DNA from: Bacteroidota bacterium
GTDB lineage: Bacteria; Bacteroidota; Bacteroidia; 2-12-FULL-35-15
DNA: 64,000 nt
NCBI GenBank assembly: GCA_947504725.1
Contig: CANNHN010000002.1
Coordinates: 186,001 to 250,000, forward strand
Direction of reading: 5' to 3'
The position numbers and the translations under genes were made by a program. This document shows positions 1 through 64,000 of the stretch, in pieces (position 1 is the first letter of the stretch; the number at the start of each line of letters is the position of its first letter). Below the pieces are notes generated by a model. That model saw only the letters and a program-made list of their open reading frames with translations. It had not been told where the DNA came from and did not search any database.

Positions 1-1337
1 AAGTTTACTTGTTTTCTATCCGACTCGCCCAAATAACCCATTCTGGACTCCGCACTATGATGGTCAGCAGCATCTAACCCATATTTATGTTCCTGCCATA
101 AATATTCTCCGTAAGTTGCAAACGATTCGTTCAAAGGCAAGTTGCTCCACGATTCGCATGTTACTAAATCTCCAAACCACTGATGAAACAATTCGTGTGA
201 AATGTAATCCTCAAAATCTTGGTCTAACAATTCTCTGTCTGTGCGTTGTAAAAGTTCAATATGAACAGTTGCAGTAGTGTTTTCCATAGCACCTGAAACA
301 AAATCTCTTACTGCAATTTGAGAGTATTTATTCCAAGGATATTCAACGCCTAATTTGTTTGAAAAAAAATCTAACATCTCTGGTGTATTCCCGAAAACAG
401 CCTTTGCATAAGGTTCGTATTCCTTCTCAACATAGTAATTAACTTCGCGTCCTCTCCATTTACTGTCCTTCACCAAAGCAAAATCTCCAACTGCCATCAT
501 TGCTAAATATGGAGCATGTGGTAATTCCATTTTCCAATAATCAGTGCGAGTGCCATCACCGTTATCAAATGAAGAACACAACTCCCCATTTGAAAGTGTA
601 ACATACTTTTTATCTACCGTCATGTATATTTCCTGCGTCATACGTTCATTCGGACGATCAATGGTAGGCATCCAAACAGAAGTTGATTGCGTTTCCCCTT
701 GCGTCCAAATTTGTTGCGGTTTGTTTTTATCTTTTCCATCTGGATTAATAAAGTACAGTCCTTTATCGTCATTAATGGCAAGACTTCCACCGCCTTTTTT
801 TAATTCATTAGGTTTTGAAACGTATTCTATAAAGATGGTGTACTCTTCATTGTTTTTATACTCTTTGTCAAGTTGAATAGTGATTACATAATTCTCATAA
901 CCATATTTTAATGGCGATTTTGTTTCCACTTCCGAAACAGTTGCTTCATATTGTCCCATCGGATTTTTTTTCGAATCCATTCCCGTTTTCTGGTACTCTT
1001 TTTTTACTAACGACACCTCTTTAATTTCCATTCCCCGTGCATCAAGTAACAACGTTGAAGTTGGATAGAAATATGGTTTTACTGTAATGGTTGCTTTTCC
1101 GAACATGTATTGTTTTGTCCAATCAAAACTTACATCCAACTTAGTATGAAGAATGTCACTCAGTCTGGTTTCCGAAGCATGATATTGCTCAACTTGTATA
1201 TTGGTAGAAGTGGTTTCAATCGTATCTAAATTCATTACGACTAAATCATCACCGTTGTCGGTCGATTTTTTAAATACGTTACAGGAAGAAACAACTAGGG
1301 CTACTGCAAGAAGAAAAATTCGTGTTTTCAAAATCAT
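1..1337 (-). CDS. M1 family aminopeptidase, lipoprotein (3' end outside window)
   Basis: Zinc metallopeptidase of the M1 (aminopeptidase N) family, predicted to trim peptides at the cell envelope. The ATG at 1337 is followed by a hydrophobic leader ending in a lipobox-like VSSC, so it is probably a lipoprotein. Reading the minus strand gives the SGAMEN substrate-binding motif near 300-275, the zinc site HELFHQW near 205-185 and the downstream ligand in NESFATYGEYLW near 140-105, in the order and spacing of active M1 enzymes. The frame is open to base 1, so the C-terminal part lies outside the window. It stands alone here, divergent from the biotin carrier gene. The family is secure; the substrate is unknown. 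Confidence 0.9.
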   Translation of the reverse strand, partial: MILKTRIFLLAVALVVSSCNVFKKSTDNGDDLVVMNLDTIETTSTNIQVEQYHASETRLSDILHTKLDVSFDWTKQYMFGKATITVKPYFYPTSTLLLDARGMEIKEVSLVKKEYQKTGMDSKKNPMGQYEATVSEVETKSPLKYGYENYVITIQLDKEYKNNEEYTIFIEYVSKPNELKKGGGSLAINDDKGLYFINPDGKDKNKPQQIWTQGETQSTSVWMPTIDRPNERMTQEIYMTVDKKYVTLSNGELCSSFDNGDGTRTDYWKMELPHAPYLAMMAVGDFALVKDSKWRGREVNYYVEKEYEPYAKAVFGNTPEMLDFFSNKLGVEYPWNKYSQIAVRDFVSGAMENTTATVHIELLQRTDRELLDQDFEDYISHELFHQWFGDLVTCESWSNLPLNESFATYGEYLWQEHKYGLDAADHHSAESRMGYLGESDRKQVN

Positions 1338-1390
1338 CACTTTTATTTTAGGAAATCAAAGGTTGTGAAAATAATATTGATTTCAAATAA

Positions 1391-1415
1391 TTTCTCGACT
1401 TCACTCGAAATGACA
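1391..1415. repeat. Dispersed intergenic repeat, family A
   Basis: A short element with the core CTCGACTTCACTCGAAATGA lies in the non-coding gap between the peptidase and biotin carrier genes. Related cores occur at 2174-2202 and 13093-13120, always between genes. Weaker relatives (CGACCGAAGTGGAGG near 1445, ATCCGAAATGACAA near 1520) fill the rest of this gap. The family is recognised only by comparison inside this window. Confidence 0.55.
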
Positions 1416-1535
1416 AAAAAACCAGTCGTCAACGTGTCCTTCCGACCGAAGTGGAGGAAACTAACTAAACATGGACATAACAAAGAATATGCTCGAAATA
1501 GCGAAATTTTTCCGTTACATCCGAAATGACAAATT

Positions 1536-1567
1536 TTTGCTACAGCAGTCAAAAAACAATACATTTG
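1536..1567 (+). promoter_or_regulatory. Bacteroidota-type promoter of the biotin carrier gene
   Basis: TTTG at 1536-1539, a 20-base spacer and TACATTTG at 1560-1567 match the -33/-7 consensus TTTG-N19/21-TAnnTTTG exactly. The last G of the -7 box is only four bases before the ATG at 1572, so transcription should begin at or next to the start codon and give a leaderless mRNA. Confidence 0.65.
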
Positions 1568-1571
1568 TAAT

Positions 1572-2075
1572 ATGCTAAAAGTAAAAGTTAATAATCAGAC
1601 CGAGCTTGTTATTGAGCTCGAAAATGCAAGCACTGGAACCATTGATGGTAAAGCATTTGCTTGGGATGTAATTGAAGTTAAAGATGGTAGTTTTCATATT
1701 ATAAAAGACAATCGTTCTTACAATGTGGAAGTGATAAAAGCTGATGCTGCTGAAAAGAGTTTTTTGATAAGTGTGAACGGGAATAAGTATCAGCTAAATG
1801 TGAAAGATAAGTTTGATGAATTGTTGAAGAGTTTAGGATTTGATGATCTGAGTGCTAAAAAAGTAAACGAAATAAAAGCACCTATGCCAGGATTAGTTTT
1901 GGATATACGAGTTAATGAAGGAGATATCGTTAAAAAGGGAGATCCTATTTTAGTATTAGAAGCGATGAAAATGGAAAACATTATCAAATCACCAACCGAT
2001 GGAATGATTAAGAAAATCAATGTAAAGAAGGGTGTTGCAGTAGAGAAGAATCAGGTTTTGATAAATTTCGGATAG
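1572..2075 (+). CDS. Biotin carboxyl carrier protein (biotin/lipoyl attachment domain)
   Basis: Carrier subunit that holds the covalently bound biotin of an acyl-CoA carboxylase or a related decarboxylase. The 167-residue protein has a divergent N-terminal half, then a biotinyl domain from about residue 98 to 167 that begins IKAPMPG and contains the modification motif EAMKMEN, with the biotinylated lysine at residue 133. Stand-alone carriers of this size are common in Bacteroidota beside propionyl- or methylcrotonyl-CoA carboxylases, but no carboxylase gene lies nearby here, so the partner enzyme is unknown. The ATG at 1572 is the only early start and follows a strong promoter by five bases. 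Confidence 0.85.
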   Translation: MLKVKVNNQTELVIELENASTGTIDGKAFAWDVIEVKDGSFHIIKDNRSYNVEVIKADAAEKSFLISVNGNKYQLNVKDKFDELLKSLGFDDLSAKKVNEIKAPMPGLVLDIRVNEGDIVKKGDPILVLEAMKMENIIKSPTDGMIKKINVKKGVAVEKNQVLINFG

Positions 2076-2173
2076 TACCAATAGCTAATTTTTACGAAGC
2101 GCTTTCTTCTTTGAAACCGTCATCCCGTGCCGCGACACGGGATCTTCCAATTGTAAATACAGCTTATTATCGT

Positions 2174-2202
2174 GACCCATTCGACTACGCTCAGGGTGAC
2201 AC
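2174..2202. repeat. Dispersed intergenic repeat, family A
   Basis: The core CATTCGACTACGCTCAGGGT belongs to the same family as 1391-1415. Just upstream, 2118-2147 holds a separate short palindrome (cccgtg-ccgcga-cacggg). Together they fill most of the gap between the biotin carrier and superoxide dismutase genes. Confidence 0.55.
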
Positions 2203-2248
2203 ACGGCATGACGTTTGAGAAGAGTGAACCGTTATTAAATAAATTCCT

Positions 2249-3001
2249 ATGGATAATAATAGAAGAGACTTTATAAAAAAATCAGCGCTTGCACTTGCAG
2301 CAATTACTGCCGGTTCAGCGATTGGAAACACTTTAGCCCCTGCGAAATTTCTTGAAAACGAAACAACACCGCTTGACGAAGGATCTTTTTCAAAAGAATC
2401 TTTGCCCTATGCCTACGATGCTTTAGAGCCTCACATCGACAAATTGACGATGGAAATTCATCACAGTAAACACTATTATGGATACATCACAAATTTGAAT
2501 AAAGCAATTGGCGAATTAGATGGCAGCATACTGGGCGAAAAAAAATCGCTTAATAACATGTTCGATAAAATGGCGAAACTGCCTTTGGCTATTCGTAATA
2601 ATGCCGGAGGATACTATAATCATTTTCTTTTTTGGAGTTTAATGAAACCAAATGGTGGTGGTGAACCAAAAGGTAAATTAGCAGATGCGATCAAAACAAG
2701 TTTTGGCTCCTTTGATGAATTTAAAAAACAATTTGCAGATGCCGGAATGAAACGTTTCGGCTCCGGTTGGGCTTGGTTGGTAAAAACAAAAGAAGGAAAA
2801 TTGGTGATCACCTCAACTGCCAATCAAGATAATCCATTAATGATTTTAGATTCTGTAGAAGTAAAAGGAACACCTGTGTTGGCTTTAGATGTGTGGGAGC
2901 ATGCCTATTATATTAAGAACCAAAATAAACGTGCCGACTATATTGCTTCCTGGTGGAATGTTGTGAATTGGGAAACTGCAGAAGGGTTGTATAGTGCTTA
3001 A
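2249..3001 (+). CDS. Superoxide dismutase, Mn/Fe family, with Tat-like export signal
   Basis: Dismutates superoxide to oxygen and hydrogen peroxide. Metal ligands are visible as His71, His125, Asp214 and His218 (DVWEHAYY signature). The outer-sphere residue pattern, NAGGYYNH together with Gln193 in ANQDNPL, is that of Mn-type enzymes rather than Fe-type. The protein is 250 residues, about 45 longer than cytosolic forms, because the N-terminus carries [16 protein letters not shown], a twin-arginine motif followed by a hydrophobic stretch. That predicts folded, metal-loaded export by Tat to the periplasm. The gene is monocistronic and followed by a strong hairpin terminator. The family is certain; Tat export is inferred. 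Confidence 0.93.
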
Positions 3002-3023
3002 TAGTATAGAAGGAAAAGAAAAA

Positions 3024-3055
3024 GCCTCATAGTTTTAACACTATGAGGCTTTTTT
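3024..3055 (+). terminator. Rho-independent terminator of the superoxide dismutase gene
   Basis: A perfect 10-bp stem (GCCTCATAGT with ACTATGAGGC, six-base loop) is followed by a T run, 22 bases after the stop codon. Confidence 0.85.
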
Positions 3056-3059
3056 GTTG

Positions 3060-3133
3060 CTCCCTCTGCTGGACTTGAACCAGCGACCCTCTGATTAACA
3101 GTCAGATGCTCTAACCAGCTGAGCTAAGAGGGA
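3060..3133 (-). tRNA. tRNA-Asn (anticodon GTT)
   Basis: The minus strand folds into a complete cloverleaf: acceptor TCCCTCT/AGAGGGA, D-arm with GCTGGTTA, anticodon stem TCTGA/TCAGA around loop CTGTTAA (anticodon GTT), and T-arm GCTGG-TTCAAGT-CCAGC. It is 74 nt with discriminator G, and the CCA end is not encoded. It lies between the dismutase terminator and the PfkB gene. Confidence 0.96.
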
Positions 3134-3202
3134 ATTTTATTCTGGTTAATAACCCTTTTGAAAAAGGAGTGCAATATTAGCACGTTCAAAGCAATTATGC
3201 AA

Positions 3203-3210
3203 TATATTTG
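3203..3210 (+). promoter_or_regulatory. -7 promoter box of the PfkB kinase gene
   Basis: TATATTTG matches TAnnTTTG. No good -33 TTTG sits at the usual spacing. Transcription would begin about 3216, which excludes the in-frame TTG at 3208 as a start and supports the ATG at 3238. Confidence 0.45.
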
Positions 3211-3237
3211 CGGGAAATATTTAAAAAATCATATAAT

Positions 3238-4161
3238 ATGAGCTTATTAGTTGTAGGGACTGTCGCTTTTGACGCAATTGAAACACCATTCGGGAAGACC
3301 GATAAAATTTTGGGAGGGGCTGCTACGTATATTTCCTTAGCTGCTTCTTATTTCACAAAGAAGATAAATCTTGTATCGGTTGTTGGAGGAGACTTTCCTT
3401 CTGAACACATCGACATGCTGAAAAAGCATCACATCAATACAGATGGACTGCAAATTTTAAAAGATCAGAAAACATTCTTCTGGTCGGGAAAATACCACAA
3501 CGATATGAACAGCCGCGATACGCTTACGACTGAACTCAACGTGTTGGAAAGTTTTAATCCGGTAGTGCCAGCAGAATACCAAGACTGTGAATTTTTGATG
3601 TTGGGAAATCTTGTTCCTAAAGTTCAGCAACAAGTTATTTTACAATTAAAAAATCGCCCGAAATTAATTGTGTTAGACACAATGAATTTTTGGATGGACA
3701 TTGCAATGGCAGATTTAATGGAAACAATTGCAATGGTTGATGTGCTTGCCATCAATGATGGAGAGGCTAGACAACTTTCGGGAGAATACTCGTTAGTGAA
3801 AGCTGCGCAAAAAATATTGGCGATGGGGCCTAAATATTTAATCATTAAAAAAGGAGAGCATGGTGCTTTGTTGTTTGATAAAACACAAGTGTTCTTTGCT
3901 CCAGCATTACCATTAGAAGATGTGTTTGATCCAACTGGTGCAGGCGATAGCTTTGCTGGTGGGTTCATTGGTTATTTAGCCGAGACTAAAGATATTTCTT
4001 TCGAAAATATGAAACGTGCAATTATTTTTGGTTCTGCAACTGCATCGTTTTGTGTTGAAAAATTTGGCACGGAAAATTTGGTTGGCTTAACGGCAGAACA
4101 AGTTGATAGCAGAGTACAAGAGTTTGTTGATTTGGTGCAGTTTGATATTGCATTAGTATAA
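3238..4161 (+). CDS. PfkB family sugar or nucleoside kinase
   Basis: ATP-dependent kinase of the ribokinase/PfkB family, cytoplasmic, 307 residues. The N-terminus has the substrate-side glycines in KILGGAATYISL. The C-terminal signature DPTGAGDSFAGGF places the catalytic base at Asp237 with the anion hole GAGD before it. Length and the plain two-domain layout fit ribokinase-like enzymes of Bacteroidota annotated only as sugar kinase; the substrate cannot be told from these motifs. A TTG at 3208 would add ten residues, but it lies inside the -7 promoter box, so the ATG at 3238 is chosen. The gene stands alone between tRNA-Asn and kup and ends in its own terminator. Confidence 0.88.
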   Translation: MSLLVVGTVAFDAIETPFGKTDKILGGAATYISLAASYFTKKINLVSVVGGDFPSEHIDMLKKHHINTDGLQILKDQKTFFWSGKYHNDMNSRDTLTTELNVLESFNPVVPAEYQDCEFLMLGNLVPKVQQQVILQLKNRPKLIVLDTMNFWMDIAMADLMETIAMVDVLAINDGEARQLSGEYSLVKAAQKILAMGPKYLIIKKGEHGALLFDKTQVFFAPALPLEDVFDPTGAGDSFAGGFIGYLAETKDISFENMKRAIIFGSATASFCVEKFGTENLVGLTAEQVDSRVQEFVDLVQFDIALV

Positions 4162-4180
4162 TTCACAATACGATTATTAA

Positions 4181-4214
4181 AAAAGCCTTACAAATCACTT
4201 TGTAAGGCTTTTTT
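4181..4214 (+). terminator. Rho-independent terminator of the PfkB kinase gene
   Basis: Stem AAAAGCCTTACAAA pairs with TTTGTAAGGCTTTT across a four-base loop, followed by further T residues, 20 bases after the stop. Confidence 0.85.
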
Positions 4215-4601
4215 AGTTTTTTATGGTGGACCTTGCAGACATTTGAAACGAATTTGCGATTTAAGCTCGATAACTAAGCGTTTAACTGACATTTAATATG
4301 TTATTTTAATTGCAAATATTAATCATTAATAATTGTTTAAAAGCTGTTTAAAAGCCTAAACAATCACAAAAACGCCTGTTTATTAACTATTTGTTTATAA
4401 CCACCCCTATTGTTAATTAGTTCAAATCACGAAGAAGTCGAACCAACTGCATTATGAGCTGAAATATTCTTTTCTACAAATTCCAATTGAACTTCTATCC
4501 ATTTTTCATTTTCTAAAAATTTCGAACACGATAATCTTCTTTCCATGCTACAACAATTATTATTTGTCGAATTTATTATGCCCACATGCTTTAATATTTA
4601 G
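4215..4601. other. Non-coding gap before kup
   Basis: About 390 bases with no convincing gene. The first part (4222-4260) looks vaguely like the 3' part of a tRNA on the minus strand but does not fold. A 39-codon minus-strand ORF with ATG near 4545 has no recognisable features. The remainder is very AT-rich. Confidence 0.4.
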
Positions 4602-4609
4602 TAATTTTG
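4602..4609 (+). promoter_or_regulatory. -7 promoter box of kup
   Basis: TAATTTTG fits TAnnTTTG, and TATG at 4577-4580 is a one-mismatch -33 element 21 bases upstream. The predicted transcript starts near 4615, so the TTG at 4607 cannot be the start codon and the ATG at 4634 is used. Confidence 0.5.
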
Positions 4610-4633
4610 TGTGCTAAATTATTCAACCCCATT

Positions 4634-6616
4634 ATGGGCAAAGACCATCATCACGTTCACAAAGTTTCTGCAGCAGCACTTCTTGTTACATTAGGAATTA
4701 TTTTTGGCGACATCGGTACATCTCCACTCTATGTATTAAAAGCCATTGTAGGTGAACACCCAATTGATGCTACAACTGTAATGGGTGGTATTTCTTGTAT
4801 TTTTTGGGTGCTAACTTTACAAACAACTCTAAAATATGTTGTATTAACTCTGAGAGCAGACAATAAAGGAGAAGGCGGAATTTTTGCACTTTACACATTA
4901 GTAAAAAAGACGAAAGTAAAATGGTTGCTTTTCCCGGCTGTAATAGGTGGTAGCGCAATTTTAGCAGAAGGAATTATTACCCCTCCAATTTCTGTTTCTT
5001 CTGCAGTTGAAGGATTACGCATGTTTGAGCCACTTAAACATCTAAAAACTGTTCCAATAGTTATTGTAATAATCATTTTACTTTTTGCAATTCAACAATT
5101 CGGAACCAAATCAATTGGAAAATTATTTGGACCTGTAATGCTCATTTGGTTTCTGATGCTTGGCATCTTAGGCATAAGTCAACTTTCCGGAAACTGGGAA
5201 GTTTTAAAGGCTTTGAATCCTATGTATGCTTATAATTTATTAGTCTTGCATCCGGGAGGCTTTTGGATTTTAGGTGCAGTATTTTTATGTACAACTGGTG
5301 CAGAAGCATTATATTCTGATTTGGGTCATTGTGGAAAAGAAAACATTCGCATCAGCTGGATCTTTGTAAAAACAACATTAATATTAAACTATTTTGGACA
5401 AGGAGCTTGGTTGATTGCTCATCAAGGGGAGCACCTAAATGGCGCAAGTCCATTCTATACAATTATGCCTGAATGGTTCTTGCCTTTTGGAATTATTTTA
5501 GCAACAATTGCTACGATTGTTGCAAGTCAAGCATTAATTAGTGGCTCTTTTACACTTATTAACGAAGCCATTCGATTGAATTTTTGGCCCAAGGCTAAAA
5601 TTAAATATCCAAGTGACTTAAAAGGTCAATTATATATTCCATCCGTTAATTGGTTACTGTGCGCGGGTTGTATTGTTGTGGTGCTATACTTTGAAGAGTC
5701 AACAAAAATGGAAGCGGCATATGGATTAACAATTATATTAGGTATGTTAATGTCTTCCCGATTACTTACCTATTACATGAGAATCAAGCGTTTCTGGCGA
5801 CCACTTATTTCTACGTTTATAGTAGTTTATATTTTTGTTGAGGTGTCATTACTTGTTTCACAAATGGATAAGTTTCTGAAAGGGGGTTGGATTAGCTTGA
5901 TGATCGCTATCTTACTTACTTCTATTATGCTTATCTGGTATTATGCTCGCAAAATTAGAAATAGATATGTCGAGTTTGTCCGACTAGAAGATCATTTGCC
6001 GATACTAGAAGATTTAAGTAGAGATTTAAGTGTTCCTAAATATGCAACACATTTGGTTTATTTAACAAGTGCAGATAATCGCGAAGAAATTGAATCGAAA
6101 ATTATTTATTCGATCATGCAAAAACAGCCTAAACGTGCCGATATCTATTGGTTTGTGCACGTGGATGTTGTAGATGAGCCGTATCGTATGGAATACAAAG
6201 TTTGTGAATTTATTCACGATGATGTTATCCGTATTGATTTCAGATTGGGATTCCGTGTGGCACCGCGAGTGAATTTGATGTTCAGAAAAGTAGTGGAAGA
6301 CATGGTGAAGAACAAAGAAGTGGATATTACCAGTCGATACAAATCGTTGAACAAAAACAATATCATTGGCGACTTTAGATTTATTGTTATCGAGAAATTT
6401 TTATCCTACGAAAATGAATTGCCAATTCACGAAAAATTAATTCTTGATGTTTACGGTGTATTGAAACACTTGAGTTTATCAGAAGAAAAAGCTTTTGGAT
6501 TGGATACAAGCTCCGTTACAGTGGAAACTGTTCCATTAATTATTGCACCACCAAAAGCCATTAACTTAAAGAGAGTTGAAGATACTCCACTTCCGCCATT
6601 AGAACATAAAGAATAA
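4634..6616 (+). CDS. kup: KUP family potassium uptake protein
   Basis: Proton-coupled potassium importer of the inner membrane, 660 residues from the ATG at 4634. The N-terminal half is about twelve hydrophobic segments. The first holds FGDIGTSPLYV, the family hallmark, and the next segments hold AEGIITPPISVSSAVEGL. From about residue 450 the chain becomes hydrophilic and forms the cytoplasmic C-terminal domain of KUP/HAK/KT proteins. Full length for the family. It is transcribed alone from a promoter at 4602 and shares a bidirectional terminator with the convergent TPR gene. Confidence 0.95.
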   Translation: MGKDHHHVHKVSAAALLVTLGIIFGDIGTSPLYVLKAIVGEHPIDATTVMGGISCIFWVLTLQTTLKYVVLTLRADNKGEGGIFALYTLVKKTKVKWLLFPAVIGGSAILAEGIITPPISVSSAVEGLRMFEPLKHLKTVPIVIVIIILLFAIQQFGTKSIGKLFGPVMLIWFLMLGILGISQLSGNWEVLKALNPMYAYNLLVLHPGGFWILGAVFLCTTGAEALYSDLGHCGKENIRISWIFVKTTLILNYFGQGAWLIAHQGEHLNGASPFYTIMPEWFLPFGIILATIATIVASQALISGSFTLINEAIRLNFWPKAKIKYPSDLKGQLYIPSVNWLLCAGCIVVVLYFEESTKMEAAYGLTIILGMLMSSRLLTYYMRIKRFWRPLISTFIVVYIFVEVSLLVSQMDKFLKGGWISLMIAILLTSIMLIWYYARKIRNRYVEFVRLEDHLPILEDLSRDLSVPKYATHLVYLTSADNREEIESKIIYSIMQKQPKRADIYWFVHVDVVDEPYRMEYKVCEFIHDDVIRIDFRLGFRVAPRVNLMFRKVVEDMVKNKEVDITSRYKSLNKNNIIGDFRFIVIEKFLSYENELPIHEKLILDVYGVLKHLSLSEEKAFGLDTSSVTVETVPLIIAPPKAINLKRVEDTPLPPLEHKE

Positions 6617-6626
6617 ACAAGACATA

Positions 6627-6658
6627 AAAAAAGCGTTCTATAATTAGAACGCTTTTTT
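6627..6658. terminator. Bidirectional terminator between kup and the TPR gene
   Basis: AAAAAAGCGTTCTA and TAGAACGCTTTTTT form a perfect hairpin with loop TAAT. It has A and T runs on both sides, so it can serve both convergent genes. Confidence 0.85.
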
Positions 6659-6678
6659 TAATTAATTCATTTCATTTA

Positions 6679-8265
6679 TTATTTTAATCCTTCTAATACT
6701 TTTTTCGCTTGTGCATTTGTTGGATCTAACTCCAATACTTTTTGGAAATTTAATTTAGTGTTCGCACTATCTTTTTTCTTAGCATAATATGCTCCTAAAT
6801 AATTATACGCTTCTACTAAATCTTTTTTGTTTTTCTCAACCTCTTCTGGTTTAACCTTAGTAATATATAATTCATACAACTCTTTGGCGCTCCAATTCTC
6901 TGTTTTCATTACAACTTCGTTCTGAACTAAGGCTCTTGCTTTCCACAAATACCCCATTGTAAGTTCTGGTTGTAATTTTATTACTTGAGAAAAAGATGAA
7001 TCAGCATTGATAAAATCTTTTGATAAATAGTATGCTCTTCCTATTTGAAAATAATCATTTACACTCAACTTCCCTTTTTCCATCTTCACTTTATAAGAAG
7101 CAATAGCTTCTGGGTATTTTTTCATTTTTAAATATGAATTTGCAATGTCCCCATTTAATTCTGTTTTTTCTGGTTGCATCTCCAGTGCTTTTTTGAAATC
7201 AAAAATTGCTAATGAATCTTTCCCTGTTTTAGAAAGTAATTTACCACGGTATTCATAATCTTGTATGATAATTTTATCCGCAGGCGCTTTTGTAAAAAAC
7301 ACATTACTGTTTTCTAAACCAGCAGGATAATCCGCAGTTTCGTATTGCGCATAAGCTAAATATCGGTATAAATAAACATTGTTTGGGTCACATAGTTGAG
7401 CTTCTTTTGCATCAACTACGCTTTCTTTATAAAATTTAGATTCAAGTGCAAATCCTGCAGAACGTGCTTTTGCGCTGCAATCGTTATTTAATTGTATGTA
7501 TCTTTTCATTTGACCATACGCAACTTTATCTTGTCCCGCTCTATGATAAATTTCAGCGATTTCGCGGTAAGCAGGAGCAAATGTAGAGTCAATTAATTTT
7601 GCTTTTTTGTACGTATCAATTGCAAGTTGGTAGTTTTTTGCACGGTTCCATACTTGTCCTTGTTTTAAAAGTGCTCTCGGAGACTTCGGGTCTAACGTTC
7701 CAGCCTTTTCATAATTTTCAACCGCTTTTGTACCGTTGTTTTGTTCTAAAAAAGCATCTCCAGTTAAAATAAATCCTTCTGGATTTTTAGGCTCAAGCTT
7801 TGTAGCCTTTGCTAACAAAATAAAAGCGTCCGCTAAATTTTTTGTTGGAGCAGCAATATATGCTTCAGCAATTTTCATAAAAACAGTAGCGTTTTTTTCA
7901 GCACCTAAGGTTGTTGCTTTAAAAAAGTTTGCTTTCGCTTCTACTGGCTGGTTTTTATACCATTGCACTTTACCCAAGCCTACATAAGGCAAAGGATTGG
8001 TTGGGTTCAAATCTGCACCTTTTTGGTACATCTTGTTTGCCATTTCCCAATTTTCATTTTTAAAGAAGTTTTCACCGTAATAAAAATAATAATCGCCACT
8101 ATTCGGTTGTGTTTGTATCAATGCTTTGTATGCAGCATCAGCTGATTCAAATTGTTCATTTGTCGTAAGCTTAAGTGCATCATTTAATGTTTGTGCAACC
8201 ATGGTTGAAGAGGCAACCAATAATAGTCCCACTAATAATCTCGACTTTTTAATCTGTTCTTTCAT
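6679..8265 (-). CDS. Exported TPR-repeat protein at the end of the exbB-tonB operon
   Basis: 528-residue tetratricopeptide protein. A signal peptide (start MKEQIKKSRLL, ending about STMVAQ) sends it to the periplasm. The rest is built of about ten or more 34-residue helical repeats with consensus positions such as PLPYVGLGKVQW, ALLKQGQVWN and AYNYLGAYYAKK. TPR arrays make protein contacts, so it is probably a scaffold for the TonB or substrate-binding partner encoded upstream. The chosen ATG at 8265 begins ten bases after the preceding stop; an ATG at 8283 would overlap the upstream gene and put six extra residues before the signal. The function is inferred from context only. Confidence 0.85.
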   Translation of the reverse strand: MKEQIKKSRLLVGLLLVASSTMVAQTLNDALKLTTNEQFESADAAYKALIQTQPNSGDYYFYYGENFFKNENWEMANKMYQKGADLNPTNPLPYVGLGKVQWYKNQPVEAKANFFKATTLGAEKNATVFMKIAEAYIAAPTKNLADAFILLAKATKLEPKNPEGFILTGDAFLEQNNGTKAVENYEKAGTLDPKSPRALLKQGQVWNRAKNYQLAIDTYKKAKLIDSTFAPAYREIAEIYHRAGQDKVAYGQMKRYIQLNNDCSAKARSAGFALESKFYKESVVDAKEAQLCDPNNVYLYRYLAYAQYETADYPAGLENSNVFFTKAPADKIIIQDYEYRGKLLSKTGKDSLAIFDFKKALEMQPEKTELNGDIANSYLKMKKYPEAIASYKVKMEKGKLSVNDYFQIGRAYYLSKDFINADSSFSQVIKLQPELTMGYLWKARALVQNEVVMKTENWSAKELYELYITKVKPEEVEKNKKDLVEAYNYLGAYYAKKKDSANTKLNFQKVLELDPTNAQAKKVLEGLK

Positions 8266-8275
8266 ACTGTTTAAT

Positions 8276-9217
8276 TTATTCAATATTAACTTCTACTAAT
8301 CTTACTGGAGCAATTGCAGGAATCAGTCCTGCTTTTAAAATCATCAGTTGTCCTTTGTCTCCTGCCACGAAATGTACAAATCCCATACCAAGTCCTGCAC
8401 GTGTCTGTCTGTTAATCATATAGACACTTCTGGTAAAGGGATATTCCTTGGTTTTTATATATGCCTGATAGGCTTTTAGAGGCTCAGAAGCACTATTTTT
8501 TGCGATTGCCACCATTTTCACCTTCTTAAGAGTATTAGTCGTTAAGGAGTCGTCTATGTCGCTAATCCAATTTACACTAAGCACACCTATTGCATTTTTA
8601 TGTGTGCTAACGTATTCAATCACTTCGGGGTTCGACTTTACAGCAAATACGTTTTTAGAAAAATCCTTTCCTTCCAGCAATGAATCGCGCATATAGCGAG
8701 CATTAGCCGAACCTGCGTTATCAAAAACCACCTTGATGCCATCTAATTTAGAATCTTTGTTTAATTGGCTCCAAAGCGAATCATTTCCTAATAAGATTGA
8801 TTTTACTTGATCAACAGTTAGAGCTGTATCTAGGTTTTCCGGATTAATCAATAAAACGATAGCATCTTCTGCAATTTTGGTTGAAATAGGAAACAAGTTC
8901 TTTGCTTCAAACGATTTGCGTTCAGTAGGAGTGATGTCTCGGCACATCACCACAACTTTACAAGAATCGTTGATTAAGCGCTTTAATGCTTCATTTTCAG
9001 GAAGGTAATCCACATGAACGTTGGCGTTTTTGTAAATGGCATGAAATGTATATATCTGACTATCAAATAATTTTTGGAAAGATTCATCCACAACAATGTT
9101 TACTTCACCTGAAGTAGCAGTATCCGTTGGTTCTTTTTTTGAATCATTCGAACAAGCCGAAAACAATGTAATTGAAAGAAATATGAATCCTAAAAGTATG
9201 TTTTGTATTTTGAACAT
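8276..9217 (-). CDS. PstS-like phosphate-binding lipoprotein
   Basis: 313-residue substrate-binding protein resembling the PstS family. The signal ends in a lipobox (TLFSAC), so it should be anchored by lipid. Typical stretches are GEVNIVVDESFQKLF near residue 40, the region VVVMCRDITPTERKSF, then DSLWSQLN and GSANARYMRDSLL. No pstCAB genes are near. Instead it sits in the exbB-exbD-exbD-tonB transcription unit and its start overlaps the stop of the membrane protein upstream by one base. In this setting it may bind phosphate or another anion for a TonB-driven process, or sense ligand rather than feed an ABC importer. That role is inference. Confidence 0.82.
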   Translation of the reverse strand: MFKIQNILLGFIFLSITLFSACSNDSKKEPTDTATSGEVNIVVDESFQKLFDSQIYTFHAIYKNANVHVDYLPENEALKRLINDSCKVVVMCRDITPTERKSFEAKNLFPISTKIAEDAIVLLINPENLDTALTVDQVKSILLGNDSLWSQLNKDSKLDGIKVVFDNAGSANARYMRDSLLEGKDFSKNVFAVKSNPEVIEYVSTHKNAIGVLSVNWISDIDDSLTTNTLKKVKMVAIAKNSASEPLKAYQAYIKTKEYPFTRSVYMINRQTRAGLGMGFVHFVAGDKGQLMILKAGLIPAIAPVRLVEVNIE

Positions 9218-9495
9218 TATGCTTCTTCTGTTTTAGATTCTTGTTGTTTTAATTCTATGCTCGTTTTAATTCTTAGTATTTTATTTATATATCTACGATA
9301 AGCAATATAAAAACGCAAACAACCAAACAAAACGAGAACGATTCCGATTACGCTTCTTCCTTTCGGTAAAAGGTCTATCCAAGTATCGGTAAATAAAAAC
9401 AAAACACCAATTGTAATGTAGAAAGCAAAAAGCAAAAAACTAAGGTAAAACCTTAGTCTGTTCCATGAATATTTTAGTTTAATTCTAAAACTCAT
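9217..9495 (-). CDS. Small membrane protein, paralog of its upstream neighbour
   Basis: 92 residues with two predicted membrane helices: FYLSFLLFAFYITIGVLFLF and the second about residues 47-66. It ends in a charged cytoplasmic tail. It matches the 67-residue protein encoded directly upstream over the core pattern F-(T/N)-x-x-I-D-x-(L/F)-P-x-x-R, so the two arose by duplication. Its start overlaps the upstream gene by 11 bases and its stop touches the PstS-like gene, so it is translationally coupled inside the TonB operon. I do not recognise a named family. Confidence 0.75.
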   Translation of the reverse strand: MSFRIKLKYSWNRLRFYLSFLLFAFYITIGVLFLFTDTWIDLLPKGRSVIGIVLVLFGCLRFYIAYRRYINKILRIKTSIELKQQESKTEEA

Positions 9496-9688
9496 TTTTT
9501 TGTTCTTTCTTGTGTTTCCATATAATTAAACCTGTTCGAACAACAGCGTATATTAACATGGTAATACCCAGTTCCTGTCTATAATTCGGGAAGCTATCTA
9601 TTCCGATATTGGTAAAAAAAAACAGCAATCCTAAGCCTAAATAAACGGCTATCATTAAAAAGTTTGAATAATAGCGTATTTTATTCAC
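9485..9688 (-). CDS. Small membrane protein in the tonB operon
   Basis: 67 residues, two predicted membrane helices (about 8-26 and 40-57) joined by a short loop FTNIGIDSFPNYRQE, then a basic tail. It is the shorter member of a tandem duplicate pair with the next gene. It lies 47 bases after tonB, in the same direction. Its position between tonB and a substrate-binding lipoprotein suggests an accessory role in the energy-transducing complex; there is no direct sequence evidence for function. Confidence 0.7.
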   Translation of the reverse strand: MNKIRYYSNFLMIAVYLGLGLLFFFTNIGIDSFPNYRQELGITMLIYAVVRTGLIIWKHKKEQKNEF

Positions 9689-9735
9689 GGACGAATTGCT
9701 GTTTTAAATTCTATTTTAAAAACGCAAGAGGCGTT

Positions 9736-10560
9736 TTAGTTTAATTTAAATTTAATTGGCATATTAAATTGTACACGAACTTCGCGACCATTTTGTTTAC
9801 CAACTTTCCAGTTCGGCATTTTTTTAGCTACAGCAAGCGCAAGCTTATCGTAACCAGGACCGCCCGGAACACCTCTCAAAAGTTTCACATCCGTGATGCT
9901 ACCATCTTTTTCTACTACGAACGTAAGATATACAGTTCCTTGAACTCCACCTTCTTTTTCCATAGCTGGGTATCCAACTTTTTGAATTTCGTTCGAAATC
10001 CATTTTTGTCTTGCTTCTTCACCGCCAATAAATTCAGGCATTTGCTCAACAATCGTTAGTGGCGCTTCAATTACAGCCTCTACAACATTATTGCCAGTCC
10101 CTTCATCAGGAATAATGATATCATCACCCGTTCCTTCAACTGTTTCCGTACTAATTTGAGGAGTTTCTTCTGTTTGAACAGGAGGAGGATCTTCTACCAC
10201 TTCTTCATCCGTAACAACAGGAGGAGTAAATTTTACCGTTTCCATTACCGGTGGTGGTGGCGGAGGAGGTGGTGGTGGTTCAGCCTCATCAATTGGTGGA
10301 GGTGCTGTAAGGTCAAGTGGACTAATGTCAACAGGCACTTCAACTTCTTCCATTTTATTATTTATCCAATCGATAATTGCTGGTAAACTTACAATGAATA
10401 CAAATGAAGCACATGTAATCAATAATGCAATAGCAACACTGCGATTGTGATTTTTACGAAGATCATATGCTCCGTAGATTTTGTTTTTGTCTTCAAAAAC
10501 AATATCGTTGCGAACAGGAGCCACTACACTGCTCCAATTGTTAAATAATGATTCTGCCAT
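9736..10560 (-). CDS. tonB: TonB family energy transducer
   Basis: Transmits the proton-motive force gathered by ExbB/ExbD to outer-membrane receptors. The 274-residue protein has a cytoplasmic N-terminus of about 40 residues with DLRKNHNRS, one membrane helix at about 42-63, and a proline-rich periplasmic spacer with a run of ten prolines near residues 95-105. The C-terminal TonB domain (about 180-274) contains GVQGTVYLTFVVEKDGSITD and ends in VRVQFNMPIKFKLN. The long N-terminal cytoplasmic part is usual for Bacteroidota TonB. It follows exbD by eight bases. Confidence 0.92.
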   Translation of the reverse strand: MAESLFNNWSSVVAPVRNDIVFEDKNKIYGAYDLRKNHNRSVAIALLITCASFVFIVSLPAIIDWINNKMEEVEVPVDISPLDLTAPPPIDEAEPPPPPPPPPPVMETVKFTPPVVTDEEVVEDPPPVQTEETPQISTETVEGTGDDIIIPDEGTGNNVVEAVIEAPLTIVEQMPEFIGGEEARQKWISNEIQKVGYPAMEKEGGVQGTVYLTFVVEKDGSITDVKLLRGVPGGPGYDKLALAVAKKMPNWKVGKQNGREVRVQFNMPIKFKLN

Positions 10561-10568
10561 CTTACTAA

Positions 10569-11225
10569 TTATTTAGAAGTTGCTTTTAATAATTCATTCT
10601 CTTTCGCACCCATATCAACAATTGCATATAAACCAACATTGCAAATGTTTAATTCATCAACCACATCAATAATGTTTTTGTATACCGCTCCGTCATCTGC
10701 TTTGATAAGGACAGTTAATCCTGCTTCAATTCCAGCAGCAGCATTTCCTTTTCTTCCTTTTTCAGCTACAGCTAAACGTTTGAATGTGGTATCAGCAATT
10801 TCTTTTTTCTTTAACTGCTCTGTTAATTTTTCAATCACATCAATGGTACGTTTGTTTCTATCTAACAAAAGTTTGTGTAAGCCTTCGTCTGAAAAATCTG
10901 TTTTTGTTAATTTGGTTGGTGGTACACCTTTTGTATTTCCATCTGAATAAAACTCTCCATTATAATAATAAATGCCATTGTCTTTTGTTAAAATAAAAGT
11001 AATCGCATTATTTACCTTTTGAGGAGGCATATCTATTGGTGGTTTTGCAGGAAAGTTAATCTCCAATGTTTTAGGTTTCGCAAACGTAGACGTTAATACG
11101 AAAAACGTAAGGAGTAAAAACGCCAAATCCACCATTGGCGTCATATCTATTCGAGTTGATGATTTTTTGGCGCGTTTCTTTTCGTGTTTTCCACCTCCGC
11201 CACCACCGGTACTTACATCTGCCAT
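10569..11225 (-). CDS. exbD: ExbD-family proton-channel subunit (second copy)
   Basis: Inner-membrane partner of ExbB and TonB. A glycine-rich basic N-terminus (GGGGGGKHEKKRAKK) leads to IDMTPMVDLAFLLLTFFV, the single membrane helix with the essential proton-carrying aspartate at residue 33. The periplasmic domain follows. At 218 residues it is longer than the E. coli protein, as is usual for Bacteroidota. The tail retains the ExbD fold ending GLYAIVD. Two different exbD genes in a row, as here, suggest a hetero-oligomeric channel. Confidence 0.9.
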   Translation of the reverse strand: MADVSTGGGGGGKHEKKRAKKSSTRIDMTPMVDLAFLLLTFFVLTSTFAKPKTLEINFPAKPPIDMPPQKVNNAITFILTKDNGIYYYNGEFYSDGNTKGVPPTKLTKTDFSDEGLHKLLLDRNKRTIDVIEKLTEQLKKKEIADTTFKRLAVAEKGRKGNAAAGIEAGLTVLIKADDGAVYKNIIDVVDELNICNVGLYAIVDMGAKENELLKATSK

Positions 11226-11305
11226 TTTGTTTTTTTTAAATGTTATAAATCCACGGAATTGTACTTAAGATGCAATCAAAAGCTAAATTCCATAATTATT
11301 ACTAA

Positions 11306-11971
11306 TTATTCTTCAACAACTGGTCCTTGTTCAAGATCTGTAATCAAATTAAAGCGATAGATGTCCATGTCTGTAAAAACTTTAATGATGTCTTTTACAG
11401 CAATGTAATTTGTTTTAGCATCTGCTTTAATTGCAAAACGTAAGGGTTCATATTCAAATGGTCTTCCTTGTGATTCTGCTTTTTCTTTTTCAGCTTTTGC
11501 TTGACGAGCAGCTTCAATCTGTCCAAAACGAATCCAATCACCCAATTCATTATGCAATGAATCGTGTGGAATTCCTGGAGATTTAGCAGCTACTCGGTCA
11601 GCATCTTCCATGTTGATGTACTTTTTTAAGCTCGCCATTGGAACACCAATACTCGGCATACCACTAAAAATTTCAAGTTCTTTAGTAGTGAATTCGATTT
11701 TATATTGTTGACCCATCTTCTGTAACGTTTTTATACGAACGTCACTGTTGTTGATGTTGTAAAATGGTTTCCCGGCTTGATCAATTGAGATTAGAATTAC
11801 ATTTTTAGGTAATAATTTATCTGCAGTAGAAGAAGGAGTATCCACAACAACAGGTTCGGTAACCCTTGAAGTAGCAGTAAGCATAAAGAAAGTAACCAAA
11901 AGGAAAGCCAAATCCACCATTGGAGTCATGTCCAATGTTGGGCTACCTTTAGATGATGATACTTCAGCCAT
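11306..11971 (-). CDS. exbD: ExbD-family proton-channel subunit (first copy)
   Basis: 221 residues. The membrane helix LDMTPMVDLAFLLVTFFML has the conserved aspartate at residue 20. The periplasmic part is long and charged (residues about 120-185) and finishes with AIKADAKTNYIAVKDIIKVF, the usual ExbD ending. It differs widely from the second copy outside the membrane helix, so the two are old paralogs and not a recent duplication. It lies 41 bases after exbB. Confidence 0.9.
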   Translation of the reverse strand: MAEVSSSKGSPTLDMTPMVDLAFLLVTFFMLTATSRVTEPVVVDTPSSTADKLLPKNVILISIDQAGKPFYNINNSDVRIKTLQKMGQQYKIEFTTKELEIFSGMPSIGVPMASLKKYINMEDADRVAAKSPGIPHDSLHNELGDWIRFGQIEAARQAKAEKEKAESQGRPFEYEPLRFAIKADAKTNYIAVKDIIKVFTDMDIYRFNLITDLEQGPVVEE

Positions 11972-12012
11972 ATTTATTTTTTAAAAATTTATTTTTATAA
12001 AAATTGTACGGC

Positions 12013-12810
12013 TTACTTAGCCATCTTTAAAGTGTGCAATAAGCTATATCCAGCTTCATCCATACTGTGAGTGATTGAATCCACACGGCTAGAGAAATAG
12101 TTGTACATAATGATACCGATAACAGAACCAATGATACCAATAGCTGTATTAATAAGTGCCTCGGAGATACCCGTTGCAAGAGCTGCAGTATCAGGAGAAC
12201 CAGCAGCGGACATCGCAGCAAATGATTTAATCATACCTAATACCGTTCCAATCAATCCCCAAAGAGTTGCGATAGTAGCACAAGTAGTGATAATTGATAA
12301 GTTTTTTGAAAGCATTGGCAACTCCAAAGAAGTAGCTTCTTCTAATTCTTTTTGAACTGCTTCAATTTTATCTTCGCTGTTCAAAGAACCATCGTTTTGA
12401 ACCACTTGAAGTTTTTCGATTCCTGCGCGAACTACATTGGCTAAAGAACCTTGTTGTTTATCACATGCAGCAATTGCATCTTCATATTGGTTATCTGCAA
12501 GCAAAGACTTGATATTACGTAGAAACGTGTCAGCAGGTCCTTTTCCTTTTGCTTTCGCAATAGTGATTAAACGTTCAACAGAGAAAGTAATAATGATGAT
12601 AACAATCGCCATTAAAATTGGCACAATAAACCCTCCTGCATGCATCATTCCCAACAAATCTCCTGATTTTGGATGGCCTTCTGCATCAAAATGGGATGCA
12701 TCACCCAAGATGAACATGTAAATAAGAATTCCAATTAACATTGAAACTGCAATTGCAATAAACGCGGACATAAAGTTAAACCCGCCTGATGTTGATTTTT
12801 GATTACTCAT
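12013..12810 (-). CDS. exbB: MotA/TolQ/ExbB proton-channel family protein
   Basis: Pentameric channel component that forms the proton path with ExbD. The 265-residue protein has an N-terminal hydrophobic segment (about 13-33), a second at about 57-78, and the paired C-terminal helices around ATLWGLIGTVLGMIKSF and TAIGIIGSVIGIIMYNYF that define the family. It is the first gene of a long operon ending in the TPR gene. The closest -7-like box upstream is TATGTTTG at 12922-12915, which would leave a leader of about 100 bases. Confidence 0.92.
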   Translation of the reverse strand: MSNQKSTSGGFNFMSAFIAIAVSMLIGILIYMFILGDASHFDAEGHPKSGDLLGMMHAGGFIVPILMAIVIIIITFSVERLITIAKAKGKGPADTFLRNIKSLLADNQYEDAIAACDKQQGSLANVVRAGIEKLQVVQNDGSLNSEDKIEAVQKELEEATSLELPMLSKNLSIITTCATIATLWGLIGTVLGMIKSFAAMSAAGSPDTAALATGISEALINTAIGIIGSVIGIIMYNYFSSRVDSITHSMDEAGYSLLHTLKMAK

Positions 12811-13133
12811 ATTAGTTTGATTTTGGTTTATTTTATTATTTAGTTTTAATTAATACATACAAATTTGTGAAAATATATCCTTTTTTTCTGTTAAAGTTTT
12901 CTTTAATAGGGCACCAAACATACTAAATCTATTTCGAAAGTAAAAATTTTTCATCTCAAATAATGGTTTCTTAATATTTATAAAATACAGGGTTAATAAC
13001 CGCGAATTACTATAAAAGATTGCAATAAGAATATCCCTTTTATTAAATGGTGGAATTTTAGCTGTGATTGGTGGGATTTGGTATTTAAAGGTGCTTCTCA
13101 ACTTCGCTCGAAGTGACAAGGGTTCCTTGCAAA
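12811..13133. other. Non-coding gap between exbB and the DedA gene
   Basis: Both flanking genes are on the minus strand. The 89-codon ORF in this gap runs through a dispersed repeat and has no protein-like features, so it is not called. The gap holds a family A repeat at 13093-13120 and a possible minus-strand -7 box (TATGTTTG, 12922-12915) for exbB. Confidence 0.55.
13093..13120. repeat. Dispersed intergenic repeat, family A
   Basis: The core CTTCTCAACTTCGCTCGAAG is the third clear copy of the family seen at 1391 and 2174. It lies just downstream of the DedA stop codon. Confidence 0.55.
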
Positions 13134-13763
13134 TTATCTATCCTTTGTTGCTTTTGTTTTTACGAAAAGAGAAGCTATTGTTATGATTATCAGACCAATA
13201 ATGATGTAACCAATATTGTTGAACACCCATTCGTTGGATCCGAAATAGTACCCTATTCCAGCAAGTGAACCTACCCAAATAAAGGCTCCAATCACATTGT
13301 AAACCATGTATTTTTTATAATCCATCTGGATCATCCCACCAATTACAGGGGCAAAATTTCGTATTAATGGCAAGAAACGCCCTACTATCAATATTTTACC
13401 TCCATGTTGGTCATATAGATTAATCGTACGGTCTATCCACCATTTTTTAAATATGAAGATCTTCGTATCTGGCTTCATGCATCTTGGCCCCATTGTTTTA
13501 AAGCCAAACCAATAGCCAATGTAATAACCAACCATGGCAGCAATGGAAAGCAAAAGGATTAATACAAAAAGGTTCACTCCTAATGTTTCGGGCTTGGAAT
13601 AACAAAGAATACCTGCCATAAAGATGAGAGAGTTTCCCGGCAGGAAAAACCCCGCTAGAAAAGAACATTCTGCAAAAACTATAAAGATTAGGAAAGCCAA
13701 ACTGCCCCAATTTATAATATATTGGGCGTCACTAAAATTCCTAATAAATTGTATTACTTCCAT
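13134..13763 (-). CDS. DedA family (SNARE-associated/VTT domain) membrane protein
   Basis: 209-residue inner-membrane protein. DedA proteins support membrane lipid homeostasis, with undecaprenyl-phosphate or phospholipid translocation as known activities in the superfamily. The family pattern is clear: F-A-E-x-x-F-L-A-G-F-F-L-P-G-N-S-L at about 30-46, then GRFLPLIRNFAPVIGGMIQMDY at about 128-150, and four to five hydrophobic segments with a basic C-terminus. The gene downstream of 14456 is a close paralog in tandem, so this pair is a duplication. The exact substrate cannot be read from sequence. Confidence 0.88.
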   Translation of the reverse strand: MEVIQFIRNFSDAQYIINWGSLAFLIFIVFAECSFLAGFFLPGNSLIFMAGILCYSKPETLGVNLFVLILLLSIAAMVGYYIGYWFGFKTMGPRCMKPDTKIFIFKKWWIDRTINLYDQHGGKILIVGRFLPLIRNFAPVIGGMIQMDYKKYMVYNVIGAFIWVGSLAGIGYYFGSNEWVFNNIGYIIIGLIIITIASLFVKTKATKDR

Positions 13764-13832
13764 TCGGGGGGCAAAATTACAATAATCCGTTGACTAAAAT
13801 CATCAGCAATGACAAAAGTCATAGCAATAAAA

Positions 13833-14456
13833 TTATTGATTGTGTTTTCTTTCTCTTAAAAAAGCAGCTGCAACGGGAAGTGTGGTAATTATAATTAGTA
13901 CGATTACAATTAATCCTATATTTTTTTGAACCCACTCGTATGATCCAAAATAGTAACCAATGCTGCACAATGTTCCAATCCATGCAACTGCACCGACTAC
14001 ATTATAAAGCATAAAAATTTTAAAATCAATTTTTACTACTCCTGCTAGAATAGGTGCGAAGGTGCGAATGATGGGCAAGAATCGGCCTATGATTAATGTC
14101 TTCCCACCATTTTTATTATAAAAAGCTCTGGTTACTTCTAAGTATCTTTTCTTGAAGATGATGGAATCTTTACGTTCAAATAATGGCGGTCCTACTTTAT
14201 AACCAAACCAGTAACCTGCAATATTTCCAAGTATTGCAGCGGTACACAACAATAAAATTAAGCTAATTAAATTTACTCCAAGCAATTCTGGTTTAGAAAC
14301 GCAAATCATTCCTGAAATAAAAATAAGTGAATCGCCCGGAAGAAAAAATCCAATGAGGAGTCCTGTTTCGGCAAACACTACAAAAAGCAGAAGCGCTAAA
14401 CCACCATAAGCGATAATGGATTGCGGATCGGTGAGTTGTTTAAGAAACTCAATCAT
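13833..14456 (-). CDS. DedA family membrane protein, tandem paralog
   Basis: 207 residues from the ATG at 14456. It shares the DedA landmarks with its neighbour: AETGLLIGFFLPGDSLIF and GRFLPIIRTFAPILAGVVKID, here with aspartate where the paralog has asparagine in the PG(D/N)SL motif. An upstream TTG at 14480 would add eight residues (MGRAREGS), but those codons belong to a dispersed palindromic repeat, so they are not counted as coding. The two DedA genes lie 69 bases apart in the same direction and may be cotranscribed. Confidence 0.88.
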   Translation of the reverse strand: MIEFLKQLTDPQSIIAYGGLALLLFVVFAETGLLIGFFLPGDSLIFISGMICVSKPELLGVNLISLILLLCTAAILGNIAGYWFGYKVGPPLFERKDSIIFKKRYLEVTRAFYNKNGGKTLIIGRFLPIIRTFAPILAGVVKIDFKIFMLYNVVGAVAWIGTLCSIGYYFGSYEWVQKNIGLIVIVLIIITTLPVAAAFLRERKHNQ

Positions 14457-14457
14457 C

Positions 14458-14492
14458 GACCCCTCCCTAGCCCTCCCCAAAGGGAGAGGGAA
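14458..14492. repeat. Dispersed palindromic repeat, family B
   Basis: CCCTCCCTAGCCCTCCCC is followed by AAAGGGAGAGGG, giving a short hairpin. It abuts the DedA start codon. Related elements occur at 17585, 19158, 28302 and 29524. Confidence 0.6.
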
Positions 14493-14582
14493 CTGATAAT
14501 GGTAATATAAAAATTATAGTTCGTCATTTGTGATTTTTGAACGATGACAATTCTCGCCCAGTACAAAGGCAAAAAAAAGTAG

Positions 14583-15830
14583 CTAATCCAACTTCACTTT
14601 ATCAATATCTGGATCGACTTTATGCTCGTGAAGTTCTCCTTCCCATTTAGAGATAACAGCTGTTGCTACTGCATTTCCAACAACGTTGGTTGCAGAACGA
14701 CCCATATCTAAAATTTGATCTATGCCTAATAACAACAACAATCCAGCAACTGGAATATTAAAATGTGCAAGCATTCCTGCTATTACAACCAGCGATGCAC
14801 GTGGGATTCCAGCCATTCCTTTGCTTGTTACTAATAAAATTAACAGCATGGTTACTTGTTGTCCAACTGTCATTTCAATGCCGTACGCTTGTGCAATAAA
14901 CACAGTTGCAAATGTCATGTACATCATGGAACCATCTAAATTAAAGGAGTATCCGAGTGGTAATACAAAGCTTACAATTCTATTTCCACAACCAAAACGT
15001 TCGAGTGATTCAATTGTTTTTGGCATCGCTGCTTCGGAACTTGCTGTGCTGAATGCCAGTAAAATTGGTTCTTTGATGTAGTTTAACAATTTGAAAAAAT
15101 TAATTTTCATAAAGAAACAAATCAAAAACAAAACAACAAATACGAATAAAAACAATCCTAAATAAAATGTTCCGATTAAATACACATAGCCTGCAAGCAC
15201 TCCCAATCCTTGCTTGGCGACCACTGCTGCCAAAGCACCAAACACTCCGAATGGAGCAAATGACATTACATAATTAGTGACTTTAAACATGATGTGAGAA
15301 ACAGAATCAAAAAAGTCGACTACTACTTTCCCTTTGTTCCCAACAGATGCAGCAGCAATACCAAAAAACAAAGCAAAAATTACTATAGGTAGGATTTCAT
15401 TTTTCGCCATAACATCCACAATACTTTCTGGAATAATATGGTTGATGAAATTTTTTGTGTCGAATTCTTTTGCAGCCTGAACACCCACTTCAGCGTTCGC
15501 TGGAGGCAATTCCAAATGCATTTTTTTTCCTGGAGCAAATACATTCACCAACATTAATCCTAATAACAAAGAAATAATTGCAGCTGTTGTAAAATATAAA
15601 AGTGTTTTAATTCCGATTCGTCCGACCGATTTAAAGTCTCCCACCTTAGCCACACCAACCACCAACACAGAGAATACTAAAGGTGCGATGATCATTTTTA
15701 TGAAACGCATAAAAATATCGCTTAGAACGTGTAAGCTTGGTGCAAAGTCTTTCCAGAAATATCCAACGATAATCCCCAGGAGCATTCCTGCAAATATTTG
15801 AACGATGAGTGATGGTTTTTTGAGTTTCAT
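14583..15830 (-). CDS. Dicarboxylate/amino acid:cation symporter (DAACS family)
   Basis: Secondary transporter that imports C4-dicarboxylates or glutamate/aspartate with protons or sodium. The 415-residue protein has the DAACS landmarks: eight or so membrane helices, the serine-rich re-entrant loop FSTASSEAAMPKTIESL at about residues 258-275, the NMDGT-like motif SFNLDGSMMYM at about 293-303, and the second re-entrant loop around SKGMAGIPRASLVV. The ATG at 15830 begins MKLKKPSLIVQIFAGMLLGI. Whether glutamate or dicarboxylate is the substrate cannot be decided. Confidence 0.92.
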   Translation of the reverse strand: MKLKKPSLIVQIFAGMLLGIIVGYFWKDFAPSLHVLSDIFMRFIKMIIAPLVFSVLVVGVAKVGDFKSVGRIGIKTLLYFTTAAIISLLLGLMLVNVFAPGKKMHLELPPANAEVGVQAAKEFDTKNFINHIIPESIVDVMAKNEILPIVIFALFFGIAAASVGNKGKVVVDFFDSVSHIMFKVTNYVMSFAPFGVFGALAAVVAKQGLGVLAGYVYLIGTFYLGLFLFVFVVLFLICFFMKINFFKLLNYIKEPILLAFSTASSEAAMPKTIESLERFGCGNRIVSFVLPLGYSFNLDGSMMYMTFATVFIAQAYGIEMTVGQQVTMLLILLVTSKGMAGIPRASLVVIAGMLAHFNIPVAGLLLLLGIDQILDMGRSATNVVGNAVATAVISKWEGELHEHKVDPDIDKVKLD

Positions 15831-15837
15831 AGTTTTT

Positions 15838-15884
15838 TTACCGCAGAGGGTCGCTGAGGTTTTTCGCAGAGGACGCTGAGGGAT
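15838..15884. repeat. Intergenic tandem repeat, family D
   Basis: Two imperfect copies of a unit of about 22 bases, CGCAGAGGGTCGCTGAGGTT and CGCAGAGGACGCTGAGGG, lie just upstream of the symporter start. It is the only copy of this family in the window. Confidence 0.55.
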
Positions 15885-15938
15885 TTATTTAAAACAAATA
15901 TAGGGGAGATTTTACTTTAAAAGTGTACACTCTTCAAA

Positions 15939-15957
15939 TTTCTATATCTAATATAGA
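15939..15957. repeat. Small perfect inverted repeat
   Basis: TTCTATA-TCTAA-TATAGAA lies about 45 bases before the 41-codon ORF. It could be an operator or a chance palindrome in AT-rich DNA. Confidence 0.3.
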
Positions 15958-15999
15958 AGAGTGGCCTAAACGGCTGCTAAAATTTAAACCATTTATATA

Positions 16000-16125
16000 A
16001 TGAAAAATGAAAATCTAAAAGTAAAACTACTAGGAATAATTAACATTGAATCTACTAATCCTAATTGGAAAACAGTAGTAATGTTAATTTTGATATTCGC
16101 CTTTTGCCTGCTACTAATCTTATAA
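16000..16125 (+). CDS. Putative single-pass membrane microprotein, 41 residues
   Basis: An ORF too short for usual gene calls runs from the ATG at 16000 to TAA at 16125. The first 25 residues are polar (MKNENLKVKLLGIINIES...NPNW) and the last 16 are a clear hydrophobic helix (VVMLILIFAFCLLLIL), a common plan for bacterial membrane microproteins. It is plus-strand, while its neighbours are minus-strand. Its end overlaps the 3' end of nuoN by six bases. No Bacteroidota -7 box is obvious upstream. No function can be given. It could be spurious; the ordered polar-then-hydrophobic layout favours a real gene only modestly. Confidence 0.4.
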   Translation: MKNENLKVKLLGIINIESTNPNWKTVVMLILIFAFCLLLIL

Positions 16126-17490
16126 CAACTTAATAACCCAATCAGGGAACAAGCCCATCAAGATAATTAGGACTGCGATAAACAATAATAATAATTTATG
16201 ATTGCTTTCAACTGGAAGAGCTTCTGTGCTTGAACTTTCTTTGAAATACATAGCGATGATTAATCTGAAATAATAATACACTCCGATTAATGATGCGATG
16301 ATTGCAATTAAAACCAATCCAACATTTCCTGCAACAAATGCAGAAGTGAAAATATAATACTTCGCGAAGAATCCCGCTGTTGGAGGAATTCCAGCTAATG
16401 ATAACAATGCGATTGTCATCACAACTGCCAAGAACGGATTTGTTTTTGCTAGTCCGTTGAATGAATCTACACCATCCGATTTTTTTGCATTTGAAATAAT
16501 ATGAACGATACAGAATGTTGCGATTGAGCCAATTGAATAAGCTGCTGCATAAAATAAAATAGCGCTGTTAGAATAATCGTTTCCTGCTAACAAGGCCAAC
16601 AACATATAGCCAGCATGTGCCACACTCGAATAAGCAAGCATCCGTTTTGTGCTTGTTTGAACAACTGCTGTTATATTTCCAACTAATAAGGTCAATGCTG
16701 CCATTACCCAAACTACATTCATCCAAGTTCCATGCACTTCCATAAATGTTGTAGAGAACAATCTCAAGAATGCTGCAAATGCTGCTGTTTTTACTATAGT
16801 CGACATGAATGCAGTAATCACAGTTGGTGCACCTTGATACACATCAGGCGCCCAGAAATGAAATGGAGCAGCAGAAACTTTAAATGCCATTCCAATTAGC
16901 ATTAACAATACTCCTACAGAAAAAATAGACCGTGCTGCTGTTCCCGATGAAACGGCATTTGCAATTTCAGAAAGATCGAATGAGCCTGTCGCTCCGTAAA
17001 TTAATGCAATTCCAAAAAGCAAGAATCCTGTTGCGAATGCACCCATAATTAAATATTTGAATGCCGATTCGTTGGAGGCAACATCTGTTTTATTGCTTCC
17101 CGCTAAAATATACATTGGAATAGAAAGAATTTCGATTCCTAAAAACAACATGGCCATGTTGTTGTAAGAAACCATCATTACAGCTCCTACCAAGGCGAAT
17201 AGAACCAATGCAAAGTGATCGGTTAAATTTGATTCTTCTTTAAAAAATCCTTCTGCCATGATGAACCAAAGAAATGCTATTACAATAATTACTCCTGTAA
17301 AGGCTACAGCATAATTATCATATTGCATCATTTTATAAAACGTATGATTTGTATCCCAATCAAATACATTTAAAACAAATGCAGTAACCAAACCAAGCAA
17401 TACGATTGGGTACAACAATTTTTTGAAGCTGAAGATTTCAGCTAACAATGCAATAACACCTAATGAAGAAAGTAATACTAATGCTTTCAT
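16120..17490 (-). CDS. nuoN: NADH-quinone oxidoreductase subunit N
   Basis: Antiporter-like proton-pumping subunit of complex I, last gene of the operon. At 456 residues it has about fourteen hydrophobic helices. The discontinuous-helix region appears as SAAPFHFWAPDVYQGAPT at about 207-224, and the helix with the conserved lysine as TSTKRMLAYSSVAHAGYM at about 278-295. It lies 141 bases after nuoM, a gap holding two dispersed repeats. Confidence 0.95.
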   Translation of the reverse strand: MKALVLLSSLGVIALLAEIFSFKKLLYPIVLLGLVTAFVLNVFDWDTNHTFYKMMQYDNYAVAFTGVIIVIAFLWFIMAEGFFKEESNLTDHFALVLFALVGAVMMVSYNNMAMLFLGIEILSIPMYILAGSNKTDVASNESAFKYLIMGAFATGFLLFGIALIYGATGSFDLSEIANAVSSGTAARSIFSVGVLLMLIGMAFKVSAAPFHFWAPDVYQGAPTVITAFMSTIVKTAAFAAFLRLFSTTFMEVHGTWMNVVWVMAALTLLVGNITAVVQTSTKRMLAYSSVAHAGYMLLALLAGNDYSNSAILFYAAAYSIGSIATFCIVHIISNAKKSDGVDSFNGLAKTNPFLAVVMTIALLSLAGIPPTAGFFAKYYIFTSAFVAGNVGLVLIAIIASLIGVYYYFRLIIAMYFKESSSTEALPVESNHKLLLLFIAVLIILMGLFPDWVIKLL

Positions 17491-17503
17491 ATACCCTATA
17501 TTT

Positions 17504-17535
17504 TCACCACAGATTTCACAGATTTACACAGATAA
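17504..17535. repeat. Dispersed repeat, family C
   Basis: CACCACAGATTTCACAGATTTACACAGATAAA is a direct repeat of an ACAGATT-type unit. Similar elements lie at 39514, 58256 and, inverted, 58345. Confidence 0.55.
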
Positions 17536-17584
17536 ATTTTTTGCGAACCGAGGTTTTATTTTTTTTATTTATTTTATATTTTCT

Positions 17585-17630
17585 CACCTATCACCCCTTC
17601 TCCAAATGGAGAAGGGATTAAGGGATGAGG
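17585..17630. repeat. Dispersed palindromic repeat, family B
   Basis: CCCCTTCTCCAAATGGAGAAGGGATTAAGG has stem CCCTTCTCC/GGAGAAGGG. It sits between nuoM and nuoN and could form an intra-operon hairpin in the transcript. Confidence 0.6.
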
Positions 17631-17631
17631 C

Positions 17632-19098
17632 TTATTTTCCTACTGCAATTCTAAGTCCAGCAACCAACTGATCAACTGCTGGTGAAACAATGTCTGTTAA
17701 TGGTTTTGGAAAAACCCCAAACACAATAATTGCTGCACATATAATTATCAATACTGCTTTTTCACTCGTTTCTAATGGAGCAAATGATGAAGTGATTCCG
17801 TTTGTTTCACCCAACATAATGGATTGGTAACTGCGCAACATATAAACCGCACCAAGAATTACAGACAATCCTGCAAAGCCTGCCATCCATGGGTTAAATT
17901 GATATACCCCGTTTAACAATAAAAACTCTCCTACAAATCCATTGGTTAATGGAAGTGCCACACTGCCTAACAAGACAATTAAAAATAGCACTGCGAATTG
18001 TGGATTCACATTTCTGATTCCACCTAAAGAAGCGATATCGCGAGTGTTTGTGCGTTTTTGGATAAGATCAACGATGAAGAATAATCCTACAACGTTTACA
18101 CCGTGACTTAACATTTGCATCATTGCACCTTGAACACCTTGCGTATTCATCGATAAAATTCCTGCTGCAATTAATCCAACGTGAGCGATGGATGAGTATG
18201 CAATTAAACGTTTGAAATCTTTTTGTACGATTGCGATGCATGAAGCATAAACAACTCCGAACACTGCTAATCCAATTGCAAGGGTTGCATATTTTTCAAC
18301 TCCTAATGGTGCTAAAGGCAACAACCAACGAATCACTCCAAATGTTCCCATCTTCAACATGATCCCCGAAAGCATCATTGTTCCTTGTGTTGGAGCTGTT
18401 GTATAAGTATCAGGCTGCCAAGTGTGGAAAGGGAAAACAGGCATTTTCACTGCAAAAGCTATAAACATTGCCCAGAACACATACCCTTGATGAACAACAT
18501 CTAAACTTTGTCCGGCAGAATACAATGCAGCAATATCAAAACTGTGTCCTCCTGGTGTGTGAAGGTATAAATAGATTAATCCTCCCAGCATGAATAAACT
18601 TCCTGCTAAAGTGTAAACAAAAAACTTGAAGGTAATTCTTGCTCTGTCTTCTCCACCCCATAACAAACAAATGAAATAGATTGGAATAAGTGCAAGTTCC
18701 CAAAACACATAAAATAAGAATCCATCCATTGAAACAAAAACTCCAACCAAAGCCATTTGCATGATTAAAATCAATGAATAAAATGCAGAAGGGTTTTTAT
18801 GTTCTGTATTAAATGAAGTAAGAATGATAACTGGAACTAAGAATGTTGTTAGTAATACCAATAACATCGAGATGCCGTCAATACCAACATGGAAGGTTAT
18901 TCCAAGCGATTGTACCCATGCATAATTCCATTCAAATTGTGTAGTTGCATCTTGATGAAATTGTGTCAATGCAAAAACTGCAATTGCAAATTCCAAGATT
19001 GCTGCGCCCAATGCAAGTGTTTTTACTTGTGGTCCTTTTACAAACAACAACAGTAAACCTGCGACTAAAGGAAAAAATATTAATAATAATGTAATCAT
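17632..19098 (-). CDS. nuoM: NADH-quinone oxidoreductase subunit M
   Basis: Proton-pumping antiporter-like subunit of the complex I membrane arm, 488 residues. Landmarks are FWELALIPIYF at about 131-141 with the functional glutamate, AFAVKMPVFPFHTWQPDTYTTAPT at about 210-233 (discontinuous helix), and KRLIAYSSIAHVGLIAAG near 291-308. It lies between nuoL and nuoN in the standard order. Confidence 0.96.
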   Translation of the reverse strand: MITLLLIFFPLVAGLLLLFVKGPQVKTLALGAAILEFAIAVFALTQFHQDATTQFEWNYAWVQSLGITFHVGIDGISMLLVLLTTFLVPVIILTSFNTEHKNPSAFYSLILIMQMALVGVFVSMDGFLFYVFWELALIPIYFICLLWGGEDRARITFKFFVYTLAGSLFMLGGLIYLYLHTPGGHSFDIAALYSAGQSLDVVHQGYVFWAMFIAFAVKMPVFPFHTWQPDTYTTAPTQGTMMLSGIMLKMGTFGVIRWLLPLAPLGVEKYATLAIGLAVFGVVYASCIAIVQKDFKRLIAYSSIAHVGLIAAGILSMNTQGVQGAMMQMLSHGVNVVGLFFIVDLIQKRTNTRDIASLGGIRNVNPQFAVLFLIVLLGSVALPLTNGFVGEFLLLNGVYQFNPWMAGFAGLSVILGAVYMLRSYQSIMLGETNGITSSFAPLETSEKAVLIIICAAIIVFGVFPKPLTDIVSPAVDQLVAGLRIAVGK

Positions 19099-19157
19099 AT
19101 GTTGTTAAATCTAATATCTATGTTCTAATAATGTGTCGTCTGCGTAATTGGCATTCT

Positions 19158-19193
19158 TTAATCCCCCTTGCCCCCTTTTTAAGGGGGAATTGA
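19158..19193. repeat. Dispersed palindromic repeat, family B
   Basis: AATCCCCCTTGCCCCC followed by TTTTTAAGGGGGAATT forms a hairpin with stem AATTCCCCCTT/AAGGGGGAATT-like pairing. It fills the gap between nuoL and nuoM. Confidence 0.6.
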
Positions 19194-19206
19194 TTCTACT
19201 CAACAA

Positions 19207-21105
19207 CTAGAATAGTTGTGTGAACAATATCAATACAATACTGATTACCATTACAAAAATGTAAAATCCAATGTTTCCTGTTTGTGCTAAACGCAATGTT
19301 CCGCTCATCCAGCTGACAGCTGAACCTACGCCATTTACAATTCCATCTACCAATTGATTGTCGATAATTTTATGGAATGCTTCTGATAACAAGTTCAATG
19401 GTTTTGTGATTAGCATTTCATAAATTTCATCAACCCAATATTTGTTGTAAACCAATTTATGTGCAGGTGCTAAATCTTGTCCTTCTGCAGGAGGTAAAAT
19501 TCCTTTCTTCACATATGTTGTGAATGCATAATAAATTGCGCCAATCATAATTGCTGTTGCAACAGCCATTAATATGTATTCTGTTTCGTGGGATAAATGA
19601 TGTGCTAAACGGAACGAAGAGGCTTCAAATACAGGGCTTAAAAATGCTTCTAAATAATGTGTGCCATGCAATGCTTCAGGAATACCAACCAATCCACCAA
19701 CAATAGAAAGAACGGCTAATACTATTAAAGGAATAGTCATTGATTTAGGCGACTCATGTAGATGATGTTCTTGTTCGTGTGTTCCTCTGAACTTTCCGTG
19801 GAAGGTTAAAAAATATAAACGGAACATGTAGAAGGTTGTCATTGCTGCACCTAAAATTCCTAAGAACCAAAGTAATTTGTTGTGTTCAAAAACGTTTGCT
19901 AAAATTTCGTCTTTAGAGAAAAATCCTGAAAACGGGAAACAGCCTGCAATAGCAAGTGTCCCGATTAAGAATGTAATGTGAGTTGTAGAAATGTATTTTT
20001 TCAATCCACCCATCTTACGAATATCTTGTTCGCCACTCATTGCGTGAATCACACTTCCTGCACCAAGGAATAACAATGCTTTAAAGAATGCATGTGTCAT
20101 AACATGAAACACCGCTCCGGTATAAGCACCCACTCCAAGAGCGAGGAACATATATCCTAATTGAGAAACAGTAGAATAAGCCAATACTTTTTTAATGTCG
20201 TTTTGTGCTAAGCCGATAGTTGCTGCAAACAAAGCGGTACATACACCAACAATCGCAACTACATTCATTGCATCAGGAGAAAGTGTATATAAAATGTTTG
20301 AACGAGCAATCATGTAAATACCTGCTGTAACCATGGTTGCAGCGTGAATCAATGCAGATACAGGAGTTGGTCCTGCCATAGCATCTGGCAACCAAGTGTA
20401 TAATGGAAGCTGTGCACTTTTTCCCATTGCGCCTACAAACAATAACAAGGCGATGATTGTAATGGTTGTATCACCAGAGCCCATATTTTTTGCTTGTTCA
20501 AATACATCATTATATCCGATGCTTCCGAACGTTACAAAAATTAAAATGATCCCTAGTAAAAATCCTAAATCTCCAACACGGTTCATGATGAATGCTTTTT
20601 TTGCGGCATTGTTGTAAGCTGTGTTTTTGAACCAGAATCCGATTAATAAATAAGAACATAGACCAACGCCCTCCCAACCTACAAACATGATTAGATAGTT
20701 AGAACCCATCACCAACAACAACATGAAGAAAATAAACAAATTCAAATATCCGAAGAAACGAGAGAATCCTTCATCATGACTCATGTAACCAGCAGAATAA
20801 ACGTGAATCAGGAATCCAATTCCTGTGATGATTAATAAAAATAAAGAAGAGAGTGGGTCAATTAAAAATGAAAATGGAATAGAAAGTTTTCCTGCAGAAA
20901 TCCAATTGAATAATTCAACGGTGTATTCTTTTTGAACGCCATTCTTTAATTCAAAAAATATCCCAACAGCAATTGCTAAGGCACCAAAAATTACTCCGCT
21001 ACCAATTATTCCAACCAGCCCTTTCGATAATTTTTTTCCAAACAATCCAATGATAATAAATCCTATCAAGGGAAGAAGAGGAACTAACCAAACTAATTTT
21101 ATCAT
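19207..21105 (-). CDS. nuoL: NADH-quinone oxidoreductase subunit L
   Basis: Distal proton-pumping subunit of complex I, 632 residues. It shows FVGWEGVGLCSYLLIGFW at about 141-158 with the conserved glutamate, KSAQLPLYTWLPDAMAGPTPVSALIHAATMV at about 229-259, and KKVLAYSTVSQLGYMFLALG. The C-terminus carries the long amphipathic lateral helix and a final membrane helix (about 610-630) that anchor NuoL along the arm. Normal length for the family. Confidence 0.96.
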   Translation of the reverse strand: MIKLVWLVPLLPLIGFIIIGLFGKKLSKGLVGIIGSGVIFGALAIAVGIFFELKNGVQKEYTVELFNWISAGKLSIPFSFLIDPLSSLFLLIITGIGFLIHVYSAGYMSHDEGFSRFFGYLNLFIFFMLLLVMGSNYLIMFVGWEGVGLCSYLLIGFWFKNTAYNNAAKKAFIMNRVGDLGFLLGIILIFVTFGSIGYNDVFEQAKNMGSGDTTITIIALLLFVGAMGKSAQLPLYTWLPDAMAGPTPVSALIHAATMVTAGIYMIARSNILYTLSPDAMNVVAIVGVCTALFAATIGLAQNDIKKVLAYSTVSQLGYMFLALGVGAYTGAVFHVMTHAFFKALLFLGAGSVIHAMSGEQDIRKMGGLKKYISTTHITFLIGTLAIAGCFPFSGFFSKDEILANVFEHNKLLWFLGILGAAMTTFYMFRLYFLTFHGKFRGTHEQEHHLHESPKSMTIPLIVLAVLSIVGGLVGIPEALHGTHYLEAFLSPVFEASSFRLAHHLSHETEYILMAVATAIMIGAIYYAFTTYVKKGILPPAEGQDLAPAHKLVYNKYWVDEIYEMLITKPLNLLSEAFHKIIDNQLVDGIVNGVGSAVSWMSGTLRLAQTGNIGFYIFVMVISIVLILFTQLF

Positions 21106-21151
21106 ACTCTTTTATTATTTTATTCCGTTAGATAAATCTGACGGCAATGAA

Positions 21152-21469
21152 TTACCACTTTAGTTTATTCAAAATATTGATGTCGGATGATTTTGTATTT
21201 CTGTATACCATCATCAAAATTGCTAATCCTACTGCTACTTCTGCAGCAGCAACCGCCATAATAAAAAAAACAAATACTTGTCCTTTGCTGTCAGACAAAT
21301 AACTAGAAAAAGCAACCAACAATAAATTCACAGCATTCAACATCAACTCTATCGACATAAAGATGATGATTGCATTTCTTCTGATTAAAACACCTGCTAC
21401 ACCAATGGTGAAAAGCACAGTGCTTAAAAGAATATACCACTCAATTGGAATCGTTTGTATTGCGCTCAT
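21152..21469 (-). CDS. nuoK: NADH-quinone oxidoreductase subunit K
   Basis: Small complex I membrane subunit, 105 residues, three helices. The two conserved membrane glutamates are visible in [13 protein letters not shown] (about residues 33-45) and [12 protein letters not shown] (about 73-84). Its start is 15 bases after the nuoJ stop. Confidence 0.95.
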
Positions 21470-21484
21470 TCTATAATTTCAATT

Positions 21485-21985
21485 TTATTTAATACTTTTC
21501 TTTCCTAACATTACCGCTCCAACCATTGCTGCTAAAAGCAAGATAGATGCTAATTCAAACGGCAATAAAAATTCGTTGAACAAAGTCATACCTAAGTTTT
21601 CAATCAAACCAATGTTTGCATTGAAAGTATTTGTTGTCTGAATTGTTTCAGCACCTTTTAATGCGCCAACCAAAACAACCATTAGTGATCCCGATGCAAC
21701 TACAGCTGAACCTTTTAACCAAATGCTTTTATGTGCTTCTGTTTCTTTGTTCAAATTCAAAAGCATGATTACGAATAAAAACAAAACCATAATTGCACCG
21801 GCATAAACAATGATGTGAACCGCTGCTAAAAACTGAGCGTTCAACAAAACATAGTGCCCAGCAATTGCAAAAAATGTAAGCACCAAATACAAAACGCTAT
21901 GAATTGGATTCTTCGTTAAAACCACCATTGATGCGAACATCAGCGCCAAGAAGGATAATAAGTAAAATAAATATTCTGTAATCAT
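21485..21985 (-). CDS. nuoJ: NADH-quinone oxidoreductase subunit J
   Basis: Complex I membrane subunit of 166 residues with five helices. The motif AAVHIIVYAGAIMVLFLFVIML at about 55-76 is the family signature and includes the helix with the pi-bulge. It is placed normally between nuoI and nuoK. Confidence 0.95.
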   Translation of the reverse strand: MITEYLFYLLSFLALMFASMVVLTKNPIHSVLYLVLTFFAIAGHYVLLNAQFLAAVHIIVYAGAIMVLFLFVIMLLNLNKETEAHKSIWLKGSAVVASGSLMVVLVGALKGAETIQTTNTFNANIGLIENLGMTLFNEFLLPFELASILLLAAMVGAVMLGKKSIK

Positions 21986-22005
21986 AATAGTGTTGTTACT
22001 TATAG

Positions 22006-22611
22006 TTAGTGATGCCCACCAACTTTTGTCTTTTTATTTTTATCAAATGTTTGGTTGTGTGCGTAGTGTTTATCCAATTTAAACTCTTTCACATCTGGCG
22101 TTTGACGTTTTGTTAAATCAATCGGACTGTCTTTTGATTCCACTAAAATACTTTTGCCATAAATAAATTCTTTGCGGGTATAAAAGCTATCTACTTTTCT
22201 ATCGGTTAAGAAAATTGCTTCTTTTGGACAAGCTTCTTCACAATCGCCACAGAAGATACAACGCAACATGTTTATTTCATAAATCTTTGCATATTTTTCT
22301 TCACGATATAAATGTTCTTCTCCTGGTTTACGTTCTGCTGATACCATTGTGATGGCTTCTGCCGGACAAGCTACTGCACATAATCCGCAGGCTGTACAAC
22401 GTTCTGCTCCCTTTTCATCACGTTTCAAAACATGCTGTCCACGATAAATTCCACTAAACTCTCGTGTTTGTTCTGGGTATCTTATGGTTGCTGATTTCTT
22501 AAAAAGGTGAGTAAATGTAATCCACATACCGCTGAAAATAGCGGGCAGATACATCTTCTCAATAAGTGTCATCTCCTTTTTTGAAACAACTTGTGATCTG
22601 TTTGTAAGCAT
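22006..22611 (-). CDS. nuoI: NADH-quinone oxidoreductase subunit I
   Basis: Peripheral-arm ferredoxin-like subunit, 201 residues. Two 4Fe-4S sites, CTACGLCAVACP and CIFCGDCEEACP, carry clusters N6a and N6b toward NuoB. The first 40 residues form an amphipathic extension (PAIFSGMWITFTHLF) that lies on the membrane. The C-terminus is long and basic (KNKKTKVGGHH). Confidence 0.96.
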   Translation of the reverse strand: MLTNRSQVVSKKEMTLIEKMYLPAIFSGMWITFTHLFKKSATIRYPEQTREFSGIYRGQHVLKRDEKGAERCTACGLCAVACPAEAITMVSAERKPGEEHLYREEKYAKIYEINMLRCIFCGDCEEACPKEAIFLTDRKVDSFYTRKEFIYGKSILVESKDSPIDLTKRQTPDVKEFKLDKHYAHNQTFDKNKKTKVGGHH

Positions 22612-22631
22612 TTTATTTTTTCTAAATATTT

Positions 22632-23678
22632 TTATTTACTAAAATAAGCCATAATCTCATGACGCATCATCCATGTGCCTGTTAATACCATATTCAAAAT
22701 TGACAATGGAATTAATACTTTCCATCCTAAATTCATCAATTGATCATAACGGAAACGTGGCAATGTCCAACGCACCCACATGAAGAAGAAAATGAATCCT
22801 ACAATTTTCATGAATAAGAAAACAAACCCTAAAATAGCTAACCAGTTTGGATCGTGCACCCAGCGACCAATCAACGGCATGTTGTATCCACCGAAATAGA
22901 AGGTAGAAATTACGGCAGAAGAAATAAACATGTTGATGTATTCTGCAAACAAGAACAATCCTAATTTCATAGAACTATACTCCGTGTGATATCCACCCAC
23001 TAATTCTGTTTCACACTCAGGTAAATCAAACGGAGCGCGATTCGTTTCTGCGAAAGCACAGATAATAAAAATCAAACAACCAAGAGGTTGATATAAAACA
23101 TTCCAGTGCCAAGAAGTTTGTTGTGCTGCTATTTCTCCTGTACTCAACGTTCCTGTAGTCATTACCAAAGCAATGATGGAAATTCCCATCGCAACTTCAT
23201 AACTAATCATTTGTGAAGATGCACGAATTGCGCCCAACAAAGAATATTTATTATTAGAAGCCCAACCACCAATCATGATTCCGTAAACACCTAAAGAAAG
23301 TACTCCAAATAAATAAAGAATTCCAATGTTCACATCTGCAATTTGCATTGGATAATCAACACCACCGATGTTGATGGATTTACCCCAAGGAATAATTACA
23401 CCTGTCATACACGCAGTAAGCATACACAATCCCGGACCGATTATAAAAAGTATTTTATTGGAAACGCTTGGAATCATTTCTTCCTTCATGAACATTTTCA
23501 CTGCATCCGCTAATGGCTGAAGAATTCCGAAAGGACCTGCTCTATCTGGACCGATACGATCCTGAAGAAAGGCTGCAATTTTTCTTTCAGCATAGGTGCT
23601 GTAGGTTGCAACTAATAATGTGATTGAAAAAACAATCAACACTAGAATCACTTTATATATCAGAAAATTTAATTCCAT
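22632..23678 (-). CDS. nuoH: NADH-quinone oxidoreductase subunit H
   Basis: Membrane subunit at the quinone site of complex I, 348 residues, about eight helices. Key stretches are YAERKIAAFLQDRIGPDRAG (about 28-47), IGGWASNNKYSLLGAIRASSQMISYE (with conserved charged residues), and AETNRAPFDLPECETELVGGYHTEYS at about 208-233. Three bases separate it from nuoG. Confidence 0.96.
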   Translation of the reverse strand: MELNFLIYKVILVLIVFSITLLVATYSTYAERKIAAFLQDRIGPDRAGPFGILQPLADAVKMFMKEEMIPSVSNKILFIIGPGLCMLTACMTGVIIPWGKSINIGGVDYPMQIADVNIGILYLFGVLSLGVYGIMIGGWASNNKYSLLGAIRASSQMISYEVAMGISIIALVMTTGTLSTGEIAAQQTSWHWNVLYQPLGCLIFIICAFAETNRAPFDLPECETELVGGYHTEYSSMKLGLFLFAEYINMFISSAVISTFYFGGYNMPLIGRWVHDPNWLAILGFVFLFMKIVGFIFFFMWVRWTLPRFRYDQLMNLGWKVLIPLSILNMVLTGTWMMRHEIMAYFSK

Positions 23679-23681
23679 ACT

Positions 23682-24674
23682 TTATTTTTTTGCAGCAATT
23701 TGTTTTTGTTGTTTACCGATATCCAATTTCAATTGCGCTAAATTTTCATAATGATTTTGAGAAATTACAGAATGGCGACTGATGTGAGATGGTTTTTCAA
23801 TCACCCAATCTTTCGCATCTTTTTTCTCGAAACGACAATCGTTACAAATCCAATCAATTGCTTCGCCCCACTGATCTTTGCGAGCAGTAACACGTAACAC
23901 TTCATTTCCTTTCATCCAAATAGCAACTTTGCCAGAACATTTTGTACAGTTACGGTGAGCATCCATTGGTTTTGTAAACCAAACACGGCTCTTGAAACGG
24001 AATGTTCTATCTGTTAATGCACCTACTGGACAAACATCAATTACGTTTCCGGAGAAATCGTTATCAATTGCTTTCTCAATGTATGTGCTAATTTCAGAAG
24101 CATCACCACGGAACAACATTCCTTGGAAACGGTTATTTGTAATTTGATCAGCCACTTTGATACAACGGAAACACATTATGCAACGTGTCATGTGTAACTT
24201 AATATATGGACCGATATCAATTAAGTTGAATGTTCTTCTTGAAAAATCGTAACGTGTTTTTGCTAATCCGTGTTCGTAACCTAAATCTTGTAAATGACAT
24301 TCTCCAGCTTGATCACAGATTGGACAATCCAGTGGGTGATTGATTAATAAAAACTCAACAACGCCCTTTCTTGCTTCTAAAACTTCAGGAGAAGTGATGT
24401 TCACTACTTCCATTCCATCCATCACATTTGTTCTGCATGATGCAACAGGCTTCGGCATTGGACGTGGATCTTTTTCAGAACCTTTGGTAACTTTTACAAC
24501 ACACGTACGACAATATCCACCACTCGTTTTTAATTTCGAGTAATAACACATTGTTGGAGGAGCAACTTTTGCATCCACCTCAGGATTTTTATCTACAAGC
24601 ATACGAGCCGCTTGCAAGATTGTTGTTCCATCCGGAACTTCAATCATATGACCATCTATAGTAACTTTTGCCAT
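23682..24674 (-). CDS. nuoG: NADH-quinone oxidoreductase subunit G, short form
   Basis: Electron-relay subunit of the peripheral arm, 330 residues from the ATG at 24674 (a TTG at 24686 would add four). It shows the 2Fe-2S site with CYYSKLKTSGGYCRTC, the 4Fe-4S site HPLDCPICDQAGEC, and a second 4Fe-4S site with CIMCFRC and CPVGAL. The protein then stops after a zinc-finger-like CTKC...CNDC segment. The molybdopterin-oxidoreductase-like domain that makes NuoG 700-900 residues in most bacteria is absent. The ending is clean with no downstream remnant, so this is the short Bacteroidota form and not a frameshift. Confidence 0.9.
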   Translation of the reverse strand: MAKVTIDGHMIEVPDGTTILQAARMLVDKNPEVDAKVAPPTMCYYSKLKTSGGYCRTCVVKVTKGSEKDPRPMPKPVASCRTNVMDGMEVVNITSPEVLEARKGVVEFLLINHPLDCPICDQAGECHLQDLGYEHGLAKTRYDFSRRTFNLIDIGPYIKLHMTRCIMCFRCIKVADQITNNRFQGMLFRGDASEISTYIEKAIDNDFSGNVIDVCPVGALTDRTFRFKSRVWFTKPMDAHRNCTKCSGKVAIWMKGNEVLRVTARKDQWGEAIDWICNDCRFEKKDAKDWVIEKPSHISRHSVISQNHYENLAQLKLDIGKQQKQIAAKK

Positions 24675-24731
24675 TTTTATTTTCAATTAACAGTTTGCCT
24701 TTTTAACAATTTGCATTCTGTTTGCATTATT

Positions 24732-26366
24732 TTAGTCAATTTTTATCCAAGCAGCGTGTGTCTTTTTGCAGCCAGGTCCTTCGTATACTCTTACAATAAG
24801 TGTATTTGTTTTTTCATCATATAATATATTTGTAAAATCAATATATTGATTCGATTCCTTGCCTTTATTAGGCGGGCCAAACAAATAGTATTGTTTAACT
24901 CCACTACTCGTTAATTCAATTGCCATTGCATTACAGTCTTCTATAAGTTTAGCAGACGCATGTTTTTTATCTAAAGGAAGATTGTAATTATCTGTAAGAT
25001 CATTTAAAAATATAAAATTACTTTGGGAGCCACTTGCTATTGTATAAGCAAAATTGTTTTTGATTTCAAATACTCCTAGTGGAATTCCTTTATTTTTCCA
25101 TGGATATGCCCATCCACCAATTTCATTTCCGGCTTTATCAAAACGAGAAACTCCAATTAACTCTGGGTCAACCGTGTAGATAACTCCCTTTGTTAAACTT
25201 GATCCCGCCAATACGTTTTTTATTCTTGACGTAGTAATATTCCCTTCCTTATCGACAAAAAATTTATCCATCATCCCATCACCATAGCCTTCGCTCATAT
25301 TACAGTTTGATTTTACAAATGTATTTAGTTTATCTGAAGACAAATTGAATTTTTTTCCTGCTGTAAAATTGGTTGCATCAAAAGGGATGAAAAATATGTC
25401 ATAAAAAACCTGGTAGTCTTTTGTTCCCGCTTCTGAAATAAACTTAAGATTAAAAAAAGTGTTATCCTTGTTTGGGAAGATTGTACAGCCGGCAATGCTT
25501 GTCCTCGTTTTAAACAATTCTGTATGTGTAAATTTTTTTGTGCCTAAGTCGTATTTTGAAAAGTAGACCGTTTCTTCTCCACCATCATATGTTACCCTAT
25601 CTATTATTTTACTCATTGACATAACAAAATAAATAACATTGTTATCAAACAAAATAGCTTTATTAGATGCACTATTATATTTTTTATCAATATAATCAAG
25701 TTTTATAGTTTGGATTTCTTGATTTGAGTGGTTGAATATTTTAACCTCATACGTTTGTATATCATCAAAATTTTTATGTTGTGCGGCTTGTTCAGCAGAT
25801 AAAAATTTACGTGTTGAATTTATTTGCAGGTAATTACCCGTTGTAGGATCAATCTCATCTTTTTCCAACGTGGAGGAGCATGCTCTTATAAATTTATAAT
25901 CTCCATTAGCCGATTTTTCCTCCGTACATACACTTCCATAGATTCCCTCTTTCTCAAACTGCAAAGCTGGCATTTCGGCTTCATCTTCTACATTGCCTGT
26001 TGTTGGGTCAACAGTAACTTTAAATGCTTTAACTCCTGACTTTAAATAGAGTGCAATTTTTCCGTTCAATTCAATCCAATTTAATATGTTAGATTTTTTT
26101 TCAGGACTTGGATTATCAAAAAAGACAGCTTTCTTAAACGCCACCTGTTTCTTGATTACAATTGCTTTATGATCTTTATCAAAAATAGTTAGATACATCT
26201 TTTTGTTTTCGTCACTATTTTGAAAAACAGTGTTCCCATTTTTCATTAGCAAAACAGGCACTCCTATATTATCATTAAACAAAACACTCTGCTCTGCTTT
26301 AAACGATTGGGCAAACCCTTCGTTTATAAACAAAATAAAAGTAATAATGTAAATAATTTTTTTCAT
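24732..26366 (-). CDS. Exported protein of unknown function inserted between nuoF and nuoG
   Basis: A 544-residue protein with a signal peptide (MKKIIYIITFILFINEGFAQ). The mature part is rich in beta-strand-like segments with repeated loops such as TIFDKDHKAIVIKK, VDPTTGNVEDEA and FDKAGNEIGGW, suggesting a beta-propeller or similar all-beta fold. I do not recognise the family, and there is no T9SS sorting domain. Long upstream frames exist, but the first Met with a proper signal is at 26366 (an alternative ATG at 26372 adds two residues). It begins ten bases after nuoF and ends 57 bases before nuoG, so it must be cotranscribed with complex I although it is predicted to leave the cytoplasm. 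Confidence 0.85.
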   Translation of the reverse strand: MKKIIYIITFILFINEGFAQSFKAEQSVLFNDNIGVPVLLMKNGNTVFQNSDENKKMYLTIFDKDHKAIVIKKQVAFKKAVFFDNPSPEKKSNILNWIELNGKIALYLKSGVKAFKVTVDPTTGNVEDEAEMPALQFEKEGIYGSVCTEEKSANGDYKFIRACSSTLEKDEIDPTTGNYLQINSTRKFLSAEQAAQHKNFDDIQTYEVKIFNHSNQEIQTIKLDYIDKKYNSASNKAILFDNNVIYFVMSMSKIIDRVTYDGGEETVYFSKYDLGTKKFTHTELFKTRTSIAGCTIFPNKDNTFFNLKFISEAGTKDYQVFYDIFFIPFDATNFTAGKKFNLSSDKLNTFVKSNCNMSEGYGDGMMDKFFVDKEGNITTSRIKNVLAGSSLTKGVIYTVDPELIGVSRFDKAGNEIGGWAYPWKNKGIPLGVFEIKNNFAYTIASGSQSNFIFLNDLTDNYNLPLDKKHASAKLIEDCNAMAIELTSSGVKQYYLFGPPNKGKESNQYIDFTNILYDEKTNTLIVRVYEGPGCKKTHAAWIKID

Positions 26367-26376
26367 CTGCATACTT

Positions 26377-27720
26377 TTATGCTCCCGCAAGTTGATGAAC
26401 GGAATAATAATGTTTAACGTCTTTAATTCTTTCAGGATGATTGATGTATTCTTCAAACTCCGCACGGAAGTGACGAATAGCACTTGCCACAGGCCATGCA
26501 GCGGCATCACCTAATGGACAAATTGTATTTCCTTCAATTTTTCTTTGAATATCCCAAAGCAAATCAATGTCACTTGGTTTACCATGTCCTTCAACAATAC
26601 GATGAAGAATTTTTTCCATCCACCCTGTTCCTTCACGACATGGAGAACATTGTCCACAGCTTTCGTGATGATAGAAACGAGCGAATGTGTAAAGATTTTT
26701 TACGATGCTGGTTGTTTCATCATACACAATGAATCCACCTGAACCAAGCATTGTTCCTGTAGCAAAACCACCTTCACTTAATGATTCGTATGACATCAAA
26801 CGTGGTTCACCTTTATCGTTTTTCAAAATTAATTCTGCTGGTAAAATTGGAACGGATGAACCTCCAGCAACAACTGCTTTTAGTTTTCTTCCATTGATAA
26901 TTCCACCGCAATATTCTTCTGAGTAAATAAATTCTTCAACTGGTAATCCTAATTCAATTTCGTAAACACCAGGTTTGTTAATATGTCCAGATGCAGAAAT
27001 TAATTTTGTTCCTGTGCTTCTTCCAATTCCAATTTTTGCATATTCATCACCACCCATATTAATGATTGGACAAACTGCTGCAATTGTTTCTACGTTGTTT
27101 ACAACCGTTGGACAACCCCACACACCAGCAACTGCAGGGAATGGCGGTTTGATACGCGGGTTTCCACGTTTTCCTTCTAATGATTCTAATAATGCTGTTT
27201 CTTCACCGCAGATGTATGCACCTCCACCAACTTGCACGTAGCAATCGTGAGAGAAATCTGTTCCTAAAATATTTTTTCCTAATAATCCAGCAGCGTATGC
27301 TTCATCAATTGCTTTTTCAACAATGCGAGCCACATAAAAATATTCTCCGCGGATATAGATGTATGAAGTTTTTGCACCTAACGCATAAGAAGAAGTAATC
27401 ATTCCTTCAATTAATGCATGAGGAATAACTTCCATTAAGTAACGATCTTTGAATGTTCCTGGCTCCGATTCATCAGCATTACAAACCAAGTAACGCTCAA
27501 CACCTTCTGGTCGAGCAAGGAAGCTCCATTTCATTCCTGTTGGGAAACCAGCACCACCACGACCTCTTAATCCGGATTTTTTTACCTCTTCCAACACATC
27601 ATTTGGAGTCATTGTTTTCAATGCCTTCTCAACTGATGCATATCCGCCATGTTGACGATAAACATCAAGTGTAGCTATTCCTGGAACTTTGTCGTTATGT
27701 ATTAATAATTTCTTCCCCAT
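26377..27720 (-). CDS. nuoF: NADH-quinone oxidoreductase subunit F
   Basis: NADH-oxidising flavoprotein of complex I, 447 residues. The FMN/NADH-binding region has GLRGRGGAGFPTGMKW at about 50-65 and ICGEETALLESLEGKRGNPR at about 168-187. The 4Fe-4S cluster N3 site is ESCGQCSPCREGT with a later cysteine in NTICPLG. It is placed after nuoE with a two-base gap. Confidence 0.97.
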   Translation of the reverse strand: MGKKLLIHNDKVPGIATLDVYRQHGGYASVEKALKTMTPNDVLEEVKKSGLRGRGGAGFPTGMKWSFLARPEGVERYLVCNADESEPGTFKDRYLMEVIPHALIEGMITSSYALGAKTSYIYIRGEYFYVARIVEKAIDEAYAAGLLGKNILGTDFSHDCYVQVGGGAYICGEETALLESLEGKRGNPRIKPPFPAVAGVWGCPTVVNNVETIAAVCPIINMGGDEYAKIGIGRSTGTKLISASGHINKPGVYEIELGLPVEEFIYSEEYCGGIINGRKLKAVVAGGSSVPILPAELILKNDKGEPRLMSYESLSEGGFATGTMLGSGGFIVYDETTSIVKNLYTFARFYHHESCGQCSPCREGTGWMEKILHRIVEGHGKPSDIDLLWDIQRKIEGNTICPLGDAAAWPVASAIRHFRAEFEEYINHPERIKDVKHYYSVHQLAGA

Positions 27721-27722
27721 TC

Positions 27723-28265
27723 TTACAAAGTGTTTTTATAATCCATGTCTGTATAACTTCTTTGTTTTCCAGCAGCACGATAATCTTCTACTATTTTATC
27801 TACTTTTTCCAACGTTAAATTTTCGTGATACGAAGCTCCGCATTGCAGCATTGGTGCTGTTCCGCAACTTCCTAAACATTCAACAGTTTTGATAGTGAAC
27901 ATTCCGTCTTTAGTTGTTTCACCTTCTTTTATTCCTAATTTTTTCTCCAAATGTTTTACCACATCTTCTGCTCCACGTGTCCAGCACGATGAAGTACGAC
28001 ATACTTCCAACAAACATTTTCCAACCGGTTTTAAATTGTACATCGAATAAAAAGATGCTACTTCATACACTTCAATTGGTTTGATGTTTAAGATAGAAGC
28101 AACGTAATCCATTGTTTCCGGACTTAACCAACCACCAAATTCTGCCTGAGCAATGTGCAAAATCGGAAGTAAAGCCGACTTGTGTTTGCCTTCAGGATAA
28201 CGCTTAATCATCTTGTGAACCAAGGCAAGCGTTTCTTCGTTAAATTTTATTTCTACTTGTGCCAC
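27723..28265 (-). CDS. nuoE: NADH-quinone oxidoreductase subunit E
   Basis: 2Fe-2S subunit (cluster N1a) of the NADH-dehydrogenase module, 180 residues. The four cluster cysteines lie in CRTSSC (Cx4C) and CLGSC (Cx3C, in ECLGSCGTAPML). The N-terminal helical part (KHKSALLPILHIAQAEFGG) is typical. Confidence 0.96.
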   Translation of the reverse strand: MAQVEIKFNEETLALVHKMIKRYPEGKHKSALLPILHIAQAEFGGWLSPETMDYVASILNIKPIEVYEVASFYSMYNLKPVGKCLLEVCRTSSCWTRGAEDVVKHLEKKLGIKEGETTKDGMFTIKTVECLGSCGTAPMLQCGASYHENLTLEKVDKIVEDYRAAGKQRSYTDMDYKNTL

Positions 28266-28301
28266 TAATTATAATTTATTTTTAATAATAGTCACTCTCT
28301 T

Positions 28302-28332
28302 CTCATCCCCCTGCCCCCTTCAAAGGGGGACA
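28302..28332. repeat. Dispersed palindromic repeat, family B
   Basis: CATCCCCCTGCCCCCTTCAAAGGGGGACATG has stem CCCCCTT/AAGGGGG. It sits in the 91-base gap between nuoD and nuoE. Confidence 0.6.
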
Positions 28333-28356
28333 TGCTCCTCGTTAATATTTTATTTT

Positions 28357-29607
28357 TTAGGCATCCAGTTCTCCCGCAATTACATTCATGCTACTCATAG
28401 TCAAAATTGCATCTGAAAGCATTCCCCCTTTAATCATTTCTGCGTAAGCTTGATAATAAATAAAGCAAGGTCTGCGCATGTGCAAACGATACGGTGTTCT
28501 TCCGCCATCACTAATTAAGAAATAACCTAATTCTCCGTTACCACCTTCAACTGCATGATATACTTCGCCTTTCGGGATTTCTGTTTCACCCATCACAATT
28601 TTAAAGTGATAGATTAATGCTTCCATGTTGTTGTACACTTCTTCTTTTGGAGGAAGGAAAAATTCTGGAACATCTGCATGAAAAACTCCTGCAGGTTCTT
28701 TTTTAATTTTTGCAATTGCTTGATGAATAATTTTTACGCTTTCCCATATTTCTTGTTGACGAACCATGAAACGATCGTAAGTATCCCCTTGTGTTCCAAC
28801 AGGAATAATAAAATCAAACTCTTCGTAAGAGCAATATGGATTCATTACACGGACATCGTAATCAACTCCTGCAGCGCGTAAATTCGGACCAGAGAAACTA
28901 TAATTTAATGCACGCTCTGCAGATATTGGTCCGCAGTTAATTGTGCGATCCATAAAAATTCTATTTCTCATCAAAAGATTTTCGAATTCTTTTAATGCAG
29001 GAGGAAAGTCAACTAAAAATTTATCTAACAAGTCCCAAGCTTTCGGAGAAAAATCTCTTTCTAATCCGCCAATGCGACCAATGTTTGTTGTTAAACGTGC
29101 TCCGCATAGTTCTTCGTAGATATCATAAATGCGTTCGCGCATTTGAAAGATATACAAGAAACCTGTCATTGCACCTGTATCAACACCAATAACAGAATTA
29201 CAAACTACATGATCAGAAATACGAGCTAACTCCATAATGATAACGCGCATGTATTGAACGCGTTTTGGAATTTCAATTCCCATCAATTTTTCCACTGTCA
29301 TATGCCAACCCATGTTATTGATTGGCGAAGAGCAATAATTTAAACGGTCGGTGATAGGAGTAATTTGGTAATATGGTCTGCGCTCTGCAAGTTTTTCGAA
29401 TGCACGATGAATATATCCAATCGTTGGTTCGGAATCCATAATAATTTCGCCATCCATTTTCAATACGTTCTGAAAAATACCGTGTGTAGCAGGATGCGTT
29501 GGTCCAAGGTTTAACGTTGAGTACTCTTCGACCTCACCCCGGCCCTCTCCTAAGGAGAGGGAGTTGTTCTCCGTTTTTATCTTTTCTATTTTATTTTTTG
29601 CACTCAT
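28357..29607 (-). CDS. nuoD: NADH-quinone oxidoreductase subunit D
   Basis: Quinone-site subunit related to NiFe hydrogenases, 416 residues. The core begins with YSTLNLGPTHPATHGIFQ and includes IGYIHRAFEKLAE and the C-terminal YYQAYAEMIKGG...VIAGELD. The first 28 residues are odd: after MSAKNKIEKIKTEN comes NSLSLGEGRGEVEE, which is the translation of a family B palindromic repeat lying in frame at 29524-29565. A start downstream of the repeat would have no ATG before the conserved NLGPTHP, so the repeat probably is translated. Confidence 0.95.
   Translation of the reverse strand: MSAKNKIEKIKTENNSLSLGEGRGEVEEYSTLNLGPTHPATHGIFQNVLKMDGEIIMDSEPTIGYIHRAFEKLAERRPYYQITPITDRLNYCSSPINNMGWHMTVEKLMGIEIPKRVQYMRVIIMELARISDHVVCNSVIGVDTGAMTGFLYIFQMRERIYDIYEELCGARLTTNIGRIGGLERDFSPKAWDLLDKFLVDFPPALKEFENLLMRNRIFMDRTINCGPISAERALNYSFSGPNLRAAGVDYDVRVMNPYCSYEEFDFIIPVGTQGDTYDRFMVRQQEIWESVKIIHQAIAKIKKEPAGVFHADVPEFFLPPKEEVYNNMEALIYHFKIVMGETEIPKGEVYHAVEGGNGELGYFLISDGGRTPYRLHMRRPCFIYYQAYAEMIKGGMLSDAILTMSSMNVIAGELDA
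29524..29565. repeat. Family B palindromic repeat inside the nuoD coding region
   Basis: CACCCCGGCCCTCTCC followed by TAAGGAGAGGGAG gives the same hairpin type as the intergenic family B copies, here in frame within nuoD codons 15-28. Confidence 0.7.
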
Positions 29608-29665
29608 TTTATACTTTTTAGCTCAAGCTTTGCCAACTTTTTAAAATTGTCTACTGCCAACTGAT

Positions 29666-30175
29666 TTATCTACCAAACATTTTATCGTCTTTATCTTCAC
29701 GTGTTCCGTCTTCCAATGCGTATTCTTTTCTCATTGGATGGTATGTCATTTCATCCATATTTAAAATGCGTTTTAAGTTTGGATGTCCTCTGAAAATAAT
29801 TCCGAAAAAATCAAACTCTTGTCGCTCCATCCAATTAGCTGCGGAAAACACAGGTGTTAATGAAGGAACATTTACATCGCTACTACTGAAATATATTTTA
29901 ATTCTGATTCGTAAATTTTTTGCGAGGTTGTGTAGTTGATACATCACAGCAAATTCTTGTCCTTGGTTTTCCGGATAATGAATGGTTGCCATTGTTGTTA
30001 AATATTGAAATGAAAGCTCTTCATCTTTGTAAAGAAAATCTGCTACATCACAAATGATATCGCGTTTTACAACAAACTCTGGATAATCCACATTCATCTT
30101 TGATGAAATAAATCCATCTCCGAATTGTGCTTTTAATTTACTTTCTACTGCTGTTAATAATGCTTGTGTGTCCAT
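29666..30175 (-). CDS. nuoC: NADH-quinone oxidoreductase subunit C
   Basis: 30-kDa peripheral subunit, 169 residues. The C-terminal signature is WMERQEFDFFGIIFRGHPNL followed by DEMTYHPMRKEY, characteristic of NuoC. The start codon overlaps the last base of the nuoB stop, so translation is coupled. It is separate from nuoD rather than fused as in E. coli. Confidence 0.95.
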   Translation of the reverse strand: MDTQALLTAVESKLKAQFGDGFISSKMNVDYPEFVVKRDIICDVADFLYKDEELSFQYLTTMATIHYPENQGQEFAVMYQLHNLAKNLRIRIKIYFSSSDVNVPSLTPVFSAANWMERQEFDFFGIIFRGHPNLKRILNMDEMTYHPMRKEYALEDGTREDKDDKMFGR

Positions 30176-30735
30176 TATTCCATTCCGTATTTATTCAACA
30201 ACGCTTTGTATTCAGGAGAATCTCTTCTTCTGATTGATTCTGATTCTACTAATTTTTGAATTTGTAAAATTCCGTCTAATACCTGCTCAGGACGAGGAGG
30301 ACAACCTGGAATGTAAACATCCACAGGAATCACTCTATCAATTCCTTGAAGAACGCTGTATGTATCAAAAATTCCACCGCTAGAAGCGCATGCGCCCATC
30401 GACAAAACCCATTTCGGTTCCGCCATTTGTTCGTACACTTGTTTTAATACAGGAGCCATTTTTTTAGAGATGGTTCCCATTACCATTAATAAATCTGCTT
30501 GACGAGGAGAGAAGCTTAAACGCTCTGCTCCGAAACGACCTAAATCGTATGTAGATGCCATGGTTGCCATAAATTCGATTCCACAGCAAGAAGTTGCAAA
30601 CGGCAAAGGCCACAAAGAATTTGCGCGTGCCATCCCAACTACTTTATCAATACGTGTAGCAAAAAAACCTGGACCTTCAATTCCCGCAGGAGCATCTGCA
30701 TCTAGATTTACTTTTGATTTTTCTTTCGTACTCAT
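30175..30735 (-). CDS. nuoB: NADH-quinone oxidoreductase subunit B
   Basis: Holds cluster N2, the last iron-sulfur centre before quinone. In 186 residues it shows the tandem cysteines ATSCCGIEFMAT, then GACASSGGIFDTYSV and YIPGCPPRPEQVLDGI. These four cysteines ligate the cluster. Normal length. Confidence 0.97.
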   Translation of the reverse strand: MSTKEKSKVNLDADAPAGIEGPGFFATRIDKVVGMARANSLWPLPFATSCCGIEFMATMASTYDLGRFGAERLSFSPRQADLLMVMGTISKKMAPVLKQVYEQMAEPKWVLSMGACASSGGIFDTYSVLQGIDRVIPVDVYIPGCPPRPEQVLDGILQIQKLVESESIRRRDSPEYKALLNKYGME

Positions 30736-30761
30736 TATACTAATTTACAAATGTGTTTTAT

Positions 30762-31157
30762 CTACTTAATTGTAATCACCATTCCTGGAACTTGTTTCGC
30801 TGCTTTCCCACTTTGAACAACTTCTACATTGCTGATCTCTATTTTATCTCCCAATTTTTTCTCTTTGCGCAACTTCTCCATTTCATCCATTGCTCCTTTT
30901 GTGAATGTGTTTCCCTTAGCAGGAAACTCTACAAACACATAATCTTTTTTACCTGCTTTTTTTATTGTCAGAATAAAAGAACTGATGGATGCTTTTTTAT
31001 CAAGTGTTATTAATTCTTTTTTGCAAGCCATGAATTCATCCCATGTCATTGTAACATCGCCTGTTTTTTCGCAAAACGAAAATGCTGGTTTTTCTTGAGC
31101 AGAGACAGATTGAGCTACAACGAAAATAAAGAACACTATGCTTAAAATATATTTCAT
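30762..31157 (-). CDS. Exported protein between nuoA and nuoB, GldM C-terminal-like
   Basis: 131 residues from the ATG at 31157. A signal peptide (MKYILSIVFFIFVVAQSVSAQ) is followed by a small domain. Residues about 55-131 run ISSFILTIKKAG, then GNTFTKGAMDEMEKLRK, GDKIEISNVEVV and PGMVITIK. This order of a beta strand, a helix, a GDxIxIxNI-type strand and a final I-x-I-K recalls the C-terminal domain of the T9SS/gliding protein GldM; the match is my inference from pattern, not a search. It starts two bases after the nuoA stop and lies 26 bases before nuoB, so it is an integral member of the nuo transcript while being predicted periplasmic. Confidence 0.8.
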   Translation of the reverse strand: MKYILSIVFFIFVVAQSVSAQEKPAFSFCEKTGDVTMTWDEFMACKKELITLDKKASISSFILTIKKAGKKDYVFVEFPAKGNTFTKGAMDEMEKLRKEKKLGDKIEISNVEVVQSGKAAKQVPGMVITIK

Positions 31158-31159
31158 TT

Positions 31160-31537
31160 TTATTCCCACTTAAGAGCACCTTTTTTAAGGATGTAATAAA
31201 ATCCTACCAAAAGGAAGCCTACAAACGTTAGCATTTCAACAAACCCAGCCAATCCTAATTCTTTAAAATTCACAGCCCATGGATACATGAAGATCACCTC
31301 CACATCAAACAACACAAATAAAATGGCTACCAGAAAATATTTAATGGAGAATGGCAAACGAGCGTTTCCTTGAACTTCAATACCGCACTCAAATGTCTCA
31401 GATTTGATCTTTGATTTCTTTTTTGGACCAAGCTTGTGCGTAAGAAAAAGCATAAACAAAACGAAGCCAAGAGCAACAAAAAACATTAATGCGATAGGAA
31501 GAAAATCAACGGGAGTACTTTGAACTGATAATAGCAT
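31160..31537 (-). CDS. nuoA: NADH-quinone oxidoreductase subunit A
   Basis: First gene of the nuo operon, 125 residues, three membrane helices. The family signature is KSETFECGIEVQGNARLPFSIKYFLVAILFVLFDVEVIFMYPWA, seen here at about 44-87 with the loop cysteine and the acidic FDVE motif. A putative -7 box lies at 31612-31605. Confidence 0.95.
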   Translation of the reverse strand: MLLSVQSTPVDFLPIALMFFVALGFVLFMLFLTHKLGPKKKSKIKSETFECGIEVQGNARLPFSIKYFLVAILFVLFDVEVIFMYPWAVNFKELGLAGFVEMLTFVGFLLVGFYYILKKGALKWE

Positions 31538-31604
31538 AGAATCAAGTTTTTCTTTTCGACTTCAATTTTAGGTATTTCTTTTGAAATAACCCAAATTTTG
31601 CTCA

Positions 31605-31612
31605 CAAATTTA
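31605..31612 (-). promoter_or_regulatory. Possible -7 box of the nuo operon promoter
   Basis: The minus strand reads TAAATTTG. A TTTG lies upstream (31632-31629), but the spacer is 16 bases, shorter than the usual 19-21. The leader to nuoA would be about 60 bases. Confidence 0.4.
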
Positions 31613-31700
31613 ATGTTTTATAGATACCCAAATAGAGGAATTTGATTATTTAGACCGAATCCAATTTATTGCTGTTGAATTACAAGGAAGTACAAATAAA

Positions 31701-31726
31701 AAGTCCCGCTTATTAGGGCGGGACTT
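31701..31726 (-). terminator. Terminator of the 2020-residue cargo gene
   Basis: AAGTCCCGC pairs with GCGGGACTT. On the minus strand the stem is followed by TTTATTTG. It is 20 bases past the stop at 31747. Confidence 0.75.
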
Positions 31727-31746
31727 CTAATTAATCGGTATAAAAA

Positions 31747-34700
31747 TTAATACACAATAATCTTCTTAACTACATCGTGTTTGTCATTCGTTAAGGTAAT
31801 TGTATAAACACCTTTTCCATATTCAACTACCGTAAATGGTTTTCTATATGCACCAGAGTAGTTTTTCAATTCTTCTTTATAAATCAATTGTCCAAGAGCA
31901 TTGGTCAATTCCAACGTATAATCCCCAACAACATTCGCATTGAATAAGATGTTGAAATTTCCATCGTTTGGATTTGGATAAATGTTTAATCCATATTGAT
32001 TGCTTGCATCTTCAATTCCTGTAGTAGTAATCACTTCAGGAGCCGATGCTGATGATGAGCAAGGACCTGTTGTTACCACAACGGTATACGTTCCATTTGC
32101 AGTGAACGTATAGTTTTGTGACGTTGCGCCTGGAATAATAACACCATTTAAATACCATTGATTTCCTGTTGGAGAGCTGGATGTTAATGTTGATCCCGAT
32201 ACAGAAATTGTTGGTGTTGCAGGTGTTGGATTTACAGTCATTGTAATGCCTGTGCTTGTTCCAGTAAGCGGACTAGCACATGTTGCGTTGGATGTTACAA
32301 TACAAGTTACAATGTCGCCATTTGCAAGTGTTGTGGTTGTATAAGTTGTTCCACCTGTTCCCACGTTACTTCCATTTACTTGCCATTGATATGTTGGAGT
32401 TGTTCCACCATTTGTTGGCGTTGCAGTATAGGTAACCGATGTTCCAGAACAAATTGGACTTACTGGACTTGAAACTATACTTACCGCAGGAGTTACCGTT
32501 GGAGTTACTGTCATTGTTATTCCGCTTGATGTTACAGTAGCTGTTGACGGACATGTTGCATTGGATGTCATGATACAAGTTACAATGTCTCCACTTGAAA
32601 GTGTTGTGCTTGTGAATATTGTACCGCCTGTTCCAACGTTACTTGCGTTTACTTGCCATTGATAGGTTGGAGTTGTTCCACCGTTTGTTGGCGTAGCTGT
32701 AAACGCTACTGATGTTCCAGAACAAATTGCTCCTGATGGACTAGCAACAACACTCACCGAAGGAACTACAACTGGATTTACAACCATTGTAATTGCATTG
32801 GAAGTTGCTGTTGTTGGAACAGCACAAGAAGAACTTGATGTTAATATACACGTTACAATTTGCCCGCTTGTTAACGTGTTTGAAGTGTATGTTGTTCCAC
32901 CAGTTCCAACGTTACTTCCATTTACTTGCCATTGATAGGTTGGAGTTGTTCCACCTCCACCAGCAGATGCTGTGAATGTTACAGATGTTCCTGCACAAAT
33001 CGCTCCAGACGGACTAGCAACAATTGCATTTGTTGGAACAACGCTTCCACTAACAACAACGGCTACTGTTCCAAAAGTACTTGTACATCCGGCAACGGTT
33101 ACCGTTACGCTATATGTTCCAGCCATTGCTAAAGTTGAAGTAGGACGAGAAGGGTCTTCCAATGATGAGGTGAAAGTACTTGGACCAGTCCAAGCGTAAG
33201 TTGCACCCGCAACCGTATTAGAGGTTAATAATATTGTAGAGCCTGTACAAACCGGAGAGTTACTTCCAGCTGTTGGTGCAGCAGGAATCGGATTCACAAC
33301 AATTGTAACTGTTCCAGCTAAACTGGTACAACCACCATTGGTAACTGTTAAAGAATAAGTTCCACCCATTACAGTTGTAACACTTGTTAACGCTGGCGGA
33401 TTTCTTACAGCAGCAGCATAACTATTTGGTCCGGTCCAGCTATAAGTGAAACCAGCACCTAAGTTAGGGGTCGTTAAAGTAATTGTACCACCTGCACAAA
33501 TTGCAGCAGGAGTTGTACTTGCGTTTATACTTGGAACTGGAGTTGAAGGCAATGCATTCACGACAACCGTTGTTGTTGCCATTGCACTTGAACAACCACC
33601 AACGGTTACTGTTAAGCTGTATGTTCCAGCCATTGCTAGAGTTGCAGAAGGACGAGTTGGATCTTCTAATGAAGACGTAAACGCTGCTGGACCTGTCCAG
33701 CTATAAGTTGCGCCAGCTATTGTATTAGATGTTAAACTAATTGTTTGTCCAACACAATCGGGAGTGCTGCTTCCAACTGTTGGTGTTGCTGGTGCTGCAT
33801 TTACTGCAACCACTGTTGTTGCAACAGCGCTTGAACATCCGCCAACTGTTACTGTTAAGCTGTATGTTCCAGCCATCGCTGCTATCGCAGATGGACGAGT
33901 TGGATCTTCTAATGCAGAAGTAAATGTACTTGGACCAGTCCATGCATAAGTTGCACCCGCTATTGTATTTGAAGTTAATAATATTGTTCCGCCAGCACAA
34001 ACTGGCGTATTGCTTCCAACTGTTGGTGTTGCTGGTATAGCATTTACAACTACTGCTGTTGTTGCAACTGCACTTGTACAACCACCAACTGTAACGGTTA
34101 AACTGTAGGTTCCTGCCATTGCAAGCGTTGCAGATGGACGAGTTGGATCCTCCAACGCAGAAGTAAATGTAGCGGGACCAGTCCACGTATACGTTGCACC
34201 TGCAATAGTATTGGATGTTAAACTGATGGTTTGACCAACACAATCCGGAGTGCTGCTACCGATTGTTGGTGTAGCAGGTAACGCATTTACAGTCATGGTA
34301 ATTGCGTTAGACGTAGCTGGACTACCAACAACTCCACCAAGACTAGAAGTCATGATACAAGTAACAATATTTCCAGTAGCTAATGTGGTAGTAGTGAATG
34401 TTGAAGCCGTTGCGCCTCCTACATTTGTTCCATTAATTTGCCATTGATAAGTTGGTGTTGCACCTCCGTTTGTAGGGGTTGCAGTAAATGTTGCAGAAGC
34501 GCCAGCACACATTGGATTTGTTCCAGCTGTTTGCGCAATTACTACACTTGCAACTGGAGCTCCAGCTCCAGTGATATTAATATTATCTAGGTACAACATT
34601 TGTCCCCATCCCGATCTATTTTGGAATTTCACCATAACATTTGCTTGACCAGCGTATGGGGTCATGCTAACAGTTTCAGTTCTCCATTGCGCAGCAGTAG

Positions 34701-37700
34701 GAACAAAAACTGTAGTTGCGTTATCCGGTGCAGTTTGCAATCCTGTAAATCCTCCTTTGTTATACACTGCAGTCCAAGTAGAACCACAATCCGTACTCAC
34801 AAAAACTCTTAATGAATCAGTGTATACAGCGCTGTATCTGCAATATGCTACATCAAAAGTCATTGTAGCTGAAGATACTCCAGTAAAATTATATTTAGGA
34901 GTAATCATTTCATCCAGATATCCTGCAGTTGAAGTTGCAGGAGTTAAATTGTCGAAAGATGCACATTGTGTACTTGTGCCAAATCCACCAGCAGCTGTTG
35001 ATTGAACCCAAGCAAAATCTAAGTCAGGATTAATTAACTGCCAGTTTGGAGGAATAAAAGTTGCTTGAAACCCTTCAACTAAAGGCAAAGCGATAGGTGA
35101 AGAAACCGTTATATAAGCTGTTTTTGTTTCCGTATCACTTCCATTTACGTTTGTTGAAATTAAAGTAACAGCATACGTTCCTGCAGTATTGTAACAAATA
35201 TTAGTTGGGTTTTGAATGGTAGATGTACCAGGAGTTCCTCCTGTGAATGTCCACGCCCATGATGTTGGGGTTCCCGTTGATAAATCAGTGAAATTAATGC
35301 AATCTCCTACACAAATATTTATTCTGTTAGCTGCGAAATCAGCTACAGGAGGTGACGTTCCGGGCGAAGCTAAATCGGATTGCCAAATACTTCTTCCGTA
35401 AGTTGCTGCTCTTAATTTTGCTGCCGTATATTGAATTTCTAATTCTCTAACAGAAACATTTGGTAGTCCTGTGTTATAAGCAGCCCAAGAGCCGGCAGTA
35501 TTATCACGATAATAAACTCCAACATCAGTACCCACATAAAGTGGATCGTTTACAGAACTAGCTTGATAAACAATACAATTTGCAGGTAAATTTGGTAAAC
35601 CGGTTGAGTAGTTTGTCCAAGTTGCACCAGCATTTGCTGAATACCAAACTTTATTAGCAGCTGAATAACCAGAGAATGTAACCCAAACTCTATTTGCATT
35701 TAACGGGTCGATTGCGATATAAGAAATGGCTGCAGATCCAGTAGGCAAACCTGCTGTTCTGTCAACAAATGCAGCCCCTGTAGTACATGCATAAAATCTA
35801 TCAATTTTAGCAGCATAAATATAATTTATATTGGAAGCAGCGTTTGCAAGTGCTATTACATTTCCAGTTCCACCTGAAATTGTACCTACCTGTGTCCATG
35901 AGGCTGCAGGAATTCCCCCTGTAGTGCTTCTATAAACTTGAGCTTTTCCAACAAACAAAGTTGCTGCATTACTTGGCGCTTCACAATATGGAGTAACCCA
36001 GTCACCATCAGCATTTACACCTGTTCCTCCACTAGCAACAACTGCAGTAGTATAATTTCCACCGGTTGTTGTTTTTCTAATTTCACCATAATAAAGTTCT
36101 CCGTATTGAACATTCGCATTAGACCAGTCGATGATACACTCCATACCGTCTCCACCGAGCGGTCTGTTCCAAGTTGTTCCTCCAACCCATCTTGCAGTAC
36201 CGTTATCTTGCCATCCTGTGTTCAATAAGTTAGCATTGGTTGCAGATAAACCAATTCTATAGGCTTGAGAAATTTGTAAGCCGTTACTTAAATCAGACCA
36301 AGCAGTTCCGCTAGTGGTTGTTCTAAATAATCCACCATCACAACCTGCAAAAATAGTTGTACCACTTCCTGGTAAGTATTCAATCGCATGAACATCTGCA
36401 TGAACATAAGGTGCGCCAGATCCTGTCCATTCAGCATTTAATGTCCAGCCCGTTCCACCATTTGTAGAACGCCAAATATTAATTCCACCAACCATTACTT
36501 GATCAGCATTTAAAGGAGAAACAGCCAGTGCCAAGTCGTACCACCCTTGTCCGCCAGCAGAAGCGCCAGTTGCAGAGTATCCTAAAATATTCGGTGTTGT
36601 TGAACGTGCTGTAAAAGTTGCACCATTATCTGTTGAACGATATAACCCTTGAAATCCATAAGCAGTATTTGCTGCCAACACATATACATACCCAGTATTT
36701 GCTGCAGTTACAGCAACGGATAAACGAGAAACAGACCCCGCTGCTGGCAAACCAGTAGACGTTGTTGCGAATGTTGTTCCTGCATTTGTAGATCTATAAA
36801 ATAAAGTTGTTGAAGTTCCATAAACGATGGTTGTATCACCAGGACGGTATTCAATATCTTTCATGTTTGCAACAGCTGTCGCAATTTGTGTCCAAGCCAC
36901 ACCTGCGTTACGTGTTCGATAAACACCGTTACTTGTCGCTGCAAAAATAGTATTCGGGTTTTGTGGATTAATTAATAATCTGCTGATTGTTCTACCATTT
37001 GTAATCAACCATGTTAACCCTGTTGGATTCCATGTTGTACCGCCATCTGTTGTTTTCAAAACGCCAATTGAATAGGTATCTTGAGCTTCTCCATCACCAG
37101 TAGCAAGGTATTGAATCAATGGGTTTGTTGGGTGAATCGCTAAGTCGGTAGTTCCAATAACCGCTAAGTTATCCGTTTGTGTTGCCCAGGTTGTTCCGCT
37201 ATTTGTACTTTTCCAAAGACCTCCACCTGGCGAACCAACATAAATTGTAGTAGATGCTAACGGATCAAATCTAACAAAGTTCACACGACCTGCACCGCCA
37301 CCGCCAGAAGGGATAGTGGTTGTTGGGCCAATGATTGACCAATTTGCTGCCATTGTTGTTGGGGTACTCGGACCAGCACCTCTCATTCCAGAAGCAGCTC
37401 CTGAGTAATAACCATCTAAATATTCATTCCAAGCATTTGCCATTACAGCACGATCACCGGAAGGATATAGTCGAGGTGACATATAATTTTCCCAGCGTTT
37501 ATAGGCTTTCCAGCCACCAGACATTTTACCTTTTTCTAATTCTGGCGGAATGGTTGAAGGAACAGCTTGGCCTTTTGTTGGGATTGTAGATTTAGGAGTG
37601 CTCGACAATTTCGCTCTAGACGCTTCTTTTACCTTTTCAGCCTGTCTAAACTTTTGTTCTGAGTCTTTATAATAATCATTAAATGTTTTTTGAACATCAT

Positions 37701-37809
37701 AGAAATTGACGTTCGGGTCTTGCATTTTTTCAACCCATGTTTGGGATAAGGCTGTGTTTACCGATATTGTAAGCGCAACGAATGAAGAAAAAAGTATTAT
37801 TTTTTTCAT
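31747..37809 (-). CDS. Giant T9SS cargo protein: BNR-like propeller, PKD and tandem Ig-like repeats
   Basis: 2020-residue secreted protein. A signal peptide (ending ISVNTALSQ) is followed by a sortilin/VPS10- or BNR-like beta-propeller over about residues 150-830, with many blades of the type LWKSTNSGTTWATQTDNL and YRSTDNGATFT. A PKD domain (FTDLSTGTPTSWAWTFTGG) follows at about 845-920, then a jelly-roll-like segment with VFVSTDCGSTWTAV. Next are two Ig-like tandem arrays: 81-residue units carrying YxWTGPxTFTS and 91-residue units carrying TPTYQWQVNGSNVG. The last 80 residues are a type A T9SS sorting domain (LNIYPNPNDGNFNILF to KKIIVY). It should be exported through type IX secretion and fixed at or released from the surface, probably as an adhesin or glycan/protein-binding factor. 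Confidence 0.92.
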   Translation of the reverse strand: MKKIILFSSFVALTISVNTALSQTWVEKMQDPNVNFYDVQKTFNDYYKDSEQKFRQAEKVKEASRAKLSSTPKSTIPTKGQAVPSTIPPELEKGKMSGGWKAYKRWENYMSPRLYPSGDRAVMANAWNEYLDGYYSGAASGMRGAGPSTPTTMAANWSIIGPTTTIPSGGGGAGRVNFVRFDPLASTTIYVGSPGGGLWKSTNSGTTWATQTDNLAVIGTTDLAIHPTNPLIQYLATGDGEAQDTYSIGVLKTTDGGTTWNPTGLTWLITNGRTISRLLINPQNPNTIFAATSNGVYRTRNAGVAWTQIATAVANMKDIEYRPGDTTIVYGTSTTLFYRSTNAGTTFATTSTGLPAAGSVSRLSVAVTAANTGYVYVLAANTAYGFQGLYRSTDNGATFTARSTTPNILGYSATGASAGGQGWYDLALAVSPLNADQVMVGGINIWRSTNGGTGWTLNAEWTGSGAPYVHADVHAIEYLPGSGTTIFAGCDGGLFRTTTSGTAWSDLSNGLQISQAYRIGLSATNANLLNTGWQDNGTARWVGGTTWNRPLGGDGMECIIDWSNANVQYGELYYGEIRKTTTGGNYTTAVVASGGTGVNADGDWVTPYCEAPSNAATLFVGKAQVYRSTTGGIPAASWTQVGTISGGTGNVIALANAASNINYIYAAKIDRFYACTTGAAFVDRTAGLPTGSAAISYIAIDPLNANRVWVTFSGYSAANKVWYSANAGATWTNYSTGLPNLPANCIVYQASSVNDPLYVGTDVGVYYRDNTAGSWAAYNTGLPNVSVRELEIQYTAAKLRAATYGRSIWQSDLASPGTSPPVADFAANRINICVGDCINFTDLSTGTPTSWAWTFTGGTPGTSTIQNPTNICYNTAGTYAVTLISTNVNGSDTETKTAYITVSSPIALPLVEGFQATFIPPNWQLINPDLDFAWVQSTAAGGFGTSTQCASFDNLTPATSTAGYLDEMITPKYNFTGVSSATMTFDVAYCRYSAVYTDSLRVFVSTDCGSTWTAVYNKGGFTGLQTAPDNATTVFVPTAAQWRTETVSMTPYAGQANVMVKFQNRSGWGQMLYLDNINITGAGAPVASVVIAQTAGTNPMCAGASATFTATPTNGGATPTYQWQINGTNVGGATASTFTTTTLATGNIVTCIMTSSLGGVVGSPATSNAITMTVNALPATPTIGSSTPDCVGQTISLTSNTIAGATYTWTGPATFTSALEDPTRPSATLAMAGTYSLTVTVGGCTSAVATTAVVVNAIPATPTVGSNTPVCAGGTILLTSNTIAGATYAWTGPSTFTSALEDPTRPSAIAAMAGTYSLTVTVGGCSSAVATTVVAVNAAPATPTVGSSTPDCVGQTISLTSNTIAGATYSWTGPAAFTSSLEDPTRPSATLAMAGTYSLTVTVGGCSSAMATTTVVVNALPSTPVPSINASTTPAAICAGGTITLTTPNLGAGFTYSWTGPNSYAAAVRNPPALTSVTTVMGGTYSLTVTNGGCTSLAGTVTIVVNPIPAAPTAGSNSPVCTGSTILLTSNTVAGATYAWTGPSTFTSSLEDPSRPTSTLAMAGTYSVTVTVAGCTSTFGTVAVVVSGSVVPTNAIVASPSGAICAGTSVTFTASAGGGGTTPTYQWQVNGSNVGTGGTTYTSNTLTSGQIVTCILTSSSSCAVPTTATSNAITMVVNPVVVPSVSVVASPSGAICSGTSVAFTATPTNGGTTPTYQWQVNASNVGTGGTIFTSTTLSSGDIVTCIMTSNATCPSTATVTSSGITMTVTPTVTPAVSIVSSPVSPICSGTSVTYTATPTNGGTTPTYQWQVNGSNVGTGGTTYTTTTLANGDIVTCIVTSNATCASPLTGTSTGITMTVNPTPATPTISVSGSTLTSSSPTGNQWYLNGVIIPGATSQNYTFTANGTYTVVVTTGPCSSSASAPEVITTTGIEDASNQYGLNIYPNPNDGNFNILFNANVVGDYTLELTNALGQLIYKEELKNYSGAYRKPFTVVEYGKGVYTITLTNDKHDVVKKIIVY
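32215..33035 (-). repeat. Tandem 273-bp coding repeat (91-residue Ig-like units)
   Basis: The motif AGTTGTTCCACC recurs at 32398, 32671 and 32944, exactly 273 bases apart, giving three near-identical units. A related, more diverged unit lies apart at about 34310-34520. Confidence 0.85.
33040..34290 (-). repeat. Tandem 243-bp coding repeat (81-residue Ig-like units)
   Basis: The anchor GGACGAG recurs at 33143, 33650, 33893 and 34136. Spacings of 243 bases define 81-residue units. The 507-base interval holds one 81-residue unit plus a diverged 88-residue variant (NSYAAAVRNPPALTS). Five units in total. Confidence 0.85.
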
Positions 37810-38178
37810 TTTATTTAGTTTAGAGAGATTATTAATGTAACTAACTTAAAGTATAATTTTAAGAAAAACAAGGTTTTAGCATTTTTTTAGATAAATGTTG
37901 CTTTTGGGTCGATTAACGATTTTCATACATAATAAAAAATTGATTTTGAACGTAATAAGTTGCAATCATAACGGGAACGAAATTATGCTGGTATTTTATT
38001 AACACACAAAACGACTTTAACAATCACATGTTAATTACTTTATTGCAACAACAATAAATAGCCGTTTTTGTTTTATAGTTTTATACCGAAACTAAACCGC
38101 TTTTCTAGAGTATAACCGATAGGTAATATTGAAAATGTATAGTTTATTAAATATCAACCTATAAAAATCGTTCTGTTT
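37810..38178. other. Divergent intergenic region
   Basis: 369 bases between the giant cargo gene (minus) and phoH (plus). It is extremely AT-rich and should hold both promoters, but I see no box that fits TAnnTTTG well on either strand. No ORF, repeat or RNA structure stands out. Confidence 0.5.
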
Positions 38179-39510
38179 ATGGTGAAAGAGAAAAAAATTT
38201 TCGTTCTTGATACGTCTGTCATTATCTACGACCACATGGCCGCAAAGAGTTTCAAAGAACATGATGTGGTTATTCCAATAACTGTTTTAGAAGAGTTGGA
38301 TAATTTTAAAAAGGGCAACGACACCAAAAATTTTGCAGCGAGAGAGTTCACGCGATACATTGATAAGATATCAAATGGTATCATTCTCCAAGATTGGATA
38401 AACATAAATGGCAAAGGCCATGGGATGATAAAAATTGAAATGCATCAGGATTCCAAAATCGATGCAGAAAAAGTTTTTGGTGAAAAGAAAGCGGATCATC
38501 GCATTTTAAATACTGCGCTATATGTTTCGGAAAAATATCCGAAAAGAAAAGTGGTGATGGTTACCAAGGATATTAATCTTCGCATCAAAGCAAAATCCTT
38601 AGGACTAAATGCTGAAGATTATGAAACCGGAAAAATTAAAGATGTTAACGAACAACTTTATACGGGAAGAAGTGAAATTCAAAAAGTTTCTACAGAAGTA
38701 ATTAATGAAATTTATGAAAAAGGATTTTGTGAGCCAGCTGCATTATTAAAAAAGCAAAAACCTACATCCAATCATTTTTACGTTTTAAAAAACGGAACCA
38801 AATCTGTACTTGCAGCTTATAGTCCGAGTAAAGACACACTTGAACGAGTTAAAAAAGTTTCTGCTTTTGGCGTGAACCCAAAGAATGCTGAGCAAGCATT
38901 TGCATTGGATGCGATTATGAATCCAGAAATAAAATTGGTTTCTATTCAAGGTGTTGCGGGAACTGGAAAAACATTGTTATCCTTGGCAGGAGCACTAGAA
39001 CAACGAAGAACGTTTCATCAAATTTATTTAGCACGACCGATTGTTCCGTTGAGCAATAAAGACATTGGATATTTACCTGGAGATATAAAATCAAAATTGA
39101 ATCCATACATGGAACCGTTGTGGGACAATTTGAAATTTATCAAAAATCAGTTTAACGAAAAGGATAAAGAGTACAAACAAATTACTGAAATGGTAGAACA
39201 TGAGAAGTTAGTTGTTTGTCCGTTAGCTTATATTCGTGGAAGAAGTTTATCTGATGTTTTCTTTATTGTTGATGAAGCTCAAAACTTAACGCCACACGAA
39301 GTAAAAACTATTATTTCGCGTGCTGGAGAAAACACGAAGATGATTTTCACAGGTGATATTCATCAAATTGATACACCATATTTGGATACACAAAGTAATG
39401 GCTTGTCATACTTAATTGATAAATTAAAAAATCAATCGTTGTATGCGCATATTACTTTAGAAAAAGGAGAAAGATCTGAATTGGCGAACTTGGCGAATGA
39501 GTTTTTGTAA
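38179..39510 (+). CDS. PIN domain-PhoH family ATPase fusion
   Basis: 443-residue cytoplasmic protein of the PhoH2/YlaK type: an N-terminal PIN ribonuclease domain fused to a PhoH ATPase/helicase domain. PIN residues include the acidic starts in FVLDTSVIIYDH and VLEELDNFK, and DINLRIKAKSLG near 130. The PhoH part holds the Walker A GVAGTGKT at about 259-266, RPIVPLSNKDIGYLPGD, and the Walker B FFIVDEAQNLTP at about 362-373. Family knowledge points to RNA unwinding and cleavage. It is a single gene closed by a bidirectional terminator. Confidence 0.93.
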   Translation: MVKEKKIFVLDTSVIIYDHMAAKSFKEHDVVIPITVLEELDNFKKGNDTKNFAAREFTRYIDKISNGIILQDWININGKGHGMIKIEMHQDSKIDAEKVFGEKKADHRILNTALYVSEKYPKRKVVMVTKDINLRIKAKSLGLNAEDYETGKIKDVNEQLYTGRSEIQKVSTEVINEIYEKGFCEPAALLKKQKPTSNHFYVLKNGTKSVLAAYSPSKDTLERVKKVSAFGVNPKNAEQAFALDAIMNPEIKLVSIQGVAGTGKTLLSLAGALEQRRTFHQIYLARPIVPLSNKDIGYLPGDIKSKLNPYMEPLWDNLKFIKNQFNEKDKEYKQITEMVEHEKLVVCPLAYIRGRSLSDVFFIVDEAQNLTPHEVKTIISRAGENTKMIFTGDIHQIDTPYLDTQSNGLSYLIDKLKNQSLYAHITLEKGERSELANLANEFL

Positions 39511-39513
39511 AAT

Positions 39514-39546
39514 TCACCACCGATTACACGGATTTACACAGATAAA
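39514..39546. repeat. Dispersed repeat, family C
   Basis: CACCACCGATTACACGGATTTACACAGATAA is like the elements at 17504 and 58256. It lies immediately after the phoH stop. Confidence 0.55.
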
Positions 39547-39575
39547 AAAACCAGACAATAAATGTCTGGTTTTTT
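39545..39575. terminator. Bidirectional terminator between phoH and the propeller gene
   Basis: AAAAAACCAGACA and TGTCTGGTTTTTT pair around a five-base loop between convergent genes. Confidence 0.85.
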
Positions 39576-39593
39576 GTTTTATTAAATTTGAAA

Positions 39594-40688
39594 TTAGTCC
39601 ACAATCACAACCTTTTTAGTTTCTGTTCCGCTTCCATTTGAAATGGTAAAGAAATAATTTCCTGCCGAGAAGTTAGATTTATCAAAGTTTATCACGTGCA
39701 GCCCCTTTGATTGATTTTCGTTTACAATTGTTTTAATCATTTTTCCTGTGATGTCAAACATTTCAATTTTTACATTTCCTGTTTCTGCTATTTGATATTT
39801 TATCTCTGCTGTTTTAGCAATTGGATTTGGAGAAACAGAGAACTGAAATGCATCTGTTGAAGATTCATGTATAGAAGTTGTCGTTCCAAAATAATAGTAA
39901 GTTGTATTGTTACCACTACCAGAATTGGGAACACCCAATGTGTCGGTCAAGACATTGTAAAAAATATCTGCAGGATTGCTTAATCCCATTCCTGTACCTA
40001 CTGCAGTTGTGGGCGTTGTAAAGGTATTGTTATAACGTGTAATTCTTGTTGGACTCCAGGAAGCTAGGTAATAATTTCCAGCTCCGTCTTTTGTGATTCC
40101 GTCCACACTGCTTAATCCAGATGAAGCCACCAAAGTAGAAACCGTTGAATCACTTAGTAAAACTGCTTTGATTGCTCCTGTCCACTGAACAAATACACAA
40201 CGGTTGTTCGGTTGATCATAAATAATTCCGTTTGGACTAGAAAGTCCAGTTGAAACAAAAGCATTGAATTGGCGGGTGTTTGTATTGAAGCGATAAATTT
40301 TGTTTCCGCTATAATCTGTTATATATAAGTTTCCTGTTGCATCGTGAGTGATTCCATTTAAAAAAGTAGAACCCGTAATTACAGTAGTAAACACAAGAGC
40401 TGCAGTATTTATATTGTATGCTCTTAAACTTCCACCAGCACAAGCATAAAGTGTGTCTCCAACAATTTCTAATCCATGAGGGCCACCTCCAGAAAAACCC
40501 GTTGATACAAAAACGGCTCTTGCTCCTGTTGTACTGCTACGTGTTAAAATGTTGTTGCCACCATTGTTCGCAATAAACCAACGGTTGTTAGCATAATCAA
40601 ACTCAATACTTTCAGGACTGTTGTACGCTTGTGAAAATGCTATTGTTGACGTGAACAGCGCAAATACGATTGTAAGAATTTTTTTCAT
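39594..40688 (-). CDS. Secreted beta-propeller protein with T9SS type A sorting domain
   Basis: 364 residues. A signal peptide ends about TIAFSQ. Residues about 25-275 form an SMP-30/NHL-like six-bladed propeller with repeats such as NGITHDATGNLYITDYSGNK, NGIIYDQPNNRC and DGITKDGAGNYYLASW. The last 80 residues are a T9SS type A sorting domain (FSVSPNPIAKTAEIKYQ to KKVVIVD). The fold resembles lactonase/gluconolactonase-like proteins, but metal ligands cannot be assigned, so it may be a binding protein and not an enzyme. Confidence 0.9.
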   Translation of the reverse strand: MKKILTIVFALFTSTIAFSQAYNSPESIEFDYANNRWFIANNGGNNILTRSSTTGARAVFVSTGFSGGGPHGLEIVGDTLYACAGGSLRAYNINTAALVFTTVITGSTFLNGITHDATGNLYITDYSGNKIYRFNTNTRQFNAFVSTGLSSPNGIIYDQPNNRCVFVQWTGAIKAVLLSDSTVSTLVASSGLSSVDGITKDGAGNYYLASWSPTRITRYNNTFTTPTTAVGTGMGLSNPADIFYNVLTDTLGVPNSGSGNNTTYYYFGTTTSIHESSTDAFQFSVSPNPIAKTAEIKYQIAETGNVKIEMFDITGKMIKTIVNENQSKGLHVINFDKSNFSAGNYFFTISNGSGTETKKVVIVD

Positions 40689-40700
40689 TTTTGTATGATT

Positions 40701-40913
40701 TTAGCTTTTAGTGATTTTTTCAAGTTCCATTCCACAAACCGAGCACTGGCCAGGCTTATCTTTTATTTCTTCTGTACACTTCATTGGGCATTGATAGTGT
40801 TCTGTTGCTACTTCTGCAGGGGCCTCCTGTTTCTTTTCTGCTTCTCCGCAAGAAACAAATGCTACTGAACTAAAAGACAGAAGAGCTATTAATATTATTG
40901 TGTTTTTCTTCAT
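40701..40913 (-). CDS. Small lipoprotein with heavy-metal-binding domain
   Basis: 70 residues. The leader MKKNTIILIALLSFSSVAF precedes a lipobox-like FVSC, then a short acidic linker, then YQCPMKC with a following PGQCSVCGMELEK. The pattern YxCPM...PGxCxxCGMxL is the heavy-metal-binding domain usually found at the N-terminus of copper ATPases and in CusB-like efflux proteins. Here it is a stand-alone envelope lipoprotein, probably binding copper or a similar metal. It lies 12 bases upstream of the propeller gene in the same direction. Confidence 0.85.
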   Translation of the reverse strand: MKKNTIILIALLSFSSVAFVSCGEAEKKQEAPAEVATEHYQCPMKCTEEIKDKPGQCSVCGMELEKITKS

Positions 40914-40995
40914 TTGATAAAATAAAATTATAATTTGTACACTAAATTACATATTTTTATGGGCTAATGAAATAAAATTGAAACTAATAATTATA

Positions 40996-41027
40996 TTTGT
41001 CGTTAACATACATTCAAAATACATTTG
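40996..41027 (+). promoter_or_regulatory. Promoter of the basic exported peptide gene
   Basis: TTTG at 40996-40999, a 20-base spacer and TACATTTG at 41020-41027 match the consensus exactly. The ATG at 41034 is six bases after the -7 box, so a leaderless or nearly leaderless mRNA is predicted. The TTTG is itself part of a second -7-like box, TATATTTG. Confidence 0.65.
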
Positions 41028-41033
41028 TCTATA

Positions 41034-41300
41034 ATGAAAAAATTTATCTTTTTACTTTTATTGTGTTTCGGATTAAGTTCTGTTGGGTTTTCTCAAGCTG
41101 CGGGAAAAGGTGGTGCTGAAAGAGGAAAGGAATCGAAAGTAAAACCACGCGGACAAATGCGTCACTTTGATAAGCCGCCAAGAGACAGAAAGATGAAGCA
41201 CAACGGAACAACCTACAAAAAGAAAAAGTCGGAGCACAAGGTTGATGGTGACGGCTTTAGTAACTCTCCTGGAAAAGGAAGAAGAAGAAGAAAAAAATAA
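41034..41300 (+). CDS. Small, very basic exported protein
   Basis: 88 residues from the ATG at 41034; an in-frame TTG at 41025 lies inside the promoter and is rejected. A signal peptide (MKKFIFLLLLCFGLSSVGFSQ) is followed by a mature chain of about 67 residues that is almost all polar, rich in Lys, Arg and Gly, and ends GKGRRRRKK. No cysteine, no domain that I recognise, probably disordered. Strong positive charge after export suggests binding to nucleic acid, anionic polysaccharide or lipopolysaccharide at the envelope. The gene has its own strong promoter and terminator. Confidence 0.75.
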   Translation: MKKFIFLLLLCFGLSSVGFSQAAGKGGAERGKESKVKPRGQMRHFDKPPRDRKMKHNGTTYKKKKSEHKVDGDGFSNSPGKGRRRRKK

Positions 41301-41313
41301 ATTCGGTAATATA

Positions 41314-41350
41314 AAAAATCCCTCTCTGTTTAAAACGGAGAGGGATTTTT
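41314..41350. terminator. Bidirectional terminator
   Basis: AAAAATCCCTCTC pairs with GAGAGGGATTTTT between the basic peptide gene (plus) and the SIMPL gene (minus). Confidence 0.85.
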
Positions 41351-41367
41351 GTTTCCGGAAGATTGGT

Positions 41368-42111
41368 TTACTGAATTGCGAATTCTGCGTTAATAGAATA
41401 GTTCAGTTTTATTGTTTTATCGCCTATGATTTTTTCCGAACCCCCATCGTCACCATCGCTAATCATATAACGAGTTTGGGCCCACGAGTTTGACGTGCTT
41501 GTATTATTGTTATACTCTCTACCATTGCGGATTCCGTCATCTATTGAAACCAGCCCCGATTTTTCTTCAATGTTTATAGCCTTTCCCGATTTTTCTCCAA
41601 TAGCTTCTAACAAGTATGTTGCTTTTTCCTTTGCTGCCTTAATCGCGTTAATTTTAATTTGCTTTTTATACTCATCCATTTTGCTGTGTGAATATTTACT
41701 TACAAAAGCTTTGCTAATTCCCAACGAATCCATTACAGAATATAGCATGTATACTTGCTGAGAGTTTTTAAATTTCACATCGTAACTTTTCGAAATGACT
41801 TCATCTTTGTTTTTACGTTTCATGCTCAACACATAAGCACTCATGTTGTCCATCTTTATGTCCTTTTTATCGGTTGTTGTAACTTTCTCGATATAGTTCA
41901 CCAGATTTTTTTCCAACTCCTCAATCGTAAATTTCTTTTTGTCTTTATTGGTATATTCTCTAAGCGTAACCGACATATAAATTTCATCTGGAACAATTTC
42001 CATTTCTGCTGTTCCAATAACTTTGATGCTGTGCTCTGCTTTTGTCTCTTGCGCTTTTGTTGTAAAAGCAAATGCAAAAATTGCTGATAGAATCAGGATG
42101 ATTTTTTTCAT
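41368..42111 (-). CDS. SIMPL domain (DUF541) exported protein
   Basis: 247 residues from the ATG at 42111, where a signal peptide begins (MKKIILILSAIFAFAFTTKAQ); the longer frame to 42147 has no signal at its start. The mature part shows the SIMPL pattern: IKVIGTAEMEIVPDEIYMSVTL at its beginning, a middle NMSAYVLSMKRKNKDE, and AIKAAKEKATYLLEAIGEKSGKAI near the end. Periplasmic or outer-membrane proteins of this family include BP26/OMP28; the activity is unknown. It follows the nuclease gene by 23 bases, so they are probably one operon. Confidence 0.87.
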   Translation of the reverse strand: MKKIILILSAIFAFAFTTKAQETKAEHSIKVIGTAEMEIVPDEIYMSVTLREYTNKDKKKFTIEELEKNLVNYIEKVTTTDKKDIKMDNMSAYVLSMKRKNKDEVISKSYDVKFKNSQQVYMLYSVMDSLGISKAFVSKYSHSKMDEYKKQIKINAIKAAKEKATYLLEAIGEKSGKAINIEEKSGLVSIDDGIRNGREYNNNTSTSNSWAQTRYMISDGDDGGSEKIIGDKTIKLNYSINAEFAIQ

Positions 42112-42134
42112 GGTTTTAGTTTTAAATAATATTA

Positions 42135-42944
42135 TTAATACTTCCAAAGGTCAACGTTAATTGTTGATTCTAAATTGTTCTCAATTGCATCAGGCAAGGA
42201 TGGAAAAAAGTTAATTTCTGTTAAACGCTCTACCGAATCAATGCTTACGGCATAGTCAAAAATAGATTCTTTACTACCAGCATTCGGCATTACAAAAGCA
42301 ATCGCTTTTTTTTCTACTCCTCGAACATCCAAAACAACTTTATAATAAAGTTTTGGCACTGCGATTTTATTTTTTTCTCCGATAGTAGGCAACCCATTTT
42401 CTAAAACACCTGCAGTTACTATATATAATTCTTCCTCTTTTTTTGCCCATTCGCGAACCTTTGATTCCAGCGTTTTCCAAATACCACGATTGAATTTTGG
42501 TTCTTGTGGACTCATGTTACTCATGTAAAAAGACTCACTCATAGCAATCTCACTCCAAGCCATATCGCCTGCCGGACAAAGATGCCCGCGATCATACCCT
42601 GTCTTTTTATAATCTTCCGGAAGCGCTGAGCCCGTTTTTACAGCTTTATCTTCTCGGAAATCGTCTTTGCGTTCTTCTTCATTGTTGTTGCACATAGCTG
42701 CTGTTAACCGATACGCTACCCATTTTGCCTGCTCATACTTTTCGTCATAACAAAGAGCATATCCAAGATGCTTTACAACCAGTTCTTTCTTTTTGAATTT
42801 AGGATAAAATGTTTTAGAGAAATTTTTTATGCTGTCAGAAGCTATCGTTAAAATTAAGCTTTCGGGGTGTATTGAATATGATGGAATGTTTAGCACTAAA
42901 TAAGAAATAAAAAATACTGGAAAAAATATTCTTAAAATTGTCAT
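42135..42944 (-). CDS. Secreted DNA/RNA non-specific endonuclease
   Basis: 269 residues with a hydrophobic N-terminal leader. It carries the beta-beta-alpha-metal nuclease motif YDRGHLCPAGD at about 117-127 (general-base His121) and the magnesium-ligand region SPQEPKFNRGIWKTLE, as in NucA/Serratia nuclease. Exported nucleases of this kind degrade extracellular DNA and RNA for nutrients or to limit biofilm DNA. No immunity gene is next to it, which argues against a toxin role. First gene of a two-gene operon with the SIMPL protein. Confidence 0.92.
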   Translation of the reverse strand: MTILRIFFPVFFISYLVLNIPSYSIHPESLILTIASDSIKNFSKTFYPKFKKKELVVKHLGYALCYDEKYEQAKWVAYRLTAAMCNNNEEERKDDFREDKAVKTGSALPEDYKKTGYDRGHLCPAGDMAWSEIAMSESFYMSNMSPQEPKFNRGIWKTLESKVREWAKKEEELYIVTAGVLENGLPTIGEKNKIAVPKLYYKVVLDVRGVEKKAIAFVMPNAGSKESIFDYAVSIDSVERLTEINFFPSLPDAIENNLESTINVDLWKY

Positions 42945-42984
42945 ACATTTACTATCATTAATTTATGTTAAAGATAGATTAAAA

Positions 42985-43482
42985 ATGAAAACACTTTACC
43001 TCATACGTCACGCAAAATCGGATTGGTCAATTGACCACCTTTTGGACATCGACCGCCCTTTAAACGAAAGAGGATATGGTGACGCAAATAAAATGAGTTT
43101 AATTTTAAAAGAAAAAAAAATTGTCCCTGATTTAATAATTAGCAGTCCTGCTGTGAGAGCAATTTCAACTGCTTTAATTTTTTGCAGAGCATTAAATTAC
43201 GACCCAAAAGCAATTGAGATAAATAAACATTTATACAACACATCAGTTAAAGAATATATTCAGGCTATTTCTAAAATAGATAACACCCATAAAATTGTTT
43301 TATTATTTGGCCACAATCCAACAATCACTAATACAGCCAACACATTAACGAGTGTTCTGGCCGATGAAATGCCAACCTGCGCAGTTGCAGGAATACATTC
43401 TAGTGTGCTGAATTGGGAGTCTTTTTCAAAAAATATAAATTCGCTAACGCTTTTCGATATACCCAAAAATCATATTAAATAG
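42985..43482 (+). CDS. SixA-like phosphohistidine phosphatase
   Basis: 165-residue histidine phosphatase of the SixA branch. The catalytic RHG-type motif is LIRHAKSDW with the phospho-accepting His9. The second histidine is in LLFGHNPTITNTAN, and the typical DRPLNERG and SSPAVRAISTA segments are present. SixA removes phosphate from histidine phosphotransfer proteins. It is divergent from the nuclease operon and lies upstream of the histone-like and polyphosphate genes. Confidence 0.9.
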   Translation: MKTLYLIRHAKSDWSIDHLLDIDRPLNERGYGDANKMSLILKEKKIVPDLIISSPAVRAISTALIFCRALNYDPKAIEINKHLYNTSVKEYIQAISKIDNTHKIVLLFGHNPTITNTANTLTSVLADEMPTCAVAGIHSSVLNWESFSKNINSLTLFDIPKNHIK

Positions 43483-43503
43483 GTAGTTAATAAATTGTTA
43501 AGA

Positions 43504-43535
43504 TTTGAGCAAGGTGTTCATTGCATCTATATTTT
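43504..43535 (+). promoter_or_regulatory. Promoter of the histone-like gene
   Basis: TTTG at 43504-43507, a 20-base spacer and TATATTTT at 43528-43535 (one mismatch to TAnnTTTG). It lies between sixA and the histone-like gene and shows that the latter can be expressed independently. Confidence 0.6.
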
Positions 43536-43567
43536 TCACACATTTAAATACTAAAAAAATTAAACAC

Positions 43568-43831
43568 ATGGACAAAAAAGAACTTCGTAAGGAACTTGAA
43601 CTTTTATTAGTAAAAACTATAGAAGAAGTGTTGAGTAAAAAAAATTCAGAGGCATCAAAAAAAATTCGCAAAACAACTTACGATTCGAGCAAAACAATCG
43701 CAAAGAAGTTTTATAAATCGTTAAAAGAAAAAGCTAAGCCAGCAGCTAAAAAAGCAGCGAAAAAACCTGTTAAAAGTAAGGCTGTAAAAAAGACAAAGGC
43801 TCCTGTAAAAAAAGCAAAAAGCAAGAAATAA
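43568..43831 (+). CDS. Histone H1-like lysine-rich DNA-binding protein
   Basis: 87 residues from the ATG at 43568; the longer frame to 43505 runs through the promoter. The N-terminal half is an amphipathic helix region (KKELRKELELLLVKTIEEVL). From residue 60 on it is a lysine/alanine/proline tail with AKPAAKKAAKKPVKSKAVKK repeats, as in eukaryotic H1 C-termini and bacterial Hc1-like proteins. Predicted to bind and condense DNA in the nucleoid. It stands 36 bases before ppk1 in the same direction. A lysine-rich tail beside the polyphosphate kinase gene is notable, since polyphosphate binds such tails. Confidence 0.82.
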   Translation: MDKKELRKELELLLVKTIEEVLSKKNSEASKKIRKTTYDSSKTIAKKFYKSLKEKAKPAAKKAAKKPVKSKAVKKTKAPVKKAKSKK

Positions 43832-43867
43832 ATTTTAGTGTTGTAGTTTTACTATTTTTTGTGTTGT

Positions 43868-45928
43868 ATGATTAAGAAAAATATTGTTCTAATTAACAGA
43901 GAATTAAGTTGGTTGGCCTTTAATGACAGAGTTCTTCAAGAGGCAGAAGACAAAACTGTTCCTCTTATTGAGCGATTAAAGTTTTTAGGAATTTACTCCA
44001 ACAACCGCGATGAGTTTTTTCGTGTTCGAGTAGCTACGCTTAAACGTGTAGTTAAACATCAAAAGAAAGCAGAAGAATTAATGGGCGAAAACCCAATTCG
44101 TCTTTTGGATAAAATTCAAAAAGCCGTGATCGCTCAACAAGAAAAGTTTGAACGCACGTATCAGAATATTATTCGAGATCTTAAAAAACACAACATCTCA
44201 ATTGTTAACGAAAAGCAACTTACTCCTATTCAAGGTGCTTTTGTGAAAGATTATTTTCGAGAAAAAGTGAAGTCTTCTCTTTTTCCTATTATGTTAGAAA
44301 ACACACCTGCATTCCCATATTTAAAAGATCGTTTAGGTTACTTAATTATTAAACTTGGGCGCAATGATATCTCTAAAAAAAGCAAATACGCTATTGTAGA
44401 AGTACCAACAGATAATATTTCTAGATTTTTAGTTTTACCAAAAGACAAAGACAAAAGTTTTATCATGTTATTAGACGATGTGATTCGCTTTTGCTTAGAC
44501 GATGTTTTTCAAAATTTTGAATACGACTATATTGAAGCATACAATATAAAACTAACCAGAGATGCAGAAATTGACATTGATGCAGACCTTTCAAAAAGTT
44601 TTGTAGAGAAAATTTCAAAAGGTTTAAAAGCACGTAAAAAGGGACAACCTGTTCGCTTGGTTTATGACAGTGAGATAACTCCAGGCATGCTTGATTTTAT
44701 TATGAAAAAAGTAAAATTAGGAAAAGATGACAATCCGATTCCTGGAGGCCGCTATCACAACTTCAAAGATTTTATTTCATTCCCGAATGTAGGGCACCCT
44801 GACTTAAGCTATAAAAAAATAAGCGCTTTAAAACATCCTGATCTAAAAGATCAATTATCTATCATTAAGGTAATAAAAAAGAAAGATGTATTGCTTACAT
44901 ATCCGTATCAATCGTTTGATCACATCATCGATTTATTAAGAGAAGCTTCGATAGATCCTAAAGTGCAAAATATTAAAATCACTTTGTATCGTGTAGCAAA
45001 AAATTCAAATATTGTTAAAGCCTTAATTAATGCCTTAAAAAACGGGAAAGAAGTGACAGCCGTTATTGAATTACAAGCACGATTTGATGAAGAGGCAAAT
45101 ATTTATTGGTCGGATAAGCTACAAGAAGAAGGCGCTAATGTCATTTATGGTGTGCCAGGATTAAAAGTACATTCAAAAATGTTTTTAATAACGCGAAAGG
45201 AATCGGGGGCAATCAATCAGTATGCTCACATTGGAACTGGAAATTTTAATGGTGACACATCAAAAGTGTATACCGATCATACATTACTAACATCCGACAA
45301 ACAAATTACTGATGAAGTAGAGAAGGTGTTTAATTTTTATTCTGATAATTTTAAAGGTGGCACTTATAAACATTTGCTAGTTTCTCCATTTTTTATGCGC
45401 AAGCGCTTGATACAACTTATCAACAAAGAAATTCAAAATGCCAAAGCACGCAAACCAGCCTCTATTACATTGAAATTAAACAATTTGGTTGATGCCGATA
45501 TGATACGAAAGCTTTACGAGGCTAGTTCAGAAGGCGTACAAATAAAACTAATTGTTCGTGGAATTTGCTCACTAGTAGCTGGTGTAAAGGGTTTGAGCGA
45601 GAATATACAAGCAATCAGTATTGTGGATAAATATTTGGAGCATAGCAGAGTGTTCATATTTCATAACAACGGTGAAGAAAAATACTTCATATCTTCGGCT
45701 GACTGGATGACACGAAATTTAGATCATCGTTCGGAAGTTGCGGTTCCAATTTATGACAAAAATGTACAAAAGGAATTACGCAACATTATTGATACACTTT
45801 GGCTAGACAATACAAAGGCTCGCATATTGGGAGCCCAACAAGACAATGAATATCGTAAACCGAAAGGAAAACTAAAAATTCGTGCACAGGAAGAAATATT
45901 TAATTTGTTGAAATTGAAAAGAAATTAA
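43868..45928 (+). CDS. ppk1: Polyphosphate kinase 1
   Basis: Polymerises the gamma phosphate of ATP into inorganic polyphosphate, reversibly. 686 residues from the ATG at 43868; an upstream TTG would add three. The N-terminal part has NRELSWLAFNDRVLQEA and GIYSNNRDEFFRVR. Catalytic histidines appear as His435 in LKVHSKMFLI (autophosphorylated residue) and His454 in YAHIGTGNFNGDTSKVY, at the same positions as in the E. coli enzyme. Full length, intact. Followed after six bases by ppx. Confidence 0.96.
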   Translation: MIKKNIVLINRELSWLAFNDRVLQEAEDKTVPLIERLKFLGIYSNNRDEFFRVRVATLKRVVKHQKKAEELMGENPIRLLDKIQKAVIAQQEKFERTYQNIIRDLKKHNISIVNEKQLTPIQGAFVKDYFREKVKSSLFPIMLENTPAFPYLKDRLGYLIIKLGRNDISKKSKYAIVEVPTDNISRFLVLPKDKDKSFIMLLDDVIRFCLDDVFQNFEYDYIEAYNIKLTRDAEIDIDADLSKSFVEKISKGLKARKKGQPVRLVYDSEITPGMLDFIMKKVKLGKDDNPIPGGRYHNFKDFISFPNVGHPDLSYKKISALKHPDLKDQLSIIKVIKKKDVLLTYPYQSFDHIIDLLREASIDPKVQNIKITLYRVAKNSNIVKALINALKNGKEVTAVIELQARFDEEANIYWSDKLQEEGANVIYGVPGLKVHSKMFLITRKESGAINQYAHIGTGNFNGDTSKVYTDHTLLTSDKQITDEVEKVFNFYSDNFKGGTYKHLLVSPFFMRKRLIQLINKEIQNAKARKPASITLKLNNLVDADMIRKLYEASSEGVQIKLIVRGICSLVAGVKGLSENIQAISIVDKYLEHSRVFIFHNNGEEKYFISSADWMTRNLDHRSEVAVPIYDKNVQKELRNIIDTLWLDNTKARILGAQQDNEYRKPKGKLKIRAQEEIFNLLKLKRN

Positions 45929-45934
45929 TATCCA

Positions 45935-46831
45935 TTGAAATTTGCTGCTATTGACATAGGCTCTAATGCCGTTCGGTTATTGTTTTGTAATGTATACGAA
46001 GATAAAGGCCAAACATTGTACAAAAAAGCAGAATTAATTCGCGTACCAATTCGTTTGGGCGAAGACTCTTTCCTCAACAAAAAAATTTCCACAAAAAAAG
46101 CCGACAAGTTGGTTGCTGCTATGAAGGCATTTAAACATCTAATAGATGTTTACGATGCAATCGATTATCGTGCATGTGCAACATCAGCAATGCGTGATGC
46201 AGAAAACGGGTATGATGTTGTTGCACGAGTAAGAAAAGAAGCAGGAATAAAAATTGAAATTATTGATGGAAAAACAGAAGCAGACATTATTTTTTCCAAT
46301 CACATTGAAGAGCATTTAGACAAAGCAAACAACTATTTGTATATCGATATTGGTGGTGGAAGCACCGAGATTACATTATTCTCAAAAAACAAAGTAGTGG
46401 TTTCTCAATCCTTCAACATCGGAACCATCCGTATGTTACACGAACAAATCGACAAAGAATATTGGAACTATTTTAAAAATTGGGTGAAGGAACAAACAGC
46501 CGGTTACAAACCATTGATTGCGATTGGCTCAGGAGGAAACATTAATAAGCTTTTTAAAATGATTGGTAGAAAACCCAACAAGCCAATTCCTACGCTAAAA
46601 ATTAAAAATTTATATGAAGTTTTAGAATCATACACTTACGAAGAGCGCATGCAAGTGTTTGGCTTAAATCCTGATCGTGCCGATGTAATTATTCCTGCTT
46701 CTAAAATTTTATTGAGTGTTCTTAAAAAAGCAGAAATAGAAAAAGTGCTTGTGCCGCAAATTGGTTTGTCGGATGGAATCGTACATCAGTTGTACGAAAA
46801 GCATTTGGAGAAAAAAGCGGTAAAGGTTTAG
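45935..46831 (+). CDS. ppx: Ppx/GppA exopolyphosphatase family protein (TTG start)
   Basis: 298 residues. Hydrolyses polyphosphate from the end or, in the GppA branch, pppGpp. N-terminal phosphate-binding motif KFAAIDIGSNAVRLLFCN, a second at YLYIDIGGGSTEITLFS, and ATSAMRDAENG between them are the family marks. No ATG precedes the essential IDIGSN, and the only possible start is TTG at 45935, six bases after the ppk1 stop. The short length, without the C-terminal HD domain of E. coli Ppx, matches the short Bacteroidota form. Cotranscription of kinase and phosphatase gives control of the polyphosphate pool. Confidence 0.93.
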   Translation: MKFAAIDIGSNAVRLLFCNVYEDKGQTLYKKAELIRVPIRLGEDSFLNKKISTKKADKLVAAMKAFKHLIDVYDAIDYRACATSAMRDAENGYDVVARVRKEAGIKIEIIDGKTEADIIFSNHIEEHLDKANNYLYIDIGGGSTEITLFSKNKVVVSQSFNIGTIRMLHEQIDKEYWNYFKNWVKEQTAGYKPLIAIGSGGNINKLFKMIGRKPNKPIPTLKIKNLYEVLESYTYEERMQVFGLNPDRADVIIPASKILLSVLKKAEIEKVLVPQIGLSDGIVHQLYEKHLEKKAVKV

Positions 46832-47520
46832 TCTTTATCAAACACTTTTATTGCAGAACCCTTTGCCAACAATGTATTTATCGGCTTCTCGGAATCTAAA
46901 AAAGCCCACTCTCTACCATAAATTTTTTCAAAACAAACTGTCGATTCAACATTTTTAATGTGATAAATTTCCCACACTGGATGCTCAACTTTGTATGCTA
47001 ACGTGTTCCCGTATTTGTTTTTACCAAATCCAATTTCGTGTTCTTTAAAAAAGTGTTCTGTTGAATTGCTACTTGGTAAGTATGGTTTATTTTCCGTAGT
47101 TACTAAAACAGTATACCATTCGTTGTTGACACAAAATGAATGACTCGCCTTTATTTCTTGATCTGTCTTATCCACAGAATGGTTCATCTTTATAGCAGAA
47201 TAGGGTTCGTTATACATCTTATTTGCTATGAGAGCAACAAAATATTTAGGGACAAATTCTTTTATAAAAACAACCCCTCGTTTTCCGTTTTTATTTACAT
47301 AAAAACGCAAGTTGATTTCTGGAAAACTTCGATGAAATGGAATTCCAAATCCTTTTACCTTCACATCATTAAATTCAAACGCTACGAAACTAACAAACGC
47401 TTTTCCATCAATTGTATCTAAATCCAACCCTTTCGGAAGATATGGCAACAACACGTTGGGCTCAACAGCATAGGTGATGTTAATAAGGTAATTCCATTCT
47501 GCTGTTAAAAAAACGCTCAT
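46828..47520 (-). CDS. DUF2071 (YqjF-like) protein
   Basis: 230 residues from the ATG at 47520, which overlaps the preceding stop as ATGA, a sign of translational coupling; the frame extends to 47541 but would overlap more. Sequence features are LTAEWNYLINITYAVEPNVLLPYLPKGLDLD near the start, YVSFVAFEF-like SFVAFEFNDVKVKGFGIP, and INLRFYVNKNGKRGVVF, which are the landmarks of DUF2071. The family is widespread and its function unknown; it is often next to SRPBCC genes as here. Its 3' end overlaps that of ppx by four bases on the opposite strand. Confidence 0.85.
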   Translation of the reverse strand: MSVFLTAEWNYLINITYAVEPNVLLPYLPKGLDLDTIDGKAFVSFVAFEFNDVKVKGFGIPFHRSFPEINLRFYVNKNGKRGVVFIKEFVPKYFVALIANKMYNEPYSAIKMNHSVDKTDQEIKASHSFCVNNEWYTVLVTTENKPYLPSSNSTEHFFKEHEIGFGKNKYGNTLAYKVEHPVWEIYHIKNVESTVCFEKIYGREWAFLDSEKPINTLLAKGSAIKVFDKD

Positions 47521-47993
47521 TGCTTTAGATATTTTTTCCACTCATTTGTCTCCGCAATTCTCTTAATCATTTGATTTCTATTTTCTAAAAATCTATTCAT
47601 GTACATCGTAAGGACTAGTTTATTAAATAGTTTTCCTAAAATCCCTAACGGTGATTCAAACTCGAAGATGTCTGTCATTGTTGTTTTCTCTTCTTTCTCT
47701 TCAAACAAATGCAGGTGTTGAATTTTTTTGAACGCCCCGCTTAACATCCTGTCTTCAAACATAAAAGGCGAATTCATTTCTGAAATTACAGACATTAATT
47801 TTTGCGTAATCCCAAAATGTTTGGCCTTCCAGGTCACTGTCTCTCCTTTGTTGATTAACCCTGTTGTTGTTCCTGCTATTGCTTTCTCGCCTGTCCGTGC
47901 TGAAGTATGTTGGTGCAAATCGATGCTTCTAGCTAAATCGAAGCATCGTTGGATGGGAGCGTTGATGACTGTTGTGATGATAATTTTAGGCAT
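47517..47993 (-). CDS. SRPBCC family (START-like) protein
   Basis: 158 residues. The family fold (a large hydrophobic cavity for lipids or other apolar ligands) is suggested by TTVINAPIQRCFDLARSIDLHQ at the start, MTDIFEFESPLGILGKLFNKLVL near residue 105-127, and the C-terminal helix RFLENRNQMIKRIAE. Cytoplasmic. Its neighbours, the TIGR01777 gene upstream and DUF2071 downstream, form a recurring association. Ligand unknown. Confidence 0.85.
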   Translation of the reverse strand: MPKIIITTVINAPIQRCFDLARSIDLHQHTSARTGEKAIAGTTTGLINKGETVTWKAKHFGITQKLMSVISEMNSPFMFEDRMLSGAFKKIQHLHLFEEKEEKTTMTDIFEFESPLGILGKLFNKLVLTMYMNRFLENRNQMIKRIAETNEWKKYLKQ

Positions 47994-48020
47994 AAGTAGA
48001 ATTCAAAAAATAAAAATTTA

Positions 48021-48190
48021 AACACATGGGTACATAGAAAAAAGGAAAAGGTATTGCTTTAAATTACATAGAAAAATAAATTTTTGTCGCAGAGACCTTG
48101 TTGCATTGATTCAACATCTATGGAAGCAACGCTTCTCTATGTATTTAGGCGTTAACCCTACCCTTAAAAATCTATGTTTCTATGTGTTTA
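48021..48190. repeat. Intergenic inverted repeat, family E
   Basis: AAACACATGGGTACATAGAAA at 48020-48040 is the near reverse complement of TCTATGTTTCTATGTGTTT at 48171-48189. Internal copies of the same word (ACATAGAAAA at 48066, CTATGTATTT at 48137) lie between. The whole 194-base gap between the TIGR01777 and SRPBCC genes is this element. Confidence 0.6.
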
Positions 48191-49108
48191 ATTTTCACAA
48201 AGGTTTTTTAATGTTTCTTCCACCGTTGGATATTTAAACACAAAACCTTCTTTTAATAATTTTGTTGGAACAACTCTTCTGCTTTTTAAGATAAGCTCTG
48301 TTTCTGTTTTAATAAAAAATGCTCCTATTTCCAACATCCATTTCATAGCTGGCAAACCAATTTTTACATTTATTTGTTTTCGCATCAATGCCATAAACTC
48401 CTTGTTAGGAAGGGGATTGGGAGCGGCAAAATTATAGGCACCTGAAGCTTTTTCATCTTGTATCAAATGTTCTATCGCTTTTAAAAAATCTTCTTCATGA
48501 ATCCAACTAATAAATTGTTTTCCATTTCCCATCTTTCCACCCAAACCTGCTTTTACAAGTTTAGTCATTACAGGCAAAACGCCACCGCCTTTTCCTATCA
48601 CCATCGAAATGCGCATGGCAATTTTTCTGGTTTTCTGATTGTTAATCTCGTTAAATGTTTTTTCCCAAATTTGACATACTTCTACCGAAAATCCTTTTCC
48701 AACTTCTCCTGTAAATTCGTCCATTGCTCTGTCTTCTGCGTCACGGTATATCGTTGCGGAGGCGGAGTTCAACCAAACTTTTGGAGGATTGTTTGTTTTG
48801 TTAATTGCTTCGCCTAAAACTTTTGTTGAATCTACACGAGATGAAATAATTTCTGCTTTGTTTTTTTCATTGTAACGGCAGTCCACGCTTTTTCCTGTGA
48901 GGTTAATTAACACATCCGCGTCCTCTAACTCTTTTGTCCATTCACCAAATGTTTTACCATCCCACTGGACATAGCTTGTATTCCCGACTTTACGATTCCC
49001 GCCTCTTGTGAACACAATTATTTCTCTCTGTTGTTTACTGAATCTTTCTATGATTGCTTGACCGAGAAACCCTGTTCCTCCTGCCAAAATAAGTTTGTTG
49101 ATTTTCAT
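48188..49108 (-). CDS. TIGR01777 family NAD-dependent epimerase/dehydratase-like protein
   Basis: 306 residues, extended short-chain dehydrogenase fold. The dinucleotide-binding loop is LILAGGTGFLGQAI at about residues 6-19. Then come DVLINLTGKSVDCRYNEKNKAEIISSRVDSTKVLGEAI, the diagnostic TIGR01777 segment, and the C-terminal DUF1731-like end RRVVPTKLLKEGFVFKYPT. E. coli YfcH and plant SULA/GC1-like proteins belong here; the substrate is unknown. It starts two bases after the upstream membrane-protein gene. Confidence 0.92.
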   Translation of the reverse strand: MKINKLILAGGTGFLGQAIIERFSKQQREIIVFTRGGNRKVGNTSYVQWDGKTFGEWTKELEDADVLINLTGKSVDCRYNEKNKAEIISSRVDSTKVLGEAINKTNNPPKVWLNSASATIYRDAEDRAMDEFTGEVGKGFSVEVCQIWEKTFNEINNQKTRKIAMRISMVIGKGGGVLPVMTKLVKAGLGGKMGNGKQFISWIHEEDFLKAIEHLIQDEKASGAYNFAAPNPLPNKEFMALMRKQINVKIGLPAMKWMLEIGAFFIKTETELILKSRRVVPTKLLKEGFVFKYPTVEETLKNLCEN

Positions 49109-49110
49109 TT

Positions 49111-49551
49111 TTATACCCCTTTTATAGATAAATCTTTTGGTGCTGTGTAAACATTTTGTGTTCGAGGCTTAGAGCCACTTCTTAATATTAATAAAAGAAA
49201 CAAGTTAATGAACAGCATTAATCCCAAAATCAAAATAAAAGACCCCAACTTATAGCTTAGCACTTCAATCATGCTTTGGGTGTTGTTAATTTGCTCTTGA
49301 ATATTTATTCCTGTTACTTGATCATATTTCCAACTTGTAACAATTTCTAGTTTTATAATTGCAAACCCTAAGCTAATTAAGTAAAACCCAACTTGTAACA
49401 ATTTGTTTACAGAAACGGCTAATTCATTTTGTCCATGGAAAATATCCACTAAAAAAATTTTACCGTTAGTGTGAAGGGTGCGAGCCACCCAAATGGTTAG
49501 CGCAACTGCAATTGGCAGATAGATGCTGTAAGCGAGTACAATGTAGTCCAT
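49111..49551 (-). CDS. Integral membrane protein, paralog of the upstream gene
   Basis: 146 residues with four predicted helices (about 3-24, 50-68, 95-122 as the long ones). Shares with the 120-residue neighbour the patterns VNKxLxxGxYLxxxGxxIIxLxI and VLSxKxGxxxLxLGxMxxINxxxLxxI, so the two are duplicates. A hydrophilic tail follows (SGSKPRTQNVYTAPKDLSIK). I do not recognise a named family. Confidence 0.78.
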   Translation of the reverse strand: MDYIVLAYSIYLPIAVALTIWVARTLHTNGKIFLVDIFHGQNELAVSVNKLLQVGFYLISLGFAIIKLEIVTSWKYDQVTGINIQEQINNTQSMIEVLSYKLGSFILILGLMLFINLFLLLILRSGSKPRTQNVYTAPKDLSIKGV

Positions 49552-49563
49552 GATTTCTTGTTT

Positions 49564-49926
49564 TTATTGGTTAGTATTATGTAATTTTTTATTTTTTCCG
49601 ATGAAAATTAGTGTGATGATATTTATACAATGCATAACACCTAAGGTCAGTACAATTGCTCCAACTTTTGAACTTAAAACATTTAGGAGTTGGGTAGGCG
49701 ATTCTACTTGATCCCAAATTTTTAATGCTATAATGGTGTATCCGATATTGGTAAGATAATATCCTGCTAACAGAAATTTATTTACTGCATCTGCTAGTAT
49801 TTCGTTTCCCAAAAAGGTGTTGATTAAGAAGGGTCGACCGCCTTTGTACAACACCATTCCTACATACAGTACAACAAATAGCAGTATCAAAAAATAAAAG
49901 AGATATGTGAGAATGTTGTAATTCAT
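49564..49926 (-). CDS. Integral membrane protein in the GbsR-like operon
   Basis: 120 residues, mostly hydrophobic, three to four helices. The middle has ILADAVNKFLLAGYYLTNIGYTIIALKIW and the end VGAIVLTLGVMHCINIITLIFI. Tandem paralog of the next gene, 12 bases downstream. Placed 56-63 bases after the regulator gene. Function unknown; two similar small membrane proteins may form a heterodimer. Confidence 0.78.
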   Translation of the reverse strand: MNYNILTYLFYFLILLFVVLYVGMVLYKGGRPFLINTFLGNEILADAVNKFLLAGYYLTNIGYTIIALKIWDQVESPTQLLNVLSSKVGAIVLTLGVMHCINIITLIFIGKNKKLHNTNQ

Positions 49927-49982
49927 TTTTTCAGAGCTTTCAATAATTATTGAAACTTATAAACAAATTTTTTTACTAATCG

Positions 49983-50489
49983 CTATTTCATCAATTTCAT
50001 AAAAGAACCAACCAGCCAGTTTTCATCAGCTTTAATCAATGTTTCTAATGTTCTATCCGCTTTTTTAGTGAATCGCTCAATGTCTTCGATTGTGTCCACA
50101 AAAGCTTTAATGTTTTTGTCACGTTTATCTCCATCCACATTCTTCACCTCGTCCAGCACTTTAAAAATAGGTTCTAATTCGCGTTTTCTGCGTTCTTTGG
50201 CAATTTGCTTGAATACTTTCCAAATATCTTTTTCCGCTGTAAAAAACTCTTTGCGCTCGCCTGATTTGGTTTCTTTAAAAACCAAACCCCAATCAATTAA
50301 TGTTCTCACATTCATGTTGGTGTTACCTCTTGAAATAGTCAACTCCTCCATTATGTCTTCTGCACTTAATGGTCCAGGAGAAACCAACAACAAAGCATGT
50401 ACCTGAGCCATGGTACGATTAATTCCCCAGTTGGTTCCCAATGTTCCCCAAGCGTTGATGAATTTTTCTTTGCTTTCGATTAGCTTCAT
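49983..50489 (-). CDS. GbsR/MarR-type transcriptional regulator
   Basis: 168 residues from the ATG at 50489. A winged-helix domain holds INRTMAQVHALLLVSPGPLSAEDIMEELTISRGNTNMNVRTLIDWGLV, with the recognition helix around SRGNTNMNVRTL, which fits the GbsR branch of the MarR family. The C-terminal half is helical and charged and likely dimerises. A TTG at 50510 lies inside a -7 box and is not used. As the first gene of the six-gene operon it probably regulates it. Confidence 0.88.
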   Translation of the reverse strand: MKLIESKEKFINAWGTLGTNWGINRTMAQVHALLLVSPGPLSAEDIMEELTISRGNTNMNVRTLIDWGLVFKETKSGERKEFFTAEKDIWKVFKQIAKERRKRELEPIFKVLDEVKNVDGDKRDKNIKAFVDTIEDIERFTKKADRTLETLIKADENWLVGSFMKLMK

Positions 50490-50507
50490 TTCTGTATTAT
50501 TATGGTA

Positions 50508-50537
50508 CAAATATACGCCTTTTTCTAAACTTTCAAA
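50508..50537 (-). promoter_or_regulatory. Promoter of the GbsR-type regulator operon
   Basis: On the minus strand TTTG (50537-50534), an 18-base spacer and TATATTTG (50515-50508). Predicted leader of about 13 bases before the ATG at 50489. Confidence 0.55.
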
Positions 50538-50570
50538 ACTTTCTGAAACTTTATTTTTATTTTTTCATTA

Positions 50571-50604
50571 AAAAGCCCCGAAAGAAAAACTTTCGGGGCT
50601 TTTT
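50571..50604 (-). terminator. Terminator of the 1104-residue cargo gene
   Basis: AAAAGCCCCGAAAG and CTTTCGGGGCTTTT pair around a short A-rich loop, 31 bases past the stop at 50635. Confidence 0.9.
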
Positions 50605-50634
50605 ATTATTTGCCAGAAAAAAATATTTTAAATA

Positions 50635-53600
50635 CTATTTATGACCTAATAATTGAAGATATCCTTTTGCATCAAATTGTTTTCCATTGATTGTTTCTGC
50701 TTTTACAATATAGAAATAAGTTCCGTCAGTTGAATCTCCACCATCCCAACTCTTAGTAATGTCATTTGATTCAAAAACTTTACTTCCCCAACGATTGAAA
50801 ATTGAAATAGAGAATGTTTTTATTCCATTTGCAGAAATCACAAAGAAATCATTGTTCCCATCTCCATTAGGTGTAAATACGTTCGGAATATCTAGATCAC
50901 AATCTAGTATAACATCTACAACAACTGTGTCTACCGTTACAAATCCACAAGCATCAATCACTACAACTTGATAAATATTTGTAGTTGGCACCGATGGATT
51001 AACTAGTGCAGAAGGGGAGTTTGAATTTTGAATAGAATCTCCTGCAAATCCAGAAATGATTGACCAAGAATAACTATTGTTGCCAAAACCACCGCTGCTA
51101 GAAGATGCAAGGTTAAAGGGTGAGCCTACACAAACTTCTTGATTCGCTCCGGCATTCACGCTTAGTGGAGATACAATAGGAATAAAAACGGTAACGCTAT
51201 CTATCCCTGCACCTGAAGCGCACTGACTTGTTCCCGAAACCGTATATGTTGTTGTAACAAAGGGGCTTGCTGTTGGGTTTGCAATTAATGGGTTAGACAA
51301 TGTTCCAGCTGGCGACCAAACAAATTGTGTTGCACCTGTTGCATTTAAATTTGTAGGAGCTCCCGGACAAATTGTATCATTAAGTCCAGCATCAACTGAA
51401 AGAGAAGTAACGTTTGCAAGAACATCAACAAAAGCCGTATCTAAACATCCGCTTGTTGTATCTGTAACAATTACATAATAGGTTGTTGTTCCATTTGGAG
51501 GTGTTGCTCCAGTTGTTTGTGCTGTTGTGTTAAATACTCCCCCAATAGATGGGGCCCAAGAATAACTGTAAACGCTAGAATCAGGAGCCGCTCCACAATA
51601 TTGGAAACGAATGTTTGGTCGGTTACTAATTGCAGTTGCAAAACCTAAATCTGGACACATAGGTGATGAGTCGCTTAGATTATATAAACATGAAACAAAA
51701 GGTGTTACAGTGTATGGCGAAATACAGCTTGTCGTATAATTTGGGAAAGGAGGTCCTTCATTAAAACAAATTTCAACAATTAAGTTTGAAATTCCGTCCC
51801 ACTCATAAGCAACATCAAATGGGTGTGCGTTCCATCCCGTTGCAACTGTAAAGTTCTTAGGTGTATATACATTTGATAAACCCGTAACCCATGTGGTAAG
51901 CGCATTTAAACTTGTACAACCCATATTGATTGTATACTGGTGATACAAAGTAATACCACTTATTGTTACAACATTAAACTCAATCTGATCTATTTTTCCT
52001 CCTGTAATACCTGCTGACGTTAATTCAGATGCCAAGAATAACATTTGGTGTTTTCCTGAAGTATACCAGTTTGCATAAGGTGCTGGCCATGTTGTAGAAG
52101 TATTTGTTGCAGTTCCTGTTCCAACTTGCGCTACTAATGATGCCGAACATCCAATTGGATTTGTTCCACAAACAGAAGGAACACTCGCTCCGAAAGTAAC
52201 ACCAAGGTTAACAGTATCTCCAACACAAATAATAGAATCTGAAACATAAGAGACTGGATTTGGAGGATAGCTCGCATTAATTACAATGGTTGCTGTATCT
52301 GTTTTAACACAACCCAATGGGCTTGTGATTTGAACATAATACGTATATGTTCCAGGACTAGTAATTGTAGCCGTTGGATTAGAAATAGTAGGGTTATCCA
52401 AATATGTTGATGGGGACCAAACATAAGTATATGTTCCCGCTGGCGAAGATGTTGCGTCAAACTCAATTGGCTGTAATAAACAAGATGTAGATGCGCTTTG
52501 TACAGTTGTTAACGTAAAATCTGCAACTACTGTAATTGTTATTGTATCTCTGTTTACACACGTTCCGCTTAGGTCACTCACAACTTCATAGGTTGTTGTT
52601 GATACTGGTGATGCAATTGGATTATCACATGGATTGCAAGAAAAATTTGTTCCGACAACCATAGCCGGACCAGATAAAACACTCCAGTTAAATACGCTTC
52701 CACCAGTCCCTGCAAGCGTAGCCGTTTGAGTTCCACAAATGATTTGATCTCCACCACCCAATGTCCTTGGGTTTACATTCACATCATAAACAAACGTTTG
52801 TTGCCCCATAACAGGACAAGCACCATCATTTACTGTTACGCTAAAGGTTGTGTTGGTTCCTGCAGTTCCCCCTGGCGCTGTCCAGCTAATAACAACTGTA
52901 AGCGGATTTGTTCCAGTAAAAGTAATTGTTGCTCCTGGCAACACAGTTAAAATATTTGAAATAATAGACAATGAATCACCTGCATCTGAATCCGTATATA
53001 TTGCTGTAAATGTGAAATTGGCTCCTTCACACATTTCTATTTCGTATGGCCCAGGAGAAACTGCCGTTCCTGTTAATCCTGTTATTGCTCCAGCCAATGG
53101 TGCAGGATCTGGAACTTGGTTTGTACAAGATTGAACAATAAATTGAATGTCGCGCATAACAGTTCCTATAAGGTTTCCTGATGCATCGTATTCTTGCACC
53201 AAGACGACCACAACAAAATTGCCGAGCACCAAAGGCGTAAACGTAAGCAACCCGGTAGCTGGATCAATAACAATTCCCGGAATTGGCGCAATTGCAGTAT
53301 ATCCTGCAGTATATCCAAGTAATGCTCCCCCTACTCCCATTGCATTAATCAAAGAAAAATATAATGAATCTCCATCCGCTTCAACCACACCATAGTTGTA
53401 GTTTACTAACTGTCCTTGACATACATAAGGAATTGGTTGAGAAGTAAAATAAGGAGAGTTGTTACACGAATCTGTTACGCTATTTAATGTCGCTTGGATG
53501 TAAGACGACTGACCTGCAGGAGTAAGAAGGTTAATAATTGCGCCATTTCTACAACAAACTTCCCAGTCCAATGTCCAAGTATCACATGGCGGAGCAAGTG

Positions 53601-53949
53601 TAATTATTCCTGTGAAATTAAAAACCCACATTCCAGGAAGTGTTCCACCGCTACAAGTGCTGTTTCCAATTTGTGCAGGACATAATTGAGAAATTTCTGT
53701 TCCACCAGGATTGGTAACAGTAAGATTTACTGTTGTGCTTCCACCACAAGTGCTTGTAGCAGTTATCATTTGCGATGCTCCAGGGTCGAAACCCAAACAG
53801 TCAACAAACAAATTTAAGTTCAACATATATTGGTTTCCACCTAAACAAGTATAGCTTAAATCTCCACCAGCAATGTGAGATGCTTTTATTGTATTTGTAA
53901 ATACAATTGATGTAAAGAAAAAAAGGATGAAGGTGATTTTTTTTGTCAT
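50635..53949 (-). CDS. Secreted protein with T9SS type B (gliding-motility-associated) C-terminal domain
   Basis: 1104 residues. Signal peptide (TIKASHIAGGDLSYTC follows it), then repeated Ig/PKD-like modules with multiple cysteine pairs, for example CEGANFTFTAIYTDSDAGDSL, ATSSPAGTYTYVWSPSTYL, and SWAPSIGGVFNTTAQTTG. The last 85 residues are the CHU_C/gliding-motility-associated domain: NVFTPNGDGNNDFFVISANG, FSISIFNRWGSKVFES, WDGGDSTDGTYFYIV, ending LQLLGHK. That is the type B T9SS signal, so it is predicted as a large surface protein. The start follows a good minus-strand promoter at 54026-53996. Confidence 0.93.
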   Translation of the reverse strand: MTKKITFILFFFTSIVFTNTIKASHIAGGDLSYTCLGGNQYMLNLNLFVDCLGFDPGASQMITATSTCGGSTTVNLTVTNPGGTEISQLCPAQIGNSTCSGGTLPGMWVFNFTGIITLAPPCDTWTLDWEVCCRNGAIINLLTPAGQSSYIQATLNSVTDSCNNSPYFTSQPIPYVCQGQLVNYNYGVVEADGDSLYFSLINAMGVGGALLGYTAGYTAIAPIPGIVIDPATGLLTFTPLVLGNFVVVVLVQEYDASGNLIGTVMRDIQFIVQSCTNQVPDPAPLAGAITGLTGTAVSPGPYEIEMCEGANFTFTAIYTDSDAGDSLSIISNILTVLPGATITFTGTNPLTVVISWTAPGGTAGTNTTFSVTVNDGACPVMGQQTFVYDVNVNPRTLGGGDQIICGTQTATLAGTGGSVFNWSVLSGPAMVVGTNFSCNPCDNPIASPVSTTTYEVVSDLSGTCVNRDTITITVVADFTLTTVQSASTSCLLQPIEFDATSSPAGTYTYVWSPSTYLDNPTISNPTATITSPGTYTYYVQITSPLGCVKTDTATIVINASYPPNPVSYVSDSIICVGDTVNLGVTFGASVPSVCGTNPIGCSASLVAQVGTGTATNTSTTWPAPYANWYTSGKHQMLFLASELTSAGITGGKIDQIEFNVVTISGITLYHQYTINMGCTSLNALTTWVTGLSNVYTPKNFTVATGWNAHPFDVAYEWDGISNLIVEICFNEGPPFPNYTTSCISPYTVTPFVSCLYNLSDSSPMCPDLGFATAISNRPNIRFQYCGAAPDSSVYSYSWAPSIGGVFNTTAQTTGATPPNGTTTYYVIVTDTTSGCLDTAFVDVLANVTSLSVDAGLNDTICPGAPTNLNATGATQFVWSPAGTLSNPLIANPTASPFVTTTYTVSGTSQCASGAGIDSVTVFIPIVSPLSVNAGANQEVCVGSPFNLASSSSGGFGNNSYSWSIISGFAGDSIQNSNSPSALVNPSVPTTNIYQVVVIDACGFVTVDTVVVDVILDCDLDIPNVFTPNGDGNNDFFVISANGIKTFSISIFNRWGSKVFESNDITKSWDGGDSTDGTYFYIVKAETINGKQFDAKGYLQLLGHK

Positions 53950-53995
53950 TTCTATGTTTTTAATATTTTAATAATAACAATCTCTAACGTTTTCG

Positions 53996-54026
53996 CAAAA
54001 ATACAAAAAACAAAAACGGTATCAAA
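53996..54026 (-). promoter_or_regulatory. Promoter of the 1104-residue cargo gene
   Basis: On the minus strand TTTG (54026-54023), a 19-base spacer and TATTTTTG (54003-53996). The -33 box overlaps the first arm of the terminator hairpin at 54012-54051. Confidence 0.6.
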
Positions 54027-54051
54027 ACCATAAGTTGGCTGATACCTTTTT
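54012..54051 (-). terminator. Terminator downstream of the ECF sigma operon
   Basis: AAAAACGGTATCA and TGATACCTTTTTG pair around a 15-base loop. It is 180 bases past the stop of the PKD protein at 54231. The bases between hold no ORF of note. Confidence 0.65.
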
Positions 54052-54230
54052 GTTTTAATTCCTATTGGAGTAGCAACAGGTTTCAAAATATTTTAAAAAT
54101 TGGAGACACCGGAAACAAAAATCATGTATGTAGTGGTGGTAGAGCTAAAAACAGGATTAATATTTTTAAGTTTGTTTTTGCTTGACGTTGGACCAAGCTC
54201 AACTAAACCCTTCCCGATGCCCCAATTTTA

Positions 54231-55193
54231 TTATCTTTTTAAAATGATTTTACCGCTTTGTTCGTATTTTTTACTGTCTTTTCCTTCGGCTTTTTGTATG
54301 TAATAATACTCGCCTTCTTTAACTGGCTTTCCTTTTAAATTCGTTCCATCCCATTTAGCAGCTAAGCTTCCTGATTGATAAACGATCATTTTGTTTTTGT
54401 CAAACACAACAACCGTTTGATTTATCAAATTCTCTGCATTGAAACCAAAATAATCTCTTAGCCCATCTCCGTTTGGAGAAAAGTCTCCAGAAGCAGAACG
54501 AACGGATGAGTTTTCTTTTGCCGTTACTTCAATCTTTATACTATCGGATGAAGCCTTACCATCAGCAGAAATCGAAGTTAAAACAACGGTATAAATTCCT
54601 GGCTCGTCATAATAATGAGGCGGGTTTGTTCCTGTTTCTTTTTTGCCATCACCAAAATCCCACTTATTTGTTTTTCCAATTCCATTATTCATAAAATTAA
54701 CAACAAGCCCCGCTTGTCCACCAATTGGGCTTGCAGAGATGTCTGCAACGGCTTGTTCTGAATACTCTCTAATTACAGAGTTTATTTTGTCGTTTGTAAT
54801 TGTAAGTGTGTTTTGAGGCTCATCAATCTTTTTAACAACAGGCTCGGAAACAATCTCTTTGTTTTCTGGAGTTAAAAATGTTTTGATTTCGTCTACAGTC
54901 GGTTTAACTGTTTCTGCAACAACTTTCGGTTTTCCCGTTTCTTTAGTCGCTGGCTTGTTTGTTTTTGTTCCTGTTCCGTTCATTACAAATACGGTTGCAA
55001 TAACAGCTGCTGCAGAAGAAACGATTGATATAACCGCGCTTGAGCCCATTTTATTAAGAAGCATTTTTCCTAACAAGCCTAAGCTTGCTCCTTTTAAAGC
55101 TGTTTGAACGTTCTTCCAAACACTTGGATTAACGTCAGCTTCAAAATTCTCAAATGAATCTTTAAATAAATCTTCTAAATTGTCTTTCTTCAT
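54231..55193 (-). CDS. Anti-sigma-like membrane protein with PKD and gliding-motility-type C-terminal domain
   Basis: 320 residues. The first 45 residues (NLEDLFKDSFENFEADVNPSVWKNV) look like the cytoplasmic part of ECF partner proteins in Bacteroidota. A membrane helix at about 53-71 follows (AVISIVSSAAAVIATVFVM), then a charged linker, a PKD domain at about 148-232 with WDFGDGKKETGTNPPHYYDEPGIYTV, and a terminal domain at about 238-320 (GDFSPNGDGLRDYFGF, VVVFDKNKMIVYQSG, KWDGTNLKGKPVKEGEYYYI) related to the type B domain of the neighbouring cargo. Its start is two bases from the sigma stop. Probably holds the sigma factor at the membrane and senses an envelope signal; this is inference. Confidence 0.85.
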   Translation of the reverse strand: MKKDNLEDLFKDSFENFEADVNPSVWKNVQTALKGASLGLLGKMLLNKMGSSAVISIVSSAAAVIATVFVMNGTGTKTNKPATKETGKPKVVAETVKPTVDEIKTFLTPENKEIVSEPVVKKIDEPQNTLTITNDKINSVIREYSEQAVADISASPIGGQAGLVVNFMNNGIGKTNKWDFGDGKKETGTNPPHYYDEPGIYTVVLTSISADGKASSDSIKIEVTAKENSSVRSASGDFSPNGDGLRDYFGFNAENLINQTVVVFDKNKMIVYQSGSLAAKWDGTNLKGKPVKEGEYYYIQKAEGKDSKKYEQSGKIILKR

Positions 55194-55195
55194 AA

Positions 55196-55726
55196 TTAAT
55201 CCTTATCTATTGGAATGATTTTCTGTAAATGTGCCTTTGCTCTTGAATACTGCGATTTTGAAGTGCCTTCTGCTATGTTAAGCATTTCTCCAATCTCTTT
55301 ATGTGAATAACCCTCAATTGCATAAAGGTTAAATACTGTTTTAAATCCTACTGGCAACGTTTGTATAATCTTTAACAAATCCTTCGCTGCAAAGCTGTCA
55401 TTTTGATATATATCAGACGGGAGCATAAACTCTACACTATCCAGTTCAATATTTTGTTTTAATTTTTTGTTTTTACGAATATTGGTAAGTGCTGTATTTA
55501 CCATAATCTTTCTAACCCAACCTTCTAAAGAACCCGTCCCTTTAAAGGACTCAATATTTTCAAAAATGCTGATAAATCCGTTTTGTACAACATCCTCTGC
55601 TTCCTCTGAACTATCACAATATCGTAGGCAAACACCCATCATCTTGCGAGAGAACTTTTCGTACAAGTTTTTCTGAGCAATTGCATTCTTATCGATGCAC
55701 CCTTTTACTATTTGCTCATCAGTCAT
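55196..55726 (-). CDS. ECF-type RNA polymerase sigma factor
   Basis: 176 residues, sigma-70 group 4. Region 2 includes NLYEKFSRKMMGVCLRYCDSSEEAEDVVQNGFISIFENI; region 4 includes LPVGFKTVFNLYAIEGYSHKEIGEMLNIAEGTSKSQYSRAK, with the helix-turn-helix KEIGEMLNIAEGTSKSQ. It forms a two-gene operon with the PKD membrane protein, and faces RNase R on the other side. Minus-strand CAACTTTG at 55761-55754, a one-mismatch -7 box, lies 27 bases upstream of the ATG. Confidence 0.94.
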   Translation of the reverse strand: MTDEQIVKGCIDKNAIAQKNLYEKFSRKMMGVCLRYCDSSEEAEDVVQNGFISIFENIESFKGTGSLEGWVRKIMVNTALTNIRKNKKLKQNIELDSVEFMLPSDIYQNDSFAAKDLLKIIQTLPVGFKTVFNLYAIEGYSHKEIGEMLNIAEGTSKSQYSRAKAHLQKIIPIDKD

Positions 55727-55807
55727 AATCGATTTCTGTTGTATAGATGCAAAGTTGCATTATTTGGTTGCACGGATAAAGTTTTTTTTAGTTTTTATCA
55801 ACAAATC

Positions 55808-55838
55808 TTTCTTTATCCATAAATCCATAGCACTTTTG
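55808..55838 (+). promoter_or_regulatory. Possible promoter of the RNase R gene
   Basis: TTTC at 55808, a 19-base spacer and CACTTTTG at 55831-55838, each one mismatch from consensus. The box ends four bases before the ATG at 55843. Confidence 0.35.
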
Positions 55839-55842
55839 GGGT

Positions 55843-58254
55843 ATGGCTAAGAAGTTTCAAAGCAAAACGCAGGGAAAGAAAAAGAGCTTTTTTTTCGAAG
55901 AAATACTCAAGGTATTGTCTGCCAACCGTAACAAGTCCCTCAATTACAAGCAGATAGCTGCTGAATTAAAAATTACAGATTTTGCACAAAGGCAATTAAT
56001 CAACGTAATTTTAGAAGAATTAAAGAACAATGGTTCTGTTATAGAGCCAGAAAGAGGGAAATTTAAAATCAAAAGCGTTGAAATTTACATTACGGGCAAA
56101 GTGGACATGACTTCCACTGGTAGCGCTTATATAGTATCGGATGACACCGAAAAAGACGTAGTTGTTTCTCCTAAGAAAACGCTCAATGCAATGCATGGCG
56201 ATATTGTTAAGGTTCGAGTATTTCCTCAAGGTAAAGGGAAACAAGAAGGGGAAATTGTGGAAGTACTAGAACGAAATAAGACTGAGTTTGTGGGAACCAT
56301 ACAGGTTTCGCCAAAATTTGCCTTTTTAGTGCCGAGTAACAATAAAATACATGTAGATATCTATATTCCTATAGAAAAGCTAAATGGAGCAAAAGATGGA
56401 CAAAAAGCAATTGCCAGAATTGTAGAGTGGCCGAAAAATGGGGTAAATCCTATTGGTGAAATTAAATCGGTATTGGGCGATGTAGGCGAAAACAACACCG
56501 AAATGCATGCTATTTTAGCCGAATATGGTCTTCCATATGAGTTTCCGAAAGATGTGGAACGTGCTGCAGATCTTATTCCAATTATAATTACAGAAGAAGA
56601 AATTTCAAAAAGACGGGATTTTAGAGAAATAACAACATTTACAATTGATCCTGTTGATGCAAAAGATTTTGATGATGCTCTATCTATCCAAAAATTAAAA
56701 AACGGTAACTGGGAAATTGGAGTCCACATTGCCGATGTAAGTCATTACGTTAAACCAGATTCGATGATAGACAAGGAAGCAATTTCGCGTGCTACATCTG
56801 TTTACCTTGTGGATAGGGTTGTTCCTATGCTTCCAGAAGTTTTATCAAACAACGTTTGTTCGCTTCGACCGAATGAAGAAAAATTGTGTTTCTCTTCTGT
56901 GTTTGAGATGACAGACGATGCAGAGGTGGTTGCTGAATGGTTTGGAAGAACAATTATTAATTCCGACAGGCGCTTTACTTACGAAGAGGCACAGCTAGTA
57001 ATAGAAACAGAAGAAGGCGATTTTAAAGAAGAAATTTTAACGCTGGATCGACTTGCAAAAACATTGCGCTCAAATCGTTTTAAAAAAGGAAGTATCGCTT
57101 TCGAAAAAATGGAAGTAAAATTTCATTTGGATGAAGTTGGAAATCCGACTGGAGTGTTTTTTAAAGTCGCCAAAGATTCCAATCAGCTGATTGAAGATTT
57201 TATGCTTTTGGCAAACAGAAAAGTTGCGGAATTTGTTGGAAAGAAAAAACAAGAAGGCAAGAAGCAAGAACAAAAAACAACAGAGTCCCAAAGGCCTTTT
57301 GTATATCGTATTCACGATAAGCCCAATCCAGATAAGTTGCAAAACTTCTCGGAATTTGTGGCGAAGTTTGGTTATAAACTAAACGTAAACAACATCAATA
57401 CGGTTGCCGATTCAATGAATAATTTATTGAAAGAGGTAAACCAGAAAAAAGAATCCGGAATGATTGAAATGCTTGCTATTCGTACAATGGCGAAGGCGGT
57501 ATATACCACAAAAAATATTGGACACTACGGATTAGGATTTGATTATTACACGCACTTCACTTCTCCTATCAGAAGATATCCGGATGTAATGGTGCATCGT
57601 TTGTTGCAACATTATTTAGATGGAGGAAAAAATCCAGATATCGATAAGCTAGAAGAACAATGCAAGCACTCTTCAGAAATGGAGAAACTTGCAGCTGATG
57701 CGGAGCGCTCCTCTATAAAGTATAAACAAGTACAATACTTAACAGATAAAATCGGACAAGAGTTTGATGGTGTAATTTCAGGTGTTACGGAATGGGGAAT
57801 ATTTGTGGAAATTATAGAAAATCATTGTGAAGGAATGGTCCGATTACGCGAATTGCGTGACGATGCTTATTATTTTGATGAAGATAATTATTGTTTACGT
57901 GGACGAAAATTTGGAAAAGTATTAACGCTTGGAGATACCGTTAGAATTGAGATTAAGCGTGCCGACTTAGTAAAAAAACAATTGGATTTTGCATTGGTGG
58001 AGGTGTTGGAAGATTCAAATAAGAAACAAGAATCAAGAAACAAGAATCAAGATAGAGAACAAAATGGTCCTCGATCAAAACGCGAACAACACAAAGCGAA
58101 AAGCAAAAATTTTAAAGATGAAATGAAGTCGGCAACGGAGAAGAACAGACAAAATAAAAATGTTTCTGACACTGATAACATGCCTGCGGAACCTAAGCCA
58201 CAAAAGCCTTCTACTGGAAATCAGTTTTTGGATGAATGGGGATTTGAGGTATAG
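55843..58254 (+). CDS. rnr: Ribonuclease R
   Basis: 3'-5' processive exoribonuclease, 803 residues. In order: an N-terminal winged-helix domain (about 15-75), two cold-shock domains (about 85-235), the RNB catalytic domain (about 265-590) with TIDPVDAKDFDDALSIQ holding the metal-binding aspartates, and an S1 domain (about 640-725, GQEFDGVISGVTEWGIFVEI). A lysine/glutamine-rich insertion at about 463-486 (GKKKQEGKKQEQKTTESQ) interrupts the RNB domain, and a tail from 724 on is low-complexity and charged, partly encoded by a DNA repeat of AAGAAACAAGAATC type at 58020-58050. It is the only gene of its unit. Confidence 0.95.
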   Translation: MAKKFQSKTQGKKKSFFFEEILKVLSANRNKSLNYKQIAAELKITDFAQRQLINVILEELKNNGSVIEPERGKFKIKSVEIYITGKVDMTSTGSAYIVSDDTEKDVVVSPKKTLNAMHGDIVKVRVFPQGKGKQEGEIVEVLERNKTEFVGTIQVSPKFAFLVPSNNKIHVDIYIPIEKLNGAKDGQKAIARIVEWPKNGVNPIGEIKSVLGDVGENNTEMHAILAEYGLPYEFPKDVERAADLIPIIITEEEISKRRDFREITTFTIDPVDAKDFDDALSIQKLKNGNWEIGVHIADVSHYVKPDSMIDKEAISRATSVYLVDRVVPMLPEVLSNNVCSLRPNEEKLCFSSVFEMTDDAEVVAEWFGRTIINSDRRFTYEEAQLVIETEEGDFKEEILTLDRLAKTLRSNRFKKGSIAFEKMEVKFHLDEVGNPTGVFFKVAKDSNQLIEDFMLLANRKVAEFVGKKKQEGKKQEQKTTESQRPFVYRIHDKPNPDKLQNFSEFVAKFGYKLNVNNINTVADSMNNLLKEVNQKKESGMIEMLAIRTMAKAVYTTKNIGHYGLGFDYYTHFTSPIRRYPDVMVHRLLQHYLDGGKNPDIDKLEEQCKHSSEMEKLAADAERSSIKYKQVQYLTDKIGQEFDGVISGVTEWGIFVEIIENHCEGMVRLRELRDDAYYFDEDNYCLRGRKFGKVLTLGDTVRIEIKRADLVKKQLDFALVEVLEDSNKKQESRNKNQDREQNGPRSKREQHKAKSKNFKDEMKSATEKNRQNKNVSDTDNMPAEPKPQKPSTGNQFLDEWGFEV

Positions 58255-58255
58255 G

Positions 58256-58375
58256 CACCACAGATTACACAGATTTTCACAGATTAAAAATAAAAACGCC
58301 ACCTCATCGGTGGCGTTTTGCATAAACAAAAATATCTAAAAAATTATCTGTGTAAATCTGTGTAATCTGTGGTTA
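58256..58375. repeat. Family C inverted repeat enclosing a terminator
   Basis: ACCACAGATTACACAGATTTTCACAGATT (58257-58285) is mirrored by TCTGTGTAAATCTGTGTAATCTGTGG (58347-58373). Between them is the RNase R terminator at 58293-58319. The full element fills the gap between two convergent genes. Confidence 0.75.
58293..58319. terminator. Bidirectional terminator after RNase R
   Basis: AAAACGCCACC and GGTGGCGTTTT pair around a five-base loop. It lies between the convergent RNase R and LytTR genes. Confidence 0.88.
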
Positions 58376-58380
58376 AACCC

Positions 58381-59133
58381 CTAGATCATATTCAACCTCT
58401 TCGCCAAATCATCTTTGTAAGAACCACCAATTGGAATTAGTTTTTTGTCTTCTTCCAAAATTAAATTCGGTTGTTCAATAGCAACAATCTTATCAATACG
58501 AACAATAAAAGAACGGTGAACTCGAATAAAATCGCTAGCAGGCAATTTTTTCTCAATGTCTTTCATTGTACTGTGAATGGTATAACGAGCAGCATTTGTG
58601 TTAATTACAACGTAATCTTTTAATGCTTCAACAAAATAAATATCGCTTGTTTTTACTTTTACCAAACGAGAATTTGATTTAACAAAAATGATGTCTTTTG
58701 ATTCTTTGTTTTCTACGATTGAGTACAAGAAATCTCTTTCTTTTTTTACATCCGTTTCTTTCTTGTGCTTGTAAATAGCCATTTCAATAGAAGTATGTAA
58801 ATCAATTTCTTTGAAAGGCTTAATAATATATCCGTATGGTTCCGAAACTTTTGCTTTGCTTAAGGTGCTTTCGTCAGCATAAGCCGTTAAATAAATAATT
58901 GGAATATTGTATTTCTCACGAATTTGTCCAGCAGCTTCAATTCCGCTCATATCACCCTTTAGCATGATATCCATCAAAACCAAATCAGGTTTTGTTTCTT
59001 CAGCAGTTTTAATCGCGTCTTCACCAGTTGAACACATTCCAACGACCGTGTATCCTAGTTTTTTAAGACTGTGTTGAATATCTTTTGCTACAATGCTTTC
59101 GTCTTCAACTATAAGGATGTTTGTTTTTGACAT
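58381..59133 (-). CDS. LytTR-family response regulator
   Basis: 250 residues. The receiver domain (about 4-125) has the acidic pair DE at 11-12, phospho-acceptor Asp55 in LVLMDIMLKGDMSG, and Lys105 in YIIKPF. A linker of about 25 residues follows, and the LytTR DNA-binding domain (about 150-250) has FVKSNSRLVKVKTSDIYFVEALKDYV and FIRVHRSFIVRIDKIVAIE. It is the last gene of an operon with the sensor kinase, one base apart, so they are a cognate pair. Confidence 0.94.
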   Translation of the reverse strand: MSKTNILIVEDESIVAKDIQHSLKKLGYTVVGMCSTGEDAIKTAEETKPDLVLMDIMLKGDMSGIEAAGQIREKYNIPIIYLTAYADESTLSKAKVSEPYGYIIKPFKEIDLHTSIEMAIYKHKKETDVKKERDFLYSIVENKESKDIIFVKSNSRLVKVKTSDIYFVEALKDYVVINTNAARYTIHSTMKDIEKKLPASDFIRVHRSFIVRIDKIVAIEQPNLILEEDKKLIPIGGSYKDDLAKRLNMI

Positions 59134-59134
59134 T

Positions 59135-62100
59135 TTATATGCGATTTTTTACTTGATTATATTTAAATATGATAGTATAATTTGTTCCTTTTTCTGAATT
59201 TAATTCTATTGTTCCACTCAATTGATCGGTCAAAGTTACAACTAATTGTAATCCGAGCGACTCAGTATTTCTGTAATCAATGTTTTTAGGCAATCCTTTA
59301 CCGTTATCGCCTATTTTAAGAACCAAATTGTCCTTATTCAATGACATTTTGATGGATATTTCGCCATCTTCTGTTTTCTCATCAAAGGCATACTTTAATG
59401 CATTCGAAACGATTTCGTTAATAATTAAACCACAAGGTATCGCCAAGTCTAAATTAAGAAAAACATCTTGAATGTCAAGATTTAATTTAATCTCGTGGTC
59501 AAAATTGGAATATGAGTGAATTAGATTTTGTGATAAATTCACAATATATTCTGTAAAATTAATGCTCGAAAAGTCCTTTGTTTGATATAAACTCTCATGA
59601 ATAAACGCCATCGACTTTATCCTGTTTTGACTTTCTTTCAATATGTTTAACGTTCCCTCATCTTTTACATAAGACGATTGAAGATTGAGGATACTCGAAA
59701 TAACTTGTAAATTATTTTTTACTCGATGATGAACCTCTTTTAATAGCACTTCTTTTTCCTGCAGAGAAAGTCGAATCTGCTCTTCTGAAATTTTCTTTTC
59801 TGTCACATCATGACTTATTCCAGAAACCTCGATTACAGATCCATCAGAAGCGATAATCGGATTAAGATAGATTTCTCTCCAGCTTTCATCGCCATTAGAA
59901 TCAAAAAAACTAATGTCAAAATATTGTGGGTTTCCATTAAAGGCGCCTTCATATTTTTTAATTAGAAACTCGCCCTGTTGGTTATCGTTTGAGGATTTTA
60001 TAAAGAACATGGATTGTCCAATCTTTGCACTTTCTCCATATCTAGTTTCCAATTCTTTGCTAAAGTTTTGATTAAACGTAGTTAAGCGGTACTCTTTATC
60101 TACAGTCCAAATAAAATGCGAACTGCTTTCAATAATTGCATTGAACTTGGCTGATTGAGTCTTGAGTGTTTCTTCTACTTTTTTCAAGTCAGAAATATCC
60201 CTAGAAACACCCATAGCACCAATCACTTCCCCTTCATCATTTTTCAAAATAGAGGCAGATAAGTATGCAATAAATATTTCACCATTTTTTCTTTTGTTAA
60301 TTACTTCTCCTGCATAGGCTCCTTTTTCATAAAGTTCATTATCAATAATTTTATCTCGCTGCAATGGGTTTTTATATAACATACCAACATGCTTTCCAAT
60401 TACTTCATCCAAAGTATAACCAAATGTGTTTTGTGCTGCTTGGTTAAACTCTGTTATTAAACCTTTTCTATCAGATGCACAAATCATATCAATAGAACCA
60501 TTGATAATTAGTCGAGTATATTTTTGTGATTCTAATAATTGTAATTGAATTACTTTCCGTTTGGTGATTTCTTGTTCTAATAATTCATTTGTTTCTTCAG
60601 CGATTTGGGCCCTAGCCTGCTCTTTTAACAATTGTTTTTTTGCTGAAACATCGTGAAAAACAACTTGTGACGCCTCTTGTCCATTAAATTTAATAAGAAT
60701 TGATTTTGTTTCTAAATCAATGATTTCACCTTTTTTGTTTTTTATTTTTACCTCAATAAAATCCAAGTCTTCACCCGCCTTTGTTTTTTTTATTCGATCC
60801 AATATTAGTTGATGGTATTCTGGTAAAAAGAAACCAAACGCTGATACATTTTCAAGTTCTTCAAATCCCGAAACGCCAATTATTTTGCAGGCACTCGGAT
60901 TGGCAAATTTTATTATTCCGTCAATGTGAATAATTACGCCATCTGGTGAATAGTCCACAAGACTTTTATAGTTTTCCCGGCTTTGTTTATATTGAAGCTC
61001 ATTTTGTTTTTTTTCATCTATATCAATGATGAACCCTTCCAAGAAGAGAAGTTCTCCGCCATCAGAATAAACACCCTCTCCCTTTTCTAAAACCCACCTG
61101 AATTTTCCGGATGAGGTTATTAACCTATATTCAATTTCAAAGGAGGACTTTGTTTTTACTGCCCGCTTCACAACAGCATCTAATGCTGAGCGGTCGTCTG
61201 GATGTGTAATATCAATAAATGAAATCTTTCTATTGTTTATTATGTCTTTTGGGTTGTGCCCCGTTAAACCTTTAAAGCCTTTACTTACAAAAAGCATTGT
61301 TAAACTCTTATCGTTTTTACAACGATATGCCATTCCAGGAAGGTTGTTCATCAAAGTAGAAAGAGTCCGCTCACTCTCTTTTAGTTCTGATTCGTAATGC
61401 TTTCGTTCAGAGATATCGTAAATTACCGTTGCACGAATGGTTTTTCCAAAGTATGGAATATTCTGCCCCTTAGATACAACAGATATAATTGTCCCGTCCT
61501 TTTTTATGGTGTCAATTTCCCATGAGTTAGAAAAAGAAATTCTCAATAATTTTTTTGCAGCGCCCCAATAATCTGGAACCAAAAAATCTTCGACAACCTT
61601 CTTTCCAATCAATTCATTAACGGATTTGTAACCATACATTTTTACAAACTGGTCGTTCGCGTCAATTATTTTTCCATTATCAGAATAAACAATCCCTTCA
61701 AATGTTGTATTTGATAATATCTTAAATCTCTCTTCACTTTGTTCCAGCGCTCTTTTTGTCAGCACAGTTTCCGTTATATCAACTACATCAATTACTGCAG
61801 CTATAACTTTTTTGTTTTCAATAATTGGGGTTGCTCTCGAAGAAAAATATGCTTTTACGCCCTTTTCTCCTAGTCCTGATATCTCATATTTTTGAGGCTT
61901 TCCTGTTTTAAAAACTTTTTTTATAGCCGCATTAAAGATTGAGTGACATTCCTTGTCAATAAACTTGGTTCCTGCCTGTCCAATAACTTTATTTCCACGA
62001 GAAGGGGTTTCTTTTTTGTTGTAATCAAGAATAATCCCCTTTTTATCAATTACCAGTATTGTGTGTTCTGAGTTTTTGAAATAAGACTCCCATTTGGAAT

Positions 62101-62227
62101 CCAATGTTGCAGCCTTTTTGGGGGTTGAGGACGCAACAACCTGTTTTTTATTCAAAAGATCAATTTTTTTCTGAAGTTTTTTTACTTCAGAAATTAACTG
62201 GTCTTTTGTTTTTTTTGATATTGTCAT
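59135..62227 (-). CDS. Multi-PAS sensor histidine kinase (HisKA_2 type)
   Basis: 1030 residues with no obvious membrane helices, so cytoplasmic. A short coiled coil (2-33) is followed by about six PAS domains (about 45-160, 165-280, 290-405, 412-530, 565-685, 692-815) with PAS-typical ends such as VVDITE, FIIDIDEKK and GVSRDISDLKK. The kinase core has HHRVKNNLQVISSILNLQS, the HisKA_2 phospho-acceptor motif, at about 830, then N-box IINEIVSNALKYAF and G-box IGDNGKGLP. Multiple PAS domains suggest redox, light or small-molecule sensing. It pairs with the LytTR regulator downstream. Confidence 0.93.
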   Translation of the reverse strand: MTISKKTKDQLISEVKKLQKKIDLLNKKQVVASSTPKKAATLDSKWESYFKNSEHTILVIDKKGIILDYNKKETPSRGNKVIGQAGTKFIDKECHSIFNAAIKKVFKTGKPQKYEISGLGEKGVKAYFSSRATPIIENKKVIAAVIDVVDITETVLTKRALEQSEERFKILSNTTFEGIVYSDNGKIIDANDQFVKMYGYKSVNELIGKKVVEDFLVPDYWGAAKKLLRISFSNSWEIDTIKKDGTIISVVSKGQNIPYFGKTIRATVIYDISERKHYESELKESERTLSTLMNNLPGMAYRCKNDKSLTMLFVSKGFKGLTGHNPKDIINNRKISFIDITHPDDRSALDAVVKRAVKTKSSFEIEYRLITSSGKFRWVLEKGEGVYSDGGELLFLEGFIIDIDEKKQNELQYKQSRENYKSLVDYSPDGVIIHIDGIIKFANPSACKIIGVSGFEELENVSAFGFFLPEYHQLILDRIKKTKAGEDLDFIEVKIKNKKGEIIDLETKSILIKFNGQEASQVVFHDVSAKKQLLKEQARAQIAEETNELLEQEITKRKVIQLQLLESQKYTRLIINGSIDMICASDRKGLITEFNQAAQNTFGYTLDEVIGKHVGMLYKNPLQRDKIIDNELYEKGAYAGEVINKRKNGEIFIAYLSASILKNDEGEVIGAMGVSRDISDLKKVEETLKTQSAKFNAIIESSSHFIWTVDKEYRLTTFNQNFSKELETRYGESAKIGQSMFFIKSSNDNQQGEFLIKKYEGAFNGNPQYFDISFFDSNGDESWREIYLNPIIASDGSVIEVSGISHDVTEKKISEEQIRLSLQEKEVLLKEVHHRVKNNLQVISSILNLQSSYVKDEGTLNILKESQNRIKSMAFIHESLYQTKDFSSINFTEYIVNLSQNLIHSYSNFDHEIKLNLDIQDVFLNLDLAIPCGLIINEIVSNALKYAFDEKTEDGEISIKMSLNKDNLVLKIGDNGKGLPKNIDYRNTESLGLQLVVTLTDQLSGTIELNSEKGTNYTIIFKYNQVKNRI

Positions 62228-62244
62228 TAAATTTAATCCTGCAA

Positions 62245-63822
62245 TTATTTTATACTTGGCTCTGATGTGGATGTTTCGGGTAAAACTTTTATTCCATCAA
62301 ATCTTATTTCAATATCGTTTTTGTATAGGATAGTTAAAAACAAAAAACCTGCTTCGTCATAAAACTTCCACTCTCCCTCTTTCATTCCTCCAGCGTATTT
62401 TCCTGTTAGTCGTTCTTTCCCATCCAAATAATAAAATATTTGCATTCCATCAGGAATACCATCTACAAACTTTCCTACAAAGCGTAGTTTCCCGTTCTCT
62501 GTAAAATAATGCTTCCATTCGCCTTCTCTTTGATCTGCCTTAAAAACGCCCTCCTCTTTATATTCCTGAAGTTCCAACATCCATGGCCCCTCTTTTTGTC
62601 CATCTATATAATCACCTTTTGTAATTACCTGCCCCGTATCGCTGTATTCGGTCATTGTTCCATCTTGCAAATCATTGCGATATGTTTCTTCGCGCAACAA
62701 GTTTCCGCTTTCGTAATACCATTTCCAAGGGCCTTGGGCTCTTCCTTTTTTATCGTACTTCCCTTTTTGTTCAAGTTTTTTATTGGAATGATAAAATGTC
62801 CAATCGCCAATTCTTTTTCCATTCAGATATTCTCCTTGCGATTTTAATTCCCCGTTTGGATGATATTCTTTCCATGGACCTTGTTGGCGACCAGCTGTAT
62901 CTAAAATTCCTTCTCCTGTTAAATAACCATCGACATAAACTTTTGCGGCAATTACTTTTCCTTCTGGAGAAAATTCTCTGTGAATTCCTTCTGCAACTCC
63001 ATCTCTATATGTGCCACTGAATTTAACGGTTCCAGTTTCGTGATAGGATGTTTTTACATCAAGTTTCGCTAGTTCTGGAGCATTCGTTTGCAAAACTCCA
63101 TTAATAAACTTTGTTGTGTTTGATAAACTTCCGTTGGCAGCATATTCTTTTAGGTACCCATTCATTTTATCATCTGAAAAAGTAACTTCTGTTTTTACAA
63201 TTCCTGTTGGATAAAATGTTTTCCAAGAACCTTGCTTTAGTCCTGCTTCGTCTTTTCTGTTTACTTTTTCTTCTTTTTGAATAAAGCCCATTTTATATTG
63301 AGTGAGCGTTATGATTGTGCTATCTGGTGCTAATTCATACCCTTGCCCTTCTTCTTTTCCTGCAATAAATGGAATCGTCTTTTTTACTTTAGCAACTCCC
63401 CATGTTGAGTCTGCCTGTTTTTGAGGTTTGTAATATGTAATGGTGTTGCCTTGTTTTACATCATTTTCAAAACTTTCTGAAATCGCGAGCATTCCATCTT
63501 TTGTATCAAACGTTTTTTTGGAGCCGTTTTTTTTCCCCTCCTTGTAATTAAATTCAAATGCTAGTTTTCCTTGCTCACTATAGAATTTCCAAACACTATC
63601 CAGTTGATAGTTTTTTCTATTCCCCTCTGACTTTAAAGTTCCATTCAAAGAGTATGTTTTCCAATAACCATCCGGCTTACTATCACGCATTGGGCCTTCA
63701 CTAGAAACCTTCCCATTGTCATAATAGAATTTATTGTAACCATTTGGAATAATGTTTTGCTGCGGTTGTGCAACCAGAACTGTTGGAAATAATACTAAAA
63801 AGAATTTAAAAATACTTCGCAT
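62245..63822 (-). CDS. Exported MORN-variant repeat protein
   Basis: 525 residues. The signal peptide (MRSIFKFFLVLFPTVLVAQ) is followed by about twenty copies of a 20-25-residue motif of the type G-x-W-x-x-Y-x-x-x-G-x-L-x-x-E-G-x-Y, for example GYWKTYSLNGTLKSEGNRKN and GPWKWYYESGNLLREETYRN. These are MORN variants, as in YwqK-type repeats of Bacteroidota. Such beta-hairpin solenoids bind lipids or proteins. It is 17 bases upstream of the sensor kinase in the same direction, so it could feed or respond to this signalling pathway. Confidence 0.88.
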   Translation of the reverse strand: MRSIFKFFLVLFPTVLVAQPQQNIIPNGYNKFYYDNGKVSSEGPMRDSKPDGYWKTYSLNGTLKSEGNRKNYQLDSVWKFYSEQGKLAFEFNYKEGKKNGSKKTFDTKDGMLAISESFENDVKQGNTITYYKPQKQADSTWGVAKVKKTIPFIAGKEEGQGYELAPDSTIITLTQYKMGFIQKEEKVNRKDEAGLKQGSWKTFYPTGIVKTEVTFSDDKMNGYLKEYAANGSLSNTTKFINGVLQTNAPELAKLDVKTSYHETGTVKFSGTYRDGVAEGIHREFSPEGKVIAAKVYVDGYLTGEGILDTAGRQQGPWKEYHPNGELKSQGEYLNGKRIGDWTFYHSNKKLEQKGKYDKKGRAQGPWKWYYESGNLLREETYRNDLQDGTMTEYSDTGQVITKGDYIDGQKEGPWMLELQEYKEEGVFKADQREGEWKHYFTENGKLRFVGKFVDGIPDGMQIFYYLDGKERLTGKYAGGMKEGEWKFYDEAGFLFLTILYKNDIEIRFDGIKVLPETSTSEPSIK

Positions 63823-64000
63823 AAATAATAGTAGTCTCCTACAAAATTAAACAATTTAGGGGATTTTTAAAAGGAAAAGGGTGTTCATTTTCCCTTAACA
63901 TTCCAATAATAAAACGCAGAAACGGGGGAATTGTTTTACTCGCGATTTGCTGAAAAGGTGGATATGGCGATTATCTGTATTTTCCGCTCCAGCGCTGCGA

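Follow-up and report, generated by a model that had tools for sequence, protein, structure and literature searches.

What does a T9SS sorting-like domain do on a protein predicted to stay in the inner membrane, and which genes are controlled by the sigma factor encoded beside it? The question is raised by two adjacent genes in a stretch of 64,000 nt of Bacteroidota DNA (the window), one encoding an ECF sigma factor and the other a membrane protein whose C-terminus resembles the sorting domain of type B cargo. It bears on how Bacteroidota fit the large cost of T9SS cargo (~200 proteins in this genome) to the capacity of the machine. We consider an autoregulated sigma/anti-sigma pair with a sensor derived from a type B domain and a cargo-rich regulon to be the best overall explanation of the locus, and on balance a probable one.

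Results

The sigma factor gene and its neighbours

The preliminary description of this DNA had placed an ECF sigma factor and a membrane partner at 54231–55726, and the reading frames are right (Table 1). The sigma protein matches regions 2 and 4 in library scans (Sigma70_r2, 7.9e-16; Sigma70_r4_2, 3e-13), and full-length orthologues from the same genus are 67–95% identical to it. The same partner lies 3′ of the sigma gene in every same-genus locus that has the sigma gene and readable downstream DNA, and the pairing is therefore not due to chance. The gene next downstream of the partner encodes a cargo protein (50635–53949); a PorP/SprF shuttle gene is absent directly downstream of the partner.

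A second sigma factor of the family, 44% identical, is encoded in the same genome on contig C2 near 93087 (L059:585–1857). Its partner has 241 aa and a membrane helix and carries no known C-terminal domain, and this pair is found in further genomes of the genus too. Within the window, a divergent RNase R-like gene (55843–58254) separates the sigma locus from a large sensor-kinase-like protein adjoining a LytTR-like response regulator (58381–62227, minus strand), both recognized from the translations of open reading frames only.

Table 1 Features of the locus, in window coordinates
Feature	Position	Strand	Basis
Predicted sigma-gene promoter (autoregulation), TGCAACC-AAATAATGCAACTTTG-CATCT, 18 nt before ATG	55745..55772	-	conserved upstream of sigma
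ECF sigma factor gene, 176 aa	55196..55726	-	Pfam Sigma70_r2 and r4_2, NCBIfam sigma70-ECF; same-genus orthologues
Predicted anti-sigma factor gene, 320 aa	54231..55193	-	start codon 2 nt past sigma stop; adjacency
Residues 1–45, putative cytosolic anti-sigma domain, near-invariant W26	55059..55193	-	homology to N-terminus of barrel-bearing partners; two modelled helices
Residues 49–72, single transmembrane helix	54978..55049	-	hydropathy 2.37 at residue 53; modelled helix 55–72
Residues 73–146, mostly disordered periplasmic linker	54756..54977	-	pLDDT; 22% mean pairwise identity
Residues 147–226, PKD domain	54516..54755	-	Pfam match; structure match
Residues 236–320, CHU_C / type-B-sorting-like domain, presumed sensor	54234..54488	-	PF13585 and TIGR04131 above cut-off
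Residues 266–268, KNK at the position of RWG in type B cargo	54390..54398	-	column comparison, counts

Domain organization of the partner protein

Library scans, hydropathy and an AlphaFold2 model calculated with 39 aligned relatives agree on the layout proposed earlier, namely one membrane helix, a PKD domain and a type B-like terminal domain. The partner matches PKD (2.9e-12) and CHU_C (2.8e-12), and scores 47 bits against a cut-off of 27 for PF13585 (CHU_C) and 37.1 against 35 for TIGR04131. Besides the membrane helix, the model contains N-terminal helices at residues 6–15 and 23–36; its confidence is low from about residue 35 to 130, with pLDDT <50 up to 130, and residues 147–320 form two confident beta-sandwich domains. 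The first of these superimposes on solved PKD domains (Z 13.1, rmsd 1.6, 79 aligned residues for 2y72). For the type B sorting domain, no structure had been solved by 2025 (PMC12618676). Hydropathy gives no N-terminal Sec signal peptide in the partner, in which the hydrophobic segment begins at residue 49, after the anti-sigma domain, and Pfam and NCBIfam scans found neither FecR nor another known anti-sigma domain.

Within the genus, conservation of the presumed sensor comes close to that of the anti-sigma domain, whereas the linker is poorly conserved, with mean identities of 62% for the anti-sigma domain, 58% for PKD, 53% for the CHU_C-like domain and 22% for the linker. A simple motif test recognized PKD in 49 of 121 relatives bearing a CHU_C domain. 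PKD is therefore optional in the wider family, and the CHU_C-like domain is the common part.

An N-terminal domain shared with barrel-bearing partners

The partner had been described as anti-sigma-like at its N-terminus, a reading that gains from comparison with partners of another type. Over the N-terminal 40 columns, CHU_C-type partners align with those that end in an outer-membrane barrel (hhalign probability 98, E 1.6e-13), and tryptophan W26 is near-invariant across partner types. The partner thus shares its N-terminal domain with the Dma-like, barrel-bearing partners of related sigma factors, which supports the anti-sigma reading; by this homology, residues 1–45 would bind the sigma factor. 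Compared by sequence with solved structures, the domain gave no match.

In some partners, the motif LFRERFxGHExxVxPxxWxxI apparently occurs twice in tandem before the membrane helix (L052, L127, L129, L131, L132, L134, L205, L209, L211 and L215), and three barrel-type partners (L157, L248 and L154) look similarly doubled at the N-terminus. Such tandem motifs might hold two sigma factors or form a doubled clamp.

Distribution and partner types

Relatives of the sigma factor occur in 93 of 99 nearby genomes and in 363 of 396 genomes of the class. We read the gene following the sigma gene in 207 loci, drawn from the best sigma matches, and classified the 202 that did not end early: 121 partners have a CHU_C-like end, 58 are of a longer outer-membrane barrel type and 23 are short, where the barrel and short labels were given by length and the counts include some loci twice through duplicate records. 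In a Pfam sample the barrel type corresponds to OMP_b-brl_2, and the short partners have no recognized domain. Barrel models matched only other partners, with no match to that of the window. The survey of other genomes proposed in the preliminary description thus finds the fusion class-wide, and cultured carriers of the CHU_C type include Crocinitomix catalasitica ATCC 23190 (L201), Acidiluteibacter ferrifornacis (L204) and Fluviicola chungangensis (L221).

Sigma factors of barrel-bearing partners are ~48–51% identical to that of the window. On the sigma tree, the three partner labels require 10 changes compared with a mean of 69.7 for shuffled labels, which indicates that the type of partner has mostly been passed on together with the sigma factor, with one or few origins likely. 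We dropped co-occurrence with the T9SS as support for sensing. We found SprA in 79 of the 80 genomes examined for it, among them those with barrel-type partners, and co-occurrence is uninformative because SprA is found nearly everywhere regardless of partner type.

The C-terminal domain differs from type B cargo at one motif

We aligned 104 CHU_C-like domains of anti-sigma factors with 27 cargo domains encoded in the genome of the window. Across the class, PNGDG..D.F, WDG, G.Y.Y and the terminal L.R occur in the anti-sigma domains at cargo-like frequency. The type B motifs SPNGDG and WDG reported for the window's partner are present; the absence of a third hallmark, RWG, had gone unnoticed. 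In the corresponding columns, cargo domains have R in 93%, W in 85% and G in 100% of sequences, compared with 15%, 0% and 64% in anti-sigma factors; no other columns of the domain diverge between the two groups as much as those of W and R. Literal RWG is found in 0 of 121 anti-sigma factors, in 22 of the 27 cargo domains of the same genome and in 21 of 26 cargo domains from six other genomes.

Each of five type B motifs is reported to be required for secretion of SprB, three of them (B, D and E) lying on strands and two (A and C) in loops (PMC12618676). From the order of the motifs and from its place on the strand that joins the PNGDG loop to the WDG loop, RWG is probably motif B. Its loss may have been a single old event, the sequences being related; the telling point is that the remaining motifs persisted. 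Since RWG is absent while the fold and most conserved residues are kept, the CHU_C-like domain looks like a derived sensor rather than an intact export signal, and without this motif the usual shuttles may well fail to recognize it.

Promoter motif and predicted regulon

The motif TGCAACC-N16-CRTCT is kept upstream of the sigma gene across the genus, 18 nt before the ATG, and the site in Table 1 is its sole exact match within the window. It also occurs upstream of many CHU_C-type sigma genes of other families. In 16 genomes of the same genus we counted 95 exact matches and 9 matches for a reversed control; spacings of 17, 18 and 19 summed gave 28 matches, mostly inside genes (23/28). We examined up to 9 kb downstream of 80 motif sites, took the first gene and called signal peptides by a simple hydropathy rule. 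Among distinct non-sigma sites, 56 of 83 are non-coding and precede a signal-peptide gene, compared with 3 of 28 spacing controls (Fisher p=1e-7).

The first genes are rich in T9SS cargo. For the 55 distinct first genes that are complete, NCBIfam assigns 19 to type B and 11 to type A and Pfam 20 and 10, where a few proteins may fall under both types; 100 other ORFs of the same regions contain 3 of type B and 4 of type A. With cargo counted as 29 of 55 first genes, compared with 7 of 100 background ORFs, the difference has p = 3e-10. First genes that recur across genomes encode SHIAGGEITYTCLGGNQY cargo, SHLMGGEITW cargo, KIPATDTKAYE proteins and small secreted MORN-repeat proteins. T9SS machine genes were not seen among the listed predicted targets.

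The MORN-repeat proteins (~180 aa, PNGNKKSEG) follow the motif in six genomes (L347, L372, L378, L406, L409 and L413). The 3.4 Mb genome of the window (G000) is itself cargo-rich, with ~150 type A and 47 type B cargo matches.

Motif sites of the window's genome precede a 232-aa type A cargo gene and a paralogue of the neighbouring cargo gene 50635–53949. The paralogue (SHIAGGEITYTCLGGNQY; L305:131–406) lies at the end of contig C3 with a sigma site 153 nt upstream, and its reading frame stops after 91 aa, near the contig end. The neighbouring cargo gene had been credited with its own promoter, and this promoter looks housekeeping-like; the upstream region contains no sigma motif. As a target of the sigma factor this gene is disfavoured for lack of a sigma site upstream, and it is probably not part of the predicted regulon.

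In several other families, the strict motif occurs only before the sigma gene itself. The further non-coding, non-sigma sites of other families that have an ORF in range precede signal-peptide-like genes in 6 of 6 cases. The same promoter motif is found at 9 of the 23 sigma genes with short partners, and another sigma factor could therefore share or own the regulon. The short-partner paralogue of the same genome (C2:93087) lacks the promoter motif.

Discussion

Proposed mechanism

That the two genes form a sigma/anti-sigma pair with the predicted regulon is, on the sequence comparisons above, very probable. The ECF sigma factor would be autoregulated, and its inner-membrane anti-sigma factor would belong to a modular Bacteroidota family that includes the Dma-like barrel form. 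At rest, residues 1–45 would keep the sigma factor at the membrane; one helix would span the inner membrane, and the flexible linker would present a periplasmic sensor derived from the type B sorting domain. A change of state of this sensor would free the sigma factor, perhaps through pulling or proteolysis, and the freed sigma factor would raise its own expression and activate genes for secreted proteins and for surface proteins exported by the T9SS. Given a sensor that derives from a T9SS signal and predicted targets that are cargo, the input may be the state of the T9SS, such as an idle or vacant translocon, or a free shuttle, with the domain bound to it. Loss of RWG could permit contact with the machine without export, or could have cut the contact altogether.

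Whether the C-terminal domain senses the T9SS is a nearly even question, on which we lean slightly to the negative. Still more tentative is the broader proposal that a T9SS sorting domain was taken over by a class-wide anti-sigma family to sense the secretion state (idle, saturated or broken), with feedback of substrate flux onto cargo expression.

Alternative readings of the anchored domain

The main rival keeps the same pair and regulon and lets the C-terminal Ig-like fold sense another cue of the periplasm or outer membrane, such as a glycan, peptidoglycan or an unfolded surface protein, with no contact to the T9SS. It draws on the complete absence of RWG from the 121 anti-sigma factors, where SprB needs each of the five conserved type B motifs for secretion (PMC12618676), on the barrel, or no domain at all, found at the same place in relatives, and on PKD being a general binding module. 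Against it stand the remaining signature residues, which the class retains about as often as cargo does, and the abundance of T9SS cargo in the predicted regulon. We regard this rival as a real possibility, though somewhat doubtful.

A link to the T9SS had been proposed earlier, and the cargo-rich predicted regulon supports it; in its simplest form, with the anchored domain as an intact mimic of cargo and a rival of real cargo for the machinery, the proposal is unlikely. The domain does score above the TIGR04131 and PF13585 cut-offs, but every relative lacks RWG, with the W and R columns the most divergent, and a single membrane-tethered protein would hardly compete with ~200 cargo proteins. 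It is far less probable still that the partner is ordinary type B cargo whose N-terminus is unusual and which happens to lie beside a sigma gene: by the NCBIfam domain model it would be called a T9SS type B sorting domain-containing protein, whereas ~48 residues and no signal peptide precede the helix, the N-terminus is an anti-sigma domain, the pairing is class-wide and RWG is absent.

Comparison with known systems

For a sigma or anti-sigma factor bearing a T9SS domain, our literature search yielded PorA/SigP, the ECF study of F. psychrophilum and Dma, and nothing further, although the first Dma paper (PNAS 2024) may mention one. Dma1 and Dma2 of Bacteroides thetaiotaomicron control adjacent ECF sigma factors, as established by genetics (PMC13088901). 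The pair described here shares with the Dma anti-sigma factors the adjacent ECF sigma factor, a short N-terminal anti-sigma domain, one inner-membrane helix, a disordered tether and a C-terminal domain facing the outer membrane (PMC13088901), a likeness of layout, joined by N-terminal homology to the barrel-bearing partners of related sigma factors. In contrast, Dma carries an outer-membrane beta-barrel where the present partner has a type-B-sorting-like domain, often with PKD, and the Dma regulon consists of nigD1 or PUL genes rather than predicted T9SS or secreted cargo.

With T9SS type B cargo of the SprB class (TIGR04131 / PF13585), the partner shares the C-terminal domain family and most signature residues, but it has no signal peptide, is anchored in the inner membrane, and lacks both RWG and an adjoining PorP/SprF gene. 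Orphan type B cargo without a PorP/SprF gene downstream is known (PMC12618676).

In the PorA–PorXY–SigP system of Porphyromonas gingivalis, too, the ECF sigma factor serves the T9SS and acts downstream of a protein that bears a T9SS C-terminal domain (PMC7712824). However, PorA is located at the surface and signals through a two-component system, whereas here the domain sits on the anti-sigma factor itself, and SigP governs T9SS machine genes where the targets predicted here are cargo. The SM6 ECF regulon of Flavobacterium psychrophilum likewise ties an ECF sigma/anti-sigma pair to T9SS genes; unlike the present system, its targets are machine genes (gldN, porU), it has a CGT box in the -10 region, and the parts of its description available to us give no cargo-like sensor (PMC9723704).

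The known routes, PorXY–SigP and SM6, thus act on the machine, whereas the sigma factor described here is predicted to control cargo and its anti-sigma factor bears a derivative of the cargo signal, which makes secretion feedback directly testable in cultured strains. A T9SS sorting signal that has apparently turned sensor, in which a single motif is gone and the others persist, also helps to map the role of each motif. The locus is of a known kind, that of modular Bacteroidota anti-sigma factors, and represents a variant with a cargo-like sensor in a real, conserved regulatory family. What appears to be new is the RWG-less, type-B-derived putative sensor on an anti-sigma factor, together with a sigma promoter whose predicted regulon is rich in cargo.
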